A stretch of DNA of 64,000 nt, taken from contig JACQZP010000027.1 of NCBI GenBank assembly GCA_016213825.1, forward strand, positions 62,001-126,000, read 5' to 3'. This DNA comes from Acetobacterium woodii. GTDB taxonomy: Bacteria > Bacillota > Clostridia > Eubacteriales > Eubacteriaceae. Position numbers and translations under genes: made by a program. Within the stretch, counting starts at the first letter, position 1, and each line of letters opens with the position of its first letter. The notes under the pieces are model-generated. The model did not search any database. It was not told the DNA's origin and saw only the letters and a list, made by a program, of their open reading frames with translations. This document shows, one piece after another, positions 1 through 64,000 of this stretch.

Positions 1-582
1 ATCCACCAGCCCGTTTCTTTCCAATAAATCCCGAAGTTCTTCCATCCGCGCGCCTTTGATGGCTAATTGCTTATCCACTTCTTCATCTTCATAAATATTG
101 ACCTTGCCAATATTTAACCCGACGCCTTCCTTCATGCGGTTAAAACACATCATTTTACCACCTGGCTTTAAAATGCGTAGCCATTCTTTTATTGCCATAT
201 CCGGTTCAACCAGGGTCCAGATTAATCGTGAATTAATAATAAAATCAACCGTATTGTCCATAAATGGAAGTTCCAAAACACTACCCTCCATGAATATTGC
301 ATCTGAACCGACGGTTTTGGCATGTTTGACTCCAAAATTCATCATTTCCTTTGATATATCAATCCCGATCGTTGAATGACCCAGTCTTGCCGTCATGTTT
401 GCCAGAAACCCAGTTCCTGTTCCCAGATCCAGAACATTTCTGTTTTTATCAGATCCTAAAAGACATTCCAAAGCCTCCATCCAGGCTTGTAAATCTTCAG
501 TATCATGATCTGCATCAAATGAATCGGACCGTTTGTCCCAATACGCTTCAATTTTTTTTACCACACTAATTTTTTCCATCAT
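1..582 (-). CDS. class I SAM-dependent methyltransferase (3' end outside window)
   Basis: The reading frame opens at an ATGATG pair behind an AAAGGGG ribosome binding site and stays open for 194 codons to the left edge, so the C-terminus is missing. The SAM-binding motif I is visible as VLDLGTGTGFLA at about residues 50-61, followed by an acidic IGIDIS strand and the post-motif LRILKPGGKMM typical of Methyltransf_11 proteins. The substrate cannot be told from the sequence. It lies downstream of a PTS operon on the same strand but has its own strong promoter about 150 bp upstream, so it is probably a separate unit. Confidence 0.85.
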   Translation of the reverse strand, partial: MMEKISVVKKIEAYWDKRSDSFDADHDTEDLQAWMEALECLLGSDKNRNVLDLGTGTGFLANMTARLGHSTIGIDISKEMMNFGVKHAKTVGSDAIFMEGSVLELPFMDNTVDFIINSRLIWTLVEPDMAIKEWLRILKPGGKMMCFNRMKEGVGLNIGKVNIYEDEEVDKQLAIKGARMEELRDLLERNGLVD

Positions 583-711
583 TTACCCCTTTCAAAAAAA
601 CAAAAAACCATAAAAATTGAGTTCTATCTACGATAGAATCGTCAACCTTCATGGCTAAATTGATCAATATTTAAGAATCTGTTGCTTTTTAATCATATTC
701 TTGCGCGCTTT

Positions 712-729
712 GTATATAGCAGTATATAC
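712..729. promoter_or_regulatory. operator-like palindrome
   Basis: GTATATA and TATATAC form a perfect inverted repeat separated by GCAG. It lies a few bases downstream of the -10 of the methyltransferase promoter, where a bound repressor would block initiation. The binding protein is not identified. Confidence 0.4.
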
Positions 730-737
730 CTGTGGCT

Positions 738-766
738 ATATTATGTTATAACTATCAAAATGTCAA
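738..766 (-). promoter_or_regulatory. sigma-A promoter of the methyltransferase
   Basis: TTGACA (766-761) and TAATAT (743-738) are separated by exactly 17 bases on the minus strand. Confidence 0.65.
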
Positions 767-973
767 TCATTATTTCTAATCGATGAGCAAACTCAATCTA
801 CTTATACTTAATAACTATTGAGCGATACTCTTTTGTCTGGAAAAAATTTTTTATCTTAATAACAAATAAAAAAAAACACGAAAATTAATCATAATTAACC
901 TTCATGGTTTTTCCTATTGATTTTCAATCAATAAATTTGTTATCCTCTTCGTTTTTAGATCCAACCGAGATAA

Positions 974-1003
974 ATTATACTCTAAATCCTCTCAAGTTGT
1001 CAA
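974..1003 (-). promoter_or_regulatory. sigma-A promoter just after the PTS IIB gene
   Basis: A perfect TTGACA (1003-998) and a perfect TATAAT (979-974) are 18 bases apart on the minus strand, starting right after the IIB stop codon. It fires into the 583-973 gap. Confidence 0.6.
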
Positions 1004-1005
1004 TT

Positions 1006-1290
1006 CTATTTTTTCAATATCTCAATCAACTGATCAATCGTACTTTGTAAATTAATTCCGGTTAAAAAAGCCCGGCCATTAATCACCGGAATATCAATTT
1101 CACCTTCTAATTGACAGGTACAGACAATCGCATCTGGATGTAATTCTTGATATTTTTTAAATGCATCAACCGCTTTGGCTTGAACTGTTCGACACTCAAT
1201 ACCATTTTCCTGAGCGATCTGTTCAATCTTTTTGGCAACCACTGTTGATGTTGCCAGGGCTGTTCCACACGCAACTAAAACAAGTTTCAT
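1006..1290 (-). CDS. PTS sugar transporter subunit IIB (galactitol-type)
   Basis: This 94-residue protein matches the lone cytosolic IIB domains of the galactitol/lactose-type phosphotransferase systems. The phospho-acceptor cysteine is Cys8 in VACGTALATS, a P-loop-like turn after the first strand. It is the last gene of an operon IIA - rpe - IIB. It would take phosphate from the IIA protein encoded two genes upstream and pass it to a sugar bound by a IIC permease. No IIC gene is visible in this operon. The family call is firm; the sugar is unknown. Confidence 0.85.
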   Translation of the reverse strand: MKLVLVACGTALATSTVVAKKIEQIAQENGIECRTVQAKAVDAFKKYQELHPDAIVCTCQLEGEIDIPVINGRAFLTGINLQSTIDQLIEILKK

Positions 1291-1318
1291 TTTTACTTCC
1301 CTCTTTCAATTTTAGAAT

Positions 1319-1969
1319 TTATCCCTGGATGATTTTTCTAAATTGTCCCATATTTTCTTTCATATCCCCTTTAAATAGACAGGAACCCGAGACAATGACA
1401 TTTGCCCCGGCGTCCACCACTTCTTTTAAGGTTTTAAAATTGATTCCCCCGTCAACCTGAAGATCGATGTCCCTCTTACCAATCATCTCACGACAGACTT
1501 TTATTTTTTCGGTACTGGCGGGAATATAACTTTGTCCGCCAAAACCCGGATAGACACACATAATCAGCACCATGCTGATTTGATCCAGATACGGTTCAAT
1601 CACACTTATTTCCGTATCAGGAGACACCACCAGTCCGGGCTTAACACCCTTCTTTACAATCGCATCAATACAAGCCTGAATCCCACCTTCTGATTCGACA
1701 TGAACAGTAATAATATCAGCTCCGGCATCAGCAAATTGATCAATATATTTAAGCGGTTCGGTGATCATCAAATGGACATCAAATGGAATCGATACAGTCT
1801 TTCTGATCTGAGCCACCTGGTCTGGCCCCATGGTAATGTTCGGGACAAAGTGACCGTCCATAATATCAACATGAAGGTAATCGGCGCCACTTTTCTCAAC
1901 TTCTTTAAGATCCCGTTCCAGATTGGCAAAATCTGCACTCAGCATCGATGGTGCTATTTTAATATTCAT
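1319..1969 (-). CDS. rpe: ribulose-phosphate 3-epimerase
   Basis: The enzyme interconverts ribulose-5-phosphate and xylulose-5-phosphate in the pentose phosphate pathway. The 216-residue length is normal for this TIM-barrel family. Visible marks are the N-terminal IAPSMLSADFANL, the metal and catalytic regions YLHVDIMDGHFVPNIT and VHLMI, the VYPGFGGQS loop, and the phosphate-binding DGGIN...GANVIVSGS end. It sits between PTS IIA and IIB genes, so it may be a specialised copy that processes an incoming pentose or pentitol phosphate rather than the housekeeping epimerase. Confidence 0.93.
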   Translation of the reverse strand: MNIKIAPSMLSADFANLERDLKEVEKSGADYLHVDIMDGHFVPNITMGPDQVAQIRKTVSIPFDVHLMITEPLKYIDQFADAGADIITVHVESEGGIQACIDAIVKKGVKPGLVVSPDTEISVIEPYLDQISMVLIMCVYPGFGGQSYIPASTEKIKVCREMIGKRDIDLQVDGGINFKTLKEVVDAGANVIVSGSCLFKGDMKENMGQFRKIIQG

Positions 1970-2031
1970 TCATTTTCCTTTTCTTTATCTGGCTGTTTTT
2001 TTTAATGAATCATTGCGTTCGCAATTCATGC

Positions 2032-2484
2032 TTATAAAAATGTTTTAATTAAATCATGGATGTCCCGGGGTTCTTTGGCATCTCTTATTTTTTTTAGCAT
2101 TTTTTCATTTTGAATAATGGTAATAATCGTTTGAAGAATCCGCAATTGTTTTTCTGGATTGCTGATTGCCAATAAAAAAACAATCTGGACCGGAATACTT
2201 TCTTTAGGATTTCCCATGCCTGCAAAAACAATGGTATTTTTAAGTGTCACGATTGAAATGCTTTCTTTTAACACATATTTCGCCTCGGTATGCGGTAGTG
2301 CCACGCCGATTTTTGTTGGCAAGCCAGTTGGGAAGACTCGTTCCCTTTCGATTGCGGCATCAATAAATTCTTCCGTTATAAATCCCTTTTCCAGCAGTGG
2401 TCTTGCTGCTAAAGCAATGGCATCGAATTGATCTTTGACTATGCAATTGACTTGAATGCGATCGATATGTATTAATGAGTCCAT
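2032..2484 (-). CDS. PTS sugar transporter subunit IIA (fructose/mannitol superfamily, GatA-like)
   Basis: This 150-residue cytosolic phosphotransfer protein belongs to the PTS_EIIA_2 fold. The active histidine lies in the motif GVALPHTEAKYV (about residues 60-71), where it would accept phosphate from HPr. It opens the IIA - rpe - IIB operon. Its ATG overlaps by one base the stop of a 17-codon upstream frame (TAATG), so its translation may be coupled to that frame. A separate regulatory role cannot be excluded because no IIC permease is encoded nearby. Confidence 0.87.
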   Translation of the reverse strand: MDSLIHIDRIQVNCIVKDQFDAIALAARPLLEKGFITEEFIDAAIERERVFPTGLPTKIGVALPHTEAKYVLKESISIVTLKNTIVFAGMGNPKESIPVQIVFLLAISNPEKQLRILQTIITIIQNEKMLKKIRDAKEPRDIHDLIKTFL

Positions 2485-2537
2485 TATTCTTTTTCAACGA
2501 ACACGGCTTTTTTTTCGATATCTAAAATGGTCTTCAC
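2484..2537 (-). CDS. possible 17-residue leader peptide of the PTS operon
   Basis: A GTG start nine bases after GGAG opens a frame of 17 codons (VKTILDIEKKAVFVEKE) whose stop overlaps the IIA start as TAATG. The ribosome binding site is better than anything directly before the IIA gene, so this frame probably delivers ribosomes to IIA by coupling. It could also be the remnant of a longer lost gene. There is no independent evidence that the peptide has a function. Confidence 0.4.
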   Translation of the reverse strand: MKTILDIEKKAVFVEKE

Positions 2538-2562
2538 CGTCGTTATCTCCTTTTTTTGCTCT

Positions 2563-2591
2563 ATTTTACCATGCTATCCCAGTTTTGTCAC
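2563..2591 (-). promoter_or_regulatory. promoter of the PTS IIA-rpe-IIB operon
   Basis: GTGACA and TAAAAT, each one mismatch from consensus, are 17 bases apart on the minus strand, upstream of the leader frame. Confidence 0.55.
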
Positions 2592-2659
2592 TTTTTTAGA
2601 GTCATTAACAATGGACATCGTTTACAGAATTTCTAAATTGAAGAATATTTAAACAATTA

Positions 2660-2706
2660 TAAAAATAACATCCTGTTTTCCAAAAAATGGAATACAGGAT
2701 GTTGTT
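2660..2706 (-). terminator. rho-independent terminator of gyrA
   Basis: AACATCCTGT (2668-2677) pairs with ACAGGATGTT (2695-2704), with further TTCC/GGAA pairing inside, and is followed on the minus strand by a T-rich tail. It closes the dnaA-to-gyrA cluster. Confidence 0.8.
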
Positions 2707-2710
2707 TAGC

Positions 2711-5212
2711 TTATTCTTTTTCGGTGCTATCCACCAGGGTTACCTGGTTTTCACCATCTTCTTCAAGATCATCGACGGTATCTTCTTTATAGACTTTAGA
2801 AATCGTCGCGATGGACTCTTCTGGTTTTAATTTCATCAGTCGCACACCCTGGGTGTTACGGCCAACAGCTGTTATATCATTACCTTCTAATTTGATCACA
2901 ACGCCCTGATTATTGATCATCATGATTTCGCCATCCCGGCTGATCACGCAGAAGCCCACCAATTCGCCGGTTTTCTTGGTGACCTTATAGGTTTGAACAC
3001 CCTTGCCGCCCCGTTTTTGCGGACGGTATAAATCCGATGCACTGAGTTTGCCATAGCCGTTTTCACTGACGCACAAAACAAAGAGATCTTCTTTAACAAT
3101 ATCCATTCCCACAACCACGTCATCTTCGCGCAGATCGATCCCACGGACACCAATCGATGTTCGGCTGATCGGTCGCACTTCTTCAGAATCAAAGCGGATT
3201 GCATAACCACATTGGGTTCCCATGACGATTTCTTCATCCTGTTCAACCAATCGGACATTGATCAGCTCATCGCCTTCTCTTAAGTTGATGGCGATGATGC
3301 CGTTTTTACGGGAGGTATCATATTCCGTTAAATCGGTTTTCTTGATGATCCCCTGTTTAGTCGCCATGATCAGGTATTTATCGGCCGTAAATTCTTTAAC
3401 CGGAATCATCGTCGCGATTTGTTCGCCGGCTTCCAGTGGTAACAGATTAACAATCGCTGTTCCTCTGGCAGTTCGTCCACCCTCTGGTATTTCAAAGGCT
3501 TTCAGACGATAAACCTTACCAAGATTGGTAAAGAACATCAGATAGTGATGGGTGGTGGTGGTAAAGAGGTGTTCGACAAAATCATTCTCCCGGGTGCTGA
3601 GAGCGGTAATGCCTTTGCCACCCCGTTTTTGTGACCGATAATTGTCAGCGGTAATCCGTTTGACATAACCGATATGAGTCATGGTGATGACCACTTCTTC
3701 TTCTTCAATAAGGTCTTCAATTTCAAAGTCTTCGACATCAATATCAAAGTTAGTCCGACGTTTATCGCCATACTTTTCTTTGATTTCGAGCAGTTCTTCT
3801 TTGATAATATTCAGTACCAGTTGAGGATCAGCTAAGATTGCTTTTAAGTTGCCGATGGTCAACATCAGTTCTCGATATTCTTCTTCAATTTTTTCCCGTT
3901 CCAGACCAGTTAAACGCTGGAGACGCATATCCAGAATTGCCTGAGCCTGAATTTCGGAAAGACTGAAGCGTTCAATTAATTGTTCTTTCGCTACTTTGCC
4001 ATCAGCGGCCGCTCTGATTAATTTAATAACCTCATCAATATTATCCAGGGCAATTTTCAAGCCTTCTAAAATATGGGCTCTGGCTTCAGCTTTTTTAAGT
4101 TCAAAAATCGTCCGTCTGGTGATAATTTCTTTTTGATGTTCAATATAGTGAAAGAGGATTTCTTTTAGATTTAAAACTTTAGGTTCATTGTTGACCAGAG
4201 CCAGCATGATTACGCCAAAGGTTTCCTGGAGTTGGGTATGTTTATATAATTGATTTAAAATAATCGTTTCGTTGGCATCCCGTTTTAAATCGATGATAAT
4301 TGACATGCCCTTTTTAAGATCGGATTCATCTCTTAAGTCGGAAATTCCTTCGATTTTTTTCTCTTTAACCAGCTCGGCAATTTTTTCAACCAGCTTGGAT
4401 TTATTGACCATATAAGGAATTTCGGTAATAACAATCTGTTTTTTCCCTTTTTTGGTGGTTACTACATCAACTTTCCCGCGCACCTTAATTCGGCCCCGGC
4501 CGGTACGATAAGCACTTTTAATGCCGGATTTTCCTAAGACGATTCCAGCGGTGGGAAAATCCGGTCCTTTGACATATTTCATCAGTTCGTCAATGGTGAT
4601 CTCCGGATCATCAATAAAGGCCACGGTGCCATCAATGATTTCGCCCAGATTATGCGGCGGAATATTGGTGGCCATCCCAACCGCAATCCCGGAGGAACCG
4701 TTAACCAGCAGGTTGGGATATTTTGATGGCAGAACCGATGGTTCGGTTTCCGACTCATCAAAGTTGGGGACAAAATCGACGGTTTCTTTATTAATATCCC
4801 GTAGCAGTTCAGCGGCTATTTTGCCCATTTTTGCTTCGGTATAACGCATCGCCGCAGCGCTGTCACCATCCACCGAACCAAAGTTACCCTGGCCATTAAC
4901 AATCAGATAACGAATCGACCATTCCTGGGCCATTCGCACCATCGCGTCATAGACGGATGAATCACCATGCGGGTGATACTTACCTAAAACATCCCCGACA
5001 ATACGGGCTGATTTACGAAAGGTTTTATCTGGGGTTAATCCCAGTTGACTCATGGCATAAATGATCCGACGATGAACTGGTTTTAAGCCATCCCGGACAT
5101 CCGGTAAGGCTCGACCTATAATAACACTCATGGCGTAGTCAATATAGGAAGTTTTCATTTCTTCTTCAATATTAATCGATTTTATTCGATCAAATTCAAT
5201 TATTTCTTGCAT
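2711..5212 (-). CDS. gyrA: DNA gyrase subunit A
   Basis: GyrA is the breakage-reunion subunit that introduces negative supercoils with GyrB. At 833 residues it has normal length. The winged-helix/tower region carries the quinolone-pocket residues Ser85 and Asp89 in [10 protein letters not shown], both the sensitive type, and the catalytic tyrosine Tyr124 in AAMRYTE. The C-terminal beta-pinwheel has the GyrA-box-like QKRGGKG (seen twice, near 525 and 755), which supports gyrase rather than topoisomerase IV. It ends with an acidic tail. It follows gyrB after 20 bases, with an AAGGAG ribosome binding site. Confidence 0.97.
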
Positions 5213-5232
5213 TTAACTATACTCCTTCTTGA

Positions 5233-8263
<3,031 letters not shown>

Positions 8264-8282
<19 letters not shown>

Positions 8283-8503
8283 GGTTTTGCGATCCCTTTT
8301 ACTTGCAGGGTATCATAATCTTCGATTTCCACAAGATCACCATCTCTTATTTTTTTATTTCTTTGGGTACACAACTCCCCATTGACACGAACTAATCCGT
8401 CCAAAATCATAAATTTCACATCACTGCCATTACCGACAATACCGGCATATTTAATCAGCTGATCAATTTTTATGAACTCTGTGTTAATTTCAATTATTTG
8501 CAT
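8264..8503 (-). CDS. yaaA: S4-domain RNA-binding protein YaaA/RlbA
   Basis: This small protein has a single S4 RNA-binding fold (IKIDQLIKYAGIVGNGSDVKF...VNGELCTQRNKKIRDGD), found between dnaN and recF in Firmicutes and linked to ribosome maturation. The frame can be read ten codons further upstream from a TTG at 8533. The ATG at 8503 is preferred because GGGGAAAAAT precedes it at correct spacing and it gives the usual length of about 79 residues. A promoter at 8615-8644 lies upstream, so expression need not depend on dnaN. Confidence 0.88.
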
Positions 8504-8614
8504 ATTTTTCCCCGCACATTGTATTTTTGACAAAAATGAAAGAGCATTACACGAATCCCCTTTATTTATGCCAAAATTGATTAAATTTTTATATGTTTAT
8601 CTTCTAACCTAACT

Positions 8615-8644
8615 ATTATAACATAAAAATAAAAAATAGTCTAA
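8615..8644 (-). promoter_or_regulatory. promoter of yaaA-recF-gyrB-gyrA
   Basis: TTAGAC and a perfect TATAAT are 18 bases apart on the minus strand, with an extended -10 TG. It lies in the 237-bp AT-rich gap between dnaN and yaaA. Confidence 0.6.
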
Positions 8645-8740
8645 AATTTCAACGAATCATTTACATAATTCTGATCTTTTAAACTATTTTTAATTCTATT
8701 TGAAAATTGCTATTTCAAATCACTATCTTAAAATAAATAT

Positions 8741-9853
8741 CTAATTTTCTTCAGCAATCCGAACTGGTAGAATCAAATAGATAAAATTATCCCCTTCGAT
8801 CGGAAGTAAGACCCCTGGTCCCACCGAAGTGGTCATATCGATCATTAACTCATCCCCTTCAATGACCCGCAATGCCTCAATCAAAAACTTTGAATTAAAG
8901 GCTATTTTTAAAGATTCCCCACTATTCTCAATCGGAATAATTTCAAAAACATCACCAATTTCAGCATTGGAAGTTAAAATCAGCTGATCCTGATTAAAAT
9001 CCATTTTGATTAAATTATTTTTGCCTTCTCTGGCCAGCAGCGCCGCCCGTTCACTGCTTTCTAAAAGCAGACGTCGGTTGATTTTTACTTGCGTCGCTTT
9101 CTCCACTGGGATGATCTGCTTATAATTAATAAAATCACCTTCTAATAGACGGGAAGTAAACTGAGTATTATCCATTTCAAAAAAGATTTGATTTTTAGAA
9201 AACTTAACCACGACTTCGCCATTATAGCTGGATAATACCTTATTAATCTCTGATAAGGATTTAGAAGGGATGATAACACTGAGATCTTCTGATACCGGGT
9301 TTTTAATTTTTCCCGATCTAAGAGCCAGTCGATAACCATCAAGCGCAATCAAATTGATGTTATCTTCCTGAATTTCGATCTTTACCCCAGTCAAAACTGG
9401 AATATTTTCGTTAGTGGCTACTGAAAATAAGGTTCCCTTAATCAATTCTTTTAGAACACTGGCATCAATGGAAAAAATATGATCGTCAATCACTTCCGGA
9501 AAATCCGGAAATTCTTCAGCTGATAAACCTTTTAAGGTAAAATTGGATAACAGACACTCGATTTTAATTTGATGATTATCATCACTTTCAAAAAAAACAT
9601 CTGAACCTGACATTTTACGAATCAACTCACCAATGATGTAAGATCCTAAAACAATCTCTCCGCCACTTTCAACTTCAGCCGGAATGGTGACTTCAACCCC
9701 AATTTCCAGATCAGTGCTTCTTAATAATAATTTATTATCAGTAGCGCTAAAAAGAATACCTTCTAAAATAGTCATGGTTGTTTTTGATGAAACAGCTTTT
9801 TGAGCCGTCGAGAGTGCAGCCATTAAACTTTCTTTTGAACAATTGAATTTCAT
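8741..9853 (-). CDS. dnaN: DNA polymerase III beta sliding clamp
   Basis: DnaN forms the dimeric ring that tethers polymerase III to DNA. At 370 residues it has the three repeated clamp domains of normal length. It starts MKFNCSKESLMAALSTAQKAVSSKTTM and ends with the family's ILPVRI segment, which lines the protein-binding pocket. It follows dnaA after about 200 bases, and the gap between them contains the origin unwinding module, an arrangement seen in Bacillus subtilis. Confidence 0.96.
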   Translation of the reverse strand: MKFNCSKESLMAALSTAQKAVSSKTTMTILEGILFSATDNKLLLRSTDLEIGVEVTIPAEVESGGEIVLGSYIIGELIRKMSGSDVFFESDDNHQIKIECLLSNFTLKGLSAEEFPDFPEVIDDHIFSIDASVLKELIKGTLFSVATNENIPVLTGVKIEIQEDNINLIALDGYRLALRSGKIKNPVSEDLSVIIPSKSLSEINKVLSSYNGEVVVKFSKNQIFFEMDNTQFTSRLLEGDFINYKQIIPVEKATQVKINRRLLLESSERAALLAREGKNNLIKMDFNQDQLILTSNAEIGDVFEIIPIENSGESLKIAFNSKFLIEALRVIEGDELMIDMTTSVGPGVLLPIEGDNFIYLILPVRIAEEN

Positions 9854-9879
9854 AAATAATAGCTCCTTTTAAAAATTTG

Positions 9880-9945
9880 GAAAGCCCTTTTATATATAAA
9901 TATATAGATTAAAATAATAGTAATAGTAGTAGGGGGTGTGGATAA
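9880..9945. other. oriC DNA unwinding element with DnaA-trio module
   Basis: Reading left to right, an AT-rich stretch (TATATATAAATATATAG) is followed by six perfect triplets TAA TAG TAA TAG TAG TAG (9915-9932), a GGGG cluster (9933-9936) and a perfect DnaA box TGTGGATAA (9937-9945). This is the order of the basal unwinding system described in B. subtilis, where DnaA extends from the box onto the trio repeats and melts the adjacent AT-rich DNA. Position between dnaA and dnaN also agrees. The function is inferred from this match. Confidence 0.8.
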
Positions 9946-10008
9946 TGTTAATAACCTTTCAAAGTCGTTGATAGAACAAAAAAACTACAAAAACCGCAGG
10001 GGATAAAT

Positions 10009-10017
10009 TGTGGATAA
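10009..10017 (-). promoter_or_regulatory. DnaA box in the dnaA-dnaN gap
   Basis: A perfect TGTGGATAA (complement TTATCCACA) with a weaker GGGGATAA a few bases to its left. It belongs to the same origin half as the unwinding module. Confidence 0.75.
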
Positions 10018-10050
10018 CTCGTTCATAGCTCCGGCAGAGATTGTGCGTTA

Positions 10051-11406
10051 TTAATTACCATTAATTTCCCGTTCAATTCGTAGAATCAGATTTTTAAAGT
10101 CAGTACTATTGTCCATTTCTTCCGCTATTTTCTGGCAGGCATGAATAACCGTTGAGTGATCCCGGCCGCCAAACTCCTCGCCGATTCGTGGTAAGGATAA
10201 ATCGGTGATTTCCCGGGTGATGTACATGGCCACTTGTCGGGGGAGGGAGATCGAGCGGGTTCGTTTCTTGGAATTCATGTCTTCAACGGTAATATTAAAG
10301 TATTTGGCGGTGACTTCTTTAATATATTCGGCGGTGATGACAATATCTTCTTTTTTTCTAAAAATATCTTTCAGAGCATTTTTGGCCGATTCGATATTAA
10401 TCGGTACCTTATGTAATTTTGAGTAGGCAAAGACGGTGGTCAATGCACCTTCAAGTTCCCGAATATTGGAATGGATACTGTCAGCAATAAAACTTAAGAC
10501 TTCGTTTGGTATCTCATCACTGAAGGATTCGGCTTTTTTTCGGATAATCGCGATCCGGGTTTCGAAGTTTGGCGCATAAATATCAGTGATCAGGCCACTT
10601 TCAAATCGAGAACGGAGCCGCTCTTCAAGGGTTGGTATTTCTTTGGGGGGGCGGTCACTACTGATGACGATCTGTTTATTTTCCTGATGCAGGGTATTGA
10701 AGGTATGGAAAAATTCTTCCTGGGTTCCTTCTTTTTTGGCCAAAAACTGGATATCATCAATTAAAAGAATGTCAGCACTGCGATATTTATTTCGAAAAGA
10801 GATATTTGTTTTATTTTGAATCGCATCGATAAAGTCATTAGTGAATTTTTCACAGGAGACATAAACCACCTTTTTATGCGGTGCATAGGATAAAATATAG
10901 TGTCCGATGGCCTGCATCAGATGGGTTTTGCCCAAACCAACACCACCATAAATAAAGAGCGGATTGTAACGTTCCGACGGTGCTTCAGAAACAGCCACGC
11001 AGGCAGCGTGGGCAAAACGATTGTTTTCGCCGATAACGAAACTGTCAAAGGTGTATTTGGGATTCATCGAGTTATTTTGATAGTTTGATATTTTATCTTC
11101 TACATTAGTAATAGAAATATGAGGCGTCTCATCATCTGGAGCGATCATGGCGTCTTTTTCTTTTAAAACGATTTTAACTTGGCCGGTTTTTCCGGTAACC
11201 TCGGCTAAAGCATTCGTTATTAAAGGAATATGCCGACTTTCTAAAATTCCTTTTTCGAATTCATTTTCTGATAAAAAATAATAGGTGTTGTTAACGTAGT
11301 TTATGGGTTTTATTTTTAAAAACCAGGTGTTAAAACTGGTTGGACTAATATCCGGTTTGATAATTTCAAGTGCGGCATCCCATATTTTTTTAAAGGAAGT
11401 GTCCAT
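10051..11406 (-). CDS. dnaA: chromosomal replication initiator DnaA
   Basis: DnaA binds the origin boxes and loads the helicase. The 451-residue protein shows domain I at the N-terminus, the AAA+ core with Walker A GGVGLGKTHLMQAIG and Walker B ILLIDDIQFL, and the domain IV signature GGRDHSTVIHA. The frame can start five codons earlier at a TTG, but the ATG at 11406 follows GGAGG at eight bases and gives the usual MDTSFKKIW start. DnaA boxes lie on both sides of the gene, so it is probably autoregulated. Confidence 0.97.
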   Translation of the reverse strand: MDTSFKKIWDAALEIIKPDISPTSFNTWFLKIKPINYVNNTYYFLSENEFEKGILESRHIPLITNALAEVTGKTGQVKIVLKEKDAMIAPDDETPHISITNVEDKISNYQNNSMNPKYTFDSFVIGENNRFAHAACVAVSEAPSERYNPLFIYGGVGLGKTHLMQAIGHYILSYAPHKKVVYVSCEKFTNDFIDAIQNKTNISFRNKYRSADILLIDDIQFLAKKEGTQEEFFHTFNTLHQENKQIVISSDRPPKEIPTLEERLRSRFESGLITDIYAPNFETRIAIIRKKAESFSDEIPNEVLSFIADSIHSNIRELEGALTTVFAYSKLHKVPINIESAKNALKDIFRKKEDIVITAEYIKEVTAKYFNITVEDMNSKKRTRSISLPRQVAMYITREITDLSLPRIGEEFGGRDHSTVIHACQKIAEEMDNSTDFKNLILRIEREINGN

Positions 11407-11690
11407 TAAATGAACCTCCAATTTCTAATAAATTTAAGCAGTGGTGTTGTGGATAAAGTTTTAACTTATGCACAGAGAATCTATTTTAATGTGAATAGCC
11501 AAATAAATCAAGCAAAATCTAAGAAACATTGTTGATAACTTAAAAAAGTTTTACCAACAAAAAAAGATGAAAATAGACGGAAAGTTGAAAAATATCGACA
11601 AGTTATCCCCATTTAATCCACAGAACTCCGAAATTTGTGGATTAAATGGACAATTTTCAAGAACTTATCCACATTTTCGTTGATAATGCT
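11407..11690. other. oriC DnaA-box cluster upstream of dnaA
   Basis: The gap between dnaA and rpmH has no gene. It contains perfect DnaA boxes at 11448-11456 (TGTGGATAA) and 11665-11673 (TTATCCACA). Near matches are at 11466-11474 (TTATGCACA), 11530-11538 (TGTTGATAA), 11603-11611 (TTATCCCCA), 11614-11622 (TAATCCACA) and 11636-11644 (TGTGGATTA). Two of these form the arms of a perfect 14-bp inverted repeat (11609-11622 and 11636-11649). Genes on both sides point away, as expected for a bidirectional origin. Confidence 0.85.
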
Positions 11691-11719
11691 AGTATAGCAA
11701 ATTGTGTGAAGGCTTACAA
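11691..11719 (-). promoter_or_regulatory. putative dnaA promoter
   Basis: TTGTAA and TATACT are 17 bases apart on the minus strand. Transcripts would carry a leader of roughly 280 bases across the DnaA-box cluster. Confidence 0.45.
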
Positions 11720-11774
11720 TAAAATAAAAATAAACATAAAGATTGCGAAACTTGCTCAGATTTGATAATATGAC

Positions 11775-11803
11775 TTGACATAAAATAAGCGAGATTATAT
11801 AAT
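11775..11803 (+). promoter_or_regulatory. promoter of the rpmH operon
   Basis: Perfect TTGACA and perfect TATAAT with a 17-base spacer, the best promoter in the window, as expected for a ribosomal protein gene. Confidence 0.85.
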
Positions 11804-11869
11804 TCTAGGGTAAAAGTCTTATTAGCTTATAAACAAATGAATATAAAGTATTAGTCAGGGGGTGTCGAA

Positions 11870-12004
11870 GTGAAAAGAACTTATCAACCAAAAGTTAGAC
11901 AACGTAAAAAAGAACATGGTTTCAGAAAAAGAATGTCTGCAAAAAGCGGTCGACTTATTTTGAAGAAAAGAAGACAAAAAGGAAGAGAAAAATTATCAGC
12001 ATAA
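11870..12004 (+). CDS. rpmH: 50S ribosomal protein L34
   Basis: The 44-residue, highly basic protein begins [20 protein letters not shown] after a GTG start and ends GREKLSA, the full L34 pattern. It binds 23S rRNA in the large subunit. The GTG lies seven bases after AGGGGGTG. It is first in the rpmH-rnpA-yidD-yidC-jag series; a weak terminator follows it and may make L34 more abundant than RnpA. Confidence 0.96.
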
Positions 12005-12012
12005 TCCTTTGT

Positions 12013-12040
12013 AGACCGTTTTTCAAAAGCGGTCTTTTGT
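12013..12040 (+). terminator. hairpin between rpmH and rnpA
   Basis: AGACCG (12013-12018) pairs with CGGTCT (12030-12035) and is followed by TTTGTTT. It is probably a partial terminator because no new promoter is seen before rnpA. Confidence 0.55.
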
Positions 12041-12068
12041 TTAATAAAAATTAAGGAGAATTCCTTTG

Positions 12069-12407
12069 ATGAAGATAGAGTCCCTAAGCAAGGAAAATGA
12101 TTTTAAACGTGTTTTTAAAGTTGGGGATGTGTTTGGAAACAAGGTATTTGTTATCTATTATATAAAGAACGAAAACAATACAAATCGTTTGGGGATAATA
12201 GTCAGCAAAAAAGTTTCTAAAAAAGCTGTGATTAGAAATAAGGTAAAAAGACGAATAAAAGAGGCATATCGTCTTAATGAAGATTCTTTTTCAAAGGGTT
12301 ATGATATTATTCTAATTGCTAAGGAATCCATTAAAGAAGTGCCATATAGTAGTTTGGAAAAATCGTTAAAACATTTGTTTTATAAGAAGAATCTCATGAG
12401 GCCATAG
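12069..12407 (+). CDS. rnpA: ribonuclease P protein component
   Basis: RnpA is the protein cofactor of the RNase P ribozyme that trims tRNA 5' ends. The 112-residue protein shows [12 protein letters not shown] and the RNR-like signature [19 protein letters not shown] at about 58-76. The ATG at 12069 is preferred over an in-frame TTG one codon earlier; AAGGAG lies ten bases upstream. yidD begins immediately after its stop. Confidence 0.94.
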
Positions 12408-12408
12408 G

Positions 12409-12621
12409 ATGTTAAAAAAATTCCTAATTTTGATTGTTAGAGGATATCAGAAATTCATTTCACCTCTTTTAGGAAATAATTGTCGTTTCAGTCCCACTTG
12501 TTCACAGTATTTTATTATGGCCGTCGATAAATACGGTGTAGTAAAGGGAAGTTATTTGGGTGGAAAGCGTATTCTTAGATGCCATCCTTTTAATCCCGGG
12601 GGATATGATCCCCTTCCTTAA
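12409..12621 (+). CDS. yidD: membrane protein insertion efficiency factor YidD
   Basis: This 70-residue protein has the family core [23 protein letters not shown] followed by [11 protein letters not shown], with three conserved cysteines. YidD helps YidC-dependent insertion of membrane proteins at the inner face of the membrane. It is wedged between rnpA and yidC, its usual place. Confidence 0.94.
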
Positions 12622-12671
12622 ATTAATTTATTTAGATCAATTTAAGGAGAAAAACTTTAAGGAGTTAATGA

Positions 12672-13634
12672 ATGGATTTTTTATACCAGATCTTTGGTTG
12701 GATACTTTTCCATCTTTACAATTTTATTGGAAGTTATGGAATATCCATCATTGTGTTCACGATATTAATGAAGGTTTTATTACTGCCGCTTAATATCAAA
12801 CAAACCAAGTCCATGAAGGATATGCAACGCCTTCAGCCGGAATTACAGAAGTTAAACAAAAAGTACAAAAATAACAAAGAAAAATTAAATGAAGAAACTT
12901 TAAAGCTCTATAAAACCTTTAAAGTTAATCCGGCTGGTGGATGTTTACCACTGTTATTACAATTTCCAATCTTAATTGGATTATACCAAACCTTATTGCA
13001 TCCAGAAACCTGGGTGTTTGTCAATGGAACAATCACCAATATTGATATGTCCTTTTTATGGATTCAAAGTTTAAGTAATCCGGATCCATATTATATCTTA
13101 CCGATTTTGGCAGCATTATTTACATTTATTACTCAGAAGTTTACGATGGCTTCGTCCCCAACAACCAATCCGGACGATCCTAATGCTAAAACTCAAAAAA
13201 TTATGCTCTATGTCATGCCACTGATGATTGGATATATTTCCATTTCGATGCCGGCAGGGGTAGCACTATATTGGGTAGTTCAGAATGTCTTTACGTTTGT
13301 TCAGCAATTTATCATGATGAAAATTCCAGAACCGGATATTTCTATTGAAGAAGCAGAACGTCGGGTTCGTGAAGCCGAAGAAGAACGAAAAGCTGAATTA
13401 GCGGCAAAACGGGCGGCAACAAATCCCAATGCCCAAAATGCCAATAAAAAAGATAAAACGGATGAACCTAAAAAACCGTTGACGCGACCAGCTTCAAATA
13501 AAAAAATACACAGTTCTAAATCCTATCAGCCACCGGCTGAACAACGAAAAAAACCATCAGTTGAAATTCCCGAGCGGGATGAAGCTCAGGAAGAAGCCTA
13601 TCAAAAAGCCAAGGAACGTTATGATAACAAGTAA
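12672..13634 (+). CDS. yidC: membrane protein insertase YidC/Oxa1/SpoIIIJ family
   Basis: The 320-residue protein has the Gram-positive YidC layout: an N-terminal segment, TM1 (ISIIVFTILMKVLLLPL), a charged coiled hairpin (QRLQPELQKLNKKYKNNKEKLNEE), and TMs around 95-115, 155-175 and 200-235. A long charged tail follows, rich in Lys, Glu and Ala, expected to bind ribosomes. The hydrophilic-groove position that is usually arginine in TM1 reads lysine (Lys34). No lipobox cysteine is seen, unlike B. subtilis SpoIIIJ. Confidence 0.94.
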   Translation: MDFLYQIFGWILFHLYNFIGSYGISIIVFTILMKVLLLPLNIKQTKSMKDMQRLQPELQKLNKKYKNNKEKLNEETLKLYKTFKVNPAGGCLPLLLQFPILIGLYQTLLHPETWVFVNGTITNIDMSFLWIQSLSNPDPYYILPILAALFTFITQKFTMASSPTTNPDDPNAKTQKIMLYVMPLMIGYISISMPAGVALYWVVQNVFTFVQQFIMMKIPEPDISIEEAERRVREAEEERKAELAAKRAATNPNAQNANKKDKTDEPKKPLTRPASNKKIHSSKSYQPPAEQRKKPSVEIPERDEAQEEAYQKAKERYDNK

Positions 13635-13665
13635 AAATGATGACTGAAAGCTAAGGAGAGGGAAA

Positions 13666-14295
13666 ATGAATAAGACAGTAACGGGTACTGGTAAAACCGT
13701 AGAAGATGCTATTAACCATGGTTTGCAACAGCTTGGCGTGACCAAAGATCAAGTTGAAACAAATGTATTGCAAGTACCAGACAGTGGTTTAATGAAGATT
13801 TTTGGAAAAAAAGAGGCAATTGTTGAGGTGTCACTCATTAATAATCCTGAACAACGGGCCCTTGATTTTTTAAATGATGTGCTTAATGCCATGAAAATCA
13901 ACTGTAAAATTCAAACCCGTCTTGACGACAAAGTATTATTCATTGATTTGGAAGGTAAGGATATGGGTGTCCTGATTGGACGTCGCGGTCAAACCTTAGA
14001 TTCTCTTCAGTATTTAGTGAGTTTAGTTATCAACCGACAACACGAAGAATACGTTCGGGTCATTCTTGATACCGAAAATTACCGGGCGAAACGTGAAAAG
14101 ACCTTAGAAGATCTCGGTGAGAAAATGGCCAATAAAGCAGTTTATTATCAAAAGAAAATGCTGCTGGAACCGATGAATCCTTCAGAACGGCGTGTCATTC
14201 ATGCCAAGCTTCAAAATCACGAGAAAGTTTTTACCTTTAGTGAAGGTGAAGAACCCTATCGTCGGGTAGTTATTCAACTAAAAGATAAAAATTAA
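13666..14295 (+). CDS. jag: Jag/KhpB RNA-binding protein
   Basis: Three domains are visible in 209 residues: the Jag_N domain (about 1-50), a type II KH domain with the loop GRRGQTLDSLQYL (about 105-117), and an R3H domain with PSERRVIHAKL near 173-183. Homologues (KhpB/EloR) bind RNA and affect cell elongation and division. It follows yidC by 31 bases with an AAGGAGAGGG ribosome binding site, and a strong terminator follows it. Confidence 0.93.
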   Translation: MNKTVTGTGKTVEDAINHGLQQLGVTKDQVETNVLQVPDSGLMKIFGKKEAIVEVSLINNPEQRALDFLNDVLNAMKINCKIQTRLDDKVLFIDLEGKDMGVLIGRRGQTLDSLQYLVSLVINRQHEEYVRVILDTENYRAKREKTLEDLGEKMANKAVYYQKKMLLEPMNPSERRVIHAKLQNHEKVFTFSEGEEPYRRVVIQLKDKN

Positions 14296-14306
14296 ATAGT
14301 TTAGGG

Positions 14307-14386
14307 GCGCTTTACATTTTAGCTTTAAAGTTAGACTGTAAAGCGTCTTTTTTTATGGGAACCCTTGTCAGATAAAGGGTTTTATT
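14307..14386 (+). terminator. terminator after jag (two hairpins)
   Basis: GCGCTTTACA (14307-14316) pairs with TGTAAAGCGT and is followed by seven T. A second smaller hairpin ACCCTT/AAGGGT with a T-rich tail follows at 14361-14386. Confidence 0.75.
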
Positions 14387-14431
14387 ATATTATTAGAGAT
14401 TAGGAAAAGATTATTGAGTCAGGAGAAAAAA

Positions 14432-15811
14432 GTGGAAGTCTTATTACAAAACGAGGATACCATTGCAGCGGTAGCCACCGGTATGGGTGGGGCTGGAATT
14501 GGTATCATCCGAATCAGTGGCGATCAGGCCGTGGAATTAGGGAATAATCTTTTTGTTAATCCCAAGGGAAAGACACTAAAAACAGCCAAAAGTCATGAAT
14601 TAATTTATGGAAAAATTATCGATCCAGAGACGCATAAAGATATCGATGAGGTATTAATTTCAAAAATGAAAGCGCCGCACTCCTATACCGCCGAAGATGT
14701 CGTTGAAATTAATTGTCATGGCGGTATTGTGCCGATGCGGAAGATATTGAAATTGGTGATTCAAGCTGGTGCCCGTTTGGCTGAACCCGGCGAATTTACC
14801 AAACGGGCCTTTTTAAATGGCCGGATGGATCTGACCCAGGCAGAAGCCGTCATTGATATCATCAATGCCAAGACTGAAAAGAGCCTGGAATACTCAGTGG
14901 CGCAACTGGAAGGACGTTTATCTCAAAAATTAGAAGAGTTAGATGGCACCCTCATTGAGATCTTATCTCATATGGAAGTCAACATTGATTATCCCGAATA
15001 TGACATTGAAGAAATATCATATAATTTTGTTAATACCCAGATTCTGGGGCTACTAAAAAAGATTAACGAAATACTGGCCGTGGCAGAAACCGGTAAGATT
15101 TACCGGGAAGGAATCACCACTGCTATTCTGGGTGAACCGAATGTCGGCAAATCATCCTTATTGAATACCTTGTTAATGGAAGACAAAGCGATTGTTACCG
15201 ATATTCCCGGAACGACTCGGGATACCATTGAAGAATATATTAACATTGAGGGGATTCCCTTTAAAATAATTGACACTGCCGGAATCAGAGAAACAGAAAA
15301 TCTGGTTGAAAAAATTGGCGTGGAGAAATCCAAAGCGTTGTTAAACCAAACCAATCTGGTTATCTTCATGCGGGATATTTCCAAAGCGTTGTCCGAGGGT
15401 GAAAAAGAGCTCATTGAACTGTTAAAAAACCGGCGGACCATTTACATTGCCAATAAAACCGATGCCGTTTCAGAACAAGATCTTGAGATACCGGCCCCAT
15501 GGATTCCTATGTCGCTGTTGGAAGACGAAGGTATTGAACTGCTTAAACAAAAAATGCTGGAAATGGTCTTTGAAGGAACTGTTAATCAGGATGCCGATTA
15601 TCTGATTACCAATACCCGGCATATTTCATTATTGGAAGTGACCAAAACCAGTTTAGAAAATGCCATTAAAACCATGGACAGCCAAATGCCCATTGAATTA
15701 GTCAGCATTGATGTCATGGAAGCCCTGGAAGCCCTCCGGGGAATCACCGGTAAGGCAGTGGGCATGGATATCATTGATCAGATTTTTAAGAATTTCTGTA
15801 TTGGAAAGTAG
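14432..15811 (+). CDS. mnmE: tRNA uridine-5-carboxymethylaminomethyl(34) synthesis GTPase MnmE
   Basis: MnmE works with MnmG to modify the wobble uridine of several tRNAs. The GTPase motifs [27 protein letters not shown] and NKTD are all present, and the protein ends with CIGK, the family's catalytic-type C-terminus. The GTG at 14432 is chosen because AGGAG precedes it by six bases; it gives [13 protein letters not shown]. An in-frame TTG at 14414 is an alternative. Confidence 0.95.
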
Positions 15812-15821
15812 AGGAGAGAGA

Positions 15822-17723
15822 ATGACATACTCAGGCGGAGACTACGACATTATTGTCATCGGCGCTGGTCATGCCGGATCGGAGGCGGCGCTGGCCAGCG
15901 CTCGGATCGGCTTAAAAACCCTGTTGTTAACCATTAATTTGGATTCAGTAGCGATGATGCCCTGTAATCCATCGATTGGTGGCACCGGAAAGGGACACCT
16001 GGTCCGAGAAATAGATGCCCTTGGCGGTGAGATGGGAAAAAATATTGATGCCACCATGATTCAGTGCAAAATGTTAAATACCGCAAAAGGACCGGCGGTG
16101 CATTCATTACGGGCTCAGGCTGATAAAAAAGCCTACCAATTTCGAATGAAAGAAGTTATTGAGAACCAGGTTAACCTTCTTTTGAAACAACAGGAAGCGA
16201 CGGAGATAATTGTTGAAAATGGCAAAATCACCGGCGTCGTCGTTAACACAGGTGCTTTATATACCTGTAAAGCGGCGATCATCTGCAGCGGGACCTATTT
16301 AAAAGGACGGATTATTATCGGTGATGTTCAATATGATGGTGGACCAAACGGCTTATTCCCGGCTATGTATTTATCCGATAGCCTGGAAAAAAACGGTATT
16401 GAACTGCAGCGCTTTAAAACCGGAACCCCAGCTCGGGTGGATGCGAAAACCCTGGACTACTCTAAGATGATTATTCAGGAGGGGGATGAGCACATTGTGC
16501 CATTTTCCTTTGAAACGGATCAGATTGACATTGACCAGGTACCCTGTTATCTGACCTATACCAATCCGGAGACCCATAACATTATTAACGCCAACATTGA
16601 ACGATCACCGCTTTATACCGGCGAAGTGGTGGGAATCGGTCCACGATATTGCCCATCCATTGAAACCAAAGTCATGCGTTTTCATGACAAAGAGCGCCAT
16701 CAGATTTTTATGGAGCCGGAAGGCTTAAATACCAATGAGATCTATGTTCAAGGGATGTCATCCTGTCTGCCGGAAGATGTTCAGATCGCCCTGTATCGAA
16801 CGGTGCCGGGAATGGAGCAGGTTGAATTTATGCGATCGGCCTACGCTATTGAATATGACTGCATTCATCCGACCCGCTTAAAGGCGTCATTGGAATCCAA
16901 GGAAGTGGCAGGCCTGTTTTTTGCCGGTCAAATCAATGGCACCTCCGGTTATGAAGAAGCGGGAGCTCAAGGGTTGATCGCCGGGATTAATGCATCACTC
17001 TATTTACGGGGTGAACAACCAGTCATTATTGATCGCTCAGAAGGATACATTGGCGTGCTGATCGATGATATTATTACCAAAGGAATCGATGAACCGTATC
17101 GGATGATGACTTCCCGAGCAGAATACCGGTTGTTGTTGCGACAGGATAATGCCGATCTTCGGTTGACGGAGATTGGCCATCGGGTTGGGCTGATCAGTGA
17201 CGAACGCTTTCAGAAGTTCCTTGATAAAAAGGAACAGATTAAAGAGGAAATTGAGCGGTTAAACCATGTCACCGTTAAACCGACCAAAGAGAATAATGAA
17301 ATTTTAAAATCATTTGGCAGTTCGGAAATTCAACACGGCTTATCAATTGGTGAATTGATTAAACGGCCGGAAGTAAAATACTTACAAACCGATGTCTTTG
17401 ATCCGGTGCGGCCACAACTCCATTGGAGTGTGATGGAACAGGTGGAAGTACAGATAAAATATGAAGGCTATATCAAAAAACAGCTACAGCAAGTAGAACA
17501 GTTTAAAAAGCTAGAACATAAGCTAATACCTCAGGGAATTAATTATCCCGAAATTGGCGGACTGCGAATTGAAGCAGCGGAAAAGCTGCAGGAAATCAAA
17601 CCACTTTCGATTGGACAGGCATCACGAATATCCGGGGTTTCACCAGCAGATATTTCGGTTTTATTAATTGCCCTGGAACAACGCCGGAGAAGTTCAGTAA
17701 AGGATGTAACCACAAATGAATAA
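15822..17723 (+). CDS. mnmG: tRNA uridine-5-carboxymethylaminomethyl(34) synthesis enzyme MnmG
   Basis: MnmG is the FAD-dependent partner of MnmE. The 633-residue protein starts with the dinucleotide fold [19 protein letters not shown] and contains [22 protein letters not shown], both family signatures. An open frame continues upstream into mnmE, but the ATG at 15822 follows GAGGAGAGAGA and gives the canonical start. It overlaps rsmG by eight bases. Confidence 0.96.
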
Positions 17724-18438
17724 TCATATTGAAAAATTAATCGCTTTAGGTAAAGAAGCAGATATCGAGATCAATGACAAGCAGGCAGAAAAACTGATTG
17801 ACTATATGGATCGCCTGCTGGAAAAAAACAAACACATCAACCTCACCCGGATCACCGATGAAGATGAGTTTATCAAACTCCATCTTCTGGATTCCCTGAC
17901 TTTACTAAAATTAATCAGAAATCCCAAAGCTAGGATACTTGATGTGGGAACCGGCGGCGGTTTTCCTGGAATTCCCCTGGCAATCCTCTTACCGGATGCC
18001 CAGATTACTTTAATGGACTCCACTAAGAAAAAACTAAGTGTCGTTCAGTCGATCGCCCAGGAATTGGGAATTGATAATGTCAGTATCCTCCATGGCAGAG
18101 CAGAAGAACTCGGCCAAGACCTCAAGTATCGCGAAAGATATGAACTGGTCACCTCCCGGGCAGTGGCAAACCTGACCCTGCTTTCAGAATACTGTTTACC
18201 GCTTGTTAAAGTGGGCGGACAGTTTTTATCGATGAAAGGTCGGGATTATCAGGAAGAACTGGAAGCAGCCAGAAAACCAATTGCTGTTTTGGGTGGAAAA
18301 ATAGTTGATATTGAAAAAGGTTTGTTACTGCAAAGTGATTATGTTCATGTTATAATAAATGTGGAAAAAACAAAATCAACACCAAACCAATTTCCAAGAA
18401 TTAACGGAAAGATAAAAAAAGAAGCATTTCCGTTATAA
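17716..18438 (+). CDS. rsmG: 16S rRNA (guanine(527)-N7)-methyltransferase RsmG (GidB)
   Basis: RsmG methylates G527 of 16S rRNA, and its loss gives mild streptomycin resistance in known species. The 240-residue protein has the SAM-binding motif [16 protein letters not shown] near 75-90 and the VTSRAVANL segment. It is translationally coupled to mnmG. A palindrome carrying parS lies about 50 bases after its stop and could also act as its terminator. Confidence 0.95.
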
Positions 18439-18489
18439 TTTGGCAAACAACAAGAAGAAATAAAGGCTTATATGATACTATTTGATCTG

Positions 18490-18529
18490 ATTTTCAAGAG
18501 ATGTTTCACGTGAAACATCTCTTGAAAAT
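18490..18529. promoter_or_regulatory. parS site inside a 40-bp perfect palindrome
   Basis: The 16-bp consensus TGTTTCACGTGAAACA (18502-18517) is the centre of a perfect inverted repeat that extends 12 more bases on each side (ATTTTCAAGAGA...). The core is the ParB/Spo0J binding site. The extended arms could form an RNA hairpin at the end of the rsmG transcript. Confidence 0.95.
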
Positions 18530-18558
18530 TGATTGTGCAAAAACGTGATGAGTAAAAA

Positions 18559-18574
18559 TGTTTCACGTGAAACA
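18559..18574. promoter_or_regulatory. second parS site
   Basis: A perfect TGTTTCACGTGAAACA with no extended palindrome, 57 bases centre to centre from the first site and just upstream of soj. Confidence 0.95.
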
Positions 18575-18679
18575 TGAGGAAGGGTCATCAAAAAAATCAG
18601 CGGATTGAGACAAAAAGTTCTTAATTGGGGATAGATACGTTCATTAATGTGTATGTTATAAAATTTAAGGAGTGAAAAG

Positions 18680-19444
18680 ATGGCGAAAATCGTGGCAGTA
18701 TTTAATCAAAAAGGTGGCGTTGGTAAAACGACCACAAATATTAACTTAACCACTGCCCTCAGTTTGGAAGGATACCGAATTCTGGTTATTGACATTGATC
18801 CTCAGGGGAATACCAGCAGCGGATTCGGAATTGAAAAGAATAATCTGGAAAAGAGTGTTTATAATGGGATTATCCATGGCGATAATTTAAAAGAAATCAT
18901 CTTAACCACCGATTATGAAAATCTCAACATTCTTCCGTCCCATCCCGATTTGGCAGGGGCTGAAATTGAATTGACGAATCTATCACAAAGAGAGCTTCGC
19001 CTTAAAAACAGTATTGAAGAGGTCAAACAATTCTATGATTATATCTTCATTGATTGTCCACCTTCATTAGGTTTATTAACCATTAATGCACTGGCCATGA
19101 CAGATACCGTATTGATACCGATCCAATGTGAGTTTTATGCCTTGGAAGGCGTCAGTCAGCTGATGAATACCATCAGTCTGGTAAAACAGGGTTTAAATCC
19201 AAAACTGGAAATTGAAGGTGTGCTGATGACCATGTTTGATAGCCGCACCAATCTATCTAACCAGGTGGTGGATGAAGTGGTTGATTATTTTAAGGACAAG
19301 GTCTATGAGACCATGATTCCCAGAAATATCCGTTTGGCTGAGGCTCCCAGCTATGGCCAGACGATTTTTGAATATGCCAGCTCATCAAAAGGATCCAAAG
19401 CATATCTCGCCCTTGCAAAAGAGTTTATACAAAGACAGGAGTAA
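18680..19444 (+). CDS. soj: chromosome-partitioning ATPase ParA/Soj
   Basis: The 254-residue ATPase has the deviant Walker A NQKGGVGKTTTNINL at about 9-23 and DYIFIDCPPSLGLLT as Walker B. With Spo0J and parS it drives origin segregation and tunes DnaA activity in related species. It lacks an N-terminal HTH, as chromosomal Soj proteins do. spo0J follows after two bases. Confidence 0.95.
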   Translation: MAKIVAVFNQKGGVGKTTTNINLTTALSLEGYRILVIDIDPQGNTSSGFGIEKNNLEKSVYNGIIHGDNLKEIILTTDYENLNILPSHPDLAGAEIELTNLSQRELRLKNSIEEVKQFYDYIFIDCPPSLGLLTINALAMTDTVLIPIQCEFYALEGVSQLMNTISLVKQGLNPKLEIEGVLMTMFDSRTNLSNQVVDEVVDYFKDKVYETMIPRNIRLAEAPSYGQTIFEYASSSKGSKAYLALAKEFIQRQE

Positions 19445-19446
19445 TT

Positions 19447-20343
19447 ATGGGAAAAAACACAGGTTTAGGAAAAGGTCTTAGAGCGTTATTTCCCGATGAG
19501 GCAATCATCACTTCCAAAGAAGACGAACCATTAGAGGTTGATGTAGAGAAATTGGTTTTCTACGTTAAAACCAATAACGTTCGACCAAATCCAAAACAAC
19601 CCCGAAAAACCTTTGATCGTGGAAAGCTGGAAGAGTTGGGTGCATCCATCAAAGAGCATGGCATCGTCCAGCCGTTGGTGGTAAAGCCAGAAACCAAAGG
19701 TTATACCATTATTGCTGGTGAACGGCGCTGGCGGGCGGCCAACATGATCGGATTAAAAGAAGTGCCGGTAATTGTTAAAGATCTGCCGCCGGAAGAAGTG
19801 TTGGAAATTGCGATCATTGAAAATGTCCAGCGTGAGAACCTAAACAGCATTGAAGAAGCAATGGCTTTTGAAGCATTAATGGAAAACTTTAACCTGACTC
19901 AGGGAGAAATCGGTATTCGGATCGGCAAAAGTCGAACTGCGATTGCGAATACCCTAAGACTGCTAAAATTACCGAAAACCATTCAAAACGAATTGGCAGA
20001 GGGAAATATCAGCTCCGGTCATGCCAGAGCAATTTTGATTCTTGAAGATCCAGTAAAGATGGAAGCATTTACCAACGAAATCATCGAAAATGGTTTAAGT
20101 GTTAGAGATGCGGAAAACCGCATTAAAAAAATGCAAAACGAGGGTTTAGCAAAACCACTTCAGAAGCAAAAGGAAAACAACAATGGTTATATCATCGAAA
20201 TCCAAGAAATGCTAGAAAAAAAATATGACACCAAGGTGAATTTAAGCAGCCGTGGGAAAAAAGGAAAAATCGAGTTTGTTTATTCCTCGCTGGAAGAATT
20301 GGATCGCCTTCTGGAACAGTTGGGATATCAGAAAACAAACTAA
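19447..20343 (+). CDS. spo0J: chromosome-partitioning CTPase ParB/Spo0J
   Basis: ParB binds parS and spreads as a CTP-dependent clamp. The 298-residue protein shows the N-terminal GLGKGLRALFPDE, the CTP-binding motifs KQPRKTFD and GERRWRAANMIG, the ENVQRENLN segment, an HTH around TQGEIGIRIGKSRTAIAN, and a C-terminal dimerisation domain. No second ParB-like gene (noc) is present next to rsmG, unlike in B. subtilis. Confidence 0.95.
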   Translation: MGKNTGLGKGLRALFPDEAIITSKEDEPLEVDVEKLVFYVKTNNVRPNPKQPRKTFDRGKLEELGASIKEHGIVQPLVVKPETKGYTIIAGERRWRAANMIGLKEVPVIVKDLPPEEVLEIAIIENVQRENLNSIEEAMAFEALMENFNLTQGEIGIRIGKSRTAIANTLRLLKLPKTIQNELAEGNISSGHARAILILEDPVKMEAFTNEIIENGLSVRDAENRIKKMQNEGLAKPLQKQKENNNGYIIEIQEMLEKKYDTKVNLSSRGKKGKIEFVYSSLEELDRLLEQLGYQKTN

Positions 20344-20403
20344 ACATAAAGAGAAAGAAGATCAAGAGTAAGTTGACAATTTAATTATGAAATGGAGAAA
20401 ATA

Positions 20404-21477
20404 ATGAATCAAATCAAAAGAAAGAGGCGATTGTCGGCCCTGGAGGCAGCAGTATTAGGGAATATTCTCTATATTGTTATTGTTCTGATATACAAAAATG
20501 TATTTGATGCGATCAGAACAAGCGATTTCAACTACTTGTTTAATGCTATACAGTTTATCACCGTCGGAGCTTTTTGGATAGCCTTATTTGCCATCTGTTT
20601 TAAAAGCATTAGTGCAAATGAAAAACCAAGAGCTTTCAAATATATCGTATTTAGTCTGATTCCGATTGTGACCTTAACAGTAGCCTTGACACTTGTATCT
20701 ACTGTGATGCCCGGTCAGGACACAAGTAGTATTTGGAATCAGTTTGCATTTATTGCAGCACCGACAATTTTTTGGTATTTACCCTTTGGATTAATTTACC
20801 AATTGATTGGCAGTCAGATATCAATTTTTGCGTTCTTCGGAATTGCTTTAATTTTTACTGTCGCATTTCAGATGATCGGCATTATTACGGGACGAATCCT
20901 GGGACGCAAGTATTACGAAGAGACCCGAGCTGAAGATGAACGTGATTTGGAATATGATCGGGAAGTTAAAAAAGAAAAGAAGAAAACCCGTAAAAAACCC
21001 AGAATGCCCAAACGCGAAAGTATCGGAATGGAAGGCCTTTCAAATGAACAGATCAATGAAGGCTTCACCCCGATGGAACCGGAAACTATGAACATGACAG
21101 AGGTGATTATTGAAGATACCTATGTTGCACCAGAACGCACAAACTACAATAAACAAAGAAGAGGAAAATCAGAAACCGGATTATTTGAAAAAGTAGATGA
21201 AAGCACCTTATTTAATTCAGAAAAGGGCAATCAGAACTTTGAAACCGAGATTAAGCCAGCCGCAATGCCGGAAATTATGACGGATCAAACAGTGGTCAAT
21301 GAACAGGCAAAAACCATTGACGATTGGCAATTGAGCCATCCAATCGGGGTAGAAGACCTCAGTCGCGGAATGAACAAACATGAAGAGACAGATGATAAAT
21401 CCTTCCTGATGGAAACCAGTGCCGTGCGAATTATTAAAGAAGAAGATATTGAAGAATATTATAGGAATAAAAAATGA
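20404..21477 (+). CDS. membrane protein of unknown function with a long charged cytosolic tail
   Basis: I do not recognise the family. The ATG at 20404 follows GGAGAAAATA and is preferred to one four codons upstream. The 357-residue product has four or five hydrophobic segments in the first 165 residues (around 12-32, 42-65, 75-97, 112-135 and 140-165). A tail of about 190 residues follows, rich in Lys, Arg and Glu, with KKEKKKTRKKPRMPKRES near 196-213. Its stop overlaps the next start (ATGA). Position after spo0J and before a CvpA protein suggests an envelope or chromosome-linked role, but this is only context. Confidence 0.75.
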   Translation: MNQIKRKRRLSALEAAVLGNILYIVIVLIYKNVFDAIRTSDFNYLFNAIQFITVGAFWIALFAICFKSISANEKPRAFKYIVFSLIPIVTLTVALTLVSTVMPGQDTSSIWNQFAFIAAPTIFWYLPFGLIYQLIGSQISIFAFFGIALIFTVAFQMIGIITGRILGRKYYEETRAEDERDLEYDREVKKEKKKTRKKPRMPKRESIGMEGLSNEQINEGFTPMEPETMNMTEVIIEDTYVAPERTNYNKQRRGKSETGLFEKVDESTLFNSEKGNQNFETEIKPAAMPEIMTDQTVVNEQAKTIDDWQLSHPIGVEDLSRGMNKHEETDDKSFLMETSAVRIIKEEDIEEYYRNKK

Positions 21478-22127
21478 GTTTTTCAGCATTGACATCACTT
21501 GATTTTATTTGCATCCTGATTTGCTTGTTTTCAGGAATATTAGGATACAAACGAGGTGCAATAAATACCCTGATTAGTTTCGGGGGATTTATTGCATCTT
21601 TTGTAATAGCATGGCTTTTTTCTGCCGCTTTGGGAGAGTGGCTCATTAATGCTGGCGTTTTTAATAGTCTTTTTGCGACCATCAATGTCGATGGCATTGC
21701 CCAATCGCTGATAGCAGCTGGAATCCAACAAAATGATTTAATGAACTCGGTGTTAGGTGCTGCCATTGCCAATGGCGGACAATCAGTATTGGATCAAGGC
21801 GTAACGGCCATTGCCGATCTGATTAAGCAAAGTATTGCCCAAAGTATCAGTTTTGGAATCATTGTAATTGGGGTATCAGTGCTTTGCTGGATTCTGCAGA
21901 TTATTTTTATAGGAATCACAAAACTGCCAGTCATTGGAACTGTTAATCGGCTAATTGGCTTGCTTCTGGGTTTGATTTTGGGAGTGGCTGTGGTTGCGGT
22001 AATGCTCTGGGTATTTTCAATTATTAATCTTTCTACGGGTGGGGCAGCGAATCTGCCATCATATCAAAATAGCTACCTGATTGAGATTGGAACACCTTAT
22101 GTGAATAAATACATGGGAATTCAATAG
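21474..22127 (+). CDS. CvpA family membrane protein
   Basis: The 217-residue protein begins with the CvpA pattern LDFICILICLFSGILGYKRGAINTLISF and carries further TMs around 100-130 and 145-175 (VIGTVNRLIGLLLGLILG). CvpA proteins were named from colicin V production; in Gram-positives they are poorly characterised inner-membrane proteins. The start overlaps the preceding stop. Confidence 0.85.
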   Translation: MSFSALTSLDFICILICLFSGILGYKRGAINTLISFGGFIASFVIAWLFSAALGEWLINAGVFNSLFATINVDGIAQSLIAAGIQQNDLMNSVLGAAIANGGQSVLDQGVTAIADLIKQSIAQSISFGIIVIGVSVLCWILQIIFIGITKLPVIGTVNRLIGLLLGLILGVAVVAVMLWVFSIINLSTGGAANLPSYQNSYLIEIGTPYVNKYMGIQ

Positions 22128-22136
22128 GGAGGCAGA

Positions 22137-23036
22137 ATGGAATATTTAGCGAGTAATTTTCACAGTTTTTTAGCACAATTTGATTTTAATAATCTGATAC
22201 AAAAATGCATTATTTCAGTTTTGATACTGGTAGTCGTTTTTATCAGTTTTAAAATTATCTTTCGCGTGATTGATCGGGTTTTTGATGAAAATCGCGCTAA
22301 TCTTGAACCAAGGGAAGTACGACGAATCATTACCCTGAACAATGTTACCAAAACAGCAATCAGAGCCGGCATTTGGACAGCGGCAGCCTTGATTATTCTG
22401 GGGCAATTTATGGATATTGGGTCGCTTCTAGCAGTAGCCGGGGTGGGGACTTTGGCCATTGGTTTTGGTGCCAAAGGAATTGTCGAAGATGTCATGAGTG
22501 GTTTTGTGATTGTTTTTGAAAACCAGTTCAGCGTCGGTGACTATGTAATCATTGATGACGATCATTACGGGATTGTTGAAACTATCGGGATTCGAACCAC
22601 CAGTGTTCGGGAATTTGATGGTGGTTTGTTTATTATTCACAATGGCAAGATCGATCAGCTGGTCAATTATTCAAAAGGGCATATTAAAGCCGTTGTGGAC
22701 GTAAGTATTGCCTACGAGGAAGACATCAACAAGGTACTTGACCTGCTGGAAGAAATCTGTGAGGATCTTTATTTAAATCATGAAGATTTATTTAAAATAA
22801 GACCCGAGGTTCAAGGCGTGACCCGACTCGACCCATCGGCGGTGAACATCCGCGTCAGCTGCGATGAAGACGCTTCGTCAAAATTTGCGGCCGAAACGGT
22901 ACTGCGTCAGCGGATTAAAGAAGTATTTCAAGAAAAAGCCATTGAAATTCCCTATACTAAATCAATTGTGTATACCCGGGAGCCAGTGATCAATTCGGGA
23001 GCGAAAAACGAACCAGAGGTGAAACTTGGAAATTAA
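22137..23036 (+). CDS. small-conductance mechanosensitive channel, MscS family
   Basis: The 299-residue protein has two N-terminal TMs, the pore-lining TM3 (LLAVAGVGTLAIGFGAKGIVEDVMSGFVIVFE) at about 95-125 and the cytosolic beta domain starting FSVGDYVIIDDDHYGIVETIGIRTT. This is the short YkuT-like form, which gates under membrane tension to release osmolytes. A GGGAGG ribosome binding site precedes the ATG. The next gene overlaps its end by 11 bases. Confidence 0.92.
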   Translation: MEYLASNFHSFLAQFDFNNLIQKCIISVLILVVVFISFKIIFRVIDRVFDENRANLEPREVRRIITLNNVTKTAIRAGIWTAAALIILGQFMDIGSLLAVAGVGTLAIGFGAKGIVEDVMSGFVIVFENQFSVGDYVIIDDDHYGIVETIGIRTTSVREFDGGLFIIHNGKIDQLVNYSKGHIKAVVDVSIAYEEDINKVLDLLEEICEDLYLNHEDLFKIRPEVQGVTRLDPSAVNIRVSCDEDASSKFAAETVLRQRIKEVFQEKAIEIPYTKSIVYTREPVINSGAKNEPEVKLGN

Positions 23037-23229
23037 AGAATATAATTTAGGTGATCGGGTAGAAATGAAAAAAAAGCATCCCTGTGGCAGTTTCCAGTGG
23101 GAAATCATTCGGCTAGGTGCCGATATTAAAATAAAATGCTTAGGTTGCGGTCACATTGTCATGCTGCAGCGGTCCAAATTCAATAAACAAATAAAAAAAG
23201 TATTAATTGAGGACAAGGTAGAACAATGA
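23026..23229 (+). CDS. DUF951 family protein
   Basis: This 67-residue protein has the DUF951 pattern NLGDRVEMKKKHPCGSFQWEIIRLGADIKIKCLGCGH, with three cysteines (CG..., CLGC) that could bind a metal. It starts at a TTG overlapping the mscS end, with GAGGTGAAAC just before it. DUF951 genes commonly sit beside mscS-like genes and ychF or rpsF in Firmicutes. The function is not known to me. Confidence 0.88.
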   Translation: MEIKEYNLGDRVEMKKKHPCGSFQWEIIRLGADIKIKCLGCGHIVMLQRSKFNKQIKKVLIEDKVEQ

Positions 23230-23852
23230 AAACATATTTGATGCGACAATGGAAAGGTGCCGAAACTTATTTCGAAAAGAATCTTAAACCGACGTTTTAT
23301 TTTTGTCTGGCATTTTTTGTTATTATGATTGTTTTAAATACCATGGTATTTCTTAATGACCCACAGATGAGTCAAACCTATTTTAATGAGTTACAGTCAT
23401 TATTTAACGAAAAACAATTTCTGGATGGCTCAGGAGTCGAATTATGGTTTGGTATTTTTTTCAATAATCTGCTCGCCAGTGCCATCAGTATCCTTCTCGG
23501 AGTGATTCCGTTTTTGTTTTTGCCGATGTTTTCGCTGGCTTCCAATGCCATTATTATTGGCCTGATGGGAGCCGTATATCAAATCAATGGTGTTGGCTGG
23601 ATGGCTTTTTTAATCGGGATTCTACCTCATGGGGTGATTGAAATCCCCGCTCTGATTCTGGGGATAACGCTGGGCGTTCATATTTGTTTAAAGCTGGTGA
23701 AAGCAATCTTAAGAAGGAGTTTCAAAGGCGAATTAAAACAGGCGGTCATCGGATGTGTGCGGATTTATATATTATGGATGATCCCCCTATTTTTTATTGC
23801 CGCCTTTATTGAGACCTTTATGACTCCGATTTTATTCAATGCCGTTGTTTAA
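23226..23852 (+). CDS. stage II sporulation protein M-like membrane protein (SpoIIM/DUF95)
   Basis: The 208-residue protein has five hydrophobic stretches and the family hallmarks of an N-terminal TM, an amphipathic FNNLLASAISILLGVIPFLFLPMFSLASNAIIIG segment, and ILPHGVIEIPALILG. SpoIIM takes part in engulfment in spore formers, but this family also occurs in non-sporulating bacteria, so a sporulation role is not implied. The start overlaps the DUF951 stop. Confidence 0.87.
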   Translation: MKTYLMRQWKGAETYFEKNLKPTFYFCLAFFVIMIVLNTMVFLNDPQMSQTYFNELQSLFNEKQFLDGSGVELWFGIFFNNLLASAISILLGVIPFLFLPMFSLASNAIIIGLMGAVYQINGVGWMAFLIGILPHGVIEIPALILGITLGVHICLKLVKAILRRSFKGELKQAVIGCVRIYILWMIPLFFIAAFIETFMTPILFNAVV

Positions 23853-23884
23853 AATAAGGTCATTAAAAATAAAAAAATTAACAC

Positions 23885-23912
23885 TTGCAAGAATTGCGAG
23901 ATATGATATAAT
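23885..23912 (+). promoter_or_regulatory. promoter of rpsF-ssb-rpsR
   Basis: TTGCAA and TATAAT with a 16-base spacer and an extended -10 (TGA before TATAAT). The 62-base leader contains a small GCTC/GAGC hairpin. Confidence 0.65.
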
Positions 23913-23974
23913 TAAAAGCTGTAATCCTTGCTCGCTGGAAAAGTGAGCCATAGTCCATGAGGAGGTGAAATGGA

Positions 23975-24262
23975 ATGAGAAAGTATGAAACATTATTTGT
24001 TTTAAAACCGGATCTTGAAAAAGAAGTAATTGAAGAATCAGTTGCTAAAGTAAAGGCCGTGATTGAAGCAGCCGGAGAAATTGAAAAAGTCGACGAATGG
24101 GGCAAAAGAAAATTAGCCTACGAAATCGATAAAAAGTATCAAGAAGGCTTTTACGTATTAATAGACTTCAAAGCTGATAACTCAGTACTTGATGCATTGG
24201 ATCATTTATACAAAATTAACGAACAGTTTATTCGAAGCATCGTTATTAAAAAAGAGAAATAG
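23975..24262 (+). CDS. rpsF: 30S ribosomal protein S6
   Basis: The 95-residue protein starts MRKYETLFVLKPDLEKE and contains the S6 strand WGKRKLAYEIDKKYQEGFYVLIDF. S6 pairs with S18 on 16S rRNA, and both are encoded here around ssb, the standard operon. An AGGAGGTG sequence precedes the start. Confidence 0.97.
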   Translation: MRKYETLFVLKPDLEKEVIEESVAKVKAVIEAAGEIEKVDEWGKRKLAYEIDKKYQEGFYVLIDFKADNSVLDALDHLYKINEQFIRSIVIKKEK

Positions 24263-24273
24263 GGGGCAGTTCT

Positions 24274-24717
24274 GTGAATAAAGTAATTTTAGTAGGAAGA
24301 CTAACCCGAGACCCTGAGGTAAAAAACACAACAACAGGCAAGGCTGTAGCTACGTTTACCTTAGCTGTGGATCGTCGTTTTAAAAATAAAGATGGTCAAA
24401 AAGAAGCCGATTTTGTGCCAATTGTCGTGTGGGGAAAACAGGCTGAATTTGCCGGTCAGTATCTGGCAAAAGGTAGCCAAATTGGTGTATCAGGACGACT
24501 ACAAGTAAGAAGTTACGACGCACAGGATGGTCAACGACGTTATGTGACGGAAGTTGTTGCAGACGAGATTAATTTCCTGTCTTCCAGCCGGAAAGATTCC
24601 ACATCCGGATTCCAACAAGCTTCAGCACCACGATCAGATAACAACAATAATATGTCAGTAATGGGTCTGGATGAAGATTTTCATTTAATGGCCGACGATG
24701 ACGATATACCTTTTTAA
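24274..24717 (+). CDS. ssb: single-stranded DNA-binding protein
   Basis: The OB fold begins MNKVILVGRLTRDPEVK from a GTG start, continues through KGSQIGVSGRLQVRSYDAQDGQRRYVTEVVA, and is followed by a flexible Ser/Asn-rich linker and the acidic tip DDDDIPF that recruits partner proteins. The length of 147 residues is normal. Confidence 0.96.
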   Translation: MNKVILVGRLTRDPEVKNTTTGKAVATFTLAVDRRFKNKDGQKEADFVPIVVWGKQAEFAGQYLAKGSQIGVSGRLQVRSYDAQDGQRRYVTEVVADEINFLSSSRKDSTSGFQQASAPRSDNNNNMSVMGLDEDFHLMADDDDIPF

Positions 24718-24734
24718 GATAGGAGGAAAAGACA

Positions 24735-24962
24735 ATGCCAAAACCATTTAAAAAGAGAAGAAAAGTTTGTGAGTTCTGCGAACGAAAAGTAGAAAATGTT
24801 GATTATAAAGATGTGATCACACTGAAGAAATTCGTTTCCGAACGTGGAAAAATTTTACCAAGACGAGCCACCGGCACCTGTGCTAAACATCAGAGAAAGG
24901 TAACCGAAGCGATTAAACGTGCGCGAAATGTTGCCCTTTTACCATATAGCTCAAATAACTAA
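24735..24962 (+). CDS. rpsR: 30S ribosomal protein S18
   Basis: The 75-residue basic protein carries the zinc-type cysteines [15 protein letters not shown] and the S18 core [35 protein letters not shown]. It ends the rpsF operon and is followed by a strong terminator. Confidence 0.97.
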
Positions 24963-24970
24963 AAATGTAT

Positions 24971-25018
24971 AAAGCTGTTTGTCTCAGGAAAGAGCCTGGG
25001 ATAAGCAGCTTTTTCTTT
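24971..25018 (+). terminator. rho-independent terminator after rpsR
   Basis: AAAGCTG pairs with CAGCTTT and an inner CTCAGG pairs with CCTGGG; TTTTTCTTT follows. Confidence 0.85.
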
Positions 25019-25239
25019 GCAAAAAATAATCAATTGGCAGGCTCGATCAAACTTCACAGGAGCAAACAAAAATCGGCAAAACCAATGGAGTTTTTCAGCT
25101 TCGGGCTGTTTGTTATTTTAATCCAAACACGAACAAAAATAATAGGCATTTTGTTTTATTGTGATATAATGGTTCAGTAACTTTTGACGCATAAATGGAC
25201 TGCGTCCGGGAACATTTAAGTTGCCGATTTGGAGGATAA

Positions 25240-26193
25240 ATGAAAACACGTGGAATAACAGAAGGTGCCATGTTTTGTGCCCTTGGAGTAATTCTTACTT
25301 TAGTCAGCAATTATATACCGGTTTTAGCGATTCTGGTATTTTTTATACCAGTACCGATGGTGGTACTGGGAAAACGGCAAGGTCTGAAAGTCAGCATTCT
25401 TTCCAGTCTGGCGGCTACCGTTCTGATTGGTCTGTTTATGGGACCGATCGCGGCCATCACTTTTGGCGCCTTGCTGCTCCTGGTCGGGTGCAGTCTGGGA
25501 TATGCCTATAATAAAAATTTGTCGCCAGTTAGAAAAGTCATTATCGGGGTTGCCGGATTTGCGGTGTTGATGGTTGCAGTAGTGGCCGTCTATGAATTTG
25601 TGATGGGGATCAGCTTTACCACAATGATTTTCGAGTCATTGGAAATAAGCACCAAGGAAGTCCTGAGCTTTTACGAATCCGCCAACATAATGGATGCCAC
25701 TCAATTGACAACAGCTAAAGACGCGATGACAGCTAATATTCAAATGATGAAGTTGGCTTTACCCAGTGCTTTTTTACTGTTACCGATGATGTTTGGCATG
25801 GTCAATGTCCTTATTTCAGATTTTATTTTAAAACGAATTGGGTATGAGGTAAAAAGCTTTAAACCCTTAGGACAATGGGAAATGCCAGCGTCCTTAAAGT
25901 ATTTTTTAATGATTCTTTTATTCAGCGATTTTATTGTCAGCATCTTTCAAGTGACCGCTATCCCACAAATTTACATCGTAACCGTCATGAATTTTGTCAA
26001 TATCATTTTCTATATTATGGGACTTTCGCTGATTTTTAACTATATGGAATACAAGGAAGTTAAAAATAAAGGCTTAAAGGTGTTAGTTGTTTTTCTGAGT
26101 TTGATAATCATTTCAATCATAACCCTTGTCGGTGTAGCTGATACGTACATCGGAATTCGTCGCATTTTTCGAAGGGAGTCCCAGATAAAATGA
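25240..26193 (+). CDS. DUF2232 family membrane protein (YybS-like)
   Basis: The 317-residue protein has about eight hydrophobic helices, beginning RGITEGAMFCALGVILTLVSNYIPVLAILVFF, and ends with a short basic tail. DUF2232/YybS proteins are encoded immediately before gdpP (yybT), rplI and dnaB in Firmicutes, exactly as here, and resemble substrate-binding S components of ECF transporters. The substrate is unknown. An extended -10 (TGATATAAT, 25162-25170) lies upstream. Confidence 0.88.
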   Translation: MKTRGITEGAMFCALGVILTLVSNYIPVLAILVFFIPVPMVVLGKRQGLKVSILSSLAATVLIGLFMGPIAAITFGALLLLVGCSLGYAYNKNLSPVRKVIIGVAGFAVLMVAVVAVYEFVMGISFTTMIFESLEISTKEVLSFYESANIMDATQLTTAKDAMTANIQMMKLALPSAFLLLPMMFGMVNVLISDFILKRIGYEVKSFKPLGQWEMPASLKYFLMILLFSDFIVSIFQVTAIPQIYIVTVMNFVNIIFYIMGLSLIFNYMEYKEVKNKGLKVLVVFLSLIIISIITLVGVADTYIGIRRIFRRESQIK

Positions 26194-28163
26194 AAGAATC
26201 CAAGAAAGAAATTGTTCGGATCGCCATAGCAGCCCAGCTGGTGGTATCCGTGGTTCTGGGCTTTTATAATATTTTCCTGGGGCTGGCCGGAGTTTTGGTA
26301 TTTATTGTACTGGTTATTTTTTACACGAAAAATACCACCATTGATGAGATCAAAATCGATAAAGCCATCGATGAAATATACAGCGATCTGGATAAGATTA
26401 ATCAGGAGCGGATGTATGAAATGCCCATTGCCATGGCCATTGTTGACAATGAAGGGATTATTTACTGGTATAATCAGGCTTTTGGAAAAGCGTTTAAAAA
26501 AGACAAAGAAGGTTTGTTTAAGAAGAATATCACTGAAGAACTGGATTTTAATCTGAACGAGGCCGTTAAGGCTGATGAATTTACCTTTCATCATGAGGAA
26601 CAGGACTATGGCGTGGTCACTAATGCCTTTTCTGACAGCGTCCATAGTTTTGAGTTGCTCCATTTTTTTGATATTACCGAACAAAGCAAACAACGACAGC
26701 TCTACCGAAAAAACTCGCCGCTGTTTTGTTACATCGTTATTGACAACTACGACGATATCATTGAACAGATTCCCAGTCACAAACGCTCAGCTATTTTGGG
26801 TAAGGTGGATCTTAAACTGAATGAATGGGCTAAACAGATTGGCAGCGTCATCATTGAATATGAAAGTGATCGTTATTTAATGATTTTTGAGCGGGGGAAA
26901 ATCTGTGCCCTGCAAAAAGAAAACTTCAAAATTCTGGACGAGGTTCGTGAAATTGAAAATGACGAAAAAGTCCCGATTACGCTAAGTATTGGGATTGGGA
27001 TCTCGGAAAGTATTCTGGGGATCATTGAATCCCAGGAATTATCCCATTCCGCCCTGGATATTGCTTTAGCCCGGGGGGGCGACCAGGCGGTAGTACGCCA
27101 GGATGAAAAAATGTCTTTCTATGGCGGTAAAACTGAAGCCACGGAAAAGCGAACCAAAGTCAAGGCCCGGGTTAAAGCCTATGGGCTCAAAGAGCTGATT
27201 AAAGAGTCGGATCACGTTCTGCTGATGGGGCATCAAAACCCGGATATGGATTGTCTGGGCTCAGCCGTGGGTTTACTGGGTGCCATAAAATCTCTCGGTA
27301 AAGAGGGGAAAATCGTTATTCGGGAGATTAACTATTCGATTAAATCGCTGTTTGAATATCTGCTGGAGAATGAGGCCTATCAGGATGCCTTTATTACCCC
27401 GAAAGAAGCTGAAAATTATGCGACTAAAAACACCCTGCTGATTATTTTGGATACCCAGACTGTCAATTATCTGGAAATGCCGGATCTGGTTGATCAAATA
27501 CCCAAAATTGTCGTCATCGACCATCATCGACGCTCCGGTAAGGCTATTAAGGATACCTTATTAACCTATACGGAGGCTTACGCCTCATCCACCTGTGAAT
27601 TGGTAACTGAGCTGTTGCAGTATTTTGATGAGAAAAATCAGCTCAATGTTATCGAGGCCAACGCCTTGATGGCAGGGATGTGCATGGATACCAAGATGTT
27701 CACCCTTAAAACCGGGGTGCGAACCTTTGAAGCGGCCTCCTATTTAAGACGAAAAGGTGCCGATACACTGATCAGTAAAATTCTGCTGCAGGATGACTTA
27801 AACACCTATACAGCAAAATCGGATGCTGTTAAGAATGCTAAAATCTATTATGATAACATTGCCATTTCAACCTTTGAGAATAACACGGATTATGGTAAGG
27901 TTATTGCGGCCCAGGCAGCCGACGAACTCCTGAATATTAAAGGCATTGTGGCTTCTTTCATCATTTTGAAAAATGAAGAAGGTCTGGCTATCAGCGCCCG
28001 CTCCATGGGCGAGGTCAATGTTCAGGTGATCCTGGAAAAACTAGGCGGAGGTGGTCATTTGGCCATTGCCGGAGCTCAATTCCCCGGGGAAAAAAATCTC
28101 GAAACCGGTAAAGAATTATTACTCACCGCCATCAATAAATATAAGAAGGAGAATGAATCATGA
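26190..28163 (+). CDS. gdpP: cyclic-di-AMP phosphodiesterase GdpP
   Basis: The 657-residue protein has two N-terminal TMs (to about residue 50), a PAS-like domain (about 80-170), a degenerate GGDEF domain (about 175-300) and a DHH/DHHA1 phosphodiesterase. The metal motifs are GHQNPDMDCLGSAVG (about 350) and VVIDHHRRSGKAI, and the DHHA1 glycine loop is KLGGGGHLAIAGAQFPG. It degrades the second messenger c-di-AMP. Its start overlaps the YybS-like gene and its stop overlaps rplI. Confidence 0.94.
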   Translation: MKESKKEIVRIAIAAQLVVSVVLGFYNIFLGLAGVLVFIVLVIFYTKNTTIDEIKIDKAIDEIYSDLDKINQERMYEMPIAMAIVDNEGIIYWYNQAFGKAFKKDKEGLFKKNITEELDFNLNEAVKADEFTFHHEEQDYGVVTNAFSDSVHSFELLHFFDITEQSKQRQLYRKNSPLFCYIVIDNYDDIIEQIPSHKRSAILGKVDLKLNEWAKQIGSVIIEYESDRYLMIFERGKICALQKENFKILDEVREIENDEKVPITLSIGIGISESILGIIESQELSHSALDIALARGGDQAVVRQDEKMSFYGGKTEATEKRTKVKARVKAYGLKELIKESDHVLLMGHQNPDMDCLGSAVGLLGAIKSLGKEGKIVIREINYSIKSLFEYLLENEAYQDAFITPKEAENYATKNTLLIILDTQTVNYLEMPDLVDQIPKIVVIDHHRRSGKAIKDTLLTYTEAYASSTCELVTELLQYFDEKNQLNVIEANALMAGMCMDTKMFTLKTGVRTFEAASYLRRKGADTLISKILLQDDLNTYTAKSDAVKNAKIYYDNIAISTFENNTDYGKVIAAQAADELLNIKGIVASFIILKNEEGLAISARSMGEVNVQVILEKLGGGGHLAIAGAQFPGEKNLETGKELLLTAINKYKKENES

Positions 28164-28609
28164 AAGTAGTTTTATTAGAAAATGTAAAAAGTGTTGGAAA
28201 TAAAGGTGATATTGTCGAAGTGAAAGACGGCTACGGCCGAAATTTCCTGATTAAAACCGGTAAGGGTGTCATTGGCAATAAAGAAAATATTGCCATGGCT
28301 GAACAAACCAAGGCCGAAGAAGCCAAGAAAACAGAAGCCGAACGACAGGCCGCGGTGGAACTGGCAAAAACAATTGATGAAACCGAAATTACCATTACCG
28401 AACGAGCCGGAGAAGACGGCAAGCTGTTTGGTTCGGTTACCAGTAAAGATATTACCGAAGCATTGGAAAAACAAAAAGGCATCAAAGTCGATAAACGCAA
28501 GGTTGAGCTGGAAATGCCGATTCGCAATATCGGTCGCGCTGAAGTTAAAATTAAAACCTATCAGGGTGTGGTTGGCAAACTGACTGTTATCATCAAGGGC
28601 GAAGCTTAG
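28160..28609 (+). CDS. rplI: 50S ribosomal protein L9
   Basis: L9 has an N-terminal domain with the signature GNKGDIVEVKDGYGRNFLI, a long connecting helix rich in Ala, Glu and Lys (about 45-75), and a C-terminal domain with GEDGKLFGSVTSKDI. The length of 149 residues is normal. The ATGA overlap with gdpP implies coupled translation. Confidence 0.96.
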   Translation: MKVVLLENVKSVGNKGDIVEVKDGYGRNFLIKTGKGVIGNKENIAMAEQTKAEEAKKTEAERQAAVELAKTIDETEITITERAGEDGKLFGSVTSKDITEALEKQKGIKVDKRKVELEMPIRNIGRAEVKIKTYQGVVGKLTVIIKGEA

Positions 28610-28620
28610 GAGCATCAGCA

Positions 28621-29979
28621 GTGATGAATCCCAAGGTTCCCCCACATAATATTGAAGCGGAGCAATCTGTTTTAGGCGCCATCCTGATGGATGAGTCAAA
28701 CATTGCCCGGGCGGAAGAACTGTTATCACCCCATGATTTTTATCGGGGGGCTCATAAAGAAATTTATGAAGCGATGTTGGATCTTCATAATGAAAGAAAA
28801 CCGATTGATACCGTGACGCTGATCAACGCTCTCAGAAACCGTGGGGTGCTGGAAAAAATTGGGGGCATCGGCTATCTCAGTGAACTGATTGAAATGGTAC
28901 CGATCAACCGGAATTACCTGGAATACTGTCAAATCGTCCATGAGAAGGCGGTCATTCGCAATCTTATCCATACCGCCACCCAAATTCTGGAAGACAGCTA
29001 TGGTCAATATGACAATATTGGCGATGTGATTGATCGGGCTGAACAGGAGATCTTTAAGGTCTCCCAGGGACGCCGTACCGGAGACTTTCAAAGTATTCAG
29101 GAAACCCTGGCGACCACCCTGGCCCAAATTGAAGCGATTGAAAGTAAAAAAGGCAAGCTCACCGGGATCGAAACCGGCTTTACCGAGCTGAATCACATCA
29201 CCTCGGGTTTACAGCCCTCAGACCTGATTATCGTGGCGGCTCGGCCGTCCATGGGTAAAACCGCCTTTGCCTTGAATATCGCCCAAAATGCGGCGATTAA
29301 GGACAATCGCTCGGTGGCGATCTTTAGTCTGGAAATGTCCAAGGAACAGCTGGTTCAACGTATGCTCTGCGCCGCCTCATTGGTCGACAGCAACAACGTC
29401 CGAACCGGTAACCTGAGCAAGGAAGACTGGGAGCGGATGGTGGTGGGTTATAACACTCTTTACGGCGCCAGTATTTTTATCGACGATACTCCGGGAATTA
29501 CGGTTTCTGAAGTGCGGTCAAAATGCCGCCGCTTAAAAACCGAAAAAGCCCTGGATCTGATTGTCATTGACTACCTCCAGCTGATGAGTGGCGGTAGCCG
29601 CAGCGAAAACCGGCAAAATGAAATTTCGGAAATGTCCCGGGGACTAAAAGCCCTGGCCAGAGAAATGGAAGCGCCGGTAATCGCCTTATCGCAGCTCAGC
29701 CGTGCCCCGGATGCCCGAACCGATCATCATCCGGTAATGTCGGATTTGCGTGAATCGGGTTCCATCGAGCAGGATGCCGATGTGATCATGCTGTTGTACC
29801 GGGAATTTTACTATGATAAAAATCCTGAACTAAAAAATCTCTCAGAGGTAATCATTGCCAAGCAACGTAACGGTCCAACCGGAACGGTGCGACTGGCATG
29901 GATTCCCGAATATACAAAATTCAACGATCTGGCGGTGGGTTATAATGAAGATGACTACGGCCCGGATGCGTTTGCATAA
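28621..29979 (+). CDS. dnaB: replicative DNA helicase DnaB
   Basis: DnaB is the ring helicase of the replication fork. The N-terminal domain starts PPHNIEAEQSVLGAIL; the RecA-like domain has Walker A ARPSMGKTAFALNIA (about 206-220), Walker B LDLIVIDYLQLMSGG and the DLRESGSIEQDADV loop. The GTG at 28621 is followed at once by an ATG, so either codon could start; AGGAG lies eight bases before the GTG. Confidence 0.96.
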   Translation: MMNPKVPPHNIEAEQSVLGAILMDESNIARAEELLSPHDFYRGAHKEIYEAMLDLHNERKPIDTVTLINALRNRGVLEKIGGIGYLSELIEMVPINRNYLEYCQIVHEKAVIRNLIHTATQILEDSYGQYDNIGDVIDRAEQEIFKVSQGRRTGDFQSIQETLATTLAQIEAIESKKGKLTGIETGFTELNHITSGLQPSDLIIVAARPSMGKTAFALNIAQNAAIKDNRSVAIFSLEMSKEQLVQRMLCAASLVDSNNVRTGNLSKEDWERMVVGYNTLYGASIFIDDTPGITVSEVRSKCRRLKTEKALDLIVIDYLQLMSGGSRSENRQNEISEMSRGLKALAREMEAPVIALSQLSRAPDARTDHHPVMSDLRESGSIEQDADVIMLLYREFYYDKNPELKNLSEVIIAKQRNGPTGTVRLAWIPEYTKFNDLAVGYNEDDYGPDAFA

Positions 29980-29993
29980 AAAGGAAGAACGAA

Positions 29994-31382
29994 ATGAAAT
30001 ATGATGTCATTATCATAGGCGCCGGACCCGGCGGTATTTTTGCCGCCATGGAATTGGCAAAAAAAAATAGCGAGTTAAAGATTTTAATGTTGGAAAAAGG
30101 GAACTCCATTGAAAAACGGATTTGTCCCAAACGAACCACCAATAAATGTGTCGGCTGCAAGCCCTGTAATATTACTACCGGCTTTGCCGGCGCAGGGGCC
30201 TATTCGGACGGCAAGCTGTCCCTATCACCTGACGTCGGTGGCGAATTGCCCGAATACATCGGCTATAAAACCACGGTTGATCTGATCAAATATGTGGATG
30301 ATCTCTACATTGAATTTGGCGCCGACAAACGGGTTCACGGACTGGATAATCCGGAAAAAATCCGGGACATCCGCACCAAAGCGATTCAAAGCAATTTAAA
30401 ACTGATTGAGTGTCCGGTACGGCATATGGGCACCGAGGTGGGCTATACCATCTATCAGCGGATTCAGAACTATTTAATCAACGATTTAGGCATTGAGATT
30501 AAATTCCGGACCCCGGTGCAAAGCCTGGTAGTGGAAGATAACACCGTGGTCGGCGTTCGGACAAAAGACGAAACATTGCGAGCCGATAAGGTCCTGGTGG
30601 CAGTGGGTCGAGATGGTTCCGAGTGGTTTACCAGCATGTGCGAAGAATACAATGTGGAAACCAAGGTCGGCAAAATCGATATCGGCATCCGGCTGGAAAC
30701 CCGTAACGAGGTAATGCAGGAGATCAATGATGCTCTTTATGAGGGTAAACTGGTCTACTATACCCCAACCTTTGACGACAGCGTCCGAACTTTCTGCTCC
30801 AACCCGGGTGGGGTTGTTTCCACCGAGTATTACGACAATCAGCTGGCCGTGGTCAATGGTCACAGCTATAAATCCGATGCCTTAAAAACCAATAACACCA
30901 ACTTTGCCTTACTGGTTTCCAAAAGCTTTACTGAACCCTTCCGGGAAGCGGTGGCCTATGGAAAACACATCGCCAGTTTAGGAAACATGCTTACCGGCAA
31001 TAAGATTATGGTTCAGCGCTACGGTGATTTTTTAAGAGGCCGACGCACCACTGAAGAACGGCTTAACCGCAATAATATCCGCCCAACCCTAATTGATGCA
31101 GTTCCCGGCGATCTCTGTTTGGTACTGCCCTATCGGATTATGAAAGACATCGATGAAATGATTCAGGCCCTGGATCATATCTCACCGGGTCTGGCCAGTG
31201 ACGAAACTCTGCTTTACGGGGTCGAGGTCAAATTCTATTCCAACAAGGTAACCGTTGATAAAAACTTCCAGTCTAGCATCAATAATCTGTATGTGCTGGG
31301 CGACGGCGCCGGGGTGACCAGAGGACTGATGCAGGCATCTGCCAATGGCGTGTATGTAGCCAGAAACCTGTACAACGAATAG
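29994..31382 (+). CDS. uncharacterised FAD-dependent dehydrogenase (COG2509-type)
   Basis: The 462-residue protein opens with the FAD-binding motif YDVIIIGAGPGGIFAAMELA and ends with NNLYVLGDGAGVTRGLMQASANG. A cysteine cluster (RICPKRTTNKCVGCKPCNI, about residues 43-61) follows the first strand and is typical of this family; it could bind metal or be redox active. The substrate is unknown. It is tightly placed between dnaB and rsmI. Confidence 0.85.
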   Translation: MKYDVIIIGAGPGGIFAAMELAKKNSELKILMLEKGNSIEKRICPKRTTNKCVGCKPCNITTGFAGAGAYSDGKLSLSPDVGGELPEYIGYKTTVDLIKYVDDLYIEFGADKRVHGLDNPEKIRDIRTKAIQSNLKLIECPVRHMGTEVGYTIYQRIQNYLINDLGIEIKFRTPVQSLVVEDNTVVGVRTKDETLRADKVLVAVGRDGSEWFTSMCEEYNVETKVGKIDIGIRLETRNEVMQEINDALYEGKLVYYTPTFDDSVRTFCSNPGGVVSTEYYDNQLAVVNGHSYKSDALKTNNTNFALLVSKSFTEPFREAVAYGKHIASLGNMLTGNKIMVQRYGDFLRGRRTTEERLNRNNIRPTLIDAVPGDLCLVLPYRIMKDIDEMIQALDHISPGLASDETLLYGVEVKFYSNKVTVDKNFQSSINNLYVLGDGAGVTRGLMQASANGVYVARNLYNE

Positions 31383-32225
31383 ATGTCGGGAAAACTATAT
31401 ATTGTCGGTACCCCTATCGGGAATCTGGATGATATGAGTATAAGAGGATTAAAGGTCTTGCAGGCGGTCGATCTGATCGCCGCAGAGGATACCCGCCATT
31501 CCATTAAGCTGCTCAATCATTTTGAGATTTCCAAAAAGATGGTGGCCTATCATCAGCATAATGAACAGCAGTCCAGCGAAGGGCTCATTGAACTGCTGCA
31601 GCAGGGCCAGAACATTGCCCTGATCTCTGATGCCGGCATGCCGCTGATTTCCGATCCGGGATCAGTGCTGGTTAAAAACTGCGTGGCCAATGACATTGAC
31701 CTGGAAGTGGTGCCTGGCCCCAATGCTGGGCTTTGCGGTCTGGTGCTGTCCGGACTGGATACTCGCTCGTTTTTGTTTCTGGGTTTCTTAGGTAAAGAAA
31801 ACAAAGCCATTAAAGAAGGACTAAAACGGATTGAAGCGTCGGAGTTTACTGTGGTGCTTTACGAATCGCCGCACCGCTTACCAAAAACCCTGGAAATACT
31901 TGAGCAGCATGGCCTGGGTCATCGGCAGATGAGCATTTCCCGGGAGATTACCAAACGCTACGAAGAAACCCGATACGGCAGCATTACAGAACATCTTCAC
32001 TATTATCAGGAACATAACCCCCGGGGCGAATATGTGCTTTGTATTGAAGGCCGAACCCCGGAAGAAGGTAATGCGACAGCCGGTCTGGAACTGGAAACCC
32101 TCAGTCTGGAAGAACATCTGGCTCATTATCTAAATACCGGCTTGCCGGAAAAAGAGGCCATGAAGGCTGTCGCCAAAGACCGGAATATTTCCCGCCGGGA
32201 CGTCTATAATGCAGTAAAACGATAA
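31383..32225 (+). CDS. rsmI: 16S rRNA (cytidine(1402)-2'-O)-methyltransferase RsmI
   Basis: The 280-residue SAM enzyme of the tetrapyrrole-methylase fold shows LYIVGTPIGNLDDMSIRGL at the start, AAEDTRHSIKLL, ISDAGMPLISDPG and the LYESPHRLPKTLE motif. It methylates C1402 in the decoding site. Its ATG directly abuts the stop of the FAD protein gene. Confidence 0.95.
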   Translation: MSGKLYIVGTPIGNLDDMSIRGLKVLQAVDLIAAEDTRHSIKLLNHFEISKKMVAYHQHNEQQSSEGLIELLQQGQNIALISDAGMPLISDPGSVLVKNCVANDIDLEVVPGPNAGLCGLVLSGLDTRSFLFLGFLGKENKAIKEGLKRIEASEFTVVLYESPHRLPKTLEILEQHGLGHRQMSISREITKRYEETRYGSITEHLHYYQEHNPRGEYVLCIEGRTPEEGNATAGLELETLSLEEHLAHYLNTGLPEKEAMKAVAKDRNISRRDVYNAVKR

Positions 32226-32230
32226 ATCCC

Positions 32231-32258
32231 TTGAAATTATCTGGAATTAAAGTATAAT
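32231..32258 (+). promoter_or_regulatory. promoter of the metG T-box transcript
   Basis: TTGAAA and TATAAT are 16 bases apart, starting just after the rsmI stop. Confidence 0.65.
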
Positions 32259-32289
32259 AGGGATAGCTAAAAAAATAAAAAAAATAATA

Positions 32290-32540
32290 ATAAACAAATG
32301 ACAATGAAGAGAAGAGTAAATGAAGGATCTGTCCAAAGAGAGCCGGGGAAGGTGAAAGCCGGTGACAGAAAAACCATTGAAGATGGCCTTGGAGTCTGTT
32401 TGGGTGAAGATTTTAGCCCGACCGCTTGACGCGATAAAACTGAAAGTCTAATGAACTTATGAAGGCATTATTTGTGAGAATAATGCGAACTAAGGTGGTA
32501 ACGCGAAACCTTCGCCCTTAACTGGACGGAGGTTTTTTTG
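32290..32540 (+). promoter_or_regulatory. T-box riboswitch (tRNA-Met) with terminator
   Basis: The leader has stem I features (AGAGAGCCGG..., GGTGAAAGCCGG) and a specifier ATG at 32383-32385 in GAAGATGGCC. It has the T-box AAGGTGGTAACGCG at 32492-32505 and a terminator formed by AACCTTCG and CGGAGGTT, followed by seven T (to 32540). The bulge UGGU can pair with an ACCA tRNA end, matching the A discriminator of tRNA-Met. Uncharged tRNA-Met should favour the antiterminator and allow metG transcription. Confidence 0.92.
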
Positions 32541-32554
32541 CGAATGCGAATATA

Positions 32555-32671
32555 GTACAGTGAGCTTCGCTGTCTGTATATATAAAACAATTTTTACACT
32601 GTACGTCGTACAGGCTTAGGCCTGTTCGCCTACACGTTACAAAATTGGTTATATATACAAACATCAAAGCA
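32555..32671 (-). repeat. structured palindromic repeat, copy A (upstream of metG)
   Basis: On the minus strand this about 117-base element aligns end to end with copy B at 34700-34816. Shared blocks are GCTTTGATG, CAATTTTGTAA, TGTAGGCGAACAGG, GCCTGT, GTACAGTG, ATTGTTT and CAGCGAAGCTCAC. The outer stem is built from TGTATATATAA and TTTATATATACA here, and from different but equally complementary bases in copy B. It lies between the T-box terminator and the metG start, so it is part of the metG mRNA. Confidence 0.85.
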
Positions 32672-32733
32672 AGATAGGTCATTGTCGAAGAATTTCACAA
32701 TTAACAAAAGAAGTAATAAAAAAGGAGAAAATT

Positions 32734-34680
32734 ATGTCAAAAGAAACGTTTTATATCACTACCCCCATATACTATCCCAGCGGGAACCTGCATATCGGTC
32801 ATACCTATACCACGGTGGCAGCCGATACGATCACCCGGTTTAAAAAACTGAAGGGCTATGATACCTACTTTTTAACCGGAACCGATGAACATGGTCAGAA
32901 GATTGAAAAAATAGCAGCTGAGGCTGGCGTCGCACCTCAGGATTATGTGGATGGCATTGTCACCGGGATTAAAAATCTCTGGGATACCATGAACATTAAC
33001 TATGATCAGTTCATCCGAACCACCGACCCGGAACATGAAAAAACCATCCAGCGGATTTTTAAAAAGCTCTACGACCAGGGTGATATTTACAAATCCAATT
33101 ATGAAGGCTGGTACTGCACCCCCTGTGAATCGTTCTGGACTGAAAGCCAGTTAGTCGACGGGAATTGCCCGGATTGTGGACGACCTGTGGAAAAAGCCTC
33201 AGAAGAAGCCTACTTCTTCAAAATGTCAAAATATGCCGATGACCTGCTTAAACACATCGAAGCCAACCCTGATTTTATCCAACCCGAATCCCGCAAAAAT
33301 GAAATGATCAACAATTTCATTAAACCCGGACTTCAGGATTTATGCGTCTCCCGAACCTCCTTCACCTGGGGGGTGCCGGTGGACTTTGATCCCGGACATG
33401 TGGTTTATGTGTGGATTGACGCCCTGCCCAACTACGTTTCAGCCCTGGGCTACCTCAATGACAAACCGAATCTGATGGACCGATACTGGCCGGCGGATGT
33501 GCATCTGGTTGGAAAAGATATTATCCGTTTCCATACCATTTATTGGCCGATTATCCTGATGGCGTTAGAATTACCGCTGCCCAAACAGGTTTATGGCCAC
33601 GGTTGGATCCTGTTAAAAGGCGGAAAAATGTCCAAATCTGTGGGTAACGTTGTGGATCCTGTGGTATTAGTGGATAAATATGGCGTCGATGCGCTGCGCT
33701 ACCATGTGCTTCGGGAAATGAGCTATGGTTCCGATGGGGTTTATAATGAGGATTTGCTGGTCAGCCATATCAATTCGGATCTGGCCAATGACCTAGGCAA
33801 TCTGCTCAGCCGAACCCTGGCGATGACCGAAAAATATTTCGGCGGCATTATTCCCAAAGAACGGGAAAAAGAAGCAATCGACGACGAGATCATTGAACTG
33901 GCCGAGAAAACTCCGGGGATCGTCAGCGACTATATGGATAAACTGGACTTTAGCCGGGCGCTGGAAGAAATCTGGAAGCTGGTCTCCCGCTCTAACAAAT
34001 ATATCGATGAAACCCAACCCTGGGTGCTGGGAAAAACCCCGGAAAAACAGGCCCGACTGGCCCAGGTAATGTATAACCTGACCGAATGTCTGCGGATTGT
34101 CACCGTGCTGTTTTCGGCCGCCATGCCGGAAACCGCCCGAAAAATCGGCGAACAGTTAAAATGTCCCGAAGCTTGTTTAACCTGGGACAGTATCCAGCAG
34201 TTTGGCGGCTATCCCGAAGGGATCAAGATCGAGCGCTGCGATGCCCTCTTCCCCCGAATTGAGCTGGAGAAAAAAGAAGAAAAACCAGTCAAAGAAGCTA
34301 AAACAAAGGATAAAAAAGAAGCGAAGGCTAACAGTGAAAGTCAGGAAGAACTGCCAGAAGGCCTGATCACCATTGACGACTTTGCCAAGGTACAGCTGCG
34401 AGTGGCCGAAGTCGTCGCCTGTGAACCACATCCCGATGCTGACCGTCTGCTGGTCTTACAGCTGATGGTTGGTCAGGAAAAACGACAGGTGGTCTCGGGT
34501 ATTGCCAAATATTATGCCCCGGCAGACCTGATTGGCAAAACCGTGATCCTGGTCGCCAACTTGAAACCAGTCAACCTCCGGGGTCTGGAATCCAACGGGA
34601 TGATTCTGGCCGCCACCAAAGGCAAAAAATTATCCCTGGTCACCGTCGACGGCATCCCATCAGGGGGAAAAGTATCTTAA
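32734..34680 (+). CDS. metG: methionine-tRNA ligase
   Basis: MetRS charges tRNA-Met. The 648-residue protein has PSGNLHIGHTYT (HIGH box), zinc-knuckle cysteines CTPCESFW and CPDCGRP near 125-150, the KMSKS loop GGKMSKSVGN near 298-307, and an anticodon-binding helical domain. A Lys/Glu-rich linker is followed by a C-terminal EMAP-like tRNA-binding domain (FAKVQLRVAEVVACEPHPDADRLLVL). Expression is governed by the T-box upstream. The gene is bracketed by inverted copies of a hairpin repeat. Confidence 0.97.
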   Translation: MSKETFYITTPIYYPSGNLHIGHTYTTVAADTITRFKKLKGYDTYFLTGTDEHGQKIEKIAAEAGVAPQDYVDGIVTGIKNLWDTMNINYDQFIRTTDPEHEKTIQRIFKKLYDQGDIYKSNYEGWYCTPCESFWTESQLVDGNCPDCGRPVEKASEEAYFFKMSKYADDLLKHIEANPDFIQPESRKNEMINNFIKPGLQDLCVSRTSFTWGVPVDFDPGHVVYVWIDALPNYVSALGYLNDKPNLMDRYWPADVHLVGKDIIRFHTIYWPIILMALELPLPKQVYGHGWILLKGGKMSKSVGNVVDPVVLVDKYGVDALRYHVLREMSYGSDGVYNEDLLVSHINSDLANDLGNLLSRTLAMTEKYFGGIIPKEREKEAIDDEIIELAEKTPGIVSDYMDKLDFSRALEEIWKLVSRSNKYIDETQPWVLGKTPEKQARLAQVMYNLTECLRIVTVLFSAAMPETARKIGEQLKCPEACLTWDSIQQFGGYPEGIKIERCDALFPRIELEKKEEKPVKEAKTKDKKEAKANSESQEELPEGLITIDDFAKVQLRVAEVVACEPHPDADRLLVLQLMVGQEKRQVVSGIAKYYAPADLIGKTVILVANLKPVNLRGLESNGMILAATKGKKLSLVTVDGIPSGGKVS

Positions 34681-34699
34681 TTTAAAAATCGAACAAAGG

Positions 34700-34816
34700 T
34701 TGCTTTGATGCCAGTTTTCACAAACAATTTTGTAATGTGTAGGCGAACAGGTGGTAGCCTGTCCGCCGTACAGTGGAGAAATTGTTTCGTGCAAACTGGC
34801 AGCGAAGCTCACGGTA
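34700..34816 (+). repeat. structured palindromic repeat, copy B (downstream of metG)
   Basis: The sequence folds into one long hairpin: GCTTTG with CGAAGC, GCCAGTTT with AAACTGGC, AAACAATTT with AAATTGTTT, TGTA with TACA, and GGCGAACAGG with CCTGTCCGCC around a TGGTAG loop. It is the inverted counterpart of copy A. Stem bases differ between the copies while pairing is kept, which points to selection on structure. No coding frame is present. Confidence 0.85.
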
Positions 34817-34838
34817 ACTTGATAAATAAGCAAATAAA

Positions 34839-34878
34839 AAAGTCTAAACGGGGGTGTGCGTCCCGTTTAGACTTTTAA
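34839..34878. terminator. bidirectional terminator between metG and trxA
   Basis: AAAGTCTAAACGGG pairs with CCCGTTTAGACTTT around an eight-to-nine-base loop. The minus side has six T followed by ATTTG, and the plus side has TTTTAAAA, so it serves the converging metG and thioredoxin genes. Confidence 0.88.
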
Positions 34879-34890
34879 AATATGCTGGTA

Positions 34891-35217
34891 TTAAAGGGCT
34901 TTCATGGCATCGATATAGTCGTCTTTTTCACGAACACCGACAAAGCGGTTCACGGCTTCACCATTTTTAAAGAAAACCACAGTGGGAATACTCATGACTC
35001 GGAATTGTTGGGCCAGGCTCTGGTTTTCATCCACATTGATTTTGCAAACCTTCATATTGTCGCCTAATTCCTGGGATATTTCGTCTATTGTCGGGGCCAG
35101 TGCTTTACAAGGTCCGCACCATTCTGCCCAAAAATCCACCATGACCGCTCCATTATAGGATAAAATCTCGGTTTCAAAATTTTCCATATTGATATTAATA
35201 ATTTTTTCACTGGACAT
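34891..35217 (-). CDS. trxA: thioredoxin
   Basis: The 108-residue protein has the active site WAEWCGPCKALAP at about 28-40 and the cis-proline turn MSIPTVVFF near 76. It reduces protein disulfides. The ATG follows GAGGTGAAGAGAAC. It is alone on the minus strand in this section; a second thioredoxin gene lies at 41633. Confidence 0.95.
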   Translation of the reverse strand: MSSEKIININMENFETEILSYNGAVMVDFWAEWCGPCKALAPTIDEISQELGDNMKVCKINVDENQSLAQQFRVMSIPTVVFFKNGEAVNRFVGVREKDDYIDAMKAL

Positions 35218-35335
35218 GTTCTCTTCACCTCATAAATATATTTGCTCAAACATTATATAATAATTCTCAACAAGATTAAAGGATAAAAGTTAAATTTCTG
35301 ATATTAAAGCGGAGCTGTTGTGTTAAAATATAGGC

Positions 35336-37483
35336 ATGAAAAAGATGGATTTTAAAAAGAGTATCATAAAAAAAGAATTGAATAAACTAAACAAAAAAAA
35401 CCAGCATCGCTTTCATATGCCCGGACATAAGGGTCGGGGCGAAGCCTTTGCTTTATATGACTACGACATCACCGAAATACCCGGGGCCGATAATCTCCAC
35501 GATGCCCAGGGCGTCATTGCTCAAGCTCAGCAAAAACTGGCTGCAATCTATCATAGCGACGAAGCCGCCATTCTGGTTAATGGCACCACCACCGGGATTC
35601 ACAGTGCGATCTTAGGAACCAGTGTCCCGGGAAAGAAACTGCTGGTGCCGATTAATTGTCATCGGGCGGTCTTTGGCGCTCTGGCTTTAGGCCGCATCGA
35701 AGGGGTTTTTATTGCGCCGGAAATGCAGCCAGACATGGGCTTTGCCAAAGCCGTCAGCGTTGCCAGTGTCCACGAGGCACTTGCCGAACACCCGGATATC
35801 AATGGAATGATCCTGACCAATCCTTGCTATTATGGCACCACCAGCGATGTCGAAAAAATAGCGGCGACCCTTCATGCTCAGGGGAAATTTTTAATTGTCG
35901 ATGAGGCTCACGGCGCCCATCTTAAATTTAATGATAACTTGCCAATGGATGCTCTGTCAGCCGGTGCGGATGTGGTGATTCAAAGCACCCACAAAATACT
36001 GGGGTCGCTTACCCAAAGTTCCCTGATTCATTTTCAGGGCGAGCGGGTCGACCGCCAGCAGATCAAATCCTTTCTGGCACTGCTCCAAAGCTCATCCCCC
36101 AGCTATCCGCTGATGATTTCGGTGGAAGAGGCCATCGACGCGGCCTTCGAAAAAGGTGAAGCGATCTTTGAAACCATCGTTGAAGCCCATCAAGATTACT
36201 GTCAGAATCAGAATAAAAAGGCCCCCATTGTCCTTTATGAAGAGGACGGGGTAGATCGGGGTTACGACCGCAGCAAGTGGCTGTTTCAGACCCGGGGAAT
36301 AACCGGGGCAGAATTGGAAACCCTGTTGTCACGCCAATATGGCATCCAATGCGAAATGTCCGGCGACAATCACGTGCTGGCGATGACCGGCATGGGTACC
36401 ACCCGGGAAGATTTAGTAAGCTTAACCCAAGCTATCTGTGATATAAATAAAAAGGTGAAAATCAATCAATCCGAAAAAATAGCCGTACAAACCCACATCA
36501 ATCGCTGGAAAACCATGGACTTGGCCGCTGCGGTTAAAACTGAAATGCCGCTCTGGGAAGCGCTGCATTCGGCTGTGAAAGAGAAAAAGAGCCTCAACCA
36601 GAGTGTCGGAGCAATAGTCGGCGATTTTATTATCCCCTATCCTCCCGGAATTCCGGTCTTGCTGCCTGGCAGCCGGATGACTCCAGAAATAGCAGGCTAT
36701 TTAAATCATCTGCTGGATCACGATGTGGCGGTGGTGGGGATTGATCAAAAAAGAGAACTCACGTTAATAAAAAAGGAGCCATTCAACATGGATAAAAAAC
36801 ATAACGGTCAGTTGATCGTCATCGAGGGCGTGGATGGCAGCGGAAAGCAAACCCAAACCCAATTACTTTACGACCGATTATTAAAACAGGGGGAAAAAGT
36901 GATGAAAATTTCTTATCCCCGATATGACAAAAAATCCTCAGCCATGGTAAAATTATATCTGGAAGGGGCGTTTGGCAAAGACCCCAGCACCATCAGCCCG
37001 TATATTGCCTCCACCTTTTATGCCGCCGATCGTTATGCCTCCTATAAGGAAGATTACGAGGACTTTCTTAATCAGGGTGGTCTGGTCTTGGTGGATCGTT
37101 ATACCACCTCTAATATGGTGCATCAGGCCGGAAAAATAAAGGATTCCGAGGAACGGAAACGTTTTCTTGACTGGCTGTGGGATTTTGAATTCAATCTTTA
37201 TGGATTGCCGATTCCCGATCAGGTATTTTTCCTTAACATTCCGCCGGCGATCAACCAGCAACTGATTAAAAATCGACATAATAAAATAACCGGCAAACAA
37301 GAAAAAGATATCCATGAAAATAGTCCGGAGCATCTCCTGGATTCCTACCATAGTGCTCTGGCACTGGTTGAGGAATATGGCTGGACTGAAATAAATTGCG
37401 TCCACGATAATCGGCTAAGAAGCATCGAAAGCATCCATGAGCAAATCTGGGAATGCATAAAGGAGAGTAAAGTAAATGATTGA
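35336..37483 (+). CDS. in-frame fusion: Orn/Lys/Arg decarboxylase family protein + thymidylate kinase
   Basis: Residues 1 to about 480 match the PLP-dependent group III decarboxylases: HMPGHKGRG near 28, DEAHGAHLKF, and the PLP lysine Lys220 in STHKILGS, closing with IPYPPGIPVLLPG. Residues 485-715 are a thymidylate kinase with P-loop EGVDGSGKQTQ, the DRYTTSN motif and a C-terminal LID region. An ATG at 36788 (codon 485) sits nine bases after a good AAGGAG, so Tmk may also be made separately. In B. subtilis the two are adjacent genes (yaaO, tmk). Loss of a stop codon or a sequencing indel in the A6 run near 36750 would both explain the fusion. Confidence 0.85.
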   Translation: MKKMDFKKSIIKKELNKLNKKNQHRFHMPGHKGRGEAFALYDYDITEIPGADNLHDAQGVIAQAQQKLAAIYHSDEAAILVNGTTTGIHSAILGTSVPGKKLLVPINCHRAVFGALALGRIEGVFIAPEMQPDMGFAKAVSVASVHEALAEHPDINGMILTNPCYYGTTSDVEKIAATLHAQGKFLIVDEAHGAHLKFNDNLPMDALSAGADVVIQSTHKILGSLTQSSLIHFQGERVDRQQIKSFLALLQSSSPSYPLMISVEEAIDAAFEKGEAIFETIVEAHQDYCQNQNKKAPIVLYEEDGVDRGYDRSKWLFQTRGITGAELETLLSRQYGIQCEMSGDNHVLAMTGMGTTREDLVSLTQAICDINKKVKINQSEKIAVQTHINRWKTMDLAAAVKTEMPLWEALHSAVKEKKSLNQSVGAIVGDFIIPYPPGIPVLLPGSRMTPEIAGYLNHLLDHDVAVVGIDQKRELTLIKKEPFNMDKKHNGQLIVIEGVDGSGKQTQTQLLYDRLLKQGEKVMKISYPRYDKKSSAMVKLYLEGAFGKDPSTISPYIASTFYAADRYASYKEDYEDFLNQGGLVLVDRYTTSNMVHQAGKIKDSEERKRFLDWLWDFEFNLYGLPIPDQVFFLNIPPAINQQLIKNRHNKITGKQEKDIHENSPEHLLDSYHSALALVEEYGWTEINCVHDNRLRSIESIHEQIWECIKESKVND

Positions 37484-37784
37484 AGATCAATATACCTATT
37501 TAACTATGGCCGACACTGATATGGAGTTTATCCTACTTAAAAATTATCTCAGTGCCAATGGCATTCCCGTAATCACCCGGGAAAAAGGCTTTGGCGGACC
37601 GATCCGCAGCATCTTTATGGGTAATTTTATGCCCGCTCACATCGAAGTTTACGTCAAAGAAAGTGATTATGAGGAAGCGGTGAGGCTGTTGGATTATGAA
37701 GAATTCAGTGCCGAACTGGATGAAGAACTGGAAATGGCCATGGGTGACGATGACGATGAGGAAAATAAATCAAAGCCGAATTAA
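37476..37784 (+). CDS. DUF2007-type small acidic protein
   Basis: The 102-residue protein has a short alpha/beta domain (YTYLTMADTDMEFILLKNYLSANGIPV...HIEVYVKESDYEEAVRLL) resembling the putative signal-transducing DUF2007 family, and an acidic tail. It starts inside the last codons of the decarboxylase-Tmk gene and precedes holB, the place of yaaQ in B. subtilis, though it is not clearly a YaaQ/DarA homologue. The function is unknown. Confidence 0.7.
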   Translation: MIEDQYTYLTMADTDMEFILLKNYLSANGIPVITREKGFGGPIRSIFMGNFMPAHIEVYVKESDYEEAVRLLDYEEFSAELDEELEMAMGDDDDEENKSKPN

Positions 37785-37816
37785 GTTTTTAATGGGGCCA
37801 TCTGAGAGGGAAAACG

Positions 37817-38803
37817 ATGTTTGAAAAGATACAGGGTCATCAAACCATTACAAATCATTTGAGCAAAGAAATAAATACCAACGAGGTAAGCCATGCTTAC
37901 CTTTTTTCAGGAATGGATGGCATTGGTAAAAAGAAAACCGCCCGGGAATTTGCCAAGGCACTGCTATGCCGGGATGAAACCAACAAAGGTTGCGGTCATT
38001 GCACGGTCTGTACCCAGATTGAACATGAAAATTACCCAGACGTAAAAATAATCGGACCAAAACCCGGAGAAGCGAGCATAAAAATCAGCCAGGTTCGGGC
38101 GATGATCAGTGAGCTGTCGATCAAACCCTATTCCGGCAACTGGCGAATTAACATTATTGATGGGGCCGAACGAATGACCCCAGAGGCTCAGAACAGCCTG
38201 CTGAAATCATTGGAAGAGCCATTAAGTTATAATATCTTTATTCTGATTACCAGTCACGCTCAAACGATTTTACCGACGATCCGCTCCCGGTGTCAAAGCT
38301 ATCACTTCCAGCCGCTGAACTTTCCGGATATCGAAAAAATAATTTCGGAGGAAGGTGAATTTGATCAAAAAGCCGTCACCGAGGCCCTGATGGCGTCCGG
38401 CGGCTCCCCAGGAATGGCCTTGTATCTCTTAAATAACAGTGAGATTCAAAAAGAGCGAACCCATTATCTCCGGGAAGTTTACAGCTTGTTAAAAGGGGAT
38501 GAAATCAAGGTGTTTACCCTGGCCGAGGCCTTATCAAAAGATAAAACCATTAGCCAGGAGATGCTGGAGTTTTTTATTCACTGGTTCTATGAGGTGGACC
38601 TGTTGTTGGCAGGGCACCCCTTACCCAATAGCGGCCAGCCAAACCCGGCTCATCAAGCCTATCATCAATTGCTGGGAAACGAAAAAAATCAGGCCATTAT
38701 TAAAACTTTATTTGAAATGATGGCGACAATACAATATAATGTTAATTTAAGATTACAATGGGAAAAGTGTTTCATTAAGATAATGAAAATTCAGAAAGGA
38801 TAA
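37817..38803 (+). CDS. holB: DNA polymerase III subunit delta'
   Basis: The 328-residue AAA+ clamp-loader subunit has a Walker-like GMDGIGKKKTAREFAKALLC near 33-52, zinc cysteines CGHCTVC, the MTPEAQNSLLKSLEEP segment, and the SRC-like motif IRSRCQSY. It works with DnaX and HolA to load DnaN. It follows the Tmk unit and precedes ricT, as in other Firmicutes. Confidence 0.92.
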   Translation: MFEKIQGHQTITNHLSKEINTNEVSHAYLFSGMDGIGKKKTAREFAKALLCRDETNKGCGHCTVCTQIEHENYPDVKIIGPKPGEASIKISQVRAMISELSIKPYSGNWRINIIDGAERMTPEAQNSLLKSLEEPLSYNIFILITSHAQTILPTIRSRCQSYHFQPLNFPDIEKIISEEGEFDQKAVTEALMASGGSPGMALYLLNNSEIQKERTHYLREVYSLLKGDEIKVFTLAEALSKDKTISQEMLEFFIHWFYEVDLLLAGHPLPNSGQPNPAHQAYHQLLGNEKNQAIIKTLFEMMATIQYNVNLRLQWEKCFIKIMKIQKG

Positions 38804-38808
38804 ATCCA

Positions 38809-39648
38809 ATGGGAAAATCAGTCGTCGGTGTACGATTTAAAAAAGTGGGTAAAATATATTATTTTGATCCCTTAGATATTGAGTTTGACCAGTTTGATCC
38901 GGTTATTGTGGAAACCGTCAGAGGCATTGAGTATGGTGAAATTGCCTTAACCGCCAGAGTTGTGGATGAAGAAGAGATGGTAGCGCCGGTAAAACCGGTT
39001 ATCCGTAAGGCTACCGAAAATGACACCCTGGAATATAATAAGCTCAAGCAAAATGAGAAAGATGCCAAAGAGATTTTTACAACCAAGGCAAAAAAACACA
39101 AGCTGGAGATGAAGCTGATCGATGTGGAGTACACCTTTGATCAGAAAAAGGCGATCTTTTATTTTACCGCCGAAGGAAGAGTGGATTTCAGAGAATTGGT
39201 CAAAGATTTGGCATCCATCTTTAAGGTGCGAATTGAGCTCAGACAAATCGGTGTTCGGGATGAAGCGAAAATATTCAAAGGGTTAGGCGTCTGTGGGCGA
39301 ACCACCTGTTGTGCCCAATGGCTGGGAGATTTTACCCCAGTATCGATAAAAATGGCCAAAGAACAGAACCTTTCCTTAAATTCGACAAAGATATCTGGGA
39401 TCTGTGGTCGATTGTTATGTTGTCTGACCTATGAACAAGAGTTTTACGAAGAAGTTTCAAAAAAATTGCCGAAGGTGGGACAAAGAGTCATTACCGCCGA
39501 CGGTGAAGGTGAAGTATTCAAGTTAAGCATTCTGGAAGAAACCGTTTTCGTTAAAATTCAAGTGAATAAAGATGAAACCGAGGTGAAAAAATATCTTCTG
39601 GAAGAAATTGAAGTAAAAAAATACGAAAAAGTCAAAAAAGACAAATAA
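38809..39648 (+). CDS. ricT: RicT/YaaT, PSP1 domain protein
   Basis: The 279-residue PSP1-domain protein carries the cysteine-rich core CGRTTCCAQWLGDF and SGICGRLLCCLTYE (about 163-210). In B. subtilis these regions help the RicA-RicF-RicT complex hold iron-sulfur clusters and guide RNase Y mRNA processing. The C-terminal 30 residues are strongly charged. It is directly downstream of holB, its usual neighbour. Confidence 0.92.
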   Translation: MGKSVVGVRFKKVGKIYYFDPLDIEFDQFDPVIVETVRGIEYGEIALTARVVDEEEMVAPVKPVIRKATENDTLEYNKLKQNEKDAKEIFTTKAKKHKLEMKLIDVEYTFDQKKAIFYFTAEGRVDFRELVKDLASIFKVRIELRQIGVRDEAKIFKGLGVCGRTTCCAQWLGDFTPVSIKMAKEQNLSLNSTKISGICGRLLCCLTYEQEFYEEVSKKLPKVGQRVITADGEGEVFKLSILEETVFVKIQVNKDETEVKKYLLEEIEVKKYEKVKKDK

Positions 39649-39653
39649 TCATC

Positions 39654-39681
39654 TTGATTTCATAACAAAAAAGGATATAAT
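39654..39681 (+). promoter_or_regulatory. ferredoxin promoter
   Basis: TTGATT and TATAAT are 16 bases apart. Confidence 0.6.
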
Positions 39682-39716
39682 AAATATGTTGTTAATGCTA
39701 AAAGGAGGGTTTTTAA

Positions 39717-39884
<168 letters not shown>

Positions 39885-39897
39885 TTAGAAGTATTGA

Positions 39898-39938
39898 GAA
39901 AAGGCACTTTTCAGAAAATCTGGGAGGTGCCTTTAACA
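39898..39938 (+). terminator. hairpin after ferredoxin
   Basis: AAAGGCAC pairs with GTGCCTTT across a loop of about 19 bases; the T tail is short. Confidence 0.6.
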
Positions 39939-40072
39939 TGTCGCAAGCTAAATAGGCTATTTAATTAAACTCATTTATTTTTTTTAAAATTTTATGTTAA
40001 AAGATGATTCTCATGGGTAAATAACTACTCAAGAAAGAATTTGATATCAATTGATGTCTGCAGGAGGAAAAA

Positions 40073-40234
40073 ATGCAAAAATACGTATGTGATATTTGTG
40101 GCTATGTTTATGATCCGGAACTGGGTGATCCAGATAGCGGCGTTGCTCCGGGAACTGCTTTTGAAGATATTCCCGAAGACTGGGTTTGTCCATTATGTGG
40201 AGTCGGAAAAGAAGATTTTTCACCAGAAGAATAA
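40073..40234 (+). CDS. rubredoxin
   Basis: The 53-residue protein has the two iron-binding knuckles [10 protein letters not shown] and [11 protein letters not shown], with the family's [22 protein letters not shown] core. It carries single electrons and in anaerobes often supports oxygen or peroxide detoxification. A GGAGGAAAAA sequence precedes the ATG and a short, clear terminator follows. Confidence 0.96.
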
Positions 40235-40246
40235 GAAATGACACTC

Positions 40247-40274
40247 GAAAAAGAGCTAAAGCTCTTTTTTTTAT
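40247..40274 (+). terminator. terminator after rubredoxin
   Basis: AAAAGAGC and GCTCTTTT are separated by TAAA and followed by more T residues. Confidence 0.85.
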
Positions 40275-40323
40275 GAGATCAATGAGTTATAATAAAAAAA
40301 CAGTACAAAAACATGGAGGAACT

Positions 40324-40815
40324 ATGGCAGTTAAAGCACGGGAAACACTTGAAAGTAAACAAATCAGTATCACGACCCTGATCATCCTGATGATCGTGAT
40401 TGTTGGGTATACAATTCTGTACAATCAGTTTGCCAGCCGGTTGGACGATTATCAGTTAAAAACGATTTTTGGCGTTTTTAGTTTGGTGGTTATGATGGGC
40501 GGATTTATTCTTTCCCTGCGATTTATCACCACCGCTTATGAAATGATCCTGACTCACGAAGAATTGACGATTAATCGAAAAATTTTTTTCTGGAACAAAA
40601 TGGTATTGGAAATAAATATTAATGACATCAAAAAAGTCCTGCCGGCGGAAGAAGCAAAAAAAATCGAAGGGCAAATGCGCAACTTTACGCTGACAAATAT
40701 GGATGGCAAACGAAAATATGTCATTCAATACGAAGCACAGGGAAAAATTTGTTGTGCGAAGATCCAATGTACGGGGAAATTCTATGATTCTTTAAAAAAA
40801 CAGGTCAAAATATAA
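40324..40815 (+). CDS. small membrane protein of unknown function
   Basis: The ATG at 40324, four bases after GGAGG, is chosen; an open frame extends back into the rubredoxin gene but a TATAAT at 40288-40293 suggests transcription begins after it. The 163-residue product has two TMs (about 15-35 and 48-70), then a cytosolic region with alternating strands (LTHEELTINRKIFFWNKMVLEININDIKKV) reminiscent of a PH-like membrane-proximal fold. I do not recognise a named family. Confidence 0.7.
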   Translation: MAVKARETLESKQISITTLIILMIVIVGYTILYNQFASRLDDYQLKTIFGVFSLVVMMGGFILSLRFITTAYEMILTHEELTINRKIFFWNKMVLEININDIKKVLPAEEAKKIEGQMRNFTLTNMDGKRKYVIQYEAQGKICCAKIQCTGKFYDSLKKQVKI

Positions 40816-40888
40816 TAGCTTTAAGGATAACTTAAGGATTTTAGAGTATTATTTGGTTATAACAAGTTACCCTCTTTCAAAGTTTTTA

Positions 40889-40932
40889 GAAAAAACCGAA
40901 CGCTTTTCACACGGCTTCGGTTTTTTTCTTTT
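40889..40932 (+). terminator. terminator downstream of the small membrane protein
   Basis: AAAAAACCGAA pairs perfectly with TTCGGTTTTTT; a long T tract follows. Confidence 0.85.
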
Positions 40933-41044
40933 TTGAAAATAAATTTACGAATGAATAGCTCATAAGATTAAGTATTGTTAATGTGATCATAAATCGGGTA
41001 TAATACTTCTAAATAAATACTAAACCATCAGGAAAGGAAAGCCA

Positions 41045-41614
41045 ATGGAAATTGTAGCAATTATGGGAAGTCATCGGAATGGTCATCATACTCAGAAGGC
41101 CTTAGATTACTTTCTGAACAAAATTGAAATAGAACATGAACTATTTGTTTATAATGTCAATAAAATAGACGTTAAGGCATGCATTGCCTGTGATTATTGT
41201 ATTCCCCACCAGGGGGAATGTGTCATCGAAGATGATATGAGAGAAATTTATAAAAAAATGGAGACCTGTGATCTCTTGATTGTCGCCAGTCCCGTTTATT
41301 TTAGTGCATTTCCATCAAAAATAAAGGCACTGATTGATCGGACTCAAATGATTTATAATCTTAAAGATAAATCGGTGATTAAAAAGAAAAAAATTCTGAT
41401 TATCGGTGTTGGCGGGGCGCCACACTATCCCCGTCAGTTCCAGGCGATGGACAACACGCTGGAATGGTACAAAAAAACCCTTAGCTGTGATGAAGTCGGT
41501 TTTGTACAGTTCTCTCATACCGATGAGTTGCCGGCGCTTGAAAATAAAAAGTGTCTGGAAGAATTAGCAGAAATTGCCGAAAAAATAAATACATTGAGTG
41601 CGAAAGTCAATTAG
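41045..41614 (+). CDS. flavodoxin-fold NAD(P)H/iron-sulfur flavoprotein
   Basis: The 189-residue protein begins MEIVAIMGSHRNGHHTQKAL, the FMN phosphate loop of NADPH-dependent FMN reductases, and has the ASPVYFSAFPSKIKALIDR flavin segment. A compact cysteine motif CIACDYCIPHQGEC at 46-59 (CX2CX2CX6C) fits the cluster pattern of iron-sulfur flavoproteins. It is followed after 18 bases by a thioredoxin gene, suggesting a redox pair. The partner and substrate are not known. Confidence 0.83.
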   Translation: MEIVAIMGSHRNGHHTQKALDYFLNKIEIEHELFVYNVNKIDVKACIACDYCIPHQGECVIEDDMREIYKKMETCDLLIVASPVYFSAFPSKIKALIDRTQMIYNLKDKSVIKKKKILIIGVGGAPHYPRQFQAMDNTLEWYKKTLSCDEVGFVQFSHTDELPALENKKCLEELAEIAEKINTLSAKVN

Positions 41615-41632
41615 TAAGAAGGAGATAAAAAG

Positions 41633-41953
41633 ATGGCAAAGATTATTGATCAGACAGAATTTAACACCCTGGTTTCAGAAGCAAAAGGCGTTGTGTTGGT
41701 AGATTTTTTTGCGACATGGTGCGGACCTTGTAAGGCACTGGCACCTATTTTGGAAGAAGTAGCAGATGAGCTCAAGGACAAGGCCGTCATTTATAAGGTT
41801 GATATTGATCAAAGTCAGCCCCTTGCTCAGGAATACCGGGTGATGAGTGTCCCCACCATGAAGATCTTCAAAAATGGTGAAGTGGTTGAGACCATTGTCG
41901 GACTTCAGTCAAAAGGCGTTTTATTGGATAAATTGAGCTATTATGCCGGTTAA
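41633..41953 (+). CDS. thioredoxin (second copy)
   Basis: The 106-residue protein has FFATWCGPCKALAPILEEVADELKD as active site region and MSVPTMKIF as the cis-proline turn. It shares an operon with the iron-sulfur flavoprotein, so that flavoprotein could feed electrons to it. It is only moderately similar to the thioredoxin at 34891. Confidence 0.95.
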   Translation: MAKIIDQTEFNTLVSEAKGVVLVDFFATWCGPCKALAPILEEVADELKDKAVIYKVDIDQSQPLAQEYRVMSVPTMKIFKNGEVVETIVGLQSKGVLLDKLSYYAG

Positions 41954-41967
41954 TTAACGTGATATTG

Positions 41968-42005
41968 AAAAAGATTCCTTGTTTTAATCGGGAATCTTTT
42001 TTTTA
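41968..42005 (+). terminator. terminator after the flavoprotein-thioredoxin pair
   Basis: AAAGATTCC pairs with GGAATCTTT and is followed by a run of T. Confidence 0.85.
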
Positions 42006-42052
42006 TTTAGCGGTCAAACCTTAAAAAAAATAAGGAGACCGTTTTCATTTTA

Positions 42053-42074
42053 AGACAAATCGCCCTGTTTGTCT
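42053..42074. promoter_or_regulatory. palindrome upstream of the YhgE-like gene, possible TetR operator
   Basis: AGACAAA and TTTGTCT form a perfect inverted repeat with an eight-base gap, about 90 bases before the YhgE-like start. Spacing and symmetry suit a TetR-family dimer, and such a regulator is encoded just downstream of this gene. The link is inference. Confidence 0.35.
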
Positions 42075-42160
42075 AAATTCCCGACAACTTCGAATAATCG
42101 TATAATTACAACCCTATTTGTGAGTGCTATACTCCTTAAAGCAAGCGAAAGGAGCGAAAA

Positions 42161-44269
42161 ATGAATAAGAAAATATTTAACAAAGCAAACACAGTACGAA
42201 TTATCGTCATTATTGGAGTCATTATTATTCCCCTTATGTATAGTTTTTTCTATCTCAGTGCATTCTGGGATCCCTACTCAAAATTGGACAACATGCCCGT
42301 TGCCCTGGTCAATAACGACACGGGAGCCACCATCAATAATCAGCAGCGAAATCTGGGGGACGAATTCCTGGATGAACTGATCAAGGATGGAACCTTTAAG
42401 TATGTAATAACCGATGAGGCCACCGGAAAAGCCGGAACCGAAACGGATGATTACTACGCCATGATTGTTGTTCCCAAGAATTTCTCCAACGATATTGCAT
42501 CAGCCGCTACCGTGAACAAACAGACCGCCAGCATTATCTTTTCTCCCAATGAAAAAAGAAATTATCTGGCCAGTCAGATTTTAGGAAAAGCTGAGATGAA
42601 AATGGAAACCAGCTTACGGGAGAGTATTTCTGGCGAGATCGTCAATAATCTGACCGATCAGGTGGCCAAGGTTCCCGGTCAGTTGGGAACCCTAAATGAT
42701 GGTTTAACCCAGCTTTCCAGTGGCTCATCCCAATTGTTGACTGGTTCTCAGACTTTAGCTAACGGAACCTATTCGCTGGAAAGCGGTTCCCGGGAATTAG
42801 CGTCTGGATCTGCGACCCTGGCAGACGGAACGCAGGCATTGGCTGCTGGCAGCCAGACTTTGGCCGATGGAACGCAGACCCTAGCCGCCGGAACCTCAGA
42901 ATTTGCCTCAAAATTCTCGGATTTTAATGATGGCATCAGCACCTTAAAAAGCGGTTCTGCCCAGGTTAGCGATGGCGCCAACACCCTGGCCGCCGGAACC
43001 GATCAGTTGAACCAGGGGATTCAGGCCTATACCGCTGGGGTTGATACACTGATTGGTAACGTCAACCAAACCTCAGCCTTTATCTCATCTTTTGTGGCAG
43101 CCCATCCGGAATTGATGGCCGATCCCCAATTTGCGGCCTTCATTTCAAATATGGCCTCCAGTGATAATGCTGAAAGTATTGCCCAACTGGAAGCAGCCGG
43201 CAGTCAATTAAGTGGGGCATCCGATTCCATTGCCGCTGGCACCCAGTCCTTAGCAGCTGGCACCAGTAATCTGGATAGCGGAATTGCCACTGTTAGTGCC
43301 GCCGCCGGACAATTAAACAATGCTGCTGACAGCATTTCTTCGGGAGCATCAGCCGTGTCAAGCGGGGCATCATCACTGACAAACGGAGCGACAGCATTGT
43401 CAAATGGGGCTACCACCCTGACCAATGGGGTCTATACCCTGGCCGACGGTGCCACCACGCTGGCCAATGGTGCCACGACGCTGGTCGATGGCCAGAAGCA
43501 GCTTAACAACGGCATTACCACCGCACAAAACGGTGTCACTACCGCAGTTAATGACGCCAATGCCGATACCGCAAAATTAAACGGCTTGGGTACCTATGTC
43601 AGCGAGCCGGTAACCGTGGACGACGAAGTGATTGACCCGATTGCCAATTACGGAACCTACTTTTCGCCCTATTTTATGTCCTTGTCGCTGTGGGTAGGCG
43701 CTCTGATTATCTTCTTCGGGATCTATTTTGATGCCGATCAGAAATTTAAGATCCTATCCCGGGAAAGCAATCACAAAATGGCCAGAAGCTTCATTTATCT
43801 GGGCTTAGGACTGGCCCAGGCGATCCTGCTGGGCGTTATTATTAAATATGCGTTAGGGCTTCAGATTGCCCATACCGGACTCTATTTCGTTTCGGTTTGT
43901 CTGGTATCGATGACCTTCTTGGCGATTGTTCAATTCTGTATTATCCACATGGGTGATGCTGGAAAATTTGTGGCGCTGACGCTGCTGATTCTGCAGTTGA
44001 CCTCCTGCGGCGGGACCTTCCCGATCGAAACCGTGCCGAAGTTCTTCCAGGTGCTTTATCCTTTTATGCCGATGACCTATTCGGTGGTTGTGTTTAAGGA
44101 TACCATTACCGGAGCCATCTCCGGCGATTTCTGGCACAGCTTCCTGATTCTGGTTATCTATCTGATCGTTTTCTTTGCCGCCACCATTTTCTTGACAACC
44201 TTCAAGAAAAGAAAGGCTGAAAAAGCAGATGTTACCGTCAAAGCAAAACTGAACTCTGACCAGATCTAG
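42161..44269 (+). CDS. YhgE/Pip family membrane protein
   Basis: The 702-residue protein has one N-terminal TM (VRIIVIIGVIIIPLMYSFFYL) and an extracytoplasmic domain with a long run of degenerate repeats such as LADGTQTLAAGT and LTNGATALSNGA (about 180-470). A C-terminal ABC-2-like membrane domain of five or six TMs begins near 500 (YFMSLSLWVGALIIFFGIYF). Relatives include the phage-infection protein Pip and YhgE, and the family overlaps with type VII secretion EsaA. The gene is followed by a TetR regulator gene. Confidence 0.9.
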   Translation: MNKKIFNKANTVRIIVIIGVIIIPLMYSFFYLSAFWDPYSKLDNMPVALVNNDTGATINNQQRNLGDEFLDELIKDGTFKYVITDEATGKAGTETDDYYAMIVVPKNFSNDIASAATVNKQTASIIFSPNEKRNYLASQILGKAEMKMETSLRESISGEIVNNLTDQVAKVPGQLGTLNDGLTQLSSGSSQLLTGSQTLANGTYSLESGSRELASGSATLADGTQALAAGSQTLADGTQTLAAGTSEFASKFSDFNDGISTLKSGSAQVSDGANTLAAGTDQLNQGIQAYTAGVDTLIGNVNQTSAFISSFVAAHPELMADPQFAAFISNMASSDNAESIAQLEAAGSQLSGASDSIAAGTQSLAAGTSNLDSGIATVSAAAGQLNNAADSISSGASAVSSGASSLTNGATALSNGATTLTNGVYTLADGATTLANGATTLVDGQKQLNNGITTAQNGVTTAVNDANADTAKLNGLGTYVSEPVTVDDEVIDPIANYGTYFSPYFMSLSLWVGALIIFFGIYFDADQKFKILSRESNHKMARSFIYLGLGLAQAILLGVIIKYALGLQIAHTGLYFVSVCLVSMTFLAIVQFCIIHMGDAGKFVALTLLILQLTSCGGTFPIETVPKFFQVLYPFMPMTYSVVVFKDTITGAISGDFWHSFLILVIYLIVFFAATIFLTTFKKRKAEKADVTVKAKLNSDQI

Positions 44270-44296
44270 TTTAAATCATTCAATCATTTATGAAAC

Positions 44297-44330
44297 GGAA
44301 CCTTGCAGCAACCTGCAGGGTTCTTTTTTT
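44297..44330 (+). terminator. terminator after the YhgE-like gene
   Basis: GAACCTTGCAG pairs with CTGCAGGGTTC around a short loop, then seven T. Confidence 0.85.
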
Positions 44331-44343
44331 GGTGGGGATCGCT

Positions 44344-44371
44344 TTGACATCAAGAGCTAAAATGATATAAT
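44344..44371 (+). promoter_or_regulatory. promoter of the TetR-family gene
   Basis: Perfect TTGACA and TATAAT with a 16-base spacer and an extended TGA before the -10. Confidence 0.75.
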
Positions 44372-44402
44372 TGTCTTCAAAAACGTCACAAGGAGTGCCT
44401 GC

Positions 44403-45002
44403 ATGTCAGATGTGTCAATTACCAAAACAGCGATCGCCAAAGGCTTTAAACATATTCTAGAAAATAAAAACTTTGAAAAAATTACCATTGCCGAAATTAC
44501 AGCCCAATGTGGTCTGAATCGTCAGACTTTTTATTACCATTTTCAGGATAAATATGATCTGATTAACTGGATTGTTTATCATGAAGCGATTATGGTGATC
44601 AGAAAAGATCTTACCATTGAAAACTGGGACACCAAGGTGCTGGAACTGTTAACGACCATGAAAAAGGATGAGCATTTTTATCAAACCACCTTAAAAGATA
44701 TCGACGGCACCGAATTTCAGAATTATCTGTTTACGGTAACCAAAGAAATCTTTCAGGAGATGATTGAACGTTTGGCCAATGATCGAAAAATGAATCCTGA
44801 AATAGCGCCAGTGATGACCCCGGAGAAAAAAACCTTTTCCGCCGAATTTCTATCCTACGGGGTGGTGGGGATGATCATCGACTGGGCCCAAAGCGGGATG
44901 AAGCAATCGCCGGAGGAAATCACCAGCAGCATTAAAGATATTATCAATGGCGCCCGGATGTTTGCCGTTTCCCGTTATTTTCAGGAACTGACCAAAGCGT
45001 AA
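44403..45002 (+). CDS. TetR/AcrR family transcriptional regulator
   Basis: The 199-residue protein has an N-terminal HTH (ITIAEITAQCGLNRQTFYYHFQDKYDLINWI, about 24-55) and a helical ligand domain of the DhaS-like TetR_C type. It probably regulates the YhgE-like gene just upstream, as similar regulators are paired with YhgE genes elsewhere; a palindrome at 42053-42074 is a candidate site. The ligand is unknown. It has its own promoter and an AAGGAG ribosome binding site. Confidence 0.9.
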   Translation: MSDVSITKTAIAKGFKHILENKNFEKITIAEITAQCGLNRQTFYYHFQDKYDLINWIVYHEAIMVIRKDLTIENWDTKVLELLTTMKKDEHFYQTTLKDIDGTEFQNYLFTVTKEIFQEMIERLANDRKMNPEIAPVMTPEKKTFSAEFLSYGVVGMIIDWAQSGMKQSPEEITSSIKDIINGARMFAVSRYFQELTKA

Positions 45003-45064
45003 TTGTGAATACCGGCTGGATAAACAACCTCAAATAATTAACAAGAAAATTTAAGGAGTCCAAA

Positions 45065-46432
45065 TTGAAAAAGAATGAAGTGATTGAATTAACGATAGAG
45101 GGGTTTAATTTCCCCGGCAAATCCTGGGGAATGCACGGCGAAAAAAAAGTCGTTATGAAAAACGGTCTGCCAGGCCAACGCGTGTTGGTCAATATTGCCA
45201 AGAAACGAAAAAAATATGAGGGCCGGATCCTGGAAGTGCTGGAAAAAGCCCCCAACGAAATTGATGCCGCCTGCGATGTGTTTGCCAAATGCGGGGGCTG
45301 TACCTATCAGAACCTTCCCTATGAAGAACAACTCAAGCTCAAAGAAAGCTACGTCTTAAACCTGTTGGAACAGGCCGGGATAGCGGACTTTGCTTATGAG
45401 GGGATTGTCCCCAGCCCGGAAGTCTTCGGTTACCGAAACAAGATGGAATATTCCTTTGGGGATAACGAAAAAGACGGCCCCCTGATGCTGGGGTTGCATG
45501 AACAGGGCAGCTTCTATAATATCGTCAAAACCGATGGCTGTAAGATTACCGACGAGGATTTCAATCAGATCCAAACGGCGGTGCTGGGATATTTTGCGCA
45601 AAACGGGGACAGCTATTTTCATAAACGCAGCCACGAAGGCTTTTTAAGACATCTGGTGGTGCGCAAGGGAAAACACACCGGCGATCTGCTGATCAATCTG
45701 GCAACCACCACCCAAGGAAATCTGGACGAAGCGGCTTTTGTCAAATGCTTGCTGGATCTGCAGCTGGAAGGCCAGATCCGGGGGATTCTGCATACCCAAA
45801 ACGATGGCATCGCCGATGTGGTCAAAGCCGAAACCGCTAAAATTCTATACGGCGAAGATAAGATTGAAGATAAGATTTTGGGACTGACCTTTGAAATCAC
45901 CAGCTTTTCCTTTTTCCAGACCAATACCTTAGGGGCGGAAAAACTCTACTCCGTCGTCCGGGATTTTGTTGGCCAGGAACAAAACGAAGTGATCTATGAC
46001 CTTTACTGTGGCACCGGCACCATTGCCCAGGTACTGGCCCCGGTTTCTAAAAAGGTGGTCGGCATCGAGCTGGTCGCCGAAGCCGTGGAAGCCGCCAAAG
46101 CCAACGCGACCAAGAACGGCTTGGACAATTGCCAGTTCATCGCTGGCGACGTGATGGTGGAGGTGGCCAACCTGCACGATCAGGCCGATGTGATTATTCT
46201 AGACCCACCTCGGGATGGCATTCATCCTAAAGCGATCTTTAAAATTCTGGATTTTAAGCCGAAGGTGTTTGTGTACGTTTCTTGTAAAGCGACATCGCTG
46301 GCCCGGGATCTGCCGTTTTTTGTGGCGTCGGGGTATGAAGTGAAGAAGGTGAAGTGCGTGGATATGTTTCCGCATACTGGGCACGTGGAGACCATAGTCC
46401 TGTTGCATCGTAAAAACGGCTATAATAAATAA
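45065..46432 (+). CDS. 23S rRNA (uracil-5-)-methyltransferase, RumA/TrmA family
   Basis: The 455-residue enzyme has an N-terminal TRAM-like region, a cluster of cysteines CDVFAKCGGCTYQNL (about 77-91) expected to bind [4Fe-4S], the SAM site YDLYCGTGTIAQVLA, the LDPPRDGIHPKA motif and the catalytic VYVSCKATSLARDL. It starts at TTG six bases after AAGGAG. Whether the target is U1939, another rRNA site or tRNA cannot be decided from sequence alone. Confidence 0.92.
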   Translation: MKKNEVIELTIEGFNFPGKSWGMHGEKKVVMKNGLPGQRVLVNIAKKRKKYEGRILEVLEKAPNEIDAACDVFAKCGGCTYQNLPYEEQLKLKESYVLNLLEQAGIADFAYEGIVPSPEVFGYRNKMEYSFGDNEKDGPLMLGLHEQGSFYNIVKTDGCKITDEDFNQIQTAVLGYFAQNGDSYFHKRSHEGFLRHLVVRKGKHTGDLLINLATTTQGNLDEAAFVKCLLDLQLEGQIRGILHTQNDGIADVVKAETAKILYGEDKIEDKILGLTFEITSFSFFQTNTLGAEKLYSVVRDFVGQEQNEVIYDLYCGTGTIAQVLAPVSKKVVGIELVAEAVEAAKANATKNGLDNCQFIAGDVMVEVANLHDQADVIILDPPRDGIHPKAIFKILDFKPKVFVYVSCKATSLARDLPFFVASGYEVKKVKCVDMFPHTGHVETIVLLHRKNGYNK

Positions 46433-46451
46433 CTAAAATATAATACGCAAT

Positions 46452-46491
46452 AAAAAAGGACATGAGAATAAATGCTTTCATATCCTTTTTT
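46452..46491 (+). terminator. terminator after the uracil methyltransferase
   Basis: AAAAAAGGACATGA pairs with TCATATCCTTTTTT with one G-T wobble. It marks the end of the core-gene segment. Confidence 0.8.
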
Positions 46492-46519
46492 ATTACTGAA
46501 TTCGATATTCTTGATCAAT

Positions 46520-46983
46520 ATAGCCATAAAGGGAAGCATAAAAAAATTCGCTACATTCCAGCTAAGACAATTGAATATAGAATGCTTAGGGTCGCGGCTT
46601 ATATGCAGGGTTAGAGTACTTCGGGACCAGTTCAATTAGGGTAGTCTAGAAATTCAAATAGAGGCTTATGGGCATACGATTAAAAGTTTTCTTATGTGAA
46701 TTTTTATTGGTGTATTTTATGACATTGGTAGTGGTTTAAGGCGAACGGGAAGAGCAGGTTTAAATGCGTTACTAAAAGAGGTAAAGTCGTTCGGAGATGC
46801 GCGACAAGGATTGAAAAAGGGGAAGAATTGTGCTCTGAATCACTGACTATAAATAAAGAGTGGATTAAGGAAAAGCTAGCTAATACAGGTGTTGGCGGAA
46901 TGTATGATGAAAATATTATAAGGGAACGGATTGAGCAGATTTGCGTTTATCAAAGCAATTTAGCTGTTAAGGGAAGAAAATGA
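46520..46983 (+). pseudogene. decayed serine site-specific recombinase
   Basis: Several frames together spell a large serine recombinase. The N-terminal part reads IRYIPAKTIEYRMLRVAAYMQG, a stop, then STSGPVQLG. A second block in another frame reads VFYDIGSGLRRTGRAGLNALLKEV (46710-46790). A third reads KEWIKEKLANTGVGGMYDENIIRERIEQICVY and ends at 46983, resembling the C-terminal end of such enzymes. Stops, frameshifts and a large central deletion are evident. It is a relic of an integrative element near the STAND gene that follows. Confidence 0.7.
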
Positions 46984-47143
46984 TGAGGAGTTATTGACTC
47001 GTTTTTAGTATTTTTAATGCCTAATATATAGATTTTAGTAAATTAATTAAGCATGAAATACCAATAATGAATTGAGATATAAAGAAAGCGTATTCCAAAT
47101 AATGTTTTTATTCGTTGTGAAAATCTTCTCATAGGGGTAAAAT

Positions 47144-47159
47144 TGATATAATAATATCA
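47144..47159 (+). promoter_or_regulatory. extended -10 promoter overlapped by a palindrome
   Basis: TGATATAAT gives an extended -10, and TGATAT-AATA-ATATCA forms a symmetric site directly over it, about 100 bases before the STAND gene. The -35 is weak. A repressor site here is possible. Confidence 0.4.
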
Positions 47160-47249
47160 TTGATGTACTTTGCGTTGAAAAAAATACATCTAATGTGCAA
47201 ATGAAATACTATGTTTGCTGGTGAAAGAAGTATGAAAGGGGGAATATGG

Positions 47250-50200
47250 TTGAAAAAATCGGATGAACGAATTCAATTTATAGCAGATTACATTTTTGCG
47301 TATGAAGAGAAAATCAAGATGCTTAACATCAACGGACTTTTTGATGCTGCAAAATTGTTCGAATTATTTGCAATTGAAGCAGGAAGCTTATACTTTGGAC
47401 AGAGGCTCAGTAATCTAAATATTGATACATATACTTACCCTTGCGTTGATTTGATTTCTGAGGATAAGCAAACTTACATACAAGTAAGTACTGTGAAAGA
47501 CATTCCTACAAAGATAAGAACTACACTTGAAAATATTAGGGATTCAAAGCGACTTGAAATTAACACGTTGACAAATGTAAAGTTTTTCATGCTTAACAAT
47601 GATAGTGTGGACAAGGTGAAAGATTATATTGGAAATGACCAGATAGGTAATATTTCCTTTGTTAAAGCAAGCGACTTAGTCACGACAAAGGATATTCTTC
47701 AAAAAGCAACAGATAATCTAGACTTTCAAATTGCCTTATACGAACTGCTTAAGAGAGAAACAGAGAGCATTAAAGATAACTCATATAAACTTCAAGAAGC
47801 TATTGAGGATAGTAAAGCCGTTGGATTAGGGAATATAGATTGTAAAATAAATAATGAGTATGAAATAGATCGAAGTGAACTTATTTCCAAGATAAAAGCA
47901 GATAACCACAATAATATTTCTATACAAGGGGGAGCTGGCAGCGGCAAGTCTGTTCTTTGCAAGAAGATTGTTGAAGAGGAATCAAACCTTATTTATGCAA
48001 GGGCAGAACGGTTTCTTGAGGAAACTGACATAAATAATATTTGGGGGTTTAATGTTAGGCAAACACTTGAATATTTAAATGACAAGCCGGTTATTTTCTT
48101 TATTGATTCTCTTGAATTTATTGCCGATAGCCGAACGAAATTAGATCTATTATGTGTTCTATTTGAATGTACGAAGAAATATCCGTCTGCAAAAACAATC
48201 GTTTCCTGCCGTACAAGTGATAAAAATGCTTTCATGAAAATCGAAAGTAATTACTCAATTTATCCTTATGAAGTGTCCGAATTAACGATATCGGAACAAT
48301 TAGCGATTGCAAAAAAATACCCCCCTATTAAAAAAATGTTAGATATGAACTCGTATACTGAACTTCTGAAATCCCCATTTTATATTAACTTGATAGTTTC
48401 AAAAATTACTGACGTTGATAACATTTCTGATGAGAATCAATTAAGAGAATATATTTGGCAACATGTAATTTGTTTAGACAACAACGAGTTTAGGAAGGTT
48501 GTTGAGTCAATAGTTTTCACTAGGGCTAAGGATTTTTCGCTTGGAGCTGCTAGCTCGGAGTACGACACAAAAATATTAAAAAGTCTAATTTCAAAAGGCG
48601 TATTGGTTAGTAACGGTAATACTGTTAGATTAAAGTACGATATTTTTGAAGATATTTGCTTTGAGCAGCATTTAGATAATGAATTTATTAAATGCAAAGG
48701 GAAGTACAATGAGTTTTTTGATGAAATTGAGACTTTTGGCAGATGTATTTATCGACGTTATCAAATTTGGATTTCGAATAAATTATTTGCAGAGACCAAT
48801 CGCGAAAAATTCTTATTTGAATTGGTTTTTTCAACTAAAATGCCGGAAGCTTGGAAAAAGCAAACTGAAATAGGTTTAGTGAAATCACGGCATTGTGGTC
48901 AATTTTTTAGTGAGTATGGACAAACAATAATTAAAAACGGTATGTTCAATGATTTTATTGAAACAACAAACTTATTCGCATTTGAAATAAATGGTTTTTA
49001 CGCAAAATTGGGCCCTTATCTTCAGTTGCGCCCAAGTGGAGAGGGCAGAGGAAGCTTAATAAGTCTAATTGTTGAAAATAAACTGTATGAAAAAGATGAA
49101 ATTTCGCGATTGGATTTAGCAAAAATCTGCTCAGATTACTCTAAATTATCCTTAAAAAAAGAAAAGACAGCTAAAGAAGTTTGCATAATATTGGAACATT
49201 TGATTGATAAATATATACTTGAAAGCGAAGAAACAAATTACTATAAATTAGATGATATAGTAAATGACTTGCTTATAACTACTTATCAAATGACAGAATA
49301 TTCTAAAGAATGGATTAAAGAATTTTGGGGTAGGTTAGAATCTTATTATAAGTGTGGAGATAGAGATAAGCAGCGTCTGGCAGAAGATATTATCGAGGAT
49401 ACTCTCAAATGTAAGCATACGAAACTAGCAGAACATTTACCGAAGGAGTTATGTAATCTGGCAGAAATGTTTTGGACATATTCTCCTAAGAAAAATCATA
49501 ATCGAGGTAACTATAGTTTTTATGAAAGAGAAAGAGATGATAGATCTTACCAGTATGGGTTAAGTGAAAAGGCAGATAAATACGAACATGGGTCAACTCG
49601 AAGTTCAGTAATTGAAGATAATTTCTTTTGCAATTTATTCAGAGAAAATTTTTGGGAAGGCTTGAATTGGGCAATTAGTTTTGTTAATAAAGCAATATCA
49701 GCCTTAGCAGGAAAACATGAAGGCGGTTTATTTACCTATGAAATTAATTTTATTAAAGATAATTTAAGAAAATCTTACATTGGTATGCCTGAAATGTGGT
49801 TAGCAACTGTGGAAGAGCACAGAATGCCCATGGTCATAAGTGATTTATTATTTTGCTTAAAAGAAGAGCTGCGCAGTGTAATAGAAAATGATGCTGTTGT
49901 AGATAAAGAAACTGCTAAATTTGCTAATAATGTCAGGAAACTTATCTACGATAAATCAAATAACATAGCACTGTTAGCAATTATTGCAGATATTGGAATT
50001 GAGTTTCGAAAAAAATTACCTGGCTATGCATTAGACTTAACAACAAATATTGATATCATTCATCACGACTTAACAAGGCAAGCATTATTGACAAAGAATC
50101 CAGTTAAAGAAATGCTTGAAAAGCAAATATTGATGACGATGGGAATGCCTTCATCTTTACTCCCAGATAGGTATAATAAAAAGAATGCTAAGCAATATGA

Positions 50201-52028
50201 CTTACTAAATTATGTTATAGATTCCCAAATTTACTATGACGAAGAAATCAAAACACTGTGTCACAGTATTTTAGACTATCTCTATACGATTGTCCCAAAT
50301 GATAAAGAGAATGCAATTAACTGCTTACAAATTCAGAAGATGGATTTGAGAACTGCTCAGGCGGTAAAAATTGATGATAACACCATAGCATTAGTTCCAA
50401 CTATCACAGGCGAAGCAGAAAAGATAACAATTGAAAATGAAAATCTAAGACAGCCTGAAAATTCAATGATATTAATGATTAAAGATTGCTCCGAAAAAAT
50501 CAGTAATAATGAGTTTACATTAAAAGATTGCATTGAGATGATAGAGTTACTGGTTGAAACAAGAAAAAAAGATATTATGCCAGAAGTTTACGATAATGTT
50601 CTTATTGGTTTTATTATAAGGGCTTTAAATGATAAGGAACTTGATGGCGATACCAGAACAAAATTTTGTAATATATGGATAAGTGGTATAGAAACTTATT
50701 TCTCAAATGGGAGTTTTATTTTTGAATATAGTTATAGTTGGGTACTATTTACTCAAATAGAAAACAATATTTGCGATGAAACAAAAAATCGGATTAAGCA
50801 ATTAATAATAGATTTGGTAATGTATAAGGGACAACATGGCGTAGTTTCAGAAATAGCACGTTATGCAAAACGATATTTAGCAACCAATGAGCAACTTGCA
50901 AAGTCAGTATTCAATACTATTGTAAAACTTGCTGAAGATGAAATGAAACATCAAAAATACAATGCTGAATATATGAAAAAACATAGAAAAAAAGAAGAAT
51001 TAGAATTTTTACCAAATAGACAGCCAAAACTCCTAGGCGTTGATTTTTATATAGAAAAAGATAAAAGAAAAAAATATAAAAGCCTACGAGGAGAAATAAT
51101 CAGAGAATATTTATTTAATAATACCAAGCTTGATTTATCAAATTTTGACTTGGATAATTATGATATAGCAACTTTATGTTTTGCTATTAATTGTGGTTTG
51201 TCTCTAAATGATGATTCTTTTGCAGTAATCGTTAAAAAATTTGTTGTGGGCATGATTAATGTGTGGAAAGCAAACCAAAAATCACATCGCTCACATGAAA
51301 TACTTGATGTTCATTCATTGTATGAAGTTATGGAATTCTTTCAAAGGGAACTTGTTGCAAGTAAGATTCGGACATCAATCGCTTTAGACATTCTTTTTAC
51401 AGAAATTGATTATTCAAAATTTACTAGAGAAACCATAGAGTTTTATCTGGACGTATTTGGATCGTTACTTGCATATTATTTTGATTCGCATAGTGACAAA
51501 GGTAACCGAGCTTATTGTGAAAATATTATTCATTCGCTAGAAGATAAGATTATAGTGATAAAAGAAGAAAGGGTGAAGGTCGAATTTTACAAATCGTTAA
51601 TATTGTCAAATACTAGGTACGGTGCCAGCGGAGATTGGAGTAAATGCCCTTCAGGGTATTCTTATCGAGATAAACAATTTTTAAATGATATATTCAGCAA
51701 ATATGGCGGATTTCATTTAAAAGAGATGCTGCATACAATTTATAAACTTCACTTAGATAAATTATTACCGGAGATACTTTTGTCAGTAAGAGATGCATTC
51801 AAGAATGCATCGTTAACAAAACTATTGAGTTCTGATACATTTGAAAAAATAGTGAGGAAGGAAAAAGCAATTGTAATACTAATGGCATCAAAAGCGTTCT
51901 TAGATTTAAGCGACAGCATAAAACAAGATGACGATTTAACAAATGCATTTGAAGAAATCTTAGAAATGCTTGTGGAAATTAATTTCGAAGAAGCGGCAAC
52001 TATTTTAGATGAATTTAGAATTCACTGA
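47250..52028 (+). CDS. SMEK-domain STAND-type NTPase, candidate antiphage protein
   Basis: The product has about 1,592 residues. Residues 1-160 (DERIQFIADYIFAYEEKIKMLN..., YPCVDLISEDKQTYIQVST) resemble the SMEK-type domain with a nuclease-like D...QxS pair. An NTPase follows with Walker A GGAGSGKS (about 226-234), Walker B VIFFIDSLEF (about 281) and VSCRTS, then a winged-helix-like KYDIFEDICFEQHLD as in NACHT/STAND proteins. About 1,050 residues of likely helical sensor follow, without a recognised domain. The TTG at 47250 follows AAAGGGGG by seven bases; an ATG at 47211 is the alternative. The gene is AT-rich, stands alone and lies next to a dead recombinase, all consistent with transfer. 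Confidence 0.75.
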   Translation: MKKSDERIQFIADYIFAYEEKIKMLNINGLFDAAKLFELFAIEAGSLYFGQRLSNLNIDTYTYPCVDLISEDKQTYIQVSTVKDIPTKIRTTLENIRDSKRLEINTLTNVKFFMLNNDSVDKVKDYIGNDQIGNISFVKASDLVTTKDILQKATDNLDFQIALYELLKRETESIKDNSYKLQEAIEDSKAVGLGNIDCKINNEYEIDRSELISKIKADNHNNISIQGGAGSGKSVLCKKIVEEESNLIYARAERFLEETDINNIWGFNVRQTLEYLNDKPVIFFIDSLEFIADSRTKLDLLCVLFECTKKYPSAKTIVSCRTSDKNAFMKIESNYSIYPYEVSELTISEQLAIAKKYPPIKKMLDMNSYTELLKSPFYINLIVSKITDVDNISDENQLREYIWQHVICLDNNEFRKVVESIVFTRAKDFSLGAASSEYDTKILKSLISKGVLVSNGNTVRLKYDIFEDICFEQHLDNEFIKCKGKYNEFFDEIETFGRCIYRRYQIWISNKLFAETNREKFLFELVFSTKMPEAWKKQTEIGLVKSRHCGQFFSEYGQTIIKNGMFNDFIETTNLFAFEINGFYAKLGPYLQLRPSGEGRGSLISLIVENKLYEKDEISRLDLAKICSDYSKLSLKKEKTAKEVCIILEHLIDKYILESEETNYYKLDDIVNDLLITTYQMTEYSKEWIKEFWGRLESYYKCGDRDKQRLAEDIIEDTLKCKHTKLAEHLPKELCNLAEMFWTYSPKKNHNRGNYSFYERERDDRSYQYGLSEKADKYEHGSTRSSVIEDNFFCNLFRENFWEGLNWAISFVNKAISALAGKHEGGLFTYEINFIKDNLRKSYIGMPEMWLATVEEHRMPMVISDLLFCLKEELRSVIENDAVVDKETAKFANNVRKLIYDKSNNIALLAIIADIGIEFRKKLPGYALDLTTNIDIIHHDLTRQALLTKNPVKEMLEKQILMTMGMPSSLLPDRYNKKNAKQYDLLNYVIDSQIYYDEEIKTLCHSILDYLYTIVPNDKENAINCLQIQKMDLRTAQAVKIDDNTIALVPTITGEAEKITIENENLRQPENSMILMIKDCSEKISNNEFTLKDCIEMIELLVETRKKDIMPEVYDNVLIGFIIRALNDKELDGDTRTKFCNIWISGIETYFSNGSFIFEYSYSWVLFTQIENNICDETKNRIKQLIIDLVMYKGQHGVVSEIARYAKRYLATNEQLAKSVFNTIVKLAEDEMKHQKYNAEYMKKHRKKEELEFLPNRQPKLLGVDFYIEKDKRKKYKSLRGEIIREYLFNNTKLDLSNFDLDNYDIATLCFAINCGLSLNDDSFAVIVKKFVVGMINVWKANQKSHRSHEILDVHSLYEVMEFFQRELVASKIRTSIALDILFTEIDYSKFTRETIEFYLDVFGSLLAYYFDSHSDKGNRAYCENIIHSLEDKIIVIKEERVKVEFYKSLILSNTRYGASGDWSKCPSGYSYRDKQFLNDIFSKYGGFHLKEMLHTIYKLHLDKLLPEILLSVRDAFKNASLTKLLSSDTFEKIVRKEKAIVILMASKAFLDLSDSIKQDDDLTNAFEEILEMLVEINFEEAATILDEFRIH

Positions 52029-52151
52029 TCTTTTCCAGCGTTAACTAATATTATTCAATTCATAAAAACGATGATAAGACGAATAACTCTATAGCTAGCA
52101 CATAAAAGCTATCGTGAAACTATGATGAAAAGTGGCTCGTAATTAATCCGT

Positions 52152-52178
52152 ATGACAAGGGGACGTTTCGTCTGTCAT
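52152..52178 (+). repeat. REP-like palindrome 1
   Basis: The 27-bp element begins ATGACAAGGGGACG, continues TTTCG and ends TCTGTCAT. Ends ATGACA/TGTCAT pair. Same family as the copies next to the RAYT gene. Confidence 0.85.
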
Positions 52179-52358
52179 ATCATGGGCAACAAATCCCACA
52201 AACTACGAGAATTATTGATAAAAAGAAAGACTATCTGAACCGATAGGTTCAACAGGAAATTGAGGGAAGTATCCTTTAATTGCTCTATACCCTGGAATTG
52301 GCGAAAATGATGATAGAGCAAGCATTGTTCATGTGAGTATTTCGGTCGTGATTTCCAC

Positions 52359-52390
52359 CCAGTCCGGATATTCATTCCGACTGGTTTTTT
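52359..52390 (+). terminator. terminator-like hairpin
   Basis: CCAGTCCGGA pairs with TTCCGACTGG (one bulge) and six T follow. Confidence 0.6.
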
Positions 52391-52408
52391 CAACCGAAAT
52401 ATTTATTT

Positions 52409-52435
52409 ATGACAAACGAAGCGTCCCTGTGTCAT
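52409..52435 (-). repeat. REP-like palindrome 2 (inverted)
   Basis: On the minus strand it begins ATGACACAGGGACG and ends CTTCGTTTGTCAT, 27 bp. It faces REP 1 across 230 bases. Confidence 0.85.
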
Positions 52436-52471
52436 TTTCCAACATTATTATATCAGGAACTTGAAGTAGGA

Positions 52472-52600
52472 ATGATTGAATGCTCTACTTGGTTTCACGA
52501 TCAAGCAAGAGAAATTAATAGAACTGTGCATTATTTAGAGCAATTTCAAGAATATGTTGATTTTTTTGAAAGTTGTTGCAATCAAAATAGAGTAAAGTAA
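52472..52600 (+). CDS. short open frame, probable gene fragment
   Basis: The 42-residue frame (MIECSTWFHDQAREINRTVH...) reads like folded protein rather than noise, with aromatic and helical content, but has no good ribosome binding site and begins just after a REP element. It may be the 3' end of a gene whose front was lost. No family is recognised. Confidence 0.25.
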   Translation: MIECSTWFHDQAREINRTVHYLEQFQEYVDFFESCCNQNRVK

Positions 52601-52833
52601 AAAGCAGTTACTACAAAAAAACCTTTATGTAGCGAAAGTATTTTGATAATGATAAAATTGTTGGACTGCACAATTTAAGTTTTTATTTGATGCTCTGATG
52701 CAGATAAACATACTGACAGAGGCTCATTTTCAAGAGAACCGTGGAATAAAATTATATATGATTTTCTATTTTAAAACATAATTAAGGAAAAATTCATAAG
52801 AAGGACCGGAATATTAACGAGAAAAAGGAAGAA

Positions 52834-54156
52834 ATGATCAAGATGCAGAGTTTTTTAAAATTTAAAAACAAAATTAGTGATATTTTAATCATTGAATATG
52901 TTTATTTTTTACAATGTATATTGTCTATATATTTGGTACTTGGGGTATCTGAGAATTATAATATTATAGGCATAATAAATATAACTGTTTTTGCGATAAT
53001 GGTGATATGCATTTTAGAGGCTTTTGTTTATTGGAATAACAATCAACATGAGATTAATAAAATAGTTTTATTTTCAAAAGTAATTCTATCTTCAATGATA
53101 ATTTGGGTATACCTCATTAACATAGGAATAATCAAAATTTATCAGCGTTTTAAAGCGATATCAAATATGGAACAGCTAAAGCCCATTGAAATAATTACTA
53201 TAATGAGCTGCTTTTTATTAATAATTATTCTAATATTATTTCATGCAAAGTATAGTGGTTTTATTGAAAAACAATGGATCTCTCTTATTTTTTGTTTGTT
53301 TCTATTAGTTTGGATTGTATTTGGATTTTTTTATTATGTAATAGAATATTACGGGGTAAGTGAATCATTTTCCTACAGTGATGGATTTGTAGGAGAAAAC
53401 AATGTAGATAGTATGAACATATTGAAAATAAATGAAATCTCTAAGAAAGAACTTATCGAATTAATAGTTCGCAAAAAAGATTATATTAATGAGAAATTAA
53501 AACTTGAAGTAAATGGTCAAATTTTGTTTTTTACAGAAGAAAAAATTGGAGAAAATTGGGGTGACTATTATTATGAAAATTATATTGATAAATATAATGC
53601 ATTTGACATAATAAATATTGAACCTATAACTATTAACCAAGGATATTTGACAGAAGATTCAGGATTTTATAATAGTGATGACTATTTGAATTTTTTTAAA
53701 AAAGACTGCCTTTGTGTAACAGTAAGATTATTTAATTCAAATGTAAATCAACTTGAAGGGGCAATATCTAAAGAAAAGTATGATTCTAATGTTGAATATA
53801 GTAATAAAGATTTCGAGGATATAGTATTACTTTTTGAAAGTGATAATTATTATAATTATTGCATAATGTCAAGTGTGTCGAAAAATCTGTTTTTAGATTG
53901 TTTGTCTGAATCAAACACACTTTTAGATAATATGATAAGTGATATTAGAATGGGCATAAAAGATTATCCTACCAGCATAATTGATTATTTATATTATAGC
54001 GGAATAATAATAACTACAGTTGGTTTTGGAGATATGACACCAATTTCGAAAGAGGCAAAGATTTTATCTAATATTGAGGCACTGCTAGGTCTAGTAATTA
54101 TGGGAATTTTTATTGCAAAGGCTTTTGATAATGTGGGAGAAAAGAAAAAAAGGTAG
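52834..54156 (+). CDS. six-TM potassium channel-like protein with large pre-pore insertion
   Basis: The 440-residue protein has five hydrophobic helices in the first 170 residues (about 17-38, 44-62, 77-98, 118-136 and 148-168), then about 200 polar residues (170-370). The potassium selectivity filter TTVGFGD lies at 394-400 and a final TM (LLGLVIMGIFIAKAF) at about 412-428. In ordinary channels the filter follows the outer helix within 30-40 residues, so the insertion is unusual and is predicted to be outside the cell. No cytosolic RCK domain is present. The gene is strongly AT-rich. Confidence 0.75.
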   Translation: MIKMQSFLKFKNKISDILIIEYVYFLQCILSIYLVLGVSENYNIIGIINITVFAIMVICILEAFVYWNNNQHEINKIVLFSKVILSSMIIWVYLINIGIIKIYQRFKAISNMEQLKPIEIITIMSCFLLIIILILFHAKYSGFIEKQWISLIFCLFLLVWIVFGFFYYVIEYYGVSESFSYSDGFVGENNVDSMNILKINEISKKELIELIVRKKDYINEKLKLEVNGQILFFTEEKIGENWGDYYYENYIDKYNAFDIINIEPITINQGYLTEDSGFYNSDDYLNFFKKDCLCVTVRLFNSNVNQLEGAISKEKYDSNVEYSNKDFEDIVLLFESDNYYNYCIMSSVSKNLFLDCLSESNTLLDNMISDIRMGIKDYPTSIIDYLYYSGIIITTVGFGDMTPISKEAKILSNIEALLGLVIMGIFIAKAFDNVGEKKKR

Positions 54157-54215
54157 TGTCAATAATTTTTCGCAAAAATGGAAACAGCCGTTTGGGAAAT
54201 AAATATGACACAGGC

Positions 54216-54242
54216 ATGACACGGGGACGCTTCGTTTGTCAT
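54216..54242 (+). repeat. REP-like palindrome 3
   Basis: The 27-bp element begins ATGACACGGGGACG and ends CTTCGTTTGTCAT. It is preceded by a half copy (ATGACACAGGC) and lies about 50 bases before the broken RAYT copy. Confidence 0.88.
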
Positions 54243-54292
54243 GGGTATCAATCTGTGATATGTTTAAAAATAATCAAGAGTTGAAATCGAAA

Positions 54293-54484
54293 ATGGAAAG
54301 ACAAGCTCGGGTTGAAAGCGCAACCGTAATTTACCATGTGATGTTGAAGGGACAGGATGGGCGTAATATTTTTCTGGATGATGCGGATCTATCTTTATTG
54401 AAAAACTGGGTAAAGCCACAGAAACCGGCGGGTTTCAATTGTATGGCTATTGTCTGATGGTTCAACCACGTTCATCTAGCTGAT
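54293..54484 (+). pseudogene. truncated copy of the RAYT transposase 5' end
   Basis: The frame starts MERQARVESATVIYHVMLKGQDGRNIFLDDAD and matches the first 55 or so residues of the intact RAYT at 54581. It then loses frame; the shifted frame still reads TGGFQLYGYCLM before stopping near the position of the HUH motif. With REP 3 upstream it is a tandem partial duplication of the REP-RAYT unit. Confidence 0.85.
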
Positions 54485-54501
54485 CAAAGTATGACAAGGG
54501 C

Positions 54502-54528
54502 ATGACAAGGGGACGTTTCGTTTGTCAT
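54502..54528 (+). repeat. REP-like palindrome 4 (left of RAYT)
   Basis: The 27-bp element begins ATGACAAGGGGACG and ends TTTCGTTTGTCAT. It has the same half-copy (ATGACAAGGGC) in front as REP 3 and lies 52 bases before the RAYT start. Confidence 0.9.
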
Positions 54529-54580
54529 ATTCGTCAATCTCTGATATACTTGAAAAAAATAACAGGAGGTGAAATCAGAA

Positions 54581-55336
54581 ATGGCAAGACAGGCACGGGT
54601 TAAAAGCACAACCGGAATTTATCATGTAATACTGAAAGGTCTGGATGGACGAAATATTTTTTTGGATGACTCGGATCGATCAATTTTTATAGAAAAGCTC
54701 AATAAAGCCAGAGAAACTGGTGGTTTTCAGTTATACGCCTATTGTCTCATGGATAACCACGTTCATCTGCTGATCAAAGAAGGCGAAGAATTAGGAACCA
54801 GTATCAAACGGATTACCGTAGGATATGTTCAATTGCACAACAATAAATACGGACGAATCGGTCACCTTTTTCAGAATCGTTTTAGCAGTGAAGTTGTCGA
54901 AGAGGAACAGTATCTAATGGCGGTGGTTCGGTACATTCACCGTAATCCCTTAAACGCAGGAATGGTTGCTCGATTGGAAGAATATCCATGGAGCAGTTAT
55001 GATAAAGTTATCCAAGCCTATCAGGTAAATTCGACTACACTTGATATTGAAATCATCAAAGATTATTTTCCGACGGCTGCAGATTTTGTTCGTTTTTCGG
55101 AGGAGGAAAATCAGGATGAATGTCTGGAAATCAATCAAAAAATCAGATGGTGTGATTCACAGCTTGCTGATATGCTGAGACAGAACAGCGAATATCAGAA
55201 TCTGGGCGAATTGTCTGTTGACAAGCGAAACCGGTTGATCAAACAGATTCAGCAGGAAACTGGCAGCAGTATCCGTCAATTGAGTCGGGTACTGGGACTG
55301 GGTAAGATGATGGTGGAACAGGCATTGAAGGGGTGA
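54581..55336 (+). CDS. REP-associated tyrosine transposase (RAYT, Y1_Tnp/IS200-like)
   Basis: The 251-residue protein starts ARQARVKSTTGIYHVILKG and has the HUH metal motif DNHVHLLIK at about 66-74, the GHLFQNRFSSE segment and RYIHRNPLNAG around the catalytic helix. A C-terminal HTH (IRQLSRVLGLGKMMVEQAL) follows. RAYTs are domesticated single-strand transposases thought to move and maintain REP palindromes. REP copies in opposite orientation flank the gene, at 54502 and at 55339 right after the stop. The ATG is chosen over a GTG four codons upstream that abuts AGGAGG. Confidence 0.9.
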   Translation: MARQARVKSTTGIYHVILKGLDGRNIFLDDSDRSIFIEKLNKARETGGFQLYAYCLMDNHVHLLIKEGEELGTSIKRITVGYVQLHNNKYGRIGHLFQNRFSSEVVEEEQYLMAVVRYIHRNPLNAGMVARLEEYPWSSYDKVIQAYQVNSTTLDIEIIKDYFPTAADFVRFSEEENQDECLEINQKIRWCDSQLADMLRQNSEYQNLGELSVDKRNRLIKQIQQETGSSIRQLSRVLGLGKMMVEQALKG

Positions 55337-55338
55337 AT

Positions 55339-55365
55339 ATGAAGAACGAAACGTCCCCTCATCAT
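55339..55365 (-). repeat. REP-like palindrome 5 (right of RAYT, inverted)
   Basis: On the minus strand it begins ATGATGAGGGGACG and ends TTTCGTTCTTCAT, 27 bp. It starts two bases after the RAYT stop and mirrors REP 4. Confidence 0.85.
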
Positions 55366-55399
55366 ATGTTTATACGAAAAAAGAAGGGGCTGTGCTGTT

Positions 55400-55840
55400 A
55401 TGAAGAAATACATTAGCATTATAATTTCAGCTTTACTTATTATCTTAGCTATTTACACTGTAAATTATATTTCAAATCCGGAACGTCAAATAAAAAAATT
55501 TGTAAGTGAAAATAGTAAAGAATTGGTGACTATTGCGGAATCACATCTAAATTCTGATACAACAATAGAAACATATAAGGACGTAAAAGTTGAGCAAGTT
55601 TTTAGTGGGAACAATGAAATTGTGCAGTTTTTTTACGATGGGAAAGGAATTGCGCCAGCTTCTAAATATTATGGTTTTTATTACTCACCAGATGACGTTC
55701 CGGCAGCATATCAAAATACGAATTTCAACCTTGCTTATGTATCGGATAATGAATGGAAATGGTCAGAGGACGGTACAGATAATGGTGGTCGAACAATAAG
55801 AATTATAGAGAACTGGTTTTATTATGAAGCATGGTTTTAG
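55400..55840 (+). CDS. hypothetical secreted or membrane-anchored protein
   Basis: The 146-residue product has an N-terminal hydrophobic helix (YISIIISALLIILAIYTVNYI) without a lipobox cysteine. A soluble, aromatic-rich domain follows (FFYDGKGIAPASKYYGFYYSPDDVP, WKWSEDGTDNGGRTIRI). This pattern occurs in small Firmicutes proteins of unknown function. It lies between REP elements as a single gene, with an AAGGGGCTG ribosome binding site. Confidence 0.7.
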   Translation: MKKYISIIISALLIILAIYTVNYISNPERQIKKFVSENSKELVTIAESHLNSDTTIETYKDVKVEQVFSGNNEIVQFFYDGKGIAPASKYYGFYYSPDDVPAAYQNTNFNLAYVSDNEWKWSEDGTDNGGRTIRIIENWFYYEAWF

Positions 55841-56161
55841 AATGGCAAAATCTAATTTGGTAAAACATGCCTATTCGAATGAAGACGTTTCAGGATGTTT
55901 TGAGCCTTGAGCGAAACGGAAGTATGACGTCGGGGCGTTTCTTTTGTCATGCCTAATCATGATGATTATATATTTAACGAATGAGTGCTTGATTAAAATG
56001 ACATGAATTGCTATGGTATAATTAATTTTTCAAAATTATTAATACATAGTCGCAAAGACGAAGATTTAATAGTCACAGATAGTGATTTAATTGCATTTAA
56101 GATTGCGACATAATACTTATTAATTAATAGTAAGTTGCTTTGCATAAGGAAGGGTTTAAAG
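55841..56161. other. intergenic stretch with one REP
   Basis: It contains REP 6 (55924-55950) and an AT-rich remainder with GTATAATTAA near 56015-56024 that may serve as a -10 for the next gene. No coding frame is supported. Confidence 0.5.
55924..55950 (+). repeat. REP-like palindrome 6
   Basis: A diverged 27-bp copy: ATGACGTCGGGGCG at the start and TTTCTTTTGTCAT at the end. Confidence 0.75.
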
Positions 56162-56716
56162 ATGGTTAAGGATCATTTAGGAAAGAGTTATAAGAGCATT
56201 AAAGAGATGTGTTCAGCATACAATATCAGTTATGCAGTTTTTCTTGATAGAAGAAGCCTAAATTGGTCTTTAGAAGATTGTTTAACGGTTATAGTAGTAG
56301 ACCATAACGGCAGAGGCTATAAATCAGAAGAAGATATGTGTAACTATTGGGGTGTTAAGTATTATGTGTTTAAAGATAGACTTTCTGAAAATTGGACATT
56401 AGAAGAGGCTTTGGAAGGTAGACAACCGGATAGGATTAAGGATCATCGCGACAGGGGGTTTAAAACAAAGTCTGAAATGTGTTTGCATTGGGGTGTTAAG
56501 GAGTATGTTTTTAATGATCGGATGAAGGATGGGTGGTCATTAGAAGAAGCTTTAGAAGGTAAAAATCCGAATACGGTAGTTGATCATTTGGGTAAGAAGT
56601 ATGACACCGAGAAAGATATGTGTGCTTATTGGGGAATGAAAAGCTATATCTTTAAAGATCGAATAAAAGATGGTTGGAGTTTGGAAGAAGCTTTGACGAT
56701 ACCATATAAGTTGTAG
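56162..56716 (+). CDS. protein made of four ~46-residue repeats
   Basis: I do not recognise a named family. The 184-residue product is four tandem repeats with the pattern DHxGxxYxSxxDMCxxWGVxxYVFxDRxxxGWSLEEAL, the first one most diverged. The motif reads like a small helical unit with an HTH-like turn between two helices, as in DNA-binding repeats of phage and homing-endonuclease proteins. The ATG at 56162 follows GGAAGGG by seven bases and is preferred to one nine codons earlier. Confidence 0.75.
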   Translation: MVKDHLGKSYKSIKEMCSAYNISYAVFLDRRSLNWSLEDCLTVIVVDHNGRGYKSEEDMCNYWGVKYYVFKDRLSENWTLEEALEGRQPDRIKDHRDRGFKTKSEMCLHWGVKEYVFNDRMKDGWSLEEALEGKNPNTVVDHLGKKYDTEKDMCAYWGMKSYIFKDRIKDGWSLEEALTIPYKL

Positions 56717-56825
56717 TAAGTAAGCGTTAGGGAACCCGTATTGAAAAAATGGTTATATGAAACGTTCCCTCGTCGTTCAGGACGACGCTTTGTGCCCTGA
56801 GAGAAAGAAAGAAATGGTTAAATAA

Positions 56826-57470
56826 ATGAACAAAATAATTAAGATTAGGAATGAAGAAGAAGCAGATTATCAGAGAGTAGAAGAAATCACCAGGAAATCC
56901 TTTTGGAATTTATATATTCCAGGGTGTAATGAACACTATTTAGTGCATGTTATGCGAGCTCACGAAGACTTTCTGTCGGAGTTGGATCTGGTGATTGAAG
57001 TTGATAATCAGATTATTGGGAATATCATGTATACGAAAGCAAAACTCATTGATGAATCTGGGGCAGAAAAAGACATCCTTACGTTCGGTCCCATTTGCAT
57101 TTTGCCGGAATATCAGAGAGAGGGGTATGGAAAGATACTATTGGAGTATTCCTTTGAACAGGCTGTCGCACTTGGTTATGATGTGATTGTAATATTTGGA
57201 AATCCGAATAATTATGTAAGTCGCGGTTTTAAGAGTTGCAAAAAGTATAATATCTGTCTTGAAAATGATATCTATCCGTCAGCAATGATGGTAAAAGAAC
57301 TTAAACCAGCTGTCTTGGATGGAAGAAAATGGGTTTACCGTCAAAGTCCGGTATTTGAGATCGATGAACAAGAAGCTGAGCGTTTTGACGCGGTTTTGGA
57401 AAGGTTGGAGAAAAAATACCAGCCAAGCCAGGAAGAATTTTTTATTCACAGCCATTCGATGATCCAGTGA
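56826..57470 (+). CDS. GNAT family N-acetyltransferase
   Basis: The 214-residue protein has the acetyl-CoA loop ILPEYQREGYGKILLEYSFEQA (about 98-119) with the Q/R-x-x-G-x-G/A pattern, and the GNPNNYVSRGFKSCKKY segment common in YhbS-like acetyltransferases. A C-terminal extension of about 60 residues follows. The substrate cannot be inferred. It stands alone between REP-type spacers. Confidence 0.88.
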   Translation: MNKIIKIRNEEEADYQRVEEITRKSFWNLYIPGCNEHYLVHVMRAHEDFLSELDLVIEVDNQIIGNIMYTKAKLIDESGAEKDILTFGPICILPEYQREGYGKILLEYSFEQAVALGYDVIVIFGNPNNYVSRGFKSCKKYNICLENDIYPSAMMVKELKPAVLDGRKWVYRQSPVFEIDEQEAERFDAVLERLEKKYQPSQEEFFIHSHSMIQ

Positions 57471-57530
57471 GTTTGCCATACGGAAATTCTGGATCGTTCA
57501 AAAAGAAGGTTCTCGCTAAGTAAACTGCCT

Positions 57531-57559
57531 ATGACAGGTGGGGATGCTTCGCTTGCCAT
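57531..57559 (+). repeat. REP-like palindrome 7 (diverged)
   Basis: A 29-bp version with ATGACAGGTGGGGATG at the start and CTTCGCTTGCCAT at the end. Confidence 0.7.
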
Positions 57560-57599
57560 ACATTAAAACAGATAAATTAAATTTGTTGGAGGCAAAAGG

Positions 57600-58079
57600 A
57601 TGAAAACTCTAAATAAACGAATCGAGGCGTATACGCACCAGTTGCAGCTAAGCGAAATCCAAATTGCGTACAAAGGGATATTAGCGTTTATCGGTCAATT
57701 AAGAGCCGCTTTAATTAAAAAATACCCCCATTACGATGTCAGTAACATCTATCAGGGATATCTGGATATGTCCTATTTTTCTTTGAGTACGAAGCCATTA
57801 AAAGATAAAGGGTTAAAAATTGCGATTGTGTATTTACATGAAAAAGGGAGCTTTGAAGTATGGCTTTCTGCTCGGAATCGAGATATTGCCAAGACCTATA
57901 AATCGATACTGGATAGTCTTTCAGAAGAAATAAATGTATTTCATGATCACAATAATCAGGATGCTATTGTAGAATGCGTATTGACACCGACACCTGATTT
58001 TGAAGATCAGGCTCAGTTGATCAATACGATTGATCAAGGTGTCGAAAATTTTTTTTCGGAGATAATCAGTCGCTTATAA
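57600..58079 (+). CDS. DUF7000-type conserved protein
   Basis: The 159-residue protein has no TM or signal. It begins with a helical KTLNKRIEAYTHQLQLSEIQIAYKGILAFIGQLRAAL and continues with mixed strands (KIAIVYLHEKGSFEVWLSARNRDIAK). It resembles small cytosolic proteins annotated DUF7000 in Firmicutes; the name is from memory. The function is unknown. TTGGAGG lies upstream of the ATG. Confidence 0.65.
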   Translation: MKTLNKRIEAYTHQLQLSEIQIAYKGILAFIGQLRAALIKKYPHYDVSNIYQGYLDMSYFSLSTKPLKDKGLKIAIVYLHEKGSFEVWLSARNRDIAKTYKSILDSLSEEINVFHDHNNQDAIVECVLTPTPDFEDQAQLINTIDQGVENFFSEIISRL

Positions 58080-58122
58080 TAAAAGTTTAGGTTGCCTATG
58101 CATGATAAGAAGGGGAATAAAA

Positions 58123-58650
58123 ATGCCAAAAACGAGAAAGATGCTCAGTGACTGGAAGGCCCCGTATATTCAATCGCTGATGATGTTAATTGAAACCCAG
58201 AGTAAAGAAACCCTTGCAAACTGGGCCATTGCTTATTGTGAAGCGGTGATGGAGCCATTGTGGGAGCGGGACTACCCGGATGATTTGCGACCGCAAAAGG
58301 CTTTAAAGGCAGCTCGGGAATGGTTGGCAGGGTCAATCAAACTGCCCCAGGCAAAAAAAGAAATCCTTGCGTGCCATGGAGCGGCCCGTGACGCAGAGGG
58401 AAATCCGGTGGCTCAAGCGGCGGCGAGGGCCATCGGTCAATCGGCATCGACCATTCATTCAGCGCGGCATTGCATTGGTTTGGCTCTTTATGGGGCCTTG
58501 GCAGTCGCCTATGATCAGCTCGGGACAGTGGCAATCTGGGAAGAGATTGAACAATGCGCTGCCGCAGAATGTGGTCGGATCGAAGCCGCTTTGCGTAGCA
58601 TGGCCGTGGAGAATGAACCGAACCCGGCGAAAATCAACTGGAACTGTTAA
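58123..58650 (+). CDS. Imm5-like putative immunity protein
   Basis: The 175-residue, all-helical protein matches the pattern of proteins annotated as putative immunity (Imm5) family: LSDWKAPYIQSLMMLIETQSKETLANWAI, a cHGAARDAEGNPVAQAAARA centre, and the end NEPNPAKINWNC. Immunity proteins protect against polymorphic toxins, but no toxin gene is adjacent, so the role may differ. The ATG follows AGAAGGGG. It is visibly richer in G+C than the genes before it. Confidence 0.7.
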   Translation: MPKTRKMLSDWKAPYIQSLMMLIETQSKETLANWAIAYCEAVMEPLWERDYPDDLRPQKALKAAREWLAGSIKLPQAKKEILACHGAARDAEGNPVAQAAARAIGQSASTIHSARHCIGLALYGALAVAYDQLGTVAIWEEIEQCAAAECGRIEAALRSMAVENEPNPAKINWNC

Positions 58651-58677
58651 ATGGGACAAAAGTGGAAAGGGGCAAAG

Positions 58678-59568
58678 ATGCGATTCAAGGAAGAATATCA
58701 TCTCTATGCATTAATCACGATTGGTTGCTGGTCGCTGGCTTATGTTCTGACGCGATTGGCTTTAACTTATTTTTCTATCTATAGTCTGGGCTTTTGGCGT
58801 TATTTTATCGCTTCACTGACCTTGTTGGGAGTGGCTGTTGTCGTTAAGATGAAAATGCCTCCCAAAAAAGATTGGCCGATCTTTTTCTTGTCCGGAGCGC
58901 TGGGCTTTTTTCTCTATATGATCTTTTTTAATCAGGGTCAACAGATGGTTTCGGCGGCCACCGGCAGCATTATCATTGCCACGGCACCGGTCATTACGGC
59001 GCTGTTAGCGCGCATCATTTATCGGGAAAAGCTGACTTGGCTGCAATGGTTGGCGATCGGACTGGAATTTTGTGGCGTGGCATTTTTAACGCTGATCAAT
59101 GGGGTTGTATCGGTTAACATCGGGGTGATATGGCTCTTTTTAGCGGCTCTGGTTTTAAGCTTTTATAATCTTTTGCAACGGAAACTCACTAAATCTTATG
59201 CGCCCCTACAAACAGCGGCCTATAGCATTTTTGCGGGAACGATTCTGCTGGCGGTCTTCCTGCCAGCGTCGGCGAATCAGGCGATTGCAGCGCCGCCGAT
59301 GCAATGGGTCTATGTTCTGATTCTGGGGGTATTCTCTAGCGCCATCGCCTATGTTGCCTGGACGAAGGCTCTGTCCGTAGCAGAAAAGACTTCTCAGGTC
59401 AGTAATTATATGTTTTTAACCCCTTTCTTGACCAGTGTATTGGGTTTTTTGATTGCTGGTGAAATCCCGGAGCAGTCAACAATCATTGGTGGTGCAATTA
59501 TTCTGTTTGGAGTCTTTTTGTTTAATTATGGTGAGGGGCTAAAAGGCGTTAGTAAACTCCGCAATTAA
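58678..59568 (+). CDS. DMT superfamily transporter, EamA domain
   Basis: The 296-residue membrane protein has ten predicted TMs in two EamA repeats (for example GCWSLAYVLTRLALTYFSIY and VFSSAIAYVAWTKALSVAEK). EamA proteins export amino acids, metabolites or drugs. The ATG at 58678 follows AAAGGGGC and is preferred to one nine codons upstream that overlaps the end of the Imm5-like gene. Confidence 0.9.
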   Translation: MRFKEEYHLYALITIGCWSLAYVLTRLALTYFSIYSLGFWRYFIASLTLLGVAVVVKMKMPPKKDWPIFFLSGALGFFLYMIFFNQGQQMVSAATGSIIIATAPVITALLARIIYREKLTWLQWLAIGLEFCGVAFLTLINGVVSVNIGVIWLFLAALVLSFYNLLQRKLTKSYAPLQTAAYSIFAGTILLAVFLPASANQAIAAPPMQWVYVLILGVFSSAIAYVAWTKALSVAEKTSQVSNYMFLTPFLTSVLGFLIAGEIPEQSTIIGGAIILFGVFLFNYGEGLKGVSKLRN

Positions 59569-59687
59569 GCTAAAAAACTCTTCGATCAGCCGTGGTGAAA
59601 CAATTGAGCATGATCTCTATAAATACATCTTGTGGAACGTGATTTTCAAATAAATCGTGATTTAAAAACAAACATGAAGCGATGAGG

Positions 59688-59714
59688 ATGACAAACGTGA
59701 CATCTCTTTGTCAT
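59688..59714 (+). repeat. REP-like palindrome 8 (diverged)
   Basis: The 27-bp element keeps perfect ends ATGACAAA and TTTGTCAT, but its centre (CGTGACATCTC) differs from the GGGGACG core. Confidence 0.6.
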
Positions 59715-59753
59715 CAAAAGTCGCCTAATTAAAACGAAGGAGAGGAACAACAG

Positions 59754-60167
59754 ATGGAAACAGTTGAGCGTTTTGTCAAAGCACAGGAAGAAAGCTATGT
59801 GCAGGCACTCCAGGAAATTAAAAATGGTCGCAAGCGCAGCCATTGGATGTGGTATATTTTCCCCCAGCTTAGAGGGCTGGGTAGGAGTGAAACGGCCAGG
59901 TATTATGGCATCGAGAATCGGCAAGAAGCAAAGGCGTACATGGCGCATCCGGTGCTGGGTTCGCGGTTACTGGAGATTTCCGGGGAATTGTTGAAGCTTG
60001 AGTCGAGTGATGCCAATGCGGTATTTGGCCGACCCGATGATTTGAAGCTGAAATCATCAATGACCCTGTTTTATCTGGTCGATGGTAATCCGACGTTTAA
60101 GGCAGTGCTGGATAAATATTTTGGTGGCGAGATTGATGAAGTTACGGCTGATCAACTAGGCAAGTAA
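59754..60167 (+). CDS. DUF1810 family protein
   Basis: The 137-residue protein matches DUF1810: VERFVKAQEESYVQALQEIKNGRKRSHWMWYIFPQLRGLG, the YYGIENRQEAKAYMAHPVLG segment, and KLKSSMTLFYLVDG. The family is a small calpastatin-like alpha-helical fold of unknown role. It is a single gene following a REP element. Confidence 0.9.
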   Translation: METVERFVKAQEESYVQALQEIKNGRKRSHWMWYIFPQLRGLGRSETARYYGIENRQEAKAYMAHPVLGSRLLEISGELLKLESSDANAVFGRPDDLKLKSSMTLFYLVDGNPTFKAVLDKYFGGEIDEVTADQLGK

Positions 60168-60207
60168 GAAATGAATGCTTGTGACGAAAAGTCTCCGCAT
60201 CACATCG

Positions 60208-60330
60208 TTATGATTTCTTTTTAACATCGTCGATAATTTCGATTTCTAAATAATCAAACCAGATGGATTCGCTAAACTGTTCTTCCCGAAAAGAGGTTTT
60301 ATAAACCTGATTTAATTCTTTAAAAAATAT
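60208..60330 (-). pseudogene. 3' fragment of a paralogue of the gene at 61523-61804
   Basis: On the minus strand this frame reads FKELNQVYKTSFREEQFSESIWFDYLEIEIIDDVKKKS and a stop. It matches the last 40 or so residues of the intact 93-residue gene 1.3 kb away. The front is missing. Just beyond the truncated end lies a REP-like palindrome (60339-60360), so REP insertion or recombination may have removed it. Confidence 0.8.
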
Positions 60331-60338
60331 TATTTATA

Positions 60339-60360
60339 ATATGACGTTATGCTGTCATAT
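60339..60360. repeat. short REP-like palindrome
   Basis: ATATGAC and GTCATAT around an eight-base centre. It keeps the ATGAC/GTCAT ends of the REP family without the core, at the break of a truncated gene. Confidence 0.5.
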
Positions 60361-60407
60361 TTAAGATGGTACAATTAATTAAAAATACAGGCAAGGGAGA
60401 AATAAAG

Positions 60408-60956
60408 ATGGCCAGACCAACAACTAAGTCCAGCTTGATGGCGGAAGCAGATAGCAATTATGAAAAACTGAATCAACTGATTGATTCAATGACCGAAAAA
60501 GAATTATCGATCGCATTTGATTTTTCAGATGATGACCGAAAAAAAGAAGCCCATTGGCGAAGAGATAAGAATCTTCGAGACGTTTTGGTGCATCTATATG
60601 AATGGCATCAGCTTGTTTTAAATTGGGTGGATTCCAATATGAATGGAGAAGATAGACCTTTTTTACCGGAGCCGTACAATTGGAAAACATATGGAGCGAT
60701 GAATGTGGCTTTTTTTGAAAAGCACCAGAACACTTCACTTGATCAATCCAAAGAAATGTTTGAAAAATCGCATCAGGATGTTCTAAAGTTAGCGGGCACC
60801 TTCACAAATGAAGAACTGTTTACAAAAGGGACCTATAAATGGGTTGGTGGAAGCACCTTGGGTTCATATTTTGTAAGTGCGACAGCAAGTCATTATGACT
60901 GGGCGATGAAAAAAATCAAAGCACATATTAAAAATTGTAAGGCTATCAAAAACTAA
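60408..60956 (+). CDS. ClbS/DfsB family four-helix bundle protein
   Basis: The 182-residue protein shows the ClbS/DfsB (DUF1706) pattern: TTKSSLMAEADSNYEKLNQLIDSM, the RDKNLRDVLVHLYEWHQLVLNWV helix with conserved histidines, and a C-terminal TASHYDWAMKKIKAH. ClbS hydrolyses colibactin, but most relatives have no known substrate. The ATG at 60408 follows AAGGGAGAAATAAAG; an earlier in-frame ATG lacks a ribosome binding site. Confidence 0.88.
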   Translation: MARPTTKSSLMAEADSNYEKLNQLIDSMTEKELSIAFDFSDDDRKKEAHWRRDKNLRDVLVHLYEWHQLVLNWVDSNMNGEDRPFLPEPYNWKTYGAMNVAFFEKHQNTSLDQSKEMFEKSHQDVLKLAGTFTNEELFTKGTYKWVGGSTLGSYFVSATASHYDWAMKKIKAHIKNCKAIKN

Positions 60957-61034
60957 GCAGAGCAGTTGGGATGGCTTGTGCCTATCGATGTGGGGTGGAC
61001 GTCGATCAACCAGTGTCACATACAAGGAGAATCT

Positions 61035-61463
61035 ATGATAAGAAAATTTAAAACAGATGACTTAGATGTAATTATGGAAATATGGCTTAGAACCAATGTG
61101 GAAGCTCATGATTTTATTGCGGACAGCTATTGGCTGAAAAACTATGATTCCGTGAAAAGTATGCTACCTGATGCGGAAATCTTCGTTTATGAAGACAATG
61201 GCACAATTCAGGGATTTGTAGGTTTAGTGGAAAATTACATCGCCGGAATTTTTGTCAGTCAGGACTGTCAGTCACATGGGATCGGAAAAGCCTTGCTTGA
61301 CCAGATTAAGAACCAATACGCCGAATTATTCCTGCACGTTTATGAAAAAAATGTCCGTGCGGTGCGGTTTTATCAAAGAGAATCATTTGTTGTGTCCAAG
61401 GCGCAGGCGGATGAATGCACCAGGGAAGCAGAGCTCGTCATGAATTGGAAAAAACAGGCATAG
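61035..61463 (+). CDS. GNAT family N-acetyltransferase (YjaB-like)
   Basis: The 142-residue protein starts MIRKFKTDDLDVIMEIWLRTNVEAHDFI and has the acetyl-CoA loop VSQDCQSHGIGKALLDQIK (about 76-94), then LHVYEKNVRAVRFYQRESF. The layout fits YjaB/PhnO-like acetyltransferases. The ATG at 61035 follows AAGGAG by five bases; the frame is open further upstream but without a start signal. Confidence 0.9.
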   Translation: MIRKFKTDDLDVIMEIWLRTNVEAHDFIADSYWLKNYDSVKSMLPDAEIFVYEDNGTIQGFVGLVENYIAGIFVSQDCQSHGIGKALLDQIKNQYAELFLHVYEKNVRAVRFYQRESFVVSKAQADECTREAELVMNWKKQA

Positions 61464-61522
61464 CTTTTTACGCCAATGGCAGGGTACCTTTCATTATTGA
61501 TATTTTTGATCATCCGGCATGG

Positions 61523-61804
61523 CTATTTTTTCTTTTTACCATCGTCGATAATTTCAATTTCTAAATAATCAAACCAGATGGATTCGATAAACTGGTCTTC
61601 ATGAAAAGATGTTTTGGAAATTTGCTTAAGTTCTTTTGTGTTTTTTTCAAACCACATTGGTTTTTCCAAATCAAAGTCATGGCAGAAGGTTTCTAAAGCA
61701 GCTTGGATTTTATCATTAATATTCATGGATTTATTATCAATTTCGACAACTTTTTCTTCCGCAAATTTATTGTTTTTCATGATTTTTCCCCAAAGTCGAA
61801 ACAT
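61523..61804 (-). CDS. conserved hypothetical protein
   Basis: The 93-residue acidic protein (MFRLWGKIMKNNKFAEEKVVEIDNKSMNINDKIQ..., KTSFHEDQFIESIWFDYLEIEIIDD) resembles short clostridial proteins of unknown role. A GAGAGG sequence and a promoter precede it. A truncated paralogue remains at 60208-60330. No catalytic motif, TM or signal is visible. Confidence 0.75.
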   Translation of the reverse strand: MFRLWGKIMKNNKFAEEKVVEIDNKSMNINDKIQAALETFCHDFDLEKPMWFEKNTKELKQISKTSFHEDQFIESIWFDYLEIEIIDDGKKKK

Positions 61805-61881
61805 GTTTTTTACCTCTCGATCATCAATGTGTTCTCACATTCGGCTAATTTTTTAAATGTCTGTCGAATGGACATATGTTG

Positions 61882-61910
61882 AGTATAAGGGGTGGAGCGG
61901 AAAAAGTAAA
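61882..61910 (-). promoter_or_regulatory. promoter of the conserved hypothetical gene
   Basis: TTTACT and TATACT are 17 bases apart on the minus strand. A small TGTC/GACA symmetric site lies just downstream near 61860-61875. Confidence 0.5.
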
Positions 61911-62031
61911 GCAACGATCACTGTAAACTGCCGATATTATAACAATCAACAAAATGACAACGGCGATTTGGGAATATTTCAAGTCTAAAGGCGGCAGGTC
62001 CAATGAAATATCCCCAATAACTTCTGGCGGC

Positions 62032-63363
62032 TTAGCCAAACGTGATTGTAACCACACCACCAGAATCGCCGTTGCGTAGTTCGAGTTGTCCGGCGTGTAT
62101 TTTTGCGACGCGTGCGGCAAACCAAAGGCCAAGGCCATTGTGTCCATCGGCACCGCGGGCTGCGTCACCACGCCATAGGCGATCGGTTGCATGGTGTAAC
62201 GCCACCTTGCTAAAGCCGGAGCCTTCATCACACACCGTGACTTGCCAGCCACCATCGACCATGCTGCCTTCTAAATACACGTTTTTACCCGCTGGTGTAT
62301 GCTCGATGGCATTTTGCACCACATTACCGAGGGCCCGAAGCAAATGATCTTTCTGAATCCGCGCTGCACCCTCCAGACCGTTTTGGGTGTGCAGGCAAAT
62401 TCGCTTGGCTTCGGCAATGGCGATTGTGCGCTGACAAAGCTCGTCAAACATGGCGGGCAGGCTGGTGTTTTCAAAGGCCTCATCCGCACCGGCGGCGGTT
62501 TCTAACAGACTAGCCAGATACTGCTTGGCGCGGTCGTTGCTGGCCACAATTGTCTCCACCATTTTGCGGCTGCTCTCAGACAGTTCTTCATCCAGAAGAA
62601 GTTCGCCGTTGCCGCCCACTAAGGTGAGCGGGGTTTTTAAATCATGGGTGAGGGCAGCTATTTCCGCCTCACGTTCTTGCTGTGCCGCCCATTGGGCGGA
62701 CAGGGAACTGTACAAGGCCTCTTTCATATGCGCCATCGCACCGAGTGCCTGGTCGTATTCCCGGATGCCTGCGTGGGGAATTGTGAAATCGAGCTCTTGG
62801 GCGCCGACTTTCGCGCTCACCTCGCCAAACAGCTTCAGCTTAGCGGCGAGACGCCGCCGGAGCCCCAGGGTGTTAAACAGCAGACAAAGCACCCAGGCCC
62901 CACCAAGGGTGGCTAGCCACAGGTATTCAAAAGGGGGCAATATGTCACGCAGCATCGGGTTGGCAAACTCGGCCCGGTAATACCAGTGAAAGATTGCGGT
63001 GCTGCCATCGGCGTAGGTGTGCCGCGAAACATGGATGCTGTCGGTATCGTGCTGTAAAAACCCGGCCAGGACTTCCAGCTTCTTACCCTCTACGTTGCTT
63101 GCTAACACGTCGCCGTTTTGGCCAAACAAAGCGTACTCGGCCAGAAAATTGTCACCCGGAGAGACAAACGTTTTTGGCTCGCCGGCCAGCAGTTGCTCGA
63201 CCTGTTGGTTGGAGACGTAGCCCTGGTAAATAACATCGGTGTTTTGAAGCCACCCAAAGCCGCAATACCATACCAGACAGCATAATAGCATACTGCCAAG
63301 CATCACGATGGCAAAACGCATAAGCACAAAGGAAAGGCTTACAGAACGCTGTTTTTTCGCCAT
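62032..63363 (-). CDS. membrane sensor histidine kinase (VanS-like)
   Basis: The protein of about 443 residues has TM1 near 15-37, an extracytoplasmic sensor of about 110 residues, TM2 near 148-168 and a HAMP-like linker. The H-box is ALTHDLKTPLTLVGG, the N-box is NVVQNAIEHTPAG and the G-boxes are CDEGSGFS and GHNGLGLWFA. The ATG at 63363 overlaps the end of the response regulator gene. It is clearly richer in G+C than nearly all other genes in the window. The signal is unknown. Confidence 0.9.
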   Translation of the reverse strand: MAKKQRSVSLSFVLMRFAIVMLGSMLLCCLVWYCGFGWLQNTDVIYQGYVSNQQVEQLLAGEPKTFVSPGDNFLAEYALFGQNGDVLASNVEGKKLEVLAGFLQHDTDSIHVSRHTYADGSTAIFHWYYRAEFANPMLRDILPPFEYLWLATLGGAWVLCLLFNTLGLRRRLAAKLKLFGEVSAKVGAQELDFTIPHAGIREYDQALGAMAHMKEALYSSLSAQWAAQQEREAEIAALTHDLKTPLTLVGGNGELLLDEELSESSRKMVETIVASNDRAKQYLASLLETAAGADEAFENTSLPAMFDELCQRTIAIAEAKRICLHTQNGLEGAARIQKDHLLRALGNVVQNAIEHTPAGKNVYLEGSMVDGGWQVTVCDEGSGFSKVALHHATDRLWRGDAARGADGHNGLGLWFAARVAKIHAGQLELRNGDSGGVVTITFG

Positions 63364-64000
63364 TTGTAGCCCACCCCCCAAACGGTTTCGATGGGGCTGA
63401 TGGCGTCGACTTTCAGCTTGGCACGGATATTTTTGATGTGCTCTGCAACGGCCGACGAATCGCCCTCAGCGTCAAAGCCGAAAACCGCTTCATATAATTG
63501 TTCTTTGGTAAACACCTGTCCAGCATGCAGGGCCAGATGCTCACAGATCGAGTATTCGCCCTTGGTAAAGGGCAGGGTGTGTTCGCCTGCGCTGGCCACC
63601 TTGGCCTGCATATCAAAGCGCACCCCGCCTCGGTTCAGGGTGTGGGTCGGCTGACGCACCTCCCGCCGCAGATGGGCGTTTACCCGTGCACGCAGCTCCG
63701 CAAGACTGAAAGGCTTTTTAATGTAATCATCGGCGCCCAGGCCAAAGCCTTGGACAAGAGCCGCGTCTTCCGCCTTGGCGGTTAGAAACAGGATCGGGCA
63801 ATCCACCTCGGCACGGATCCGGCGGCACAGGGAAAAGCCATCCTCGCCGGGCATCATCACATCGAGCAGCAGCAGATCGTACAGCTGGCACCGGGCGGGC
63901 TGCACGGTCGCGGCATCCGCTTCGGTATCGATCTGGTGGCCGTCCTTTTCCAGAGCTGCGCGCACCAGGGATAGCATATCAAGGTCATCATCGACCACTA
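63339..64000 (-). CDS. OmpR-family response regulator (5' end outside window)
   Basis: The first codons lie beyond the right edge: the frame is still open at the edge and begins with the VVDDDLDML acidic pocket, so only a few residues are missing. The phospho-acceptor lies in YDLLLLDVMMPGEDGF, the switch lysine in DDYIKKPFSLAEL, and the C-terminal winged helix ends ISPIETVWGVGYKWR. It pairs with the kinase that follows. Its target genes are not in the window and may lie to the right. Confidence 0.92.
   Translation of the reverse strand, partial: VVDDDLDMLSLVRAALEKDGHQIDTEADAATVQPARCQLYDLLLLDVMMPGEDGFSLCRRIRAEVDCPILFLTAKAEDAALVQGFGLGADDYIKKPFSLAELRARVNAHLRREVRQPTHTLNRGGVRFDMQAKVASAGEHTLPFTKGEYSICEHLALHAGQVFTKEQLYEAVFGFDAEGDSSAVAEHIKNIRAKLKVDAISPIETVWGVGYKWRKNSVL

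Follow-up and report, generated by a model that had tools for sequence, protein, structure and literature searches.

What kind of protein is encoded by the large gene at 47211..52028 (forward strand) of the window, i.e. the whole stretch of 64,000 nucleotides of Acetobacterium woodii DNA analysed here, and does its make-up point to phage defence? A preliminary description had read it as a solitary SMEK/STAND NTPase gene with an effector-NTPase-sensor plan, the defence role being drawn from architecture and context. All three parts were found by profile (a SMEK_N domain, a STAND NTPase and an Avs4-type sensor), and the reading that we favour, with a probability of roughly 0.8, is that of an Avs4-type antiphage receptor made of a single protein, which carries a SMEK nuclease and would respond to a phage portal with abortive infection. 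Both the plan and the candidate antiphage role hold up, and the role no longer leans on context by itself, because the sensor is homologous to that of the antiphage receptor Avs4 and the N-terminus to the nuclease domain found in a protein of short-Argonaute defence; by analogy with these systems we consider the role very probable.

The reading frame and its N-terminal domain

The frame is open over 1605 codons from an ATG start, as described before, and its product has no second match elsewhere in the genome, where SMEK_N, too, is found nowhere else. Judged by its substitution pattern it is under purifying selection and thus more than a chance frame, because dN/dS is ~0.21 against a 94% identical copy in a congener and 0.19 against an 82% identical copy in Ruminiclostridium cellobioparum. 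The gene likely starts at the TTG at 47250 and not at the ATG at 47211, so that the probable true coding sequence (47250..52028, forward strand) specifies 1592 amino acids. This start is preferred because a Shine-Dalgarno-like AGGGGG (47237..47242, forward strand) lies 7 nt before it, because relatives share the start (TTG at the same position behind a G-rich Shine-Dalgarno sequence in L012, L013 and L028, GTG in L016) and because none of these four shows DNA identity with the window before 47235-47237. Residue numbers are nevertheless counted from ATG 47211 unless stated otherwise.

The SMEK-like N-terminus proposed earlier was confirmed above the curated cut-offs of two collections: Pfam SMEK_N matches aa 24-166 (47280..47708, forward strand; 8.6e-23, 81.2 bits, cut-off 27) and NCBIfam SMEK_N aa 21-113 (4.3e-10, 39.3 bits, cut-off 30). 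The putative catalytic residues E51, D80, Q91 and K101 are invariant in 20/20 SMEK rows, D80 and Q91 belonging to the VDL...YIQVST pair that had been noticed. In a PDB profile search the domain matched that of Kordia jejudonensis (PDB 26bh, 4.4e-11) with the E-D-Q-K residues aligned; matches came only with profiles, the single-sequence PDB search with the window protein giving no credible one. By sequence, the N-terminus is thus a homologue of the nuclease part of a defence protein from a short-Argonaute system. Of 28 relatives, 11 match the PADLOC model Aga_REase-PNTD1-PNTD2, presumably through their SMEK domain. The expected resemblance to a nuclease therefore holds by sequence, with only moderate support from the fold: plain Foldseek of the predicted SMEK model returned nothing significant, and the model gave a moderate to weak nuclease match only. 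One such match, to chain A of EcoP15I, was discounted, as by its length this chain is probably the methylase subunit.

The weak fold match leaves some room for a SMEK domain that is not a DNA nuclease, acting in RNA cleavage or as a non-catalytic oligomerisation part, and so does its third motif, which departs from the classical ExK in reading QVS(T) and in having its lysine on the helix that follows. We regard this as improbable, given that E, D, Q and K never vary and align with the Kordia domain, whose short-Argonaute complex is reported to cut DNA in the accessible part of that work (PMC12205087). DNA cleavage by the window protein thus seems to us rather likely, again by analogy.

An NTPase and a sensor akin to Avs4

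The STAND NTPase was placed by profile and motifs at about aa 204-413 (47820..48450, forward strand, the 3' edge being approximate). It contains the Walker A motif GGAGSGKS (aa 240-247) and the Walker B-like VIFFIDSLEF (aa 294-303), both present as first described; in a 28-row alignment (A2) neither the core GxxGxGK nor the acidic positions of the FIDxxEF strand vary. The KYDIFEDI motif was likewise found (aa 475-482, 48633..48656, forward strand) and aligns with HDIYEEW of EcAvs4; the region around it may form a winged helix.

A further correction concerns the C-terminus, which had been taken to lack a recognisable domain. Residues 488-1605 (48672..52025, forward strand) instead form an Avs4-type sensor, homologous to that of EcAvs4 (PDB 8dgf) along its whole length both in sequence profile and in a fold comparison by VIA-align, the one source of fold evidence for this part. 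The identity to the EcAvs4 sensor is only 14-17%. SeAvs3 and other Avs structures do not occur among the 50 rows listed by VIA-align, beyond which they may still match. For comparison we scored six other proteins, all of which matched the PADLOC Avs4 model, for which the tool has no curated cut-off. The three canonical Avs4 proteins, EcAvs4 and those from G211 and G069, reach 2022-2360 bits, that of Calothrix 1422, those of Haliscomenobacter and G283 522-545, and the window protein 128 bits (E 4.9e-38) over aa 204-1081, covering model positions 175-1061 of 1570 only. The PADLOC models of Avs1, Avs2, Avs3 and Avs5 gave no match to the window protein at E<=1, to which those Avs types may still be distantly related. 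At E<=0.01 the Avs4 model finds 14/28 family members and misses the other 14/28, so that Avs4 may be under-counted in Firmicutes.

A tree of NTPase plus sensor separates 29 family rows from four Avs4 rows with full support, at a branch that carries a long-branch warning. By sequence profile and fold, the protein looks like a distant cousin of Avs4 in a divergent, mainly clostridial subfamily, which we call SMEK-Avs4. Since it is kin of Avs4, its trigger can be guessed, namely the phage portal, a proposal by analogy that we rate as somewhat better than even. Within the SMEK rows the mean identity to the window protein is 0.62 over SMEK and 0.61 over the NTPase, compared with 0.44-0.50 from residue 476 on.

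Relatives, effector replacement and spread

A pattern scan of 84,980 species genomes returned 37 loci, a lower bound given the two short patterns used. By record title the hosts are mostly clostridia, with a few Acholeplasmatales and further MAGs of Firmicutes-like kind; a single short MAG contig, possibly misbinned, is labelled Prevotellaceae. Alignment A2 holds the window and 27 of the 37 loci, those left out being partial, truncated or broken (L014, L017, L026, L027, L028, L034, L038, L040, L044 and L045). Reading frames are interrupted in L027, L044 and L045, by decay or sequencing error. A single-sequence search of 398 phylum genomes found a match in two (the own genome and G283), and a profile search of the same set in five (the own genome, G211 and G069, plus two with a short match to the NTPase alone), G283 being absent from these. 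Among viral contigs, one partial relative (L047) was found with the alignment and none with one sequence. The one match from a phage protein search was rejected as evidence of phage origin, as it lies on an unverified human-gut scaffold without annotation. In the literature searched, as far as its accessible parts go, SMEK, STAND and phage occur together in one paper only, on papain-like proteases; SMEK-Avs4 fusions may already have been published, e.g. in the supplementary material of surveys of Avs proteins.

SMEK_N is present in 20/28 aligned rows, and the other eight open with an unrelated stretch. We distinguish a class II of nine rows (L024, L030, L031, L035, L041, L042, L043 and L046, plus L004), in which SMEK is replaced by a helical stretch of ~130 aa with MDLxxAIGLLSSxVTLEEAGRSW in most. 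Pfam gave no match to this N-terminus (one of eight scanned alone), nor did a protein search among plasmids; it is possibly a new effector or adaptor. Class II is only 14% identical to the window protein over the SMEK columns and 44% over the NTPase, so that a different effector stands on a retained sensor. The class forms one group in the NTPase plus sensor tree (support 87/90, or 100/100 without L024), located inside a 14-row group (99/100) that also contains SMEK rows. With the tree rooted by the distant Avs4 rows, SMEK would be the effector that was replaced.

The gene is not confined to a vertically inherited core locus. It is present in 2/61 related genomes, its own included, the other being congener G002 (the 94% identical copy, of which L010 appears to be a record), and copies occur in distant hosts. 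The copies L012, L013 and L016 are 82%, 76% and 70-72% identical to the window gene, and the best homologues of the neighbouring rumA in the same three genomes are 35, 45 and 33% identical. By these comparisons the gene has spread horizontally. The DNA unit common to the hosts (47235..52062, forward strand) is the gene with a few tens of bases, its ends varying by host: identity spans 47206-52062 with L010, 47235-52064 with L012 and 47237-52063 with L013, in each case the gene alone.

Within the sensor, the stretch 50835..51285 (forward strand; aa 1196-1345 counted from the TTG) differs from the congener copy at 14.9% of nucleotides, nearly five times the 3.1% found elsewhere, and 0/200 permutations, run on a coarser grid, reach this divergence. 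An allelic exchange of this sensor segment is probable. Such an exchange, together with the low identity to the EcAvs4 sensor and with a sensor that is less conserved than SMEK and NTPase, would also suit a receptor of Avs4 fold that has come to sense a different phage protein (another capsid, packaging or early one) with the same SMEK output. We see this as a possible reading, clearly less likely than the portal, for which the kinship with Avs4 speaks.

The gene lies in an island (46393..56150) that adjoins rumA at its 3' end. Both G001 and G007 lack this island: their alignment over rumA stops at 46392, the following one sets in at 56151 after 16 bp, and the 9.76 kb in between is missing. 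In G002 the gene is found on the other side of the homologue of 56151, from which it follows that the two copies entered separately or moved. Near full-length rumA is present in 18/19 genomes of the genus (G006 gave weak partial matches only), and its 3' end appears as an integration hotspot of varying cargo (L071-L083): empty; an integrase-like gene in G004, G009 and G013 (by reading); a resolvase, a kinase-helicase and a PLD protein between rumA and the same downstream genes in G010; and a type II methyltransferase-like gene with a HATPase gene in G017. In G003 (L075, 11479-11852, reversed locus) a 374-bp repeat of the rumA 3' end lies beyond an island of chemotaxis-like genes (by reading).

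The "dead recombinase" reported beside the gene corresponds to decayed serine-recombinase pieces (46700..46980, forward strand) with homology to pieces at L012 and L028. The piece at 46732-46980 shares 42% of 67 aa with the truncated end of a serine recombinase that lies immediately upstream of the gene in L012; this L012 piece matches Pfam Zn_ribbon_recom, whereas the two pieces of the window that were scanned had no Pfam match. Recombinase ends precede the gene in the window, L012, L028 and L041. Its AT-rich character is also evident: GC stands at 30-32% between 47 and 53 kb, compared with 42-48% in the preceding 41-47 kb and 36-47% beginning at 54 kb, and the stretch 52-55 kb is likewise low (28-32%).

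No conserved partner gene was found among the neighbours of 31 loci, which agrees with a solitary gene, as does the common DNA. Neighbour clusters seen in at least three of these loci were integrase-like (8, the commonest), ABC-type (4) and serine-recombinase-like (4), with four others at 3 each (labels by reading). Among 10 proteins picked by eye in the neighbourhoods and the hotspot are restriction-modification proteins of types I and II as well as AbiLi/PDC-M12-like and DISARM-like ones; being hand-picked, they speak for the existence of defence neighbours and not for an enrichment. A STAND protein with a non-antiviral task, i.e. plasmid or conjugation exclusion or mobile-element addiction, would fit the position in an island and beside recombinase/integrase remnants in several hosts, and short Argonaute systems that carry different effectors are active against both phages and plasmids, according to the accessible parts of two reports (PMC10810196, PMC12205087). 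We hold this very unlikely for a gene that has a sensor of a type known to bind portal and no conserved partner such as an antitoxin.

Further along the same island is a lone AT-rich gene (52834-54156) with a C-terminal ion-channel domain (PF07885). It was rejected as a second component because it is absent beside the gene in G002, where a Y1-transposase-like ORF follows 263 bp after the gene in its place, and because the shared DNA ends near 52062. A palindrome-like 18-mer, GGGACGTTTCRTYTGTCA, has six sites in the window at <=3 mismatches (52160-55949; 0.09 expected), all surrounding a gene for a Y1 (IS200-like) transposase and a fragment of that gene. It is present at <=1 mismatch in 17/19 genus genomes, and in G002 inverted copies (C223, 11698 and 16588) bracket the Avs4-type gene. 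These repeats look like REP elements with their transposase.

Proposed mechanism and comparison with known systems

We propose that the helical sensor (aa ~488-1605) would bind some conserved structural protein that the phage makes in the course of infection, the portal being the most likely one by analogy with EcAvs4, upon which the ATP-bound STAND domains would assemble. EcAvs4 assembles as a tetramer. Assembly would join the SMEK domains into an active PD-(D/E)XK-like nuclease (E51, D80, Q91, K101) that would cut cellular and phage DNA without sequence preference, and the cell would die or stall before phage release. Portal trigger, assembly, DNA cleavage and abortive infection are all inferred steps. 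In the accessible part of one study (PMC12931631), Avs1-Avs4 are described as recognising terminase, portal or Ksap1 and as cleaving phage and host genomes.

An unannotated gene of some 1600 aa and 37 similar loci are thereby tied to a receptor whose structure has been solved and whose trigger is known. A direct prediction is the activation of a SMEK nuclease by portals from phages of clostridia. The family shows different effectors on one sensor, and one nuclease that serves two unrelated ways of sensing, by guide RNA and by protein shape. As a speculation, this may be a deep Avs4 subfamily whose effector, sensor allele and genomic position each vary independently, a nuclease shared with short Argonautes having once yielded to a helical domain, and the gene, which inverted REP-like repeats beside a Y1 transposase flank in one genome, a single-gene cassette that moves around one hotspot and exchanges sensor pieces, possibly tracking phage portals.

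Among the closest known systems is EcAvs4 (AVAST type 4; portal-bound in 8dgf, with an E. coli plasmid copy, P0001, in L005), which has the same STAND NTPase followed by a helical sensor over the whole length and is likewise a single gene on mobile DNA. SMEK-Avs4 differs from it in sensor identity, as given above, and in having SMEK instead of EcAvs4's own N-terminus, which matched no Pfam family and which we take to be Mrr-like. The kind of N-terminal effector varies among Avs proteins. For instance, Avs4-type proteins with other N-termini (Haliscomenobacter L006, Calothrix L007, G283 P0007) share NTPase and sensor with EcAvs4, as judged by the PADLOC model, on which they score far higher than the window protein, whose clade is a separate branch. 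The effector of the Haliscomenobacter protein differs from that of EcAvs4; it matches parts of the PADLOC Avs2 and LmuA models and by reading is protease-like. The class II sister clade (L043, L030, L004 and others), located inside the SMEK clade and ~39% identical over NTPase and sensor (L004), has its helical N-terminus where SMEK-Avs4 carries SMEK. The SMEK-APAZ and Mrr-APAZ proteins of short Argonaute (SPARDA), e.g. that of Kordia, share the homologous nuclease domain. In contrast to these, the window protein has neither APAZ nor a seen Argonaute partner (no APAZ or Argonaute family matched it at E<=1 in Pfam, PADLOC and NCBIfam), and where SPARDA senses by guide RNA, its SMEK domain is wired to a STAND receptor.
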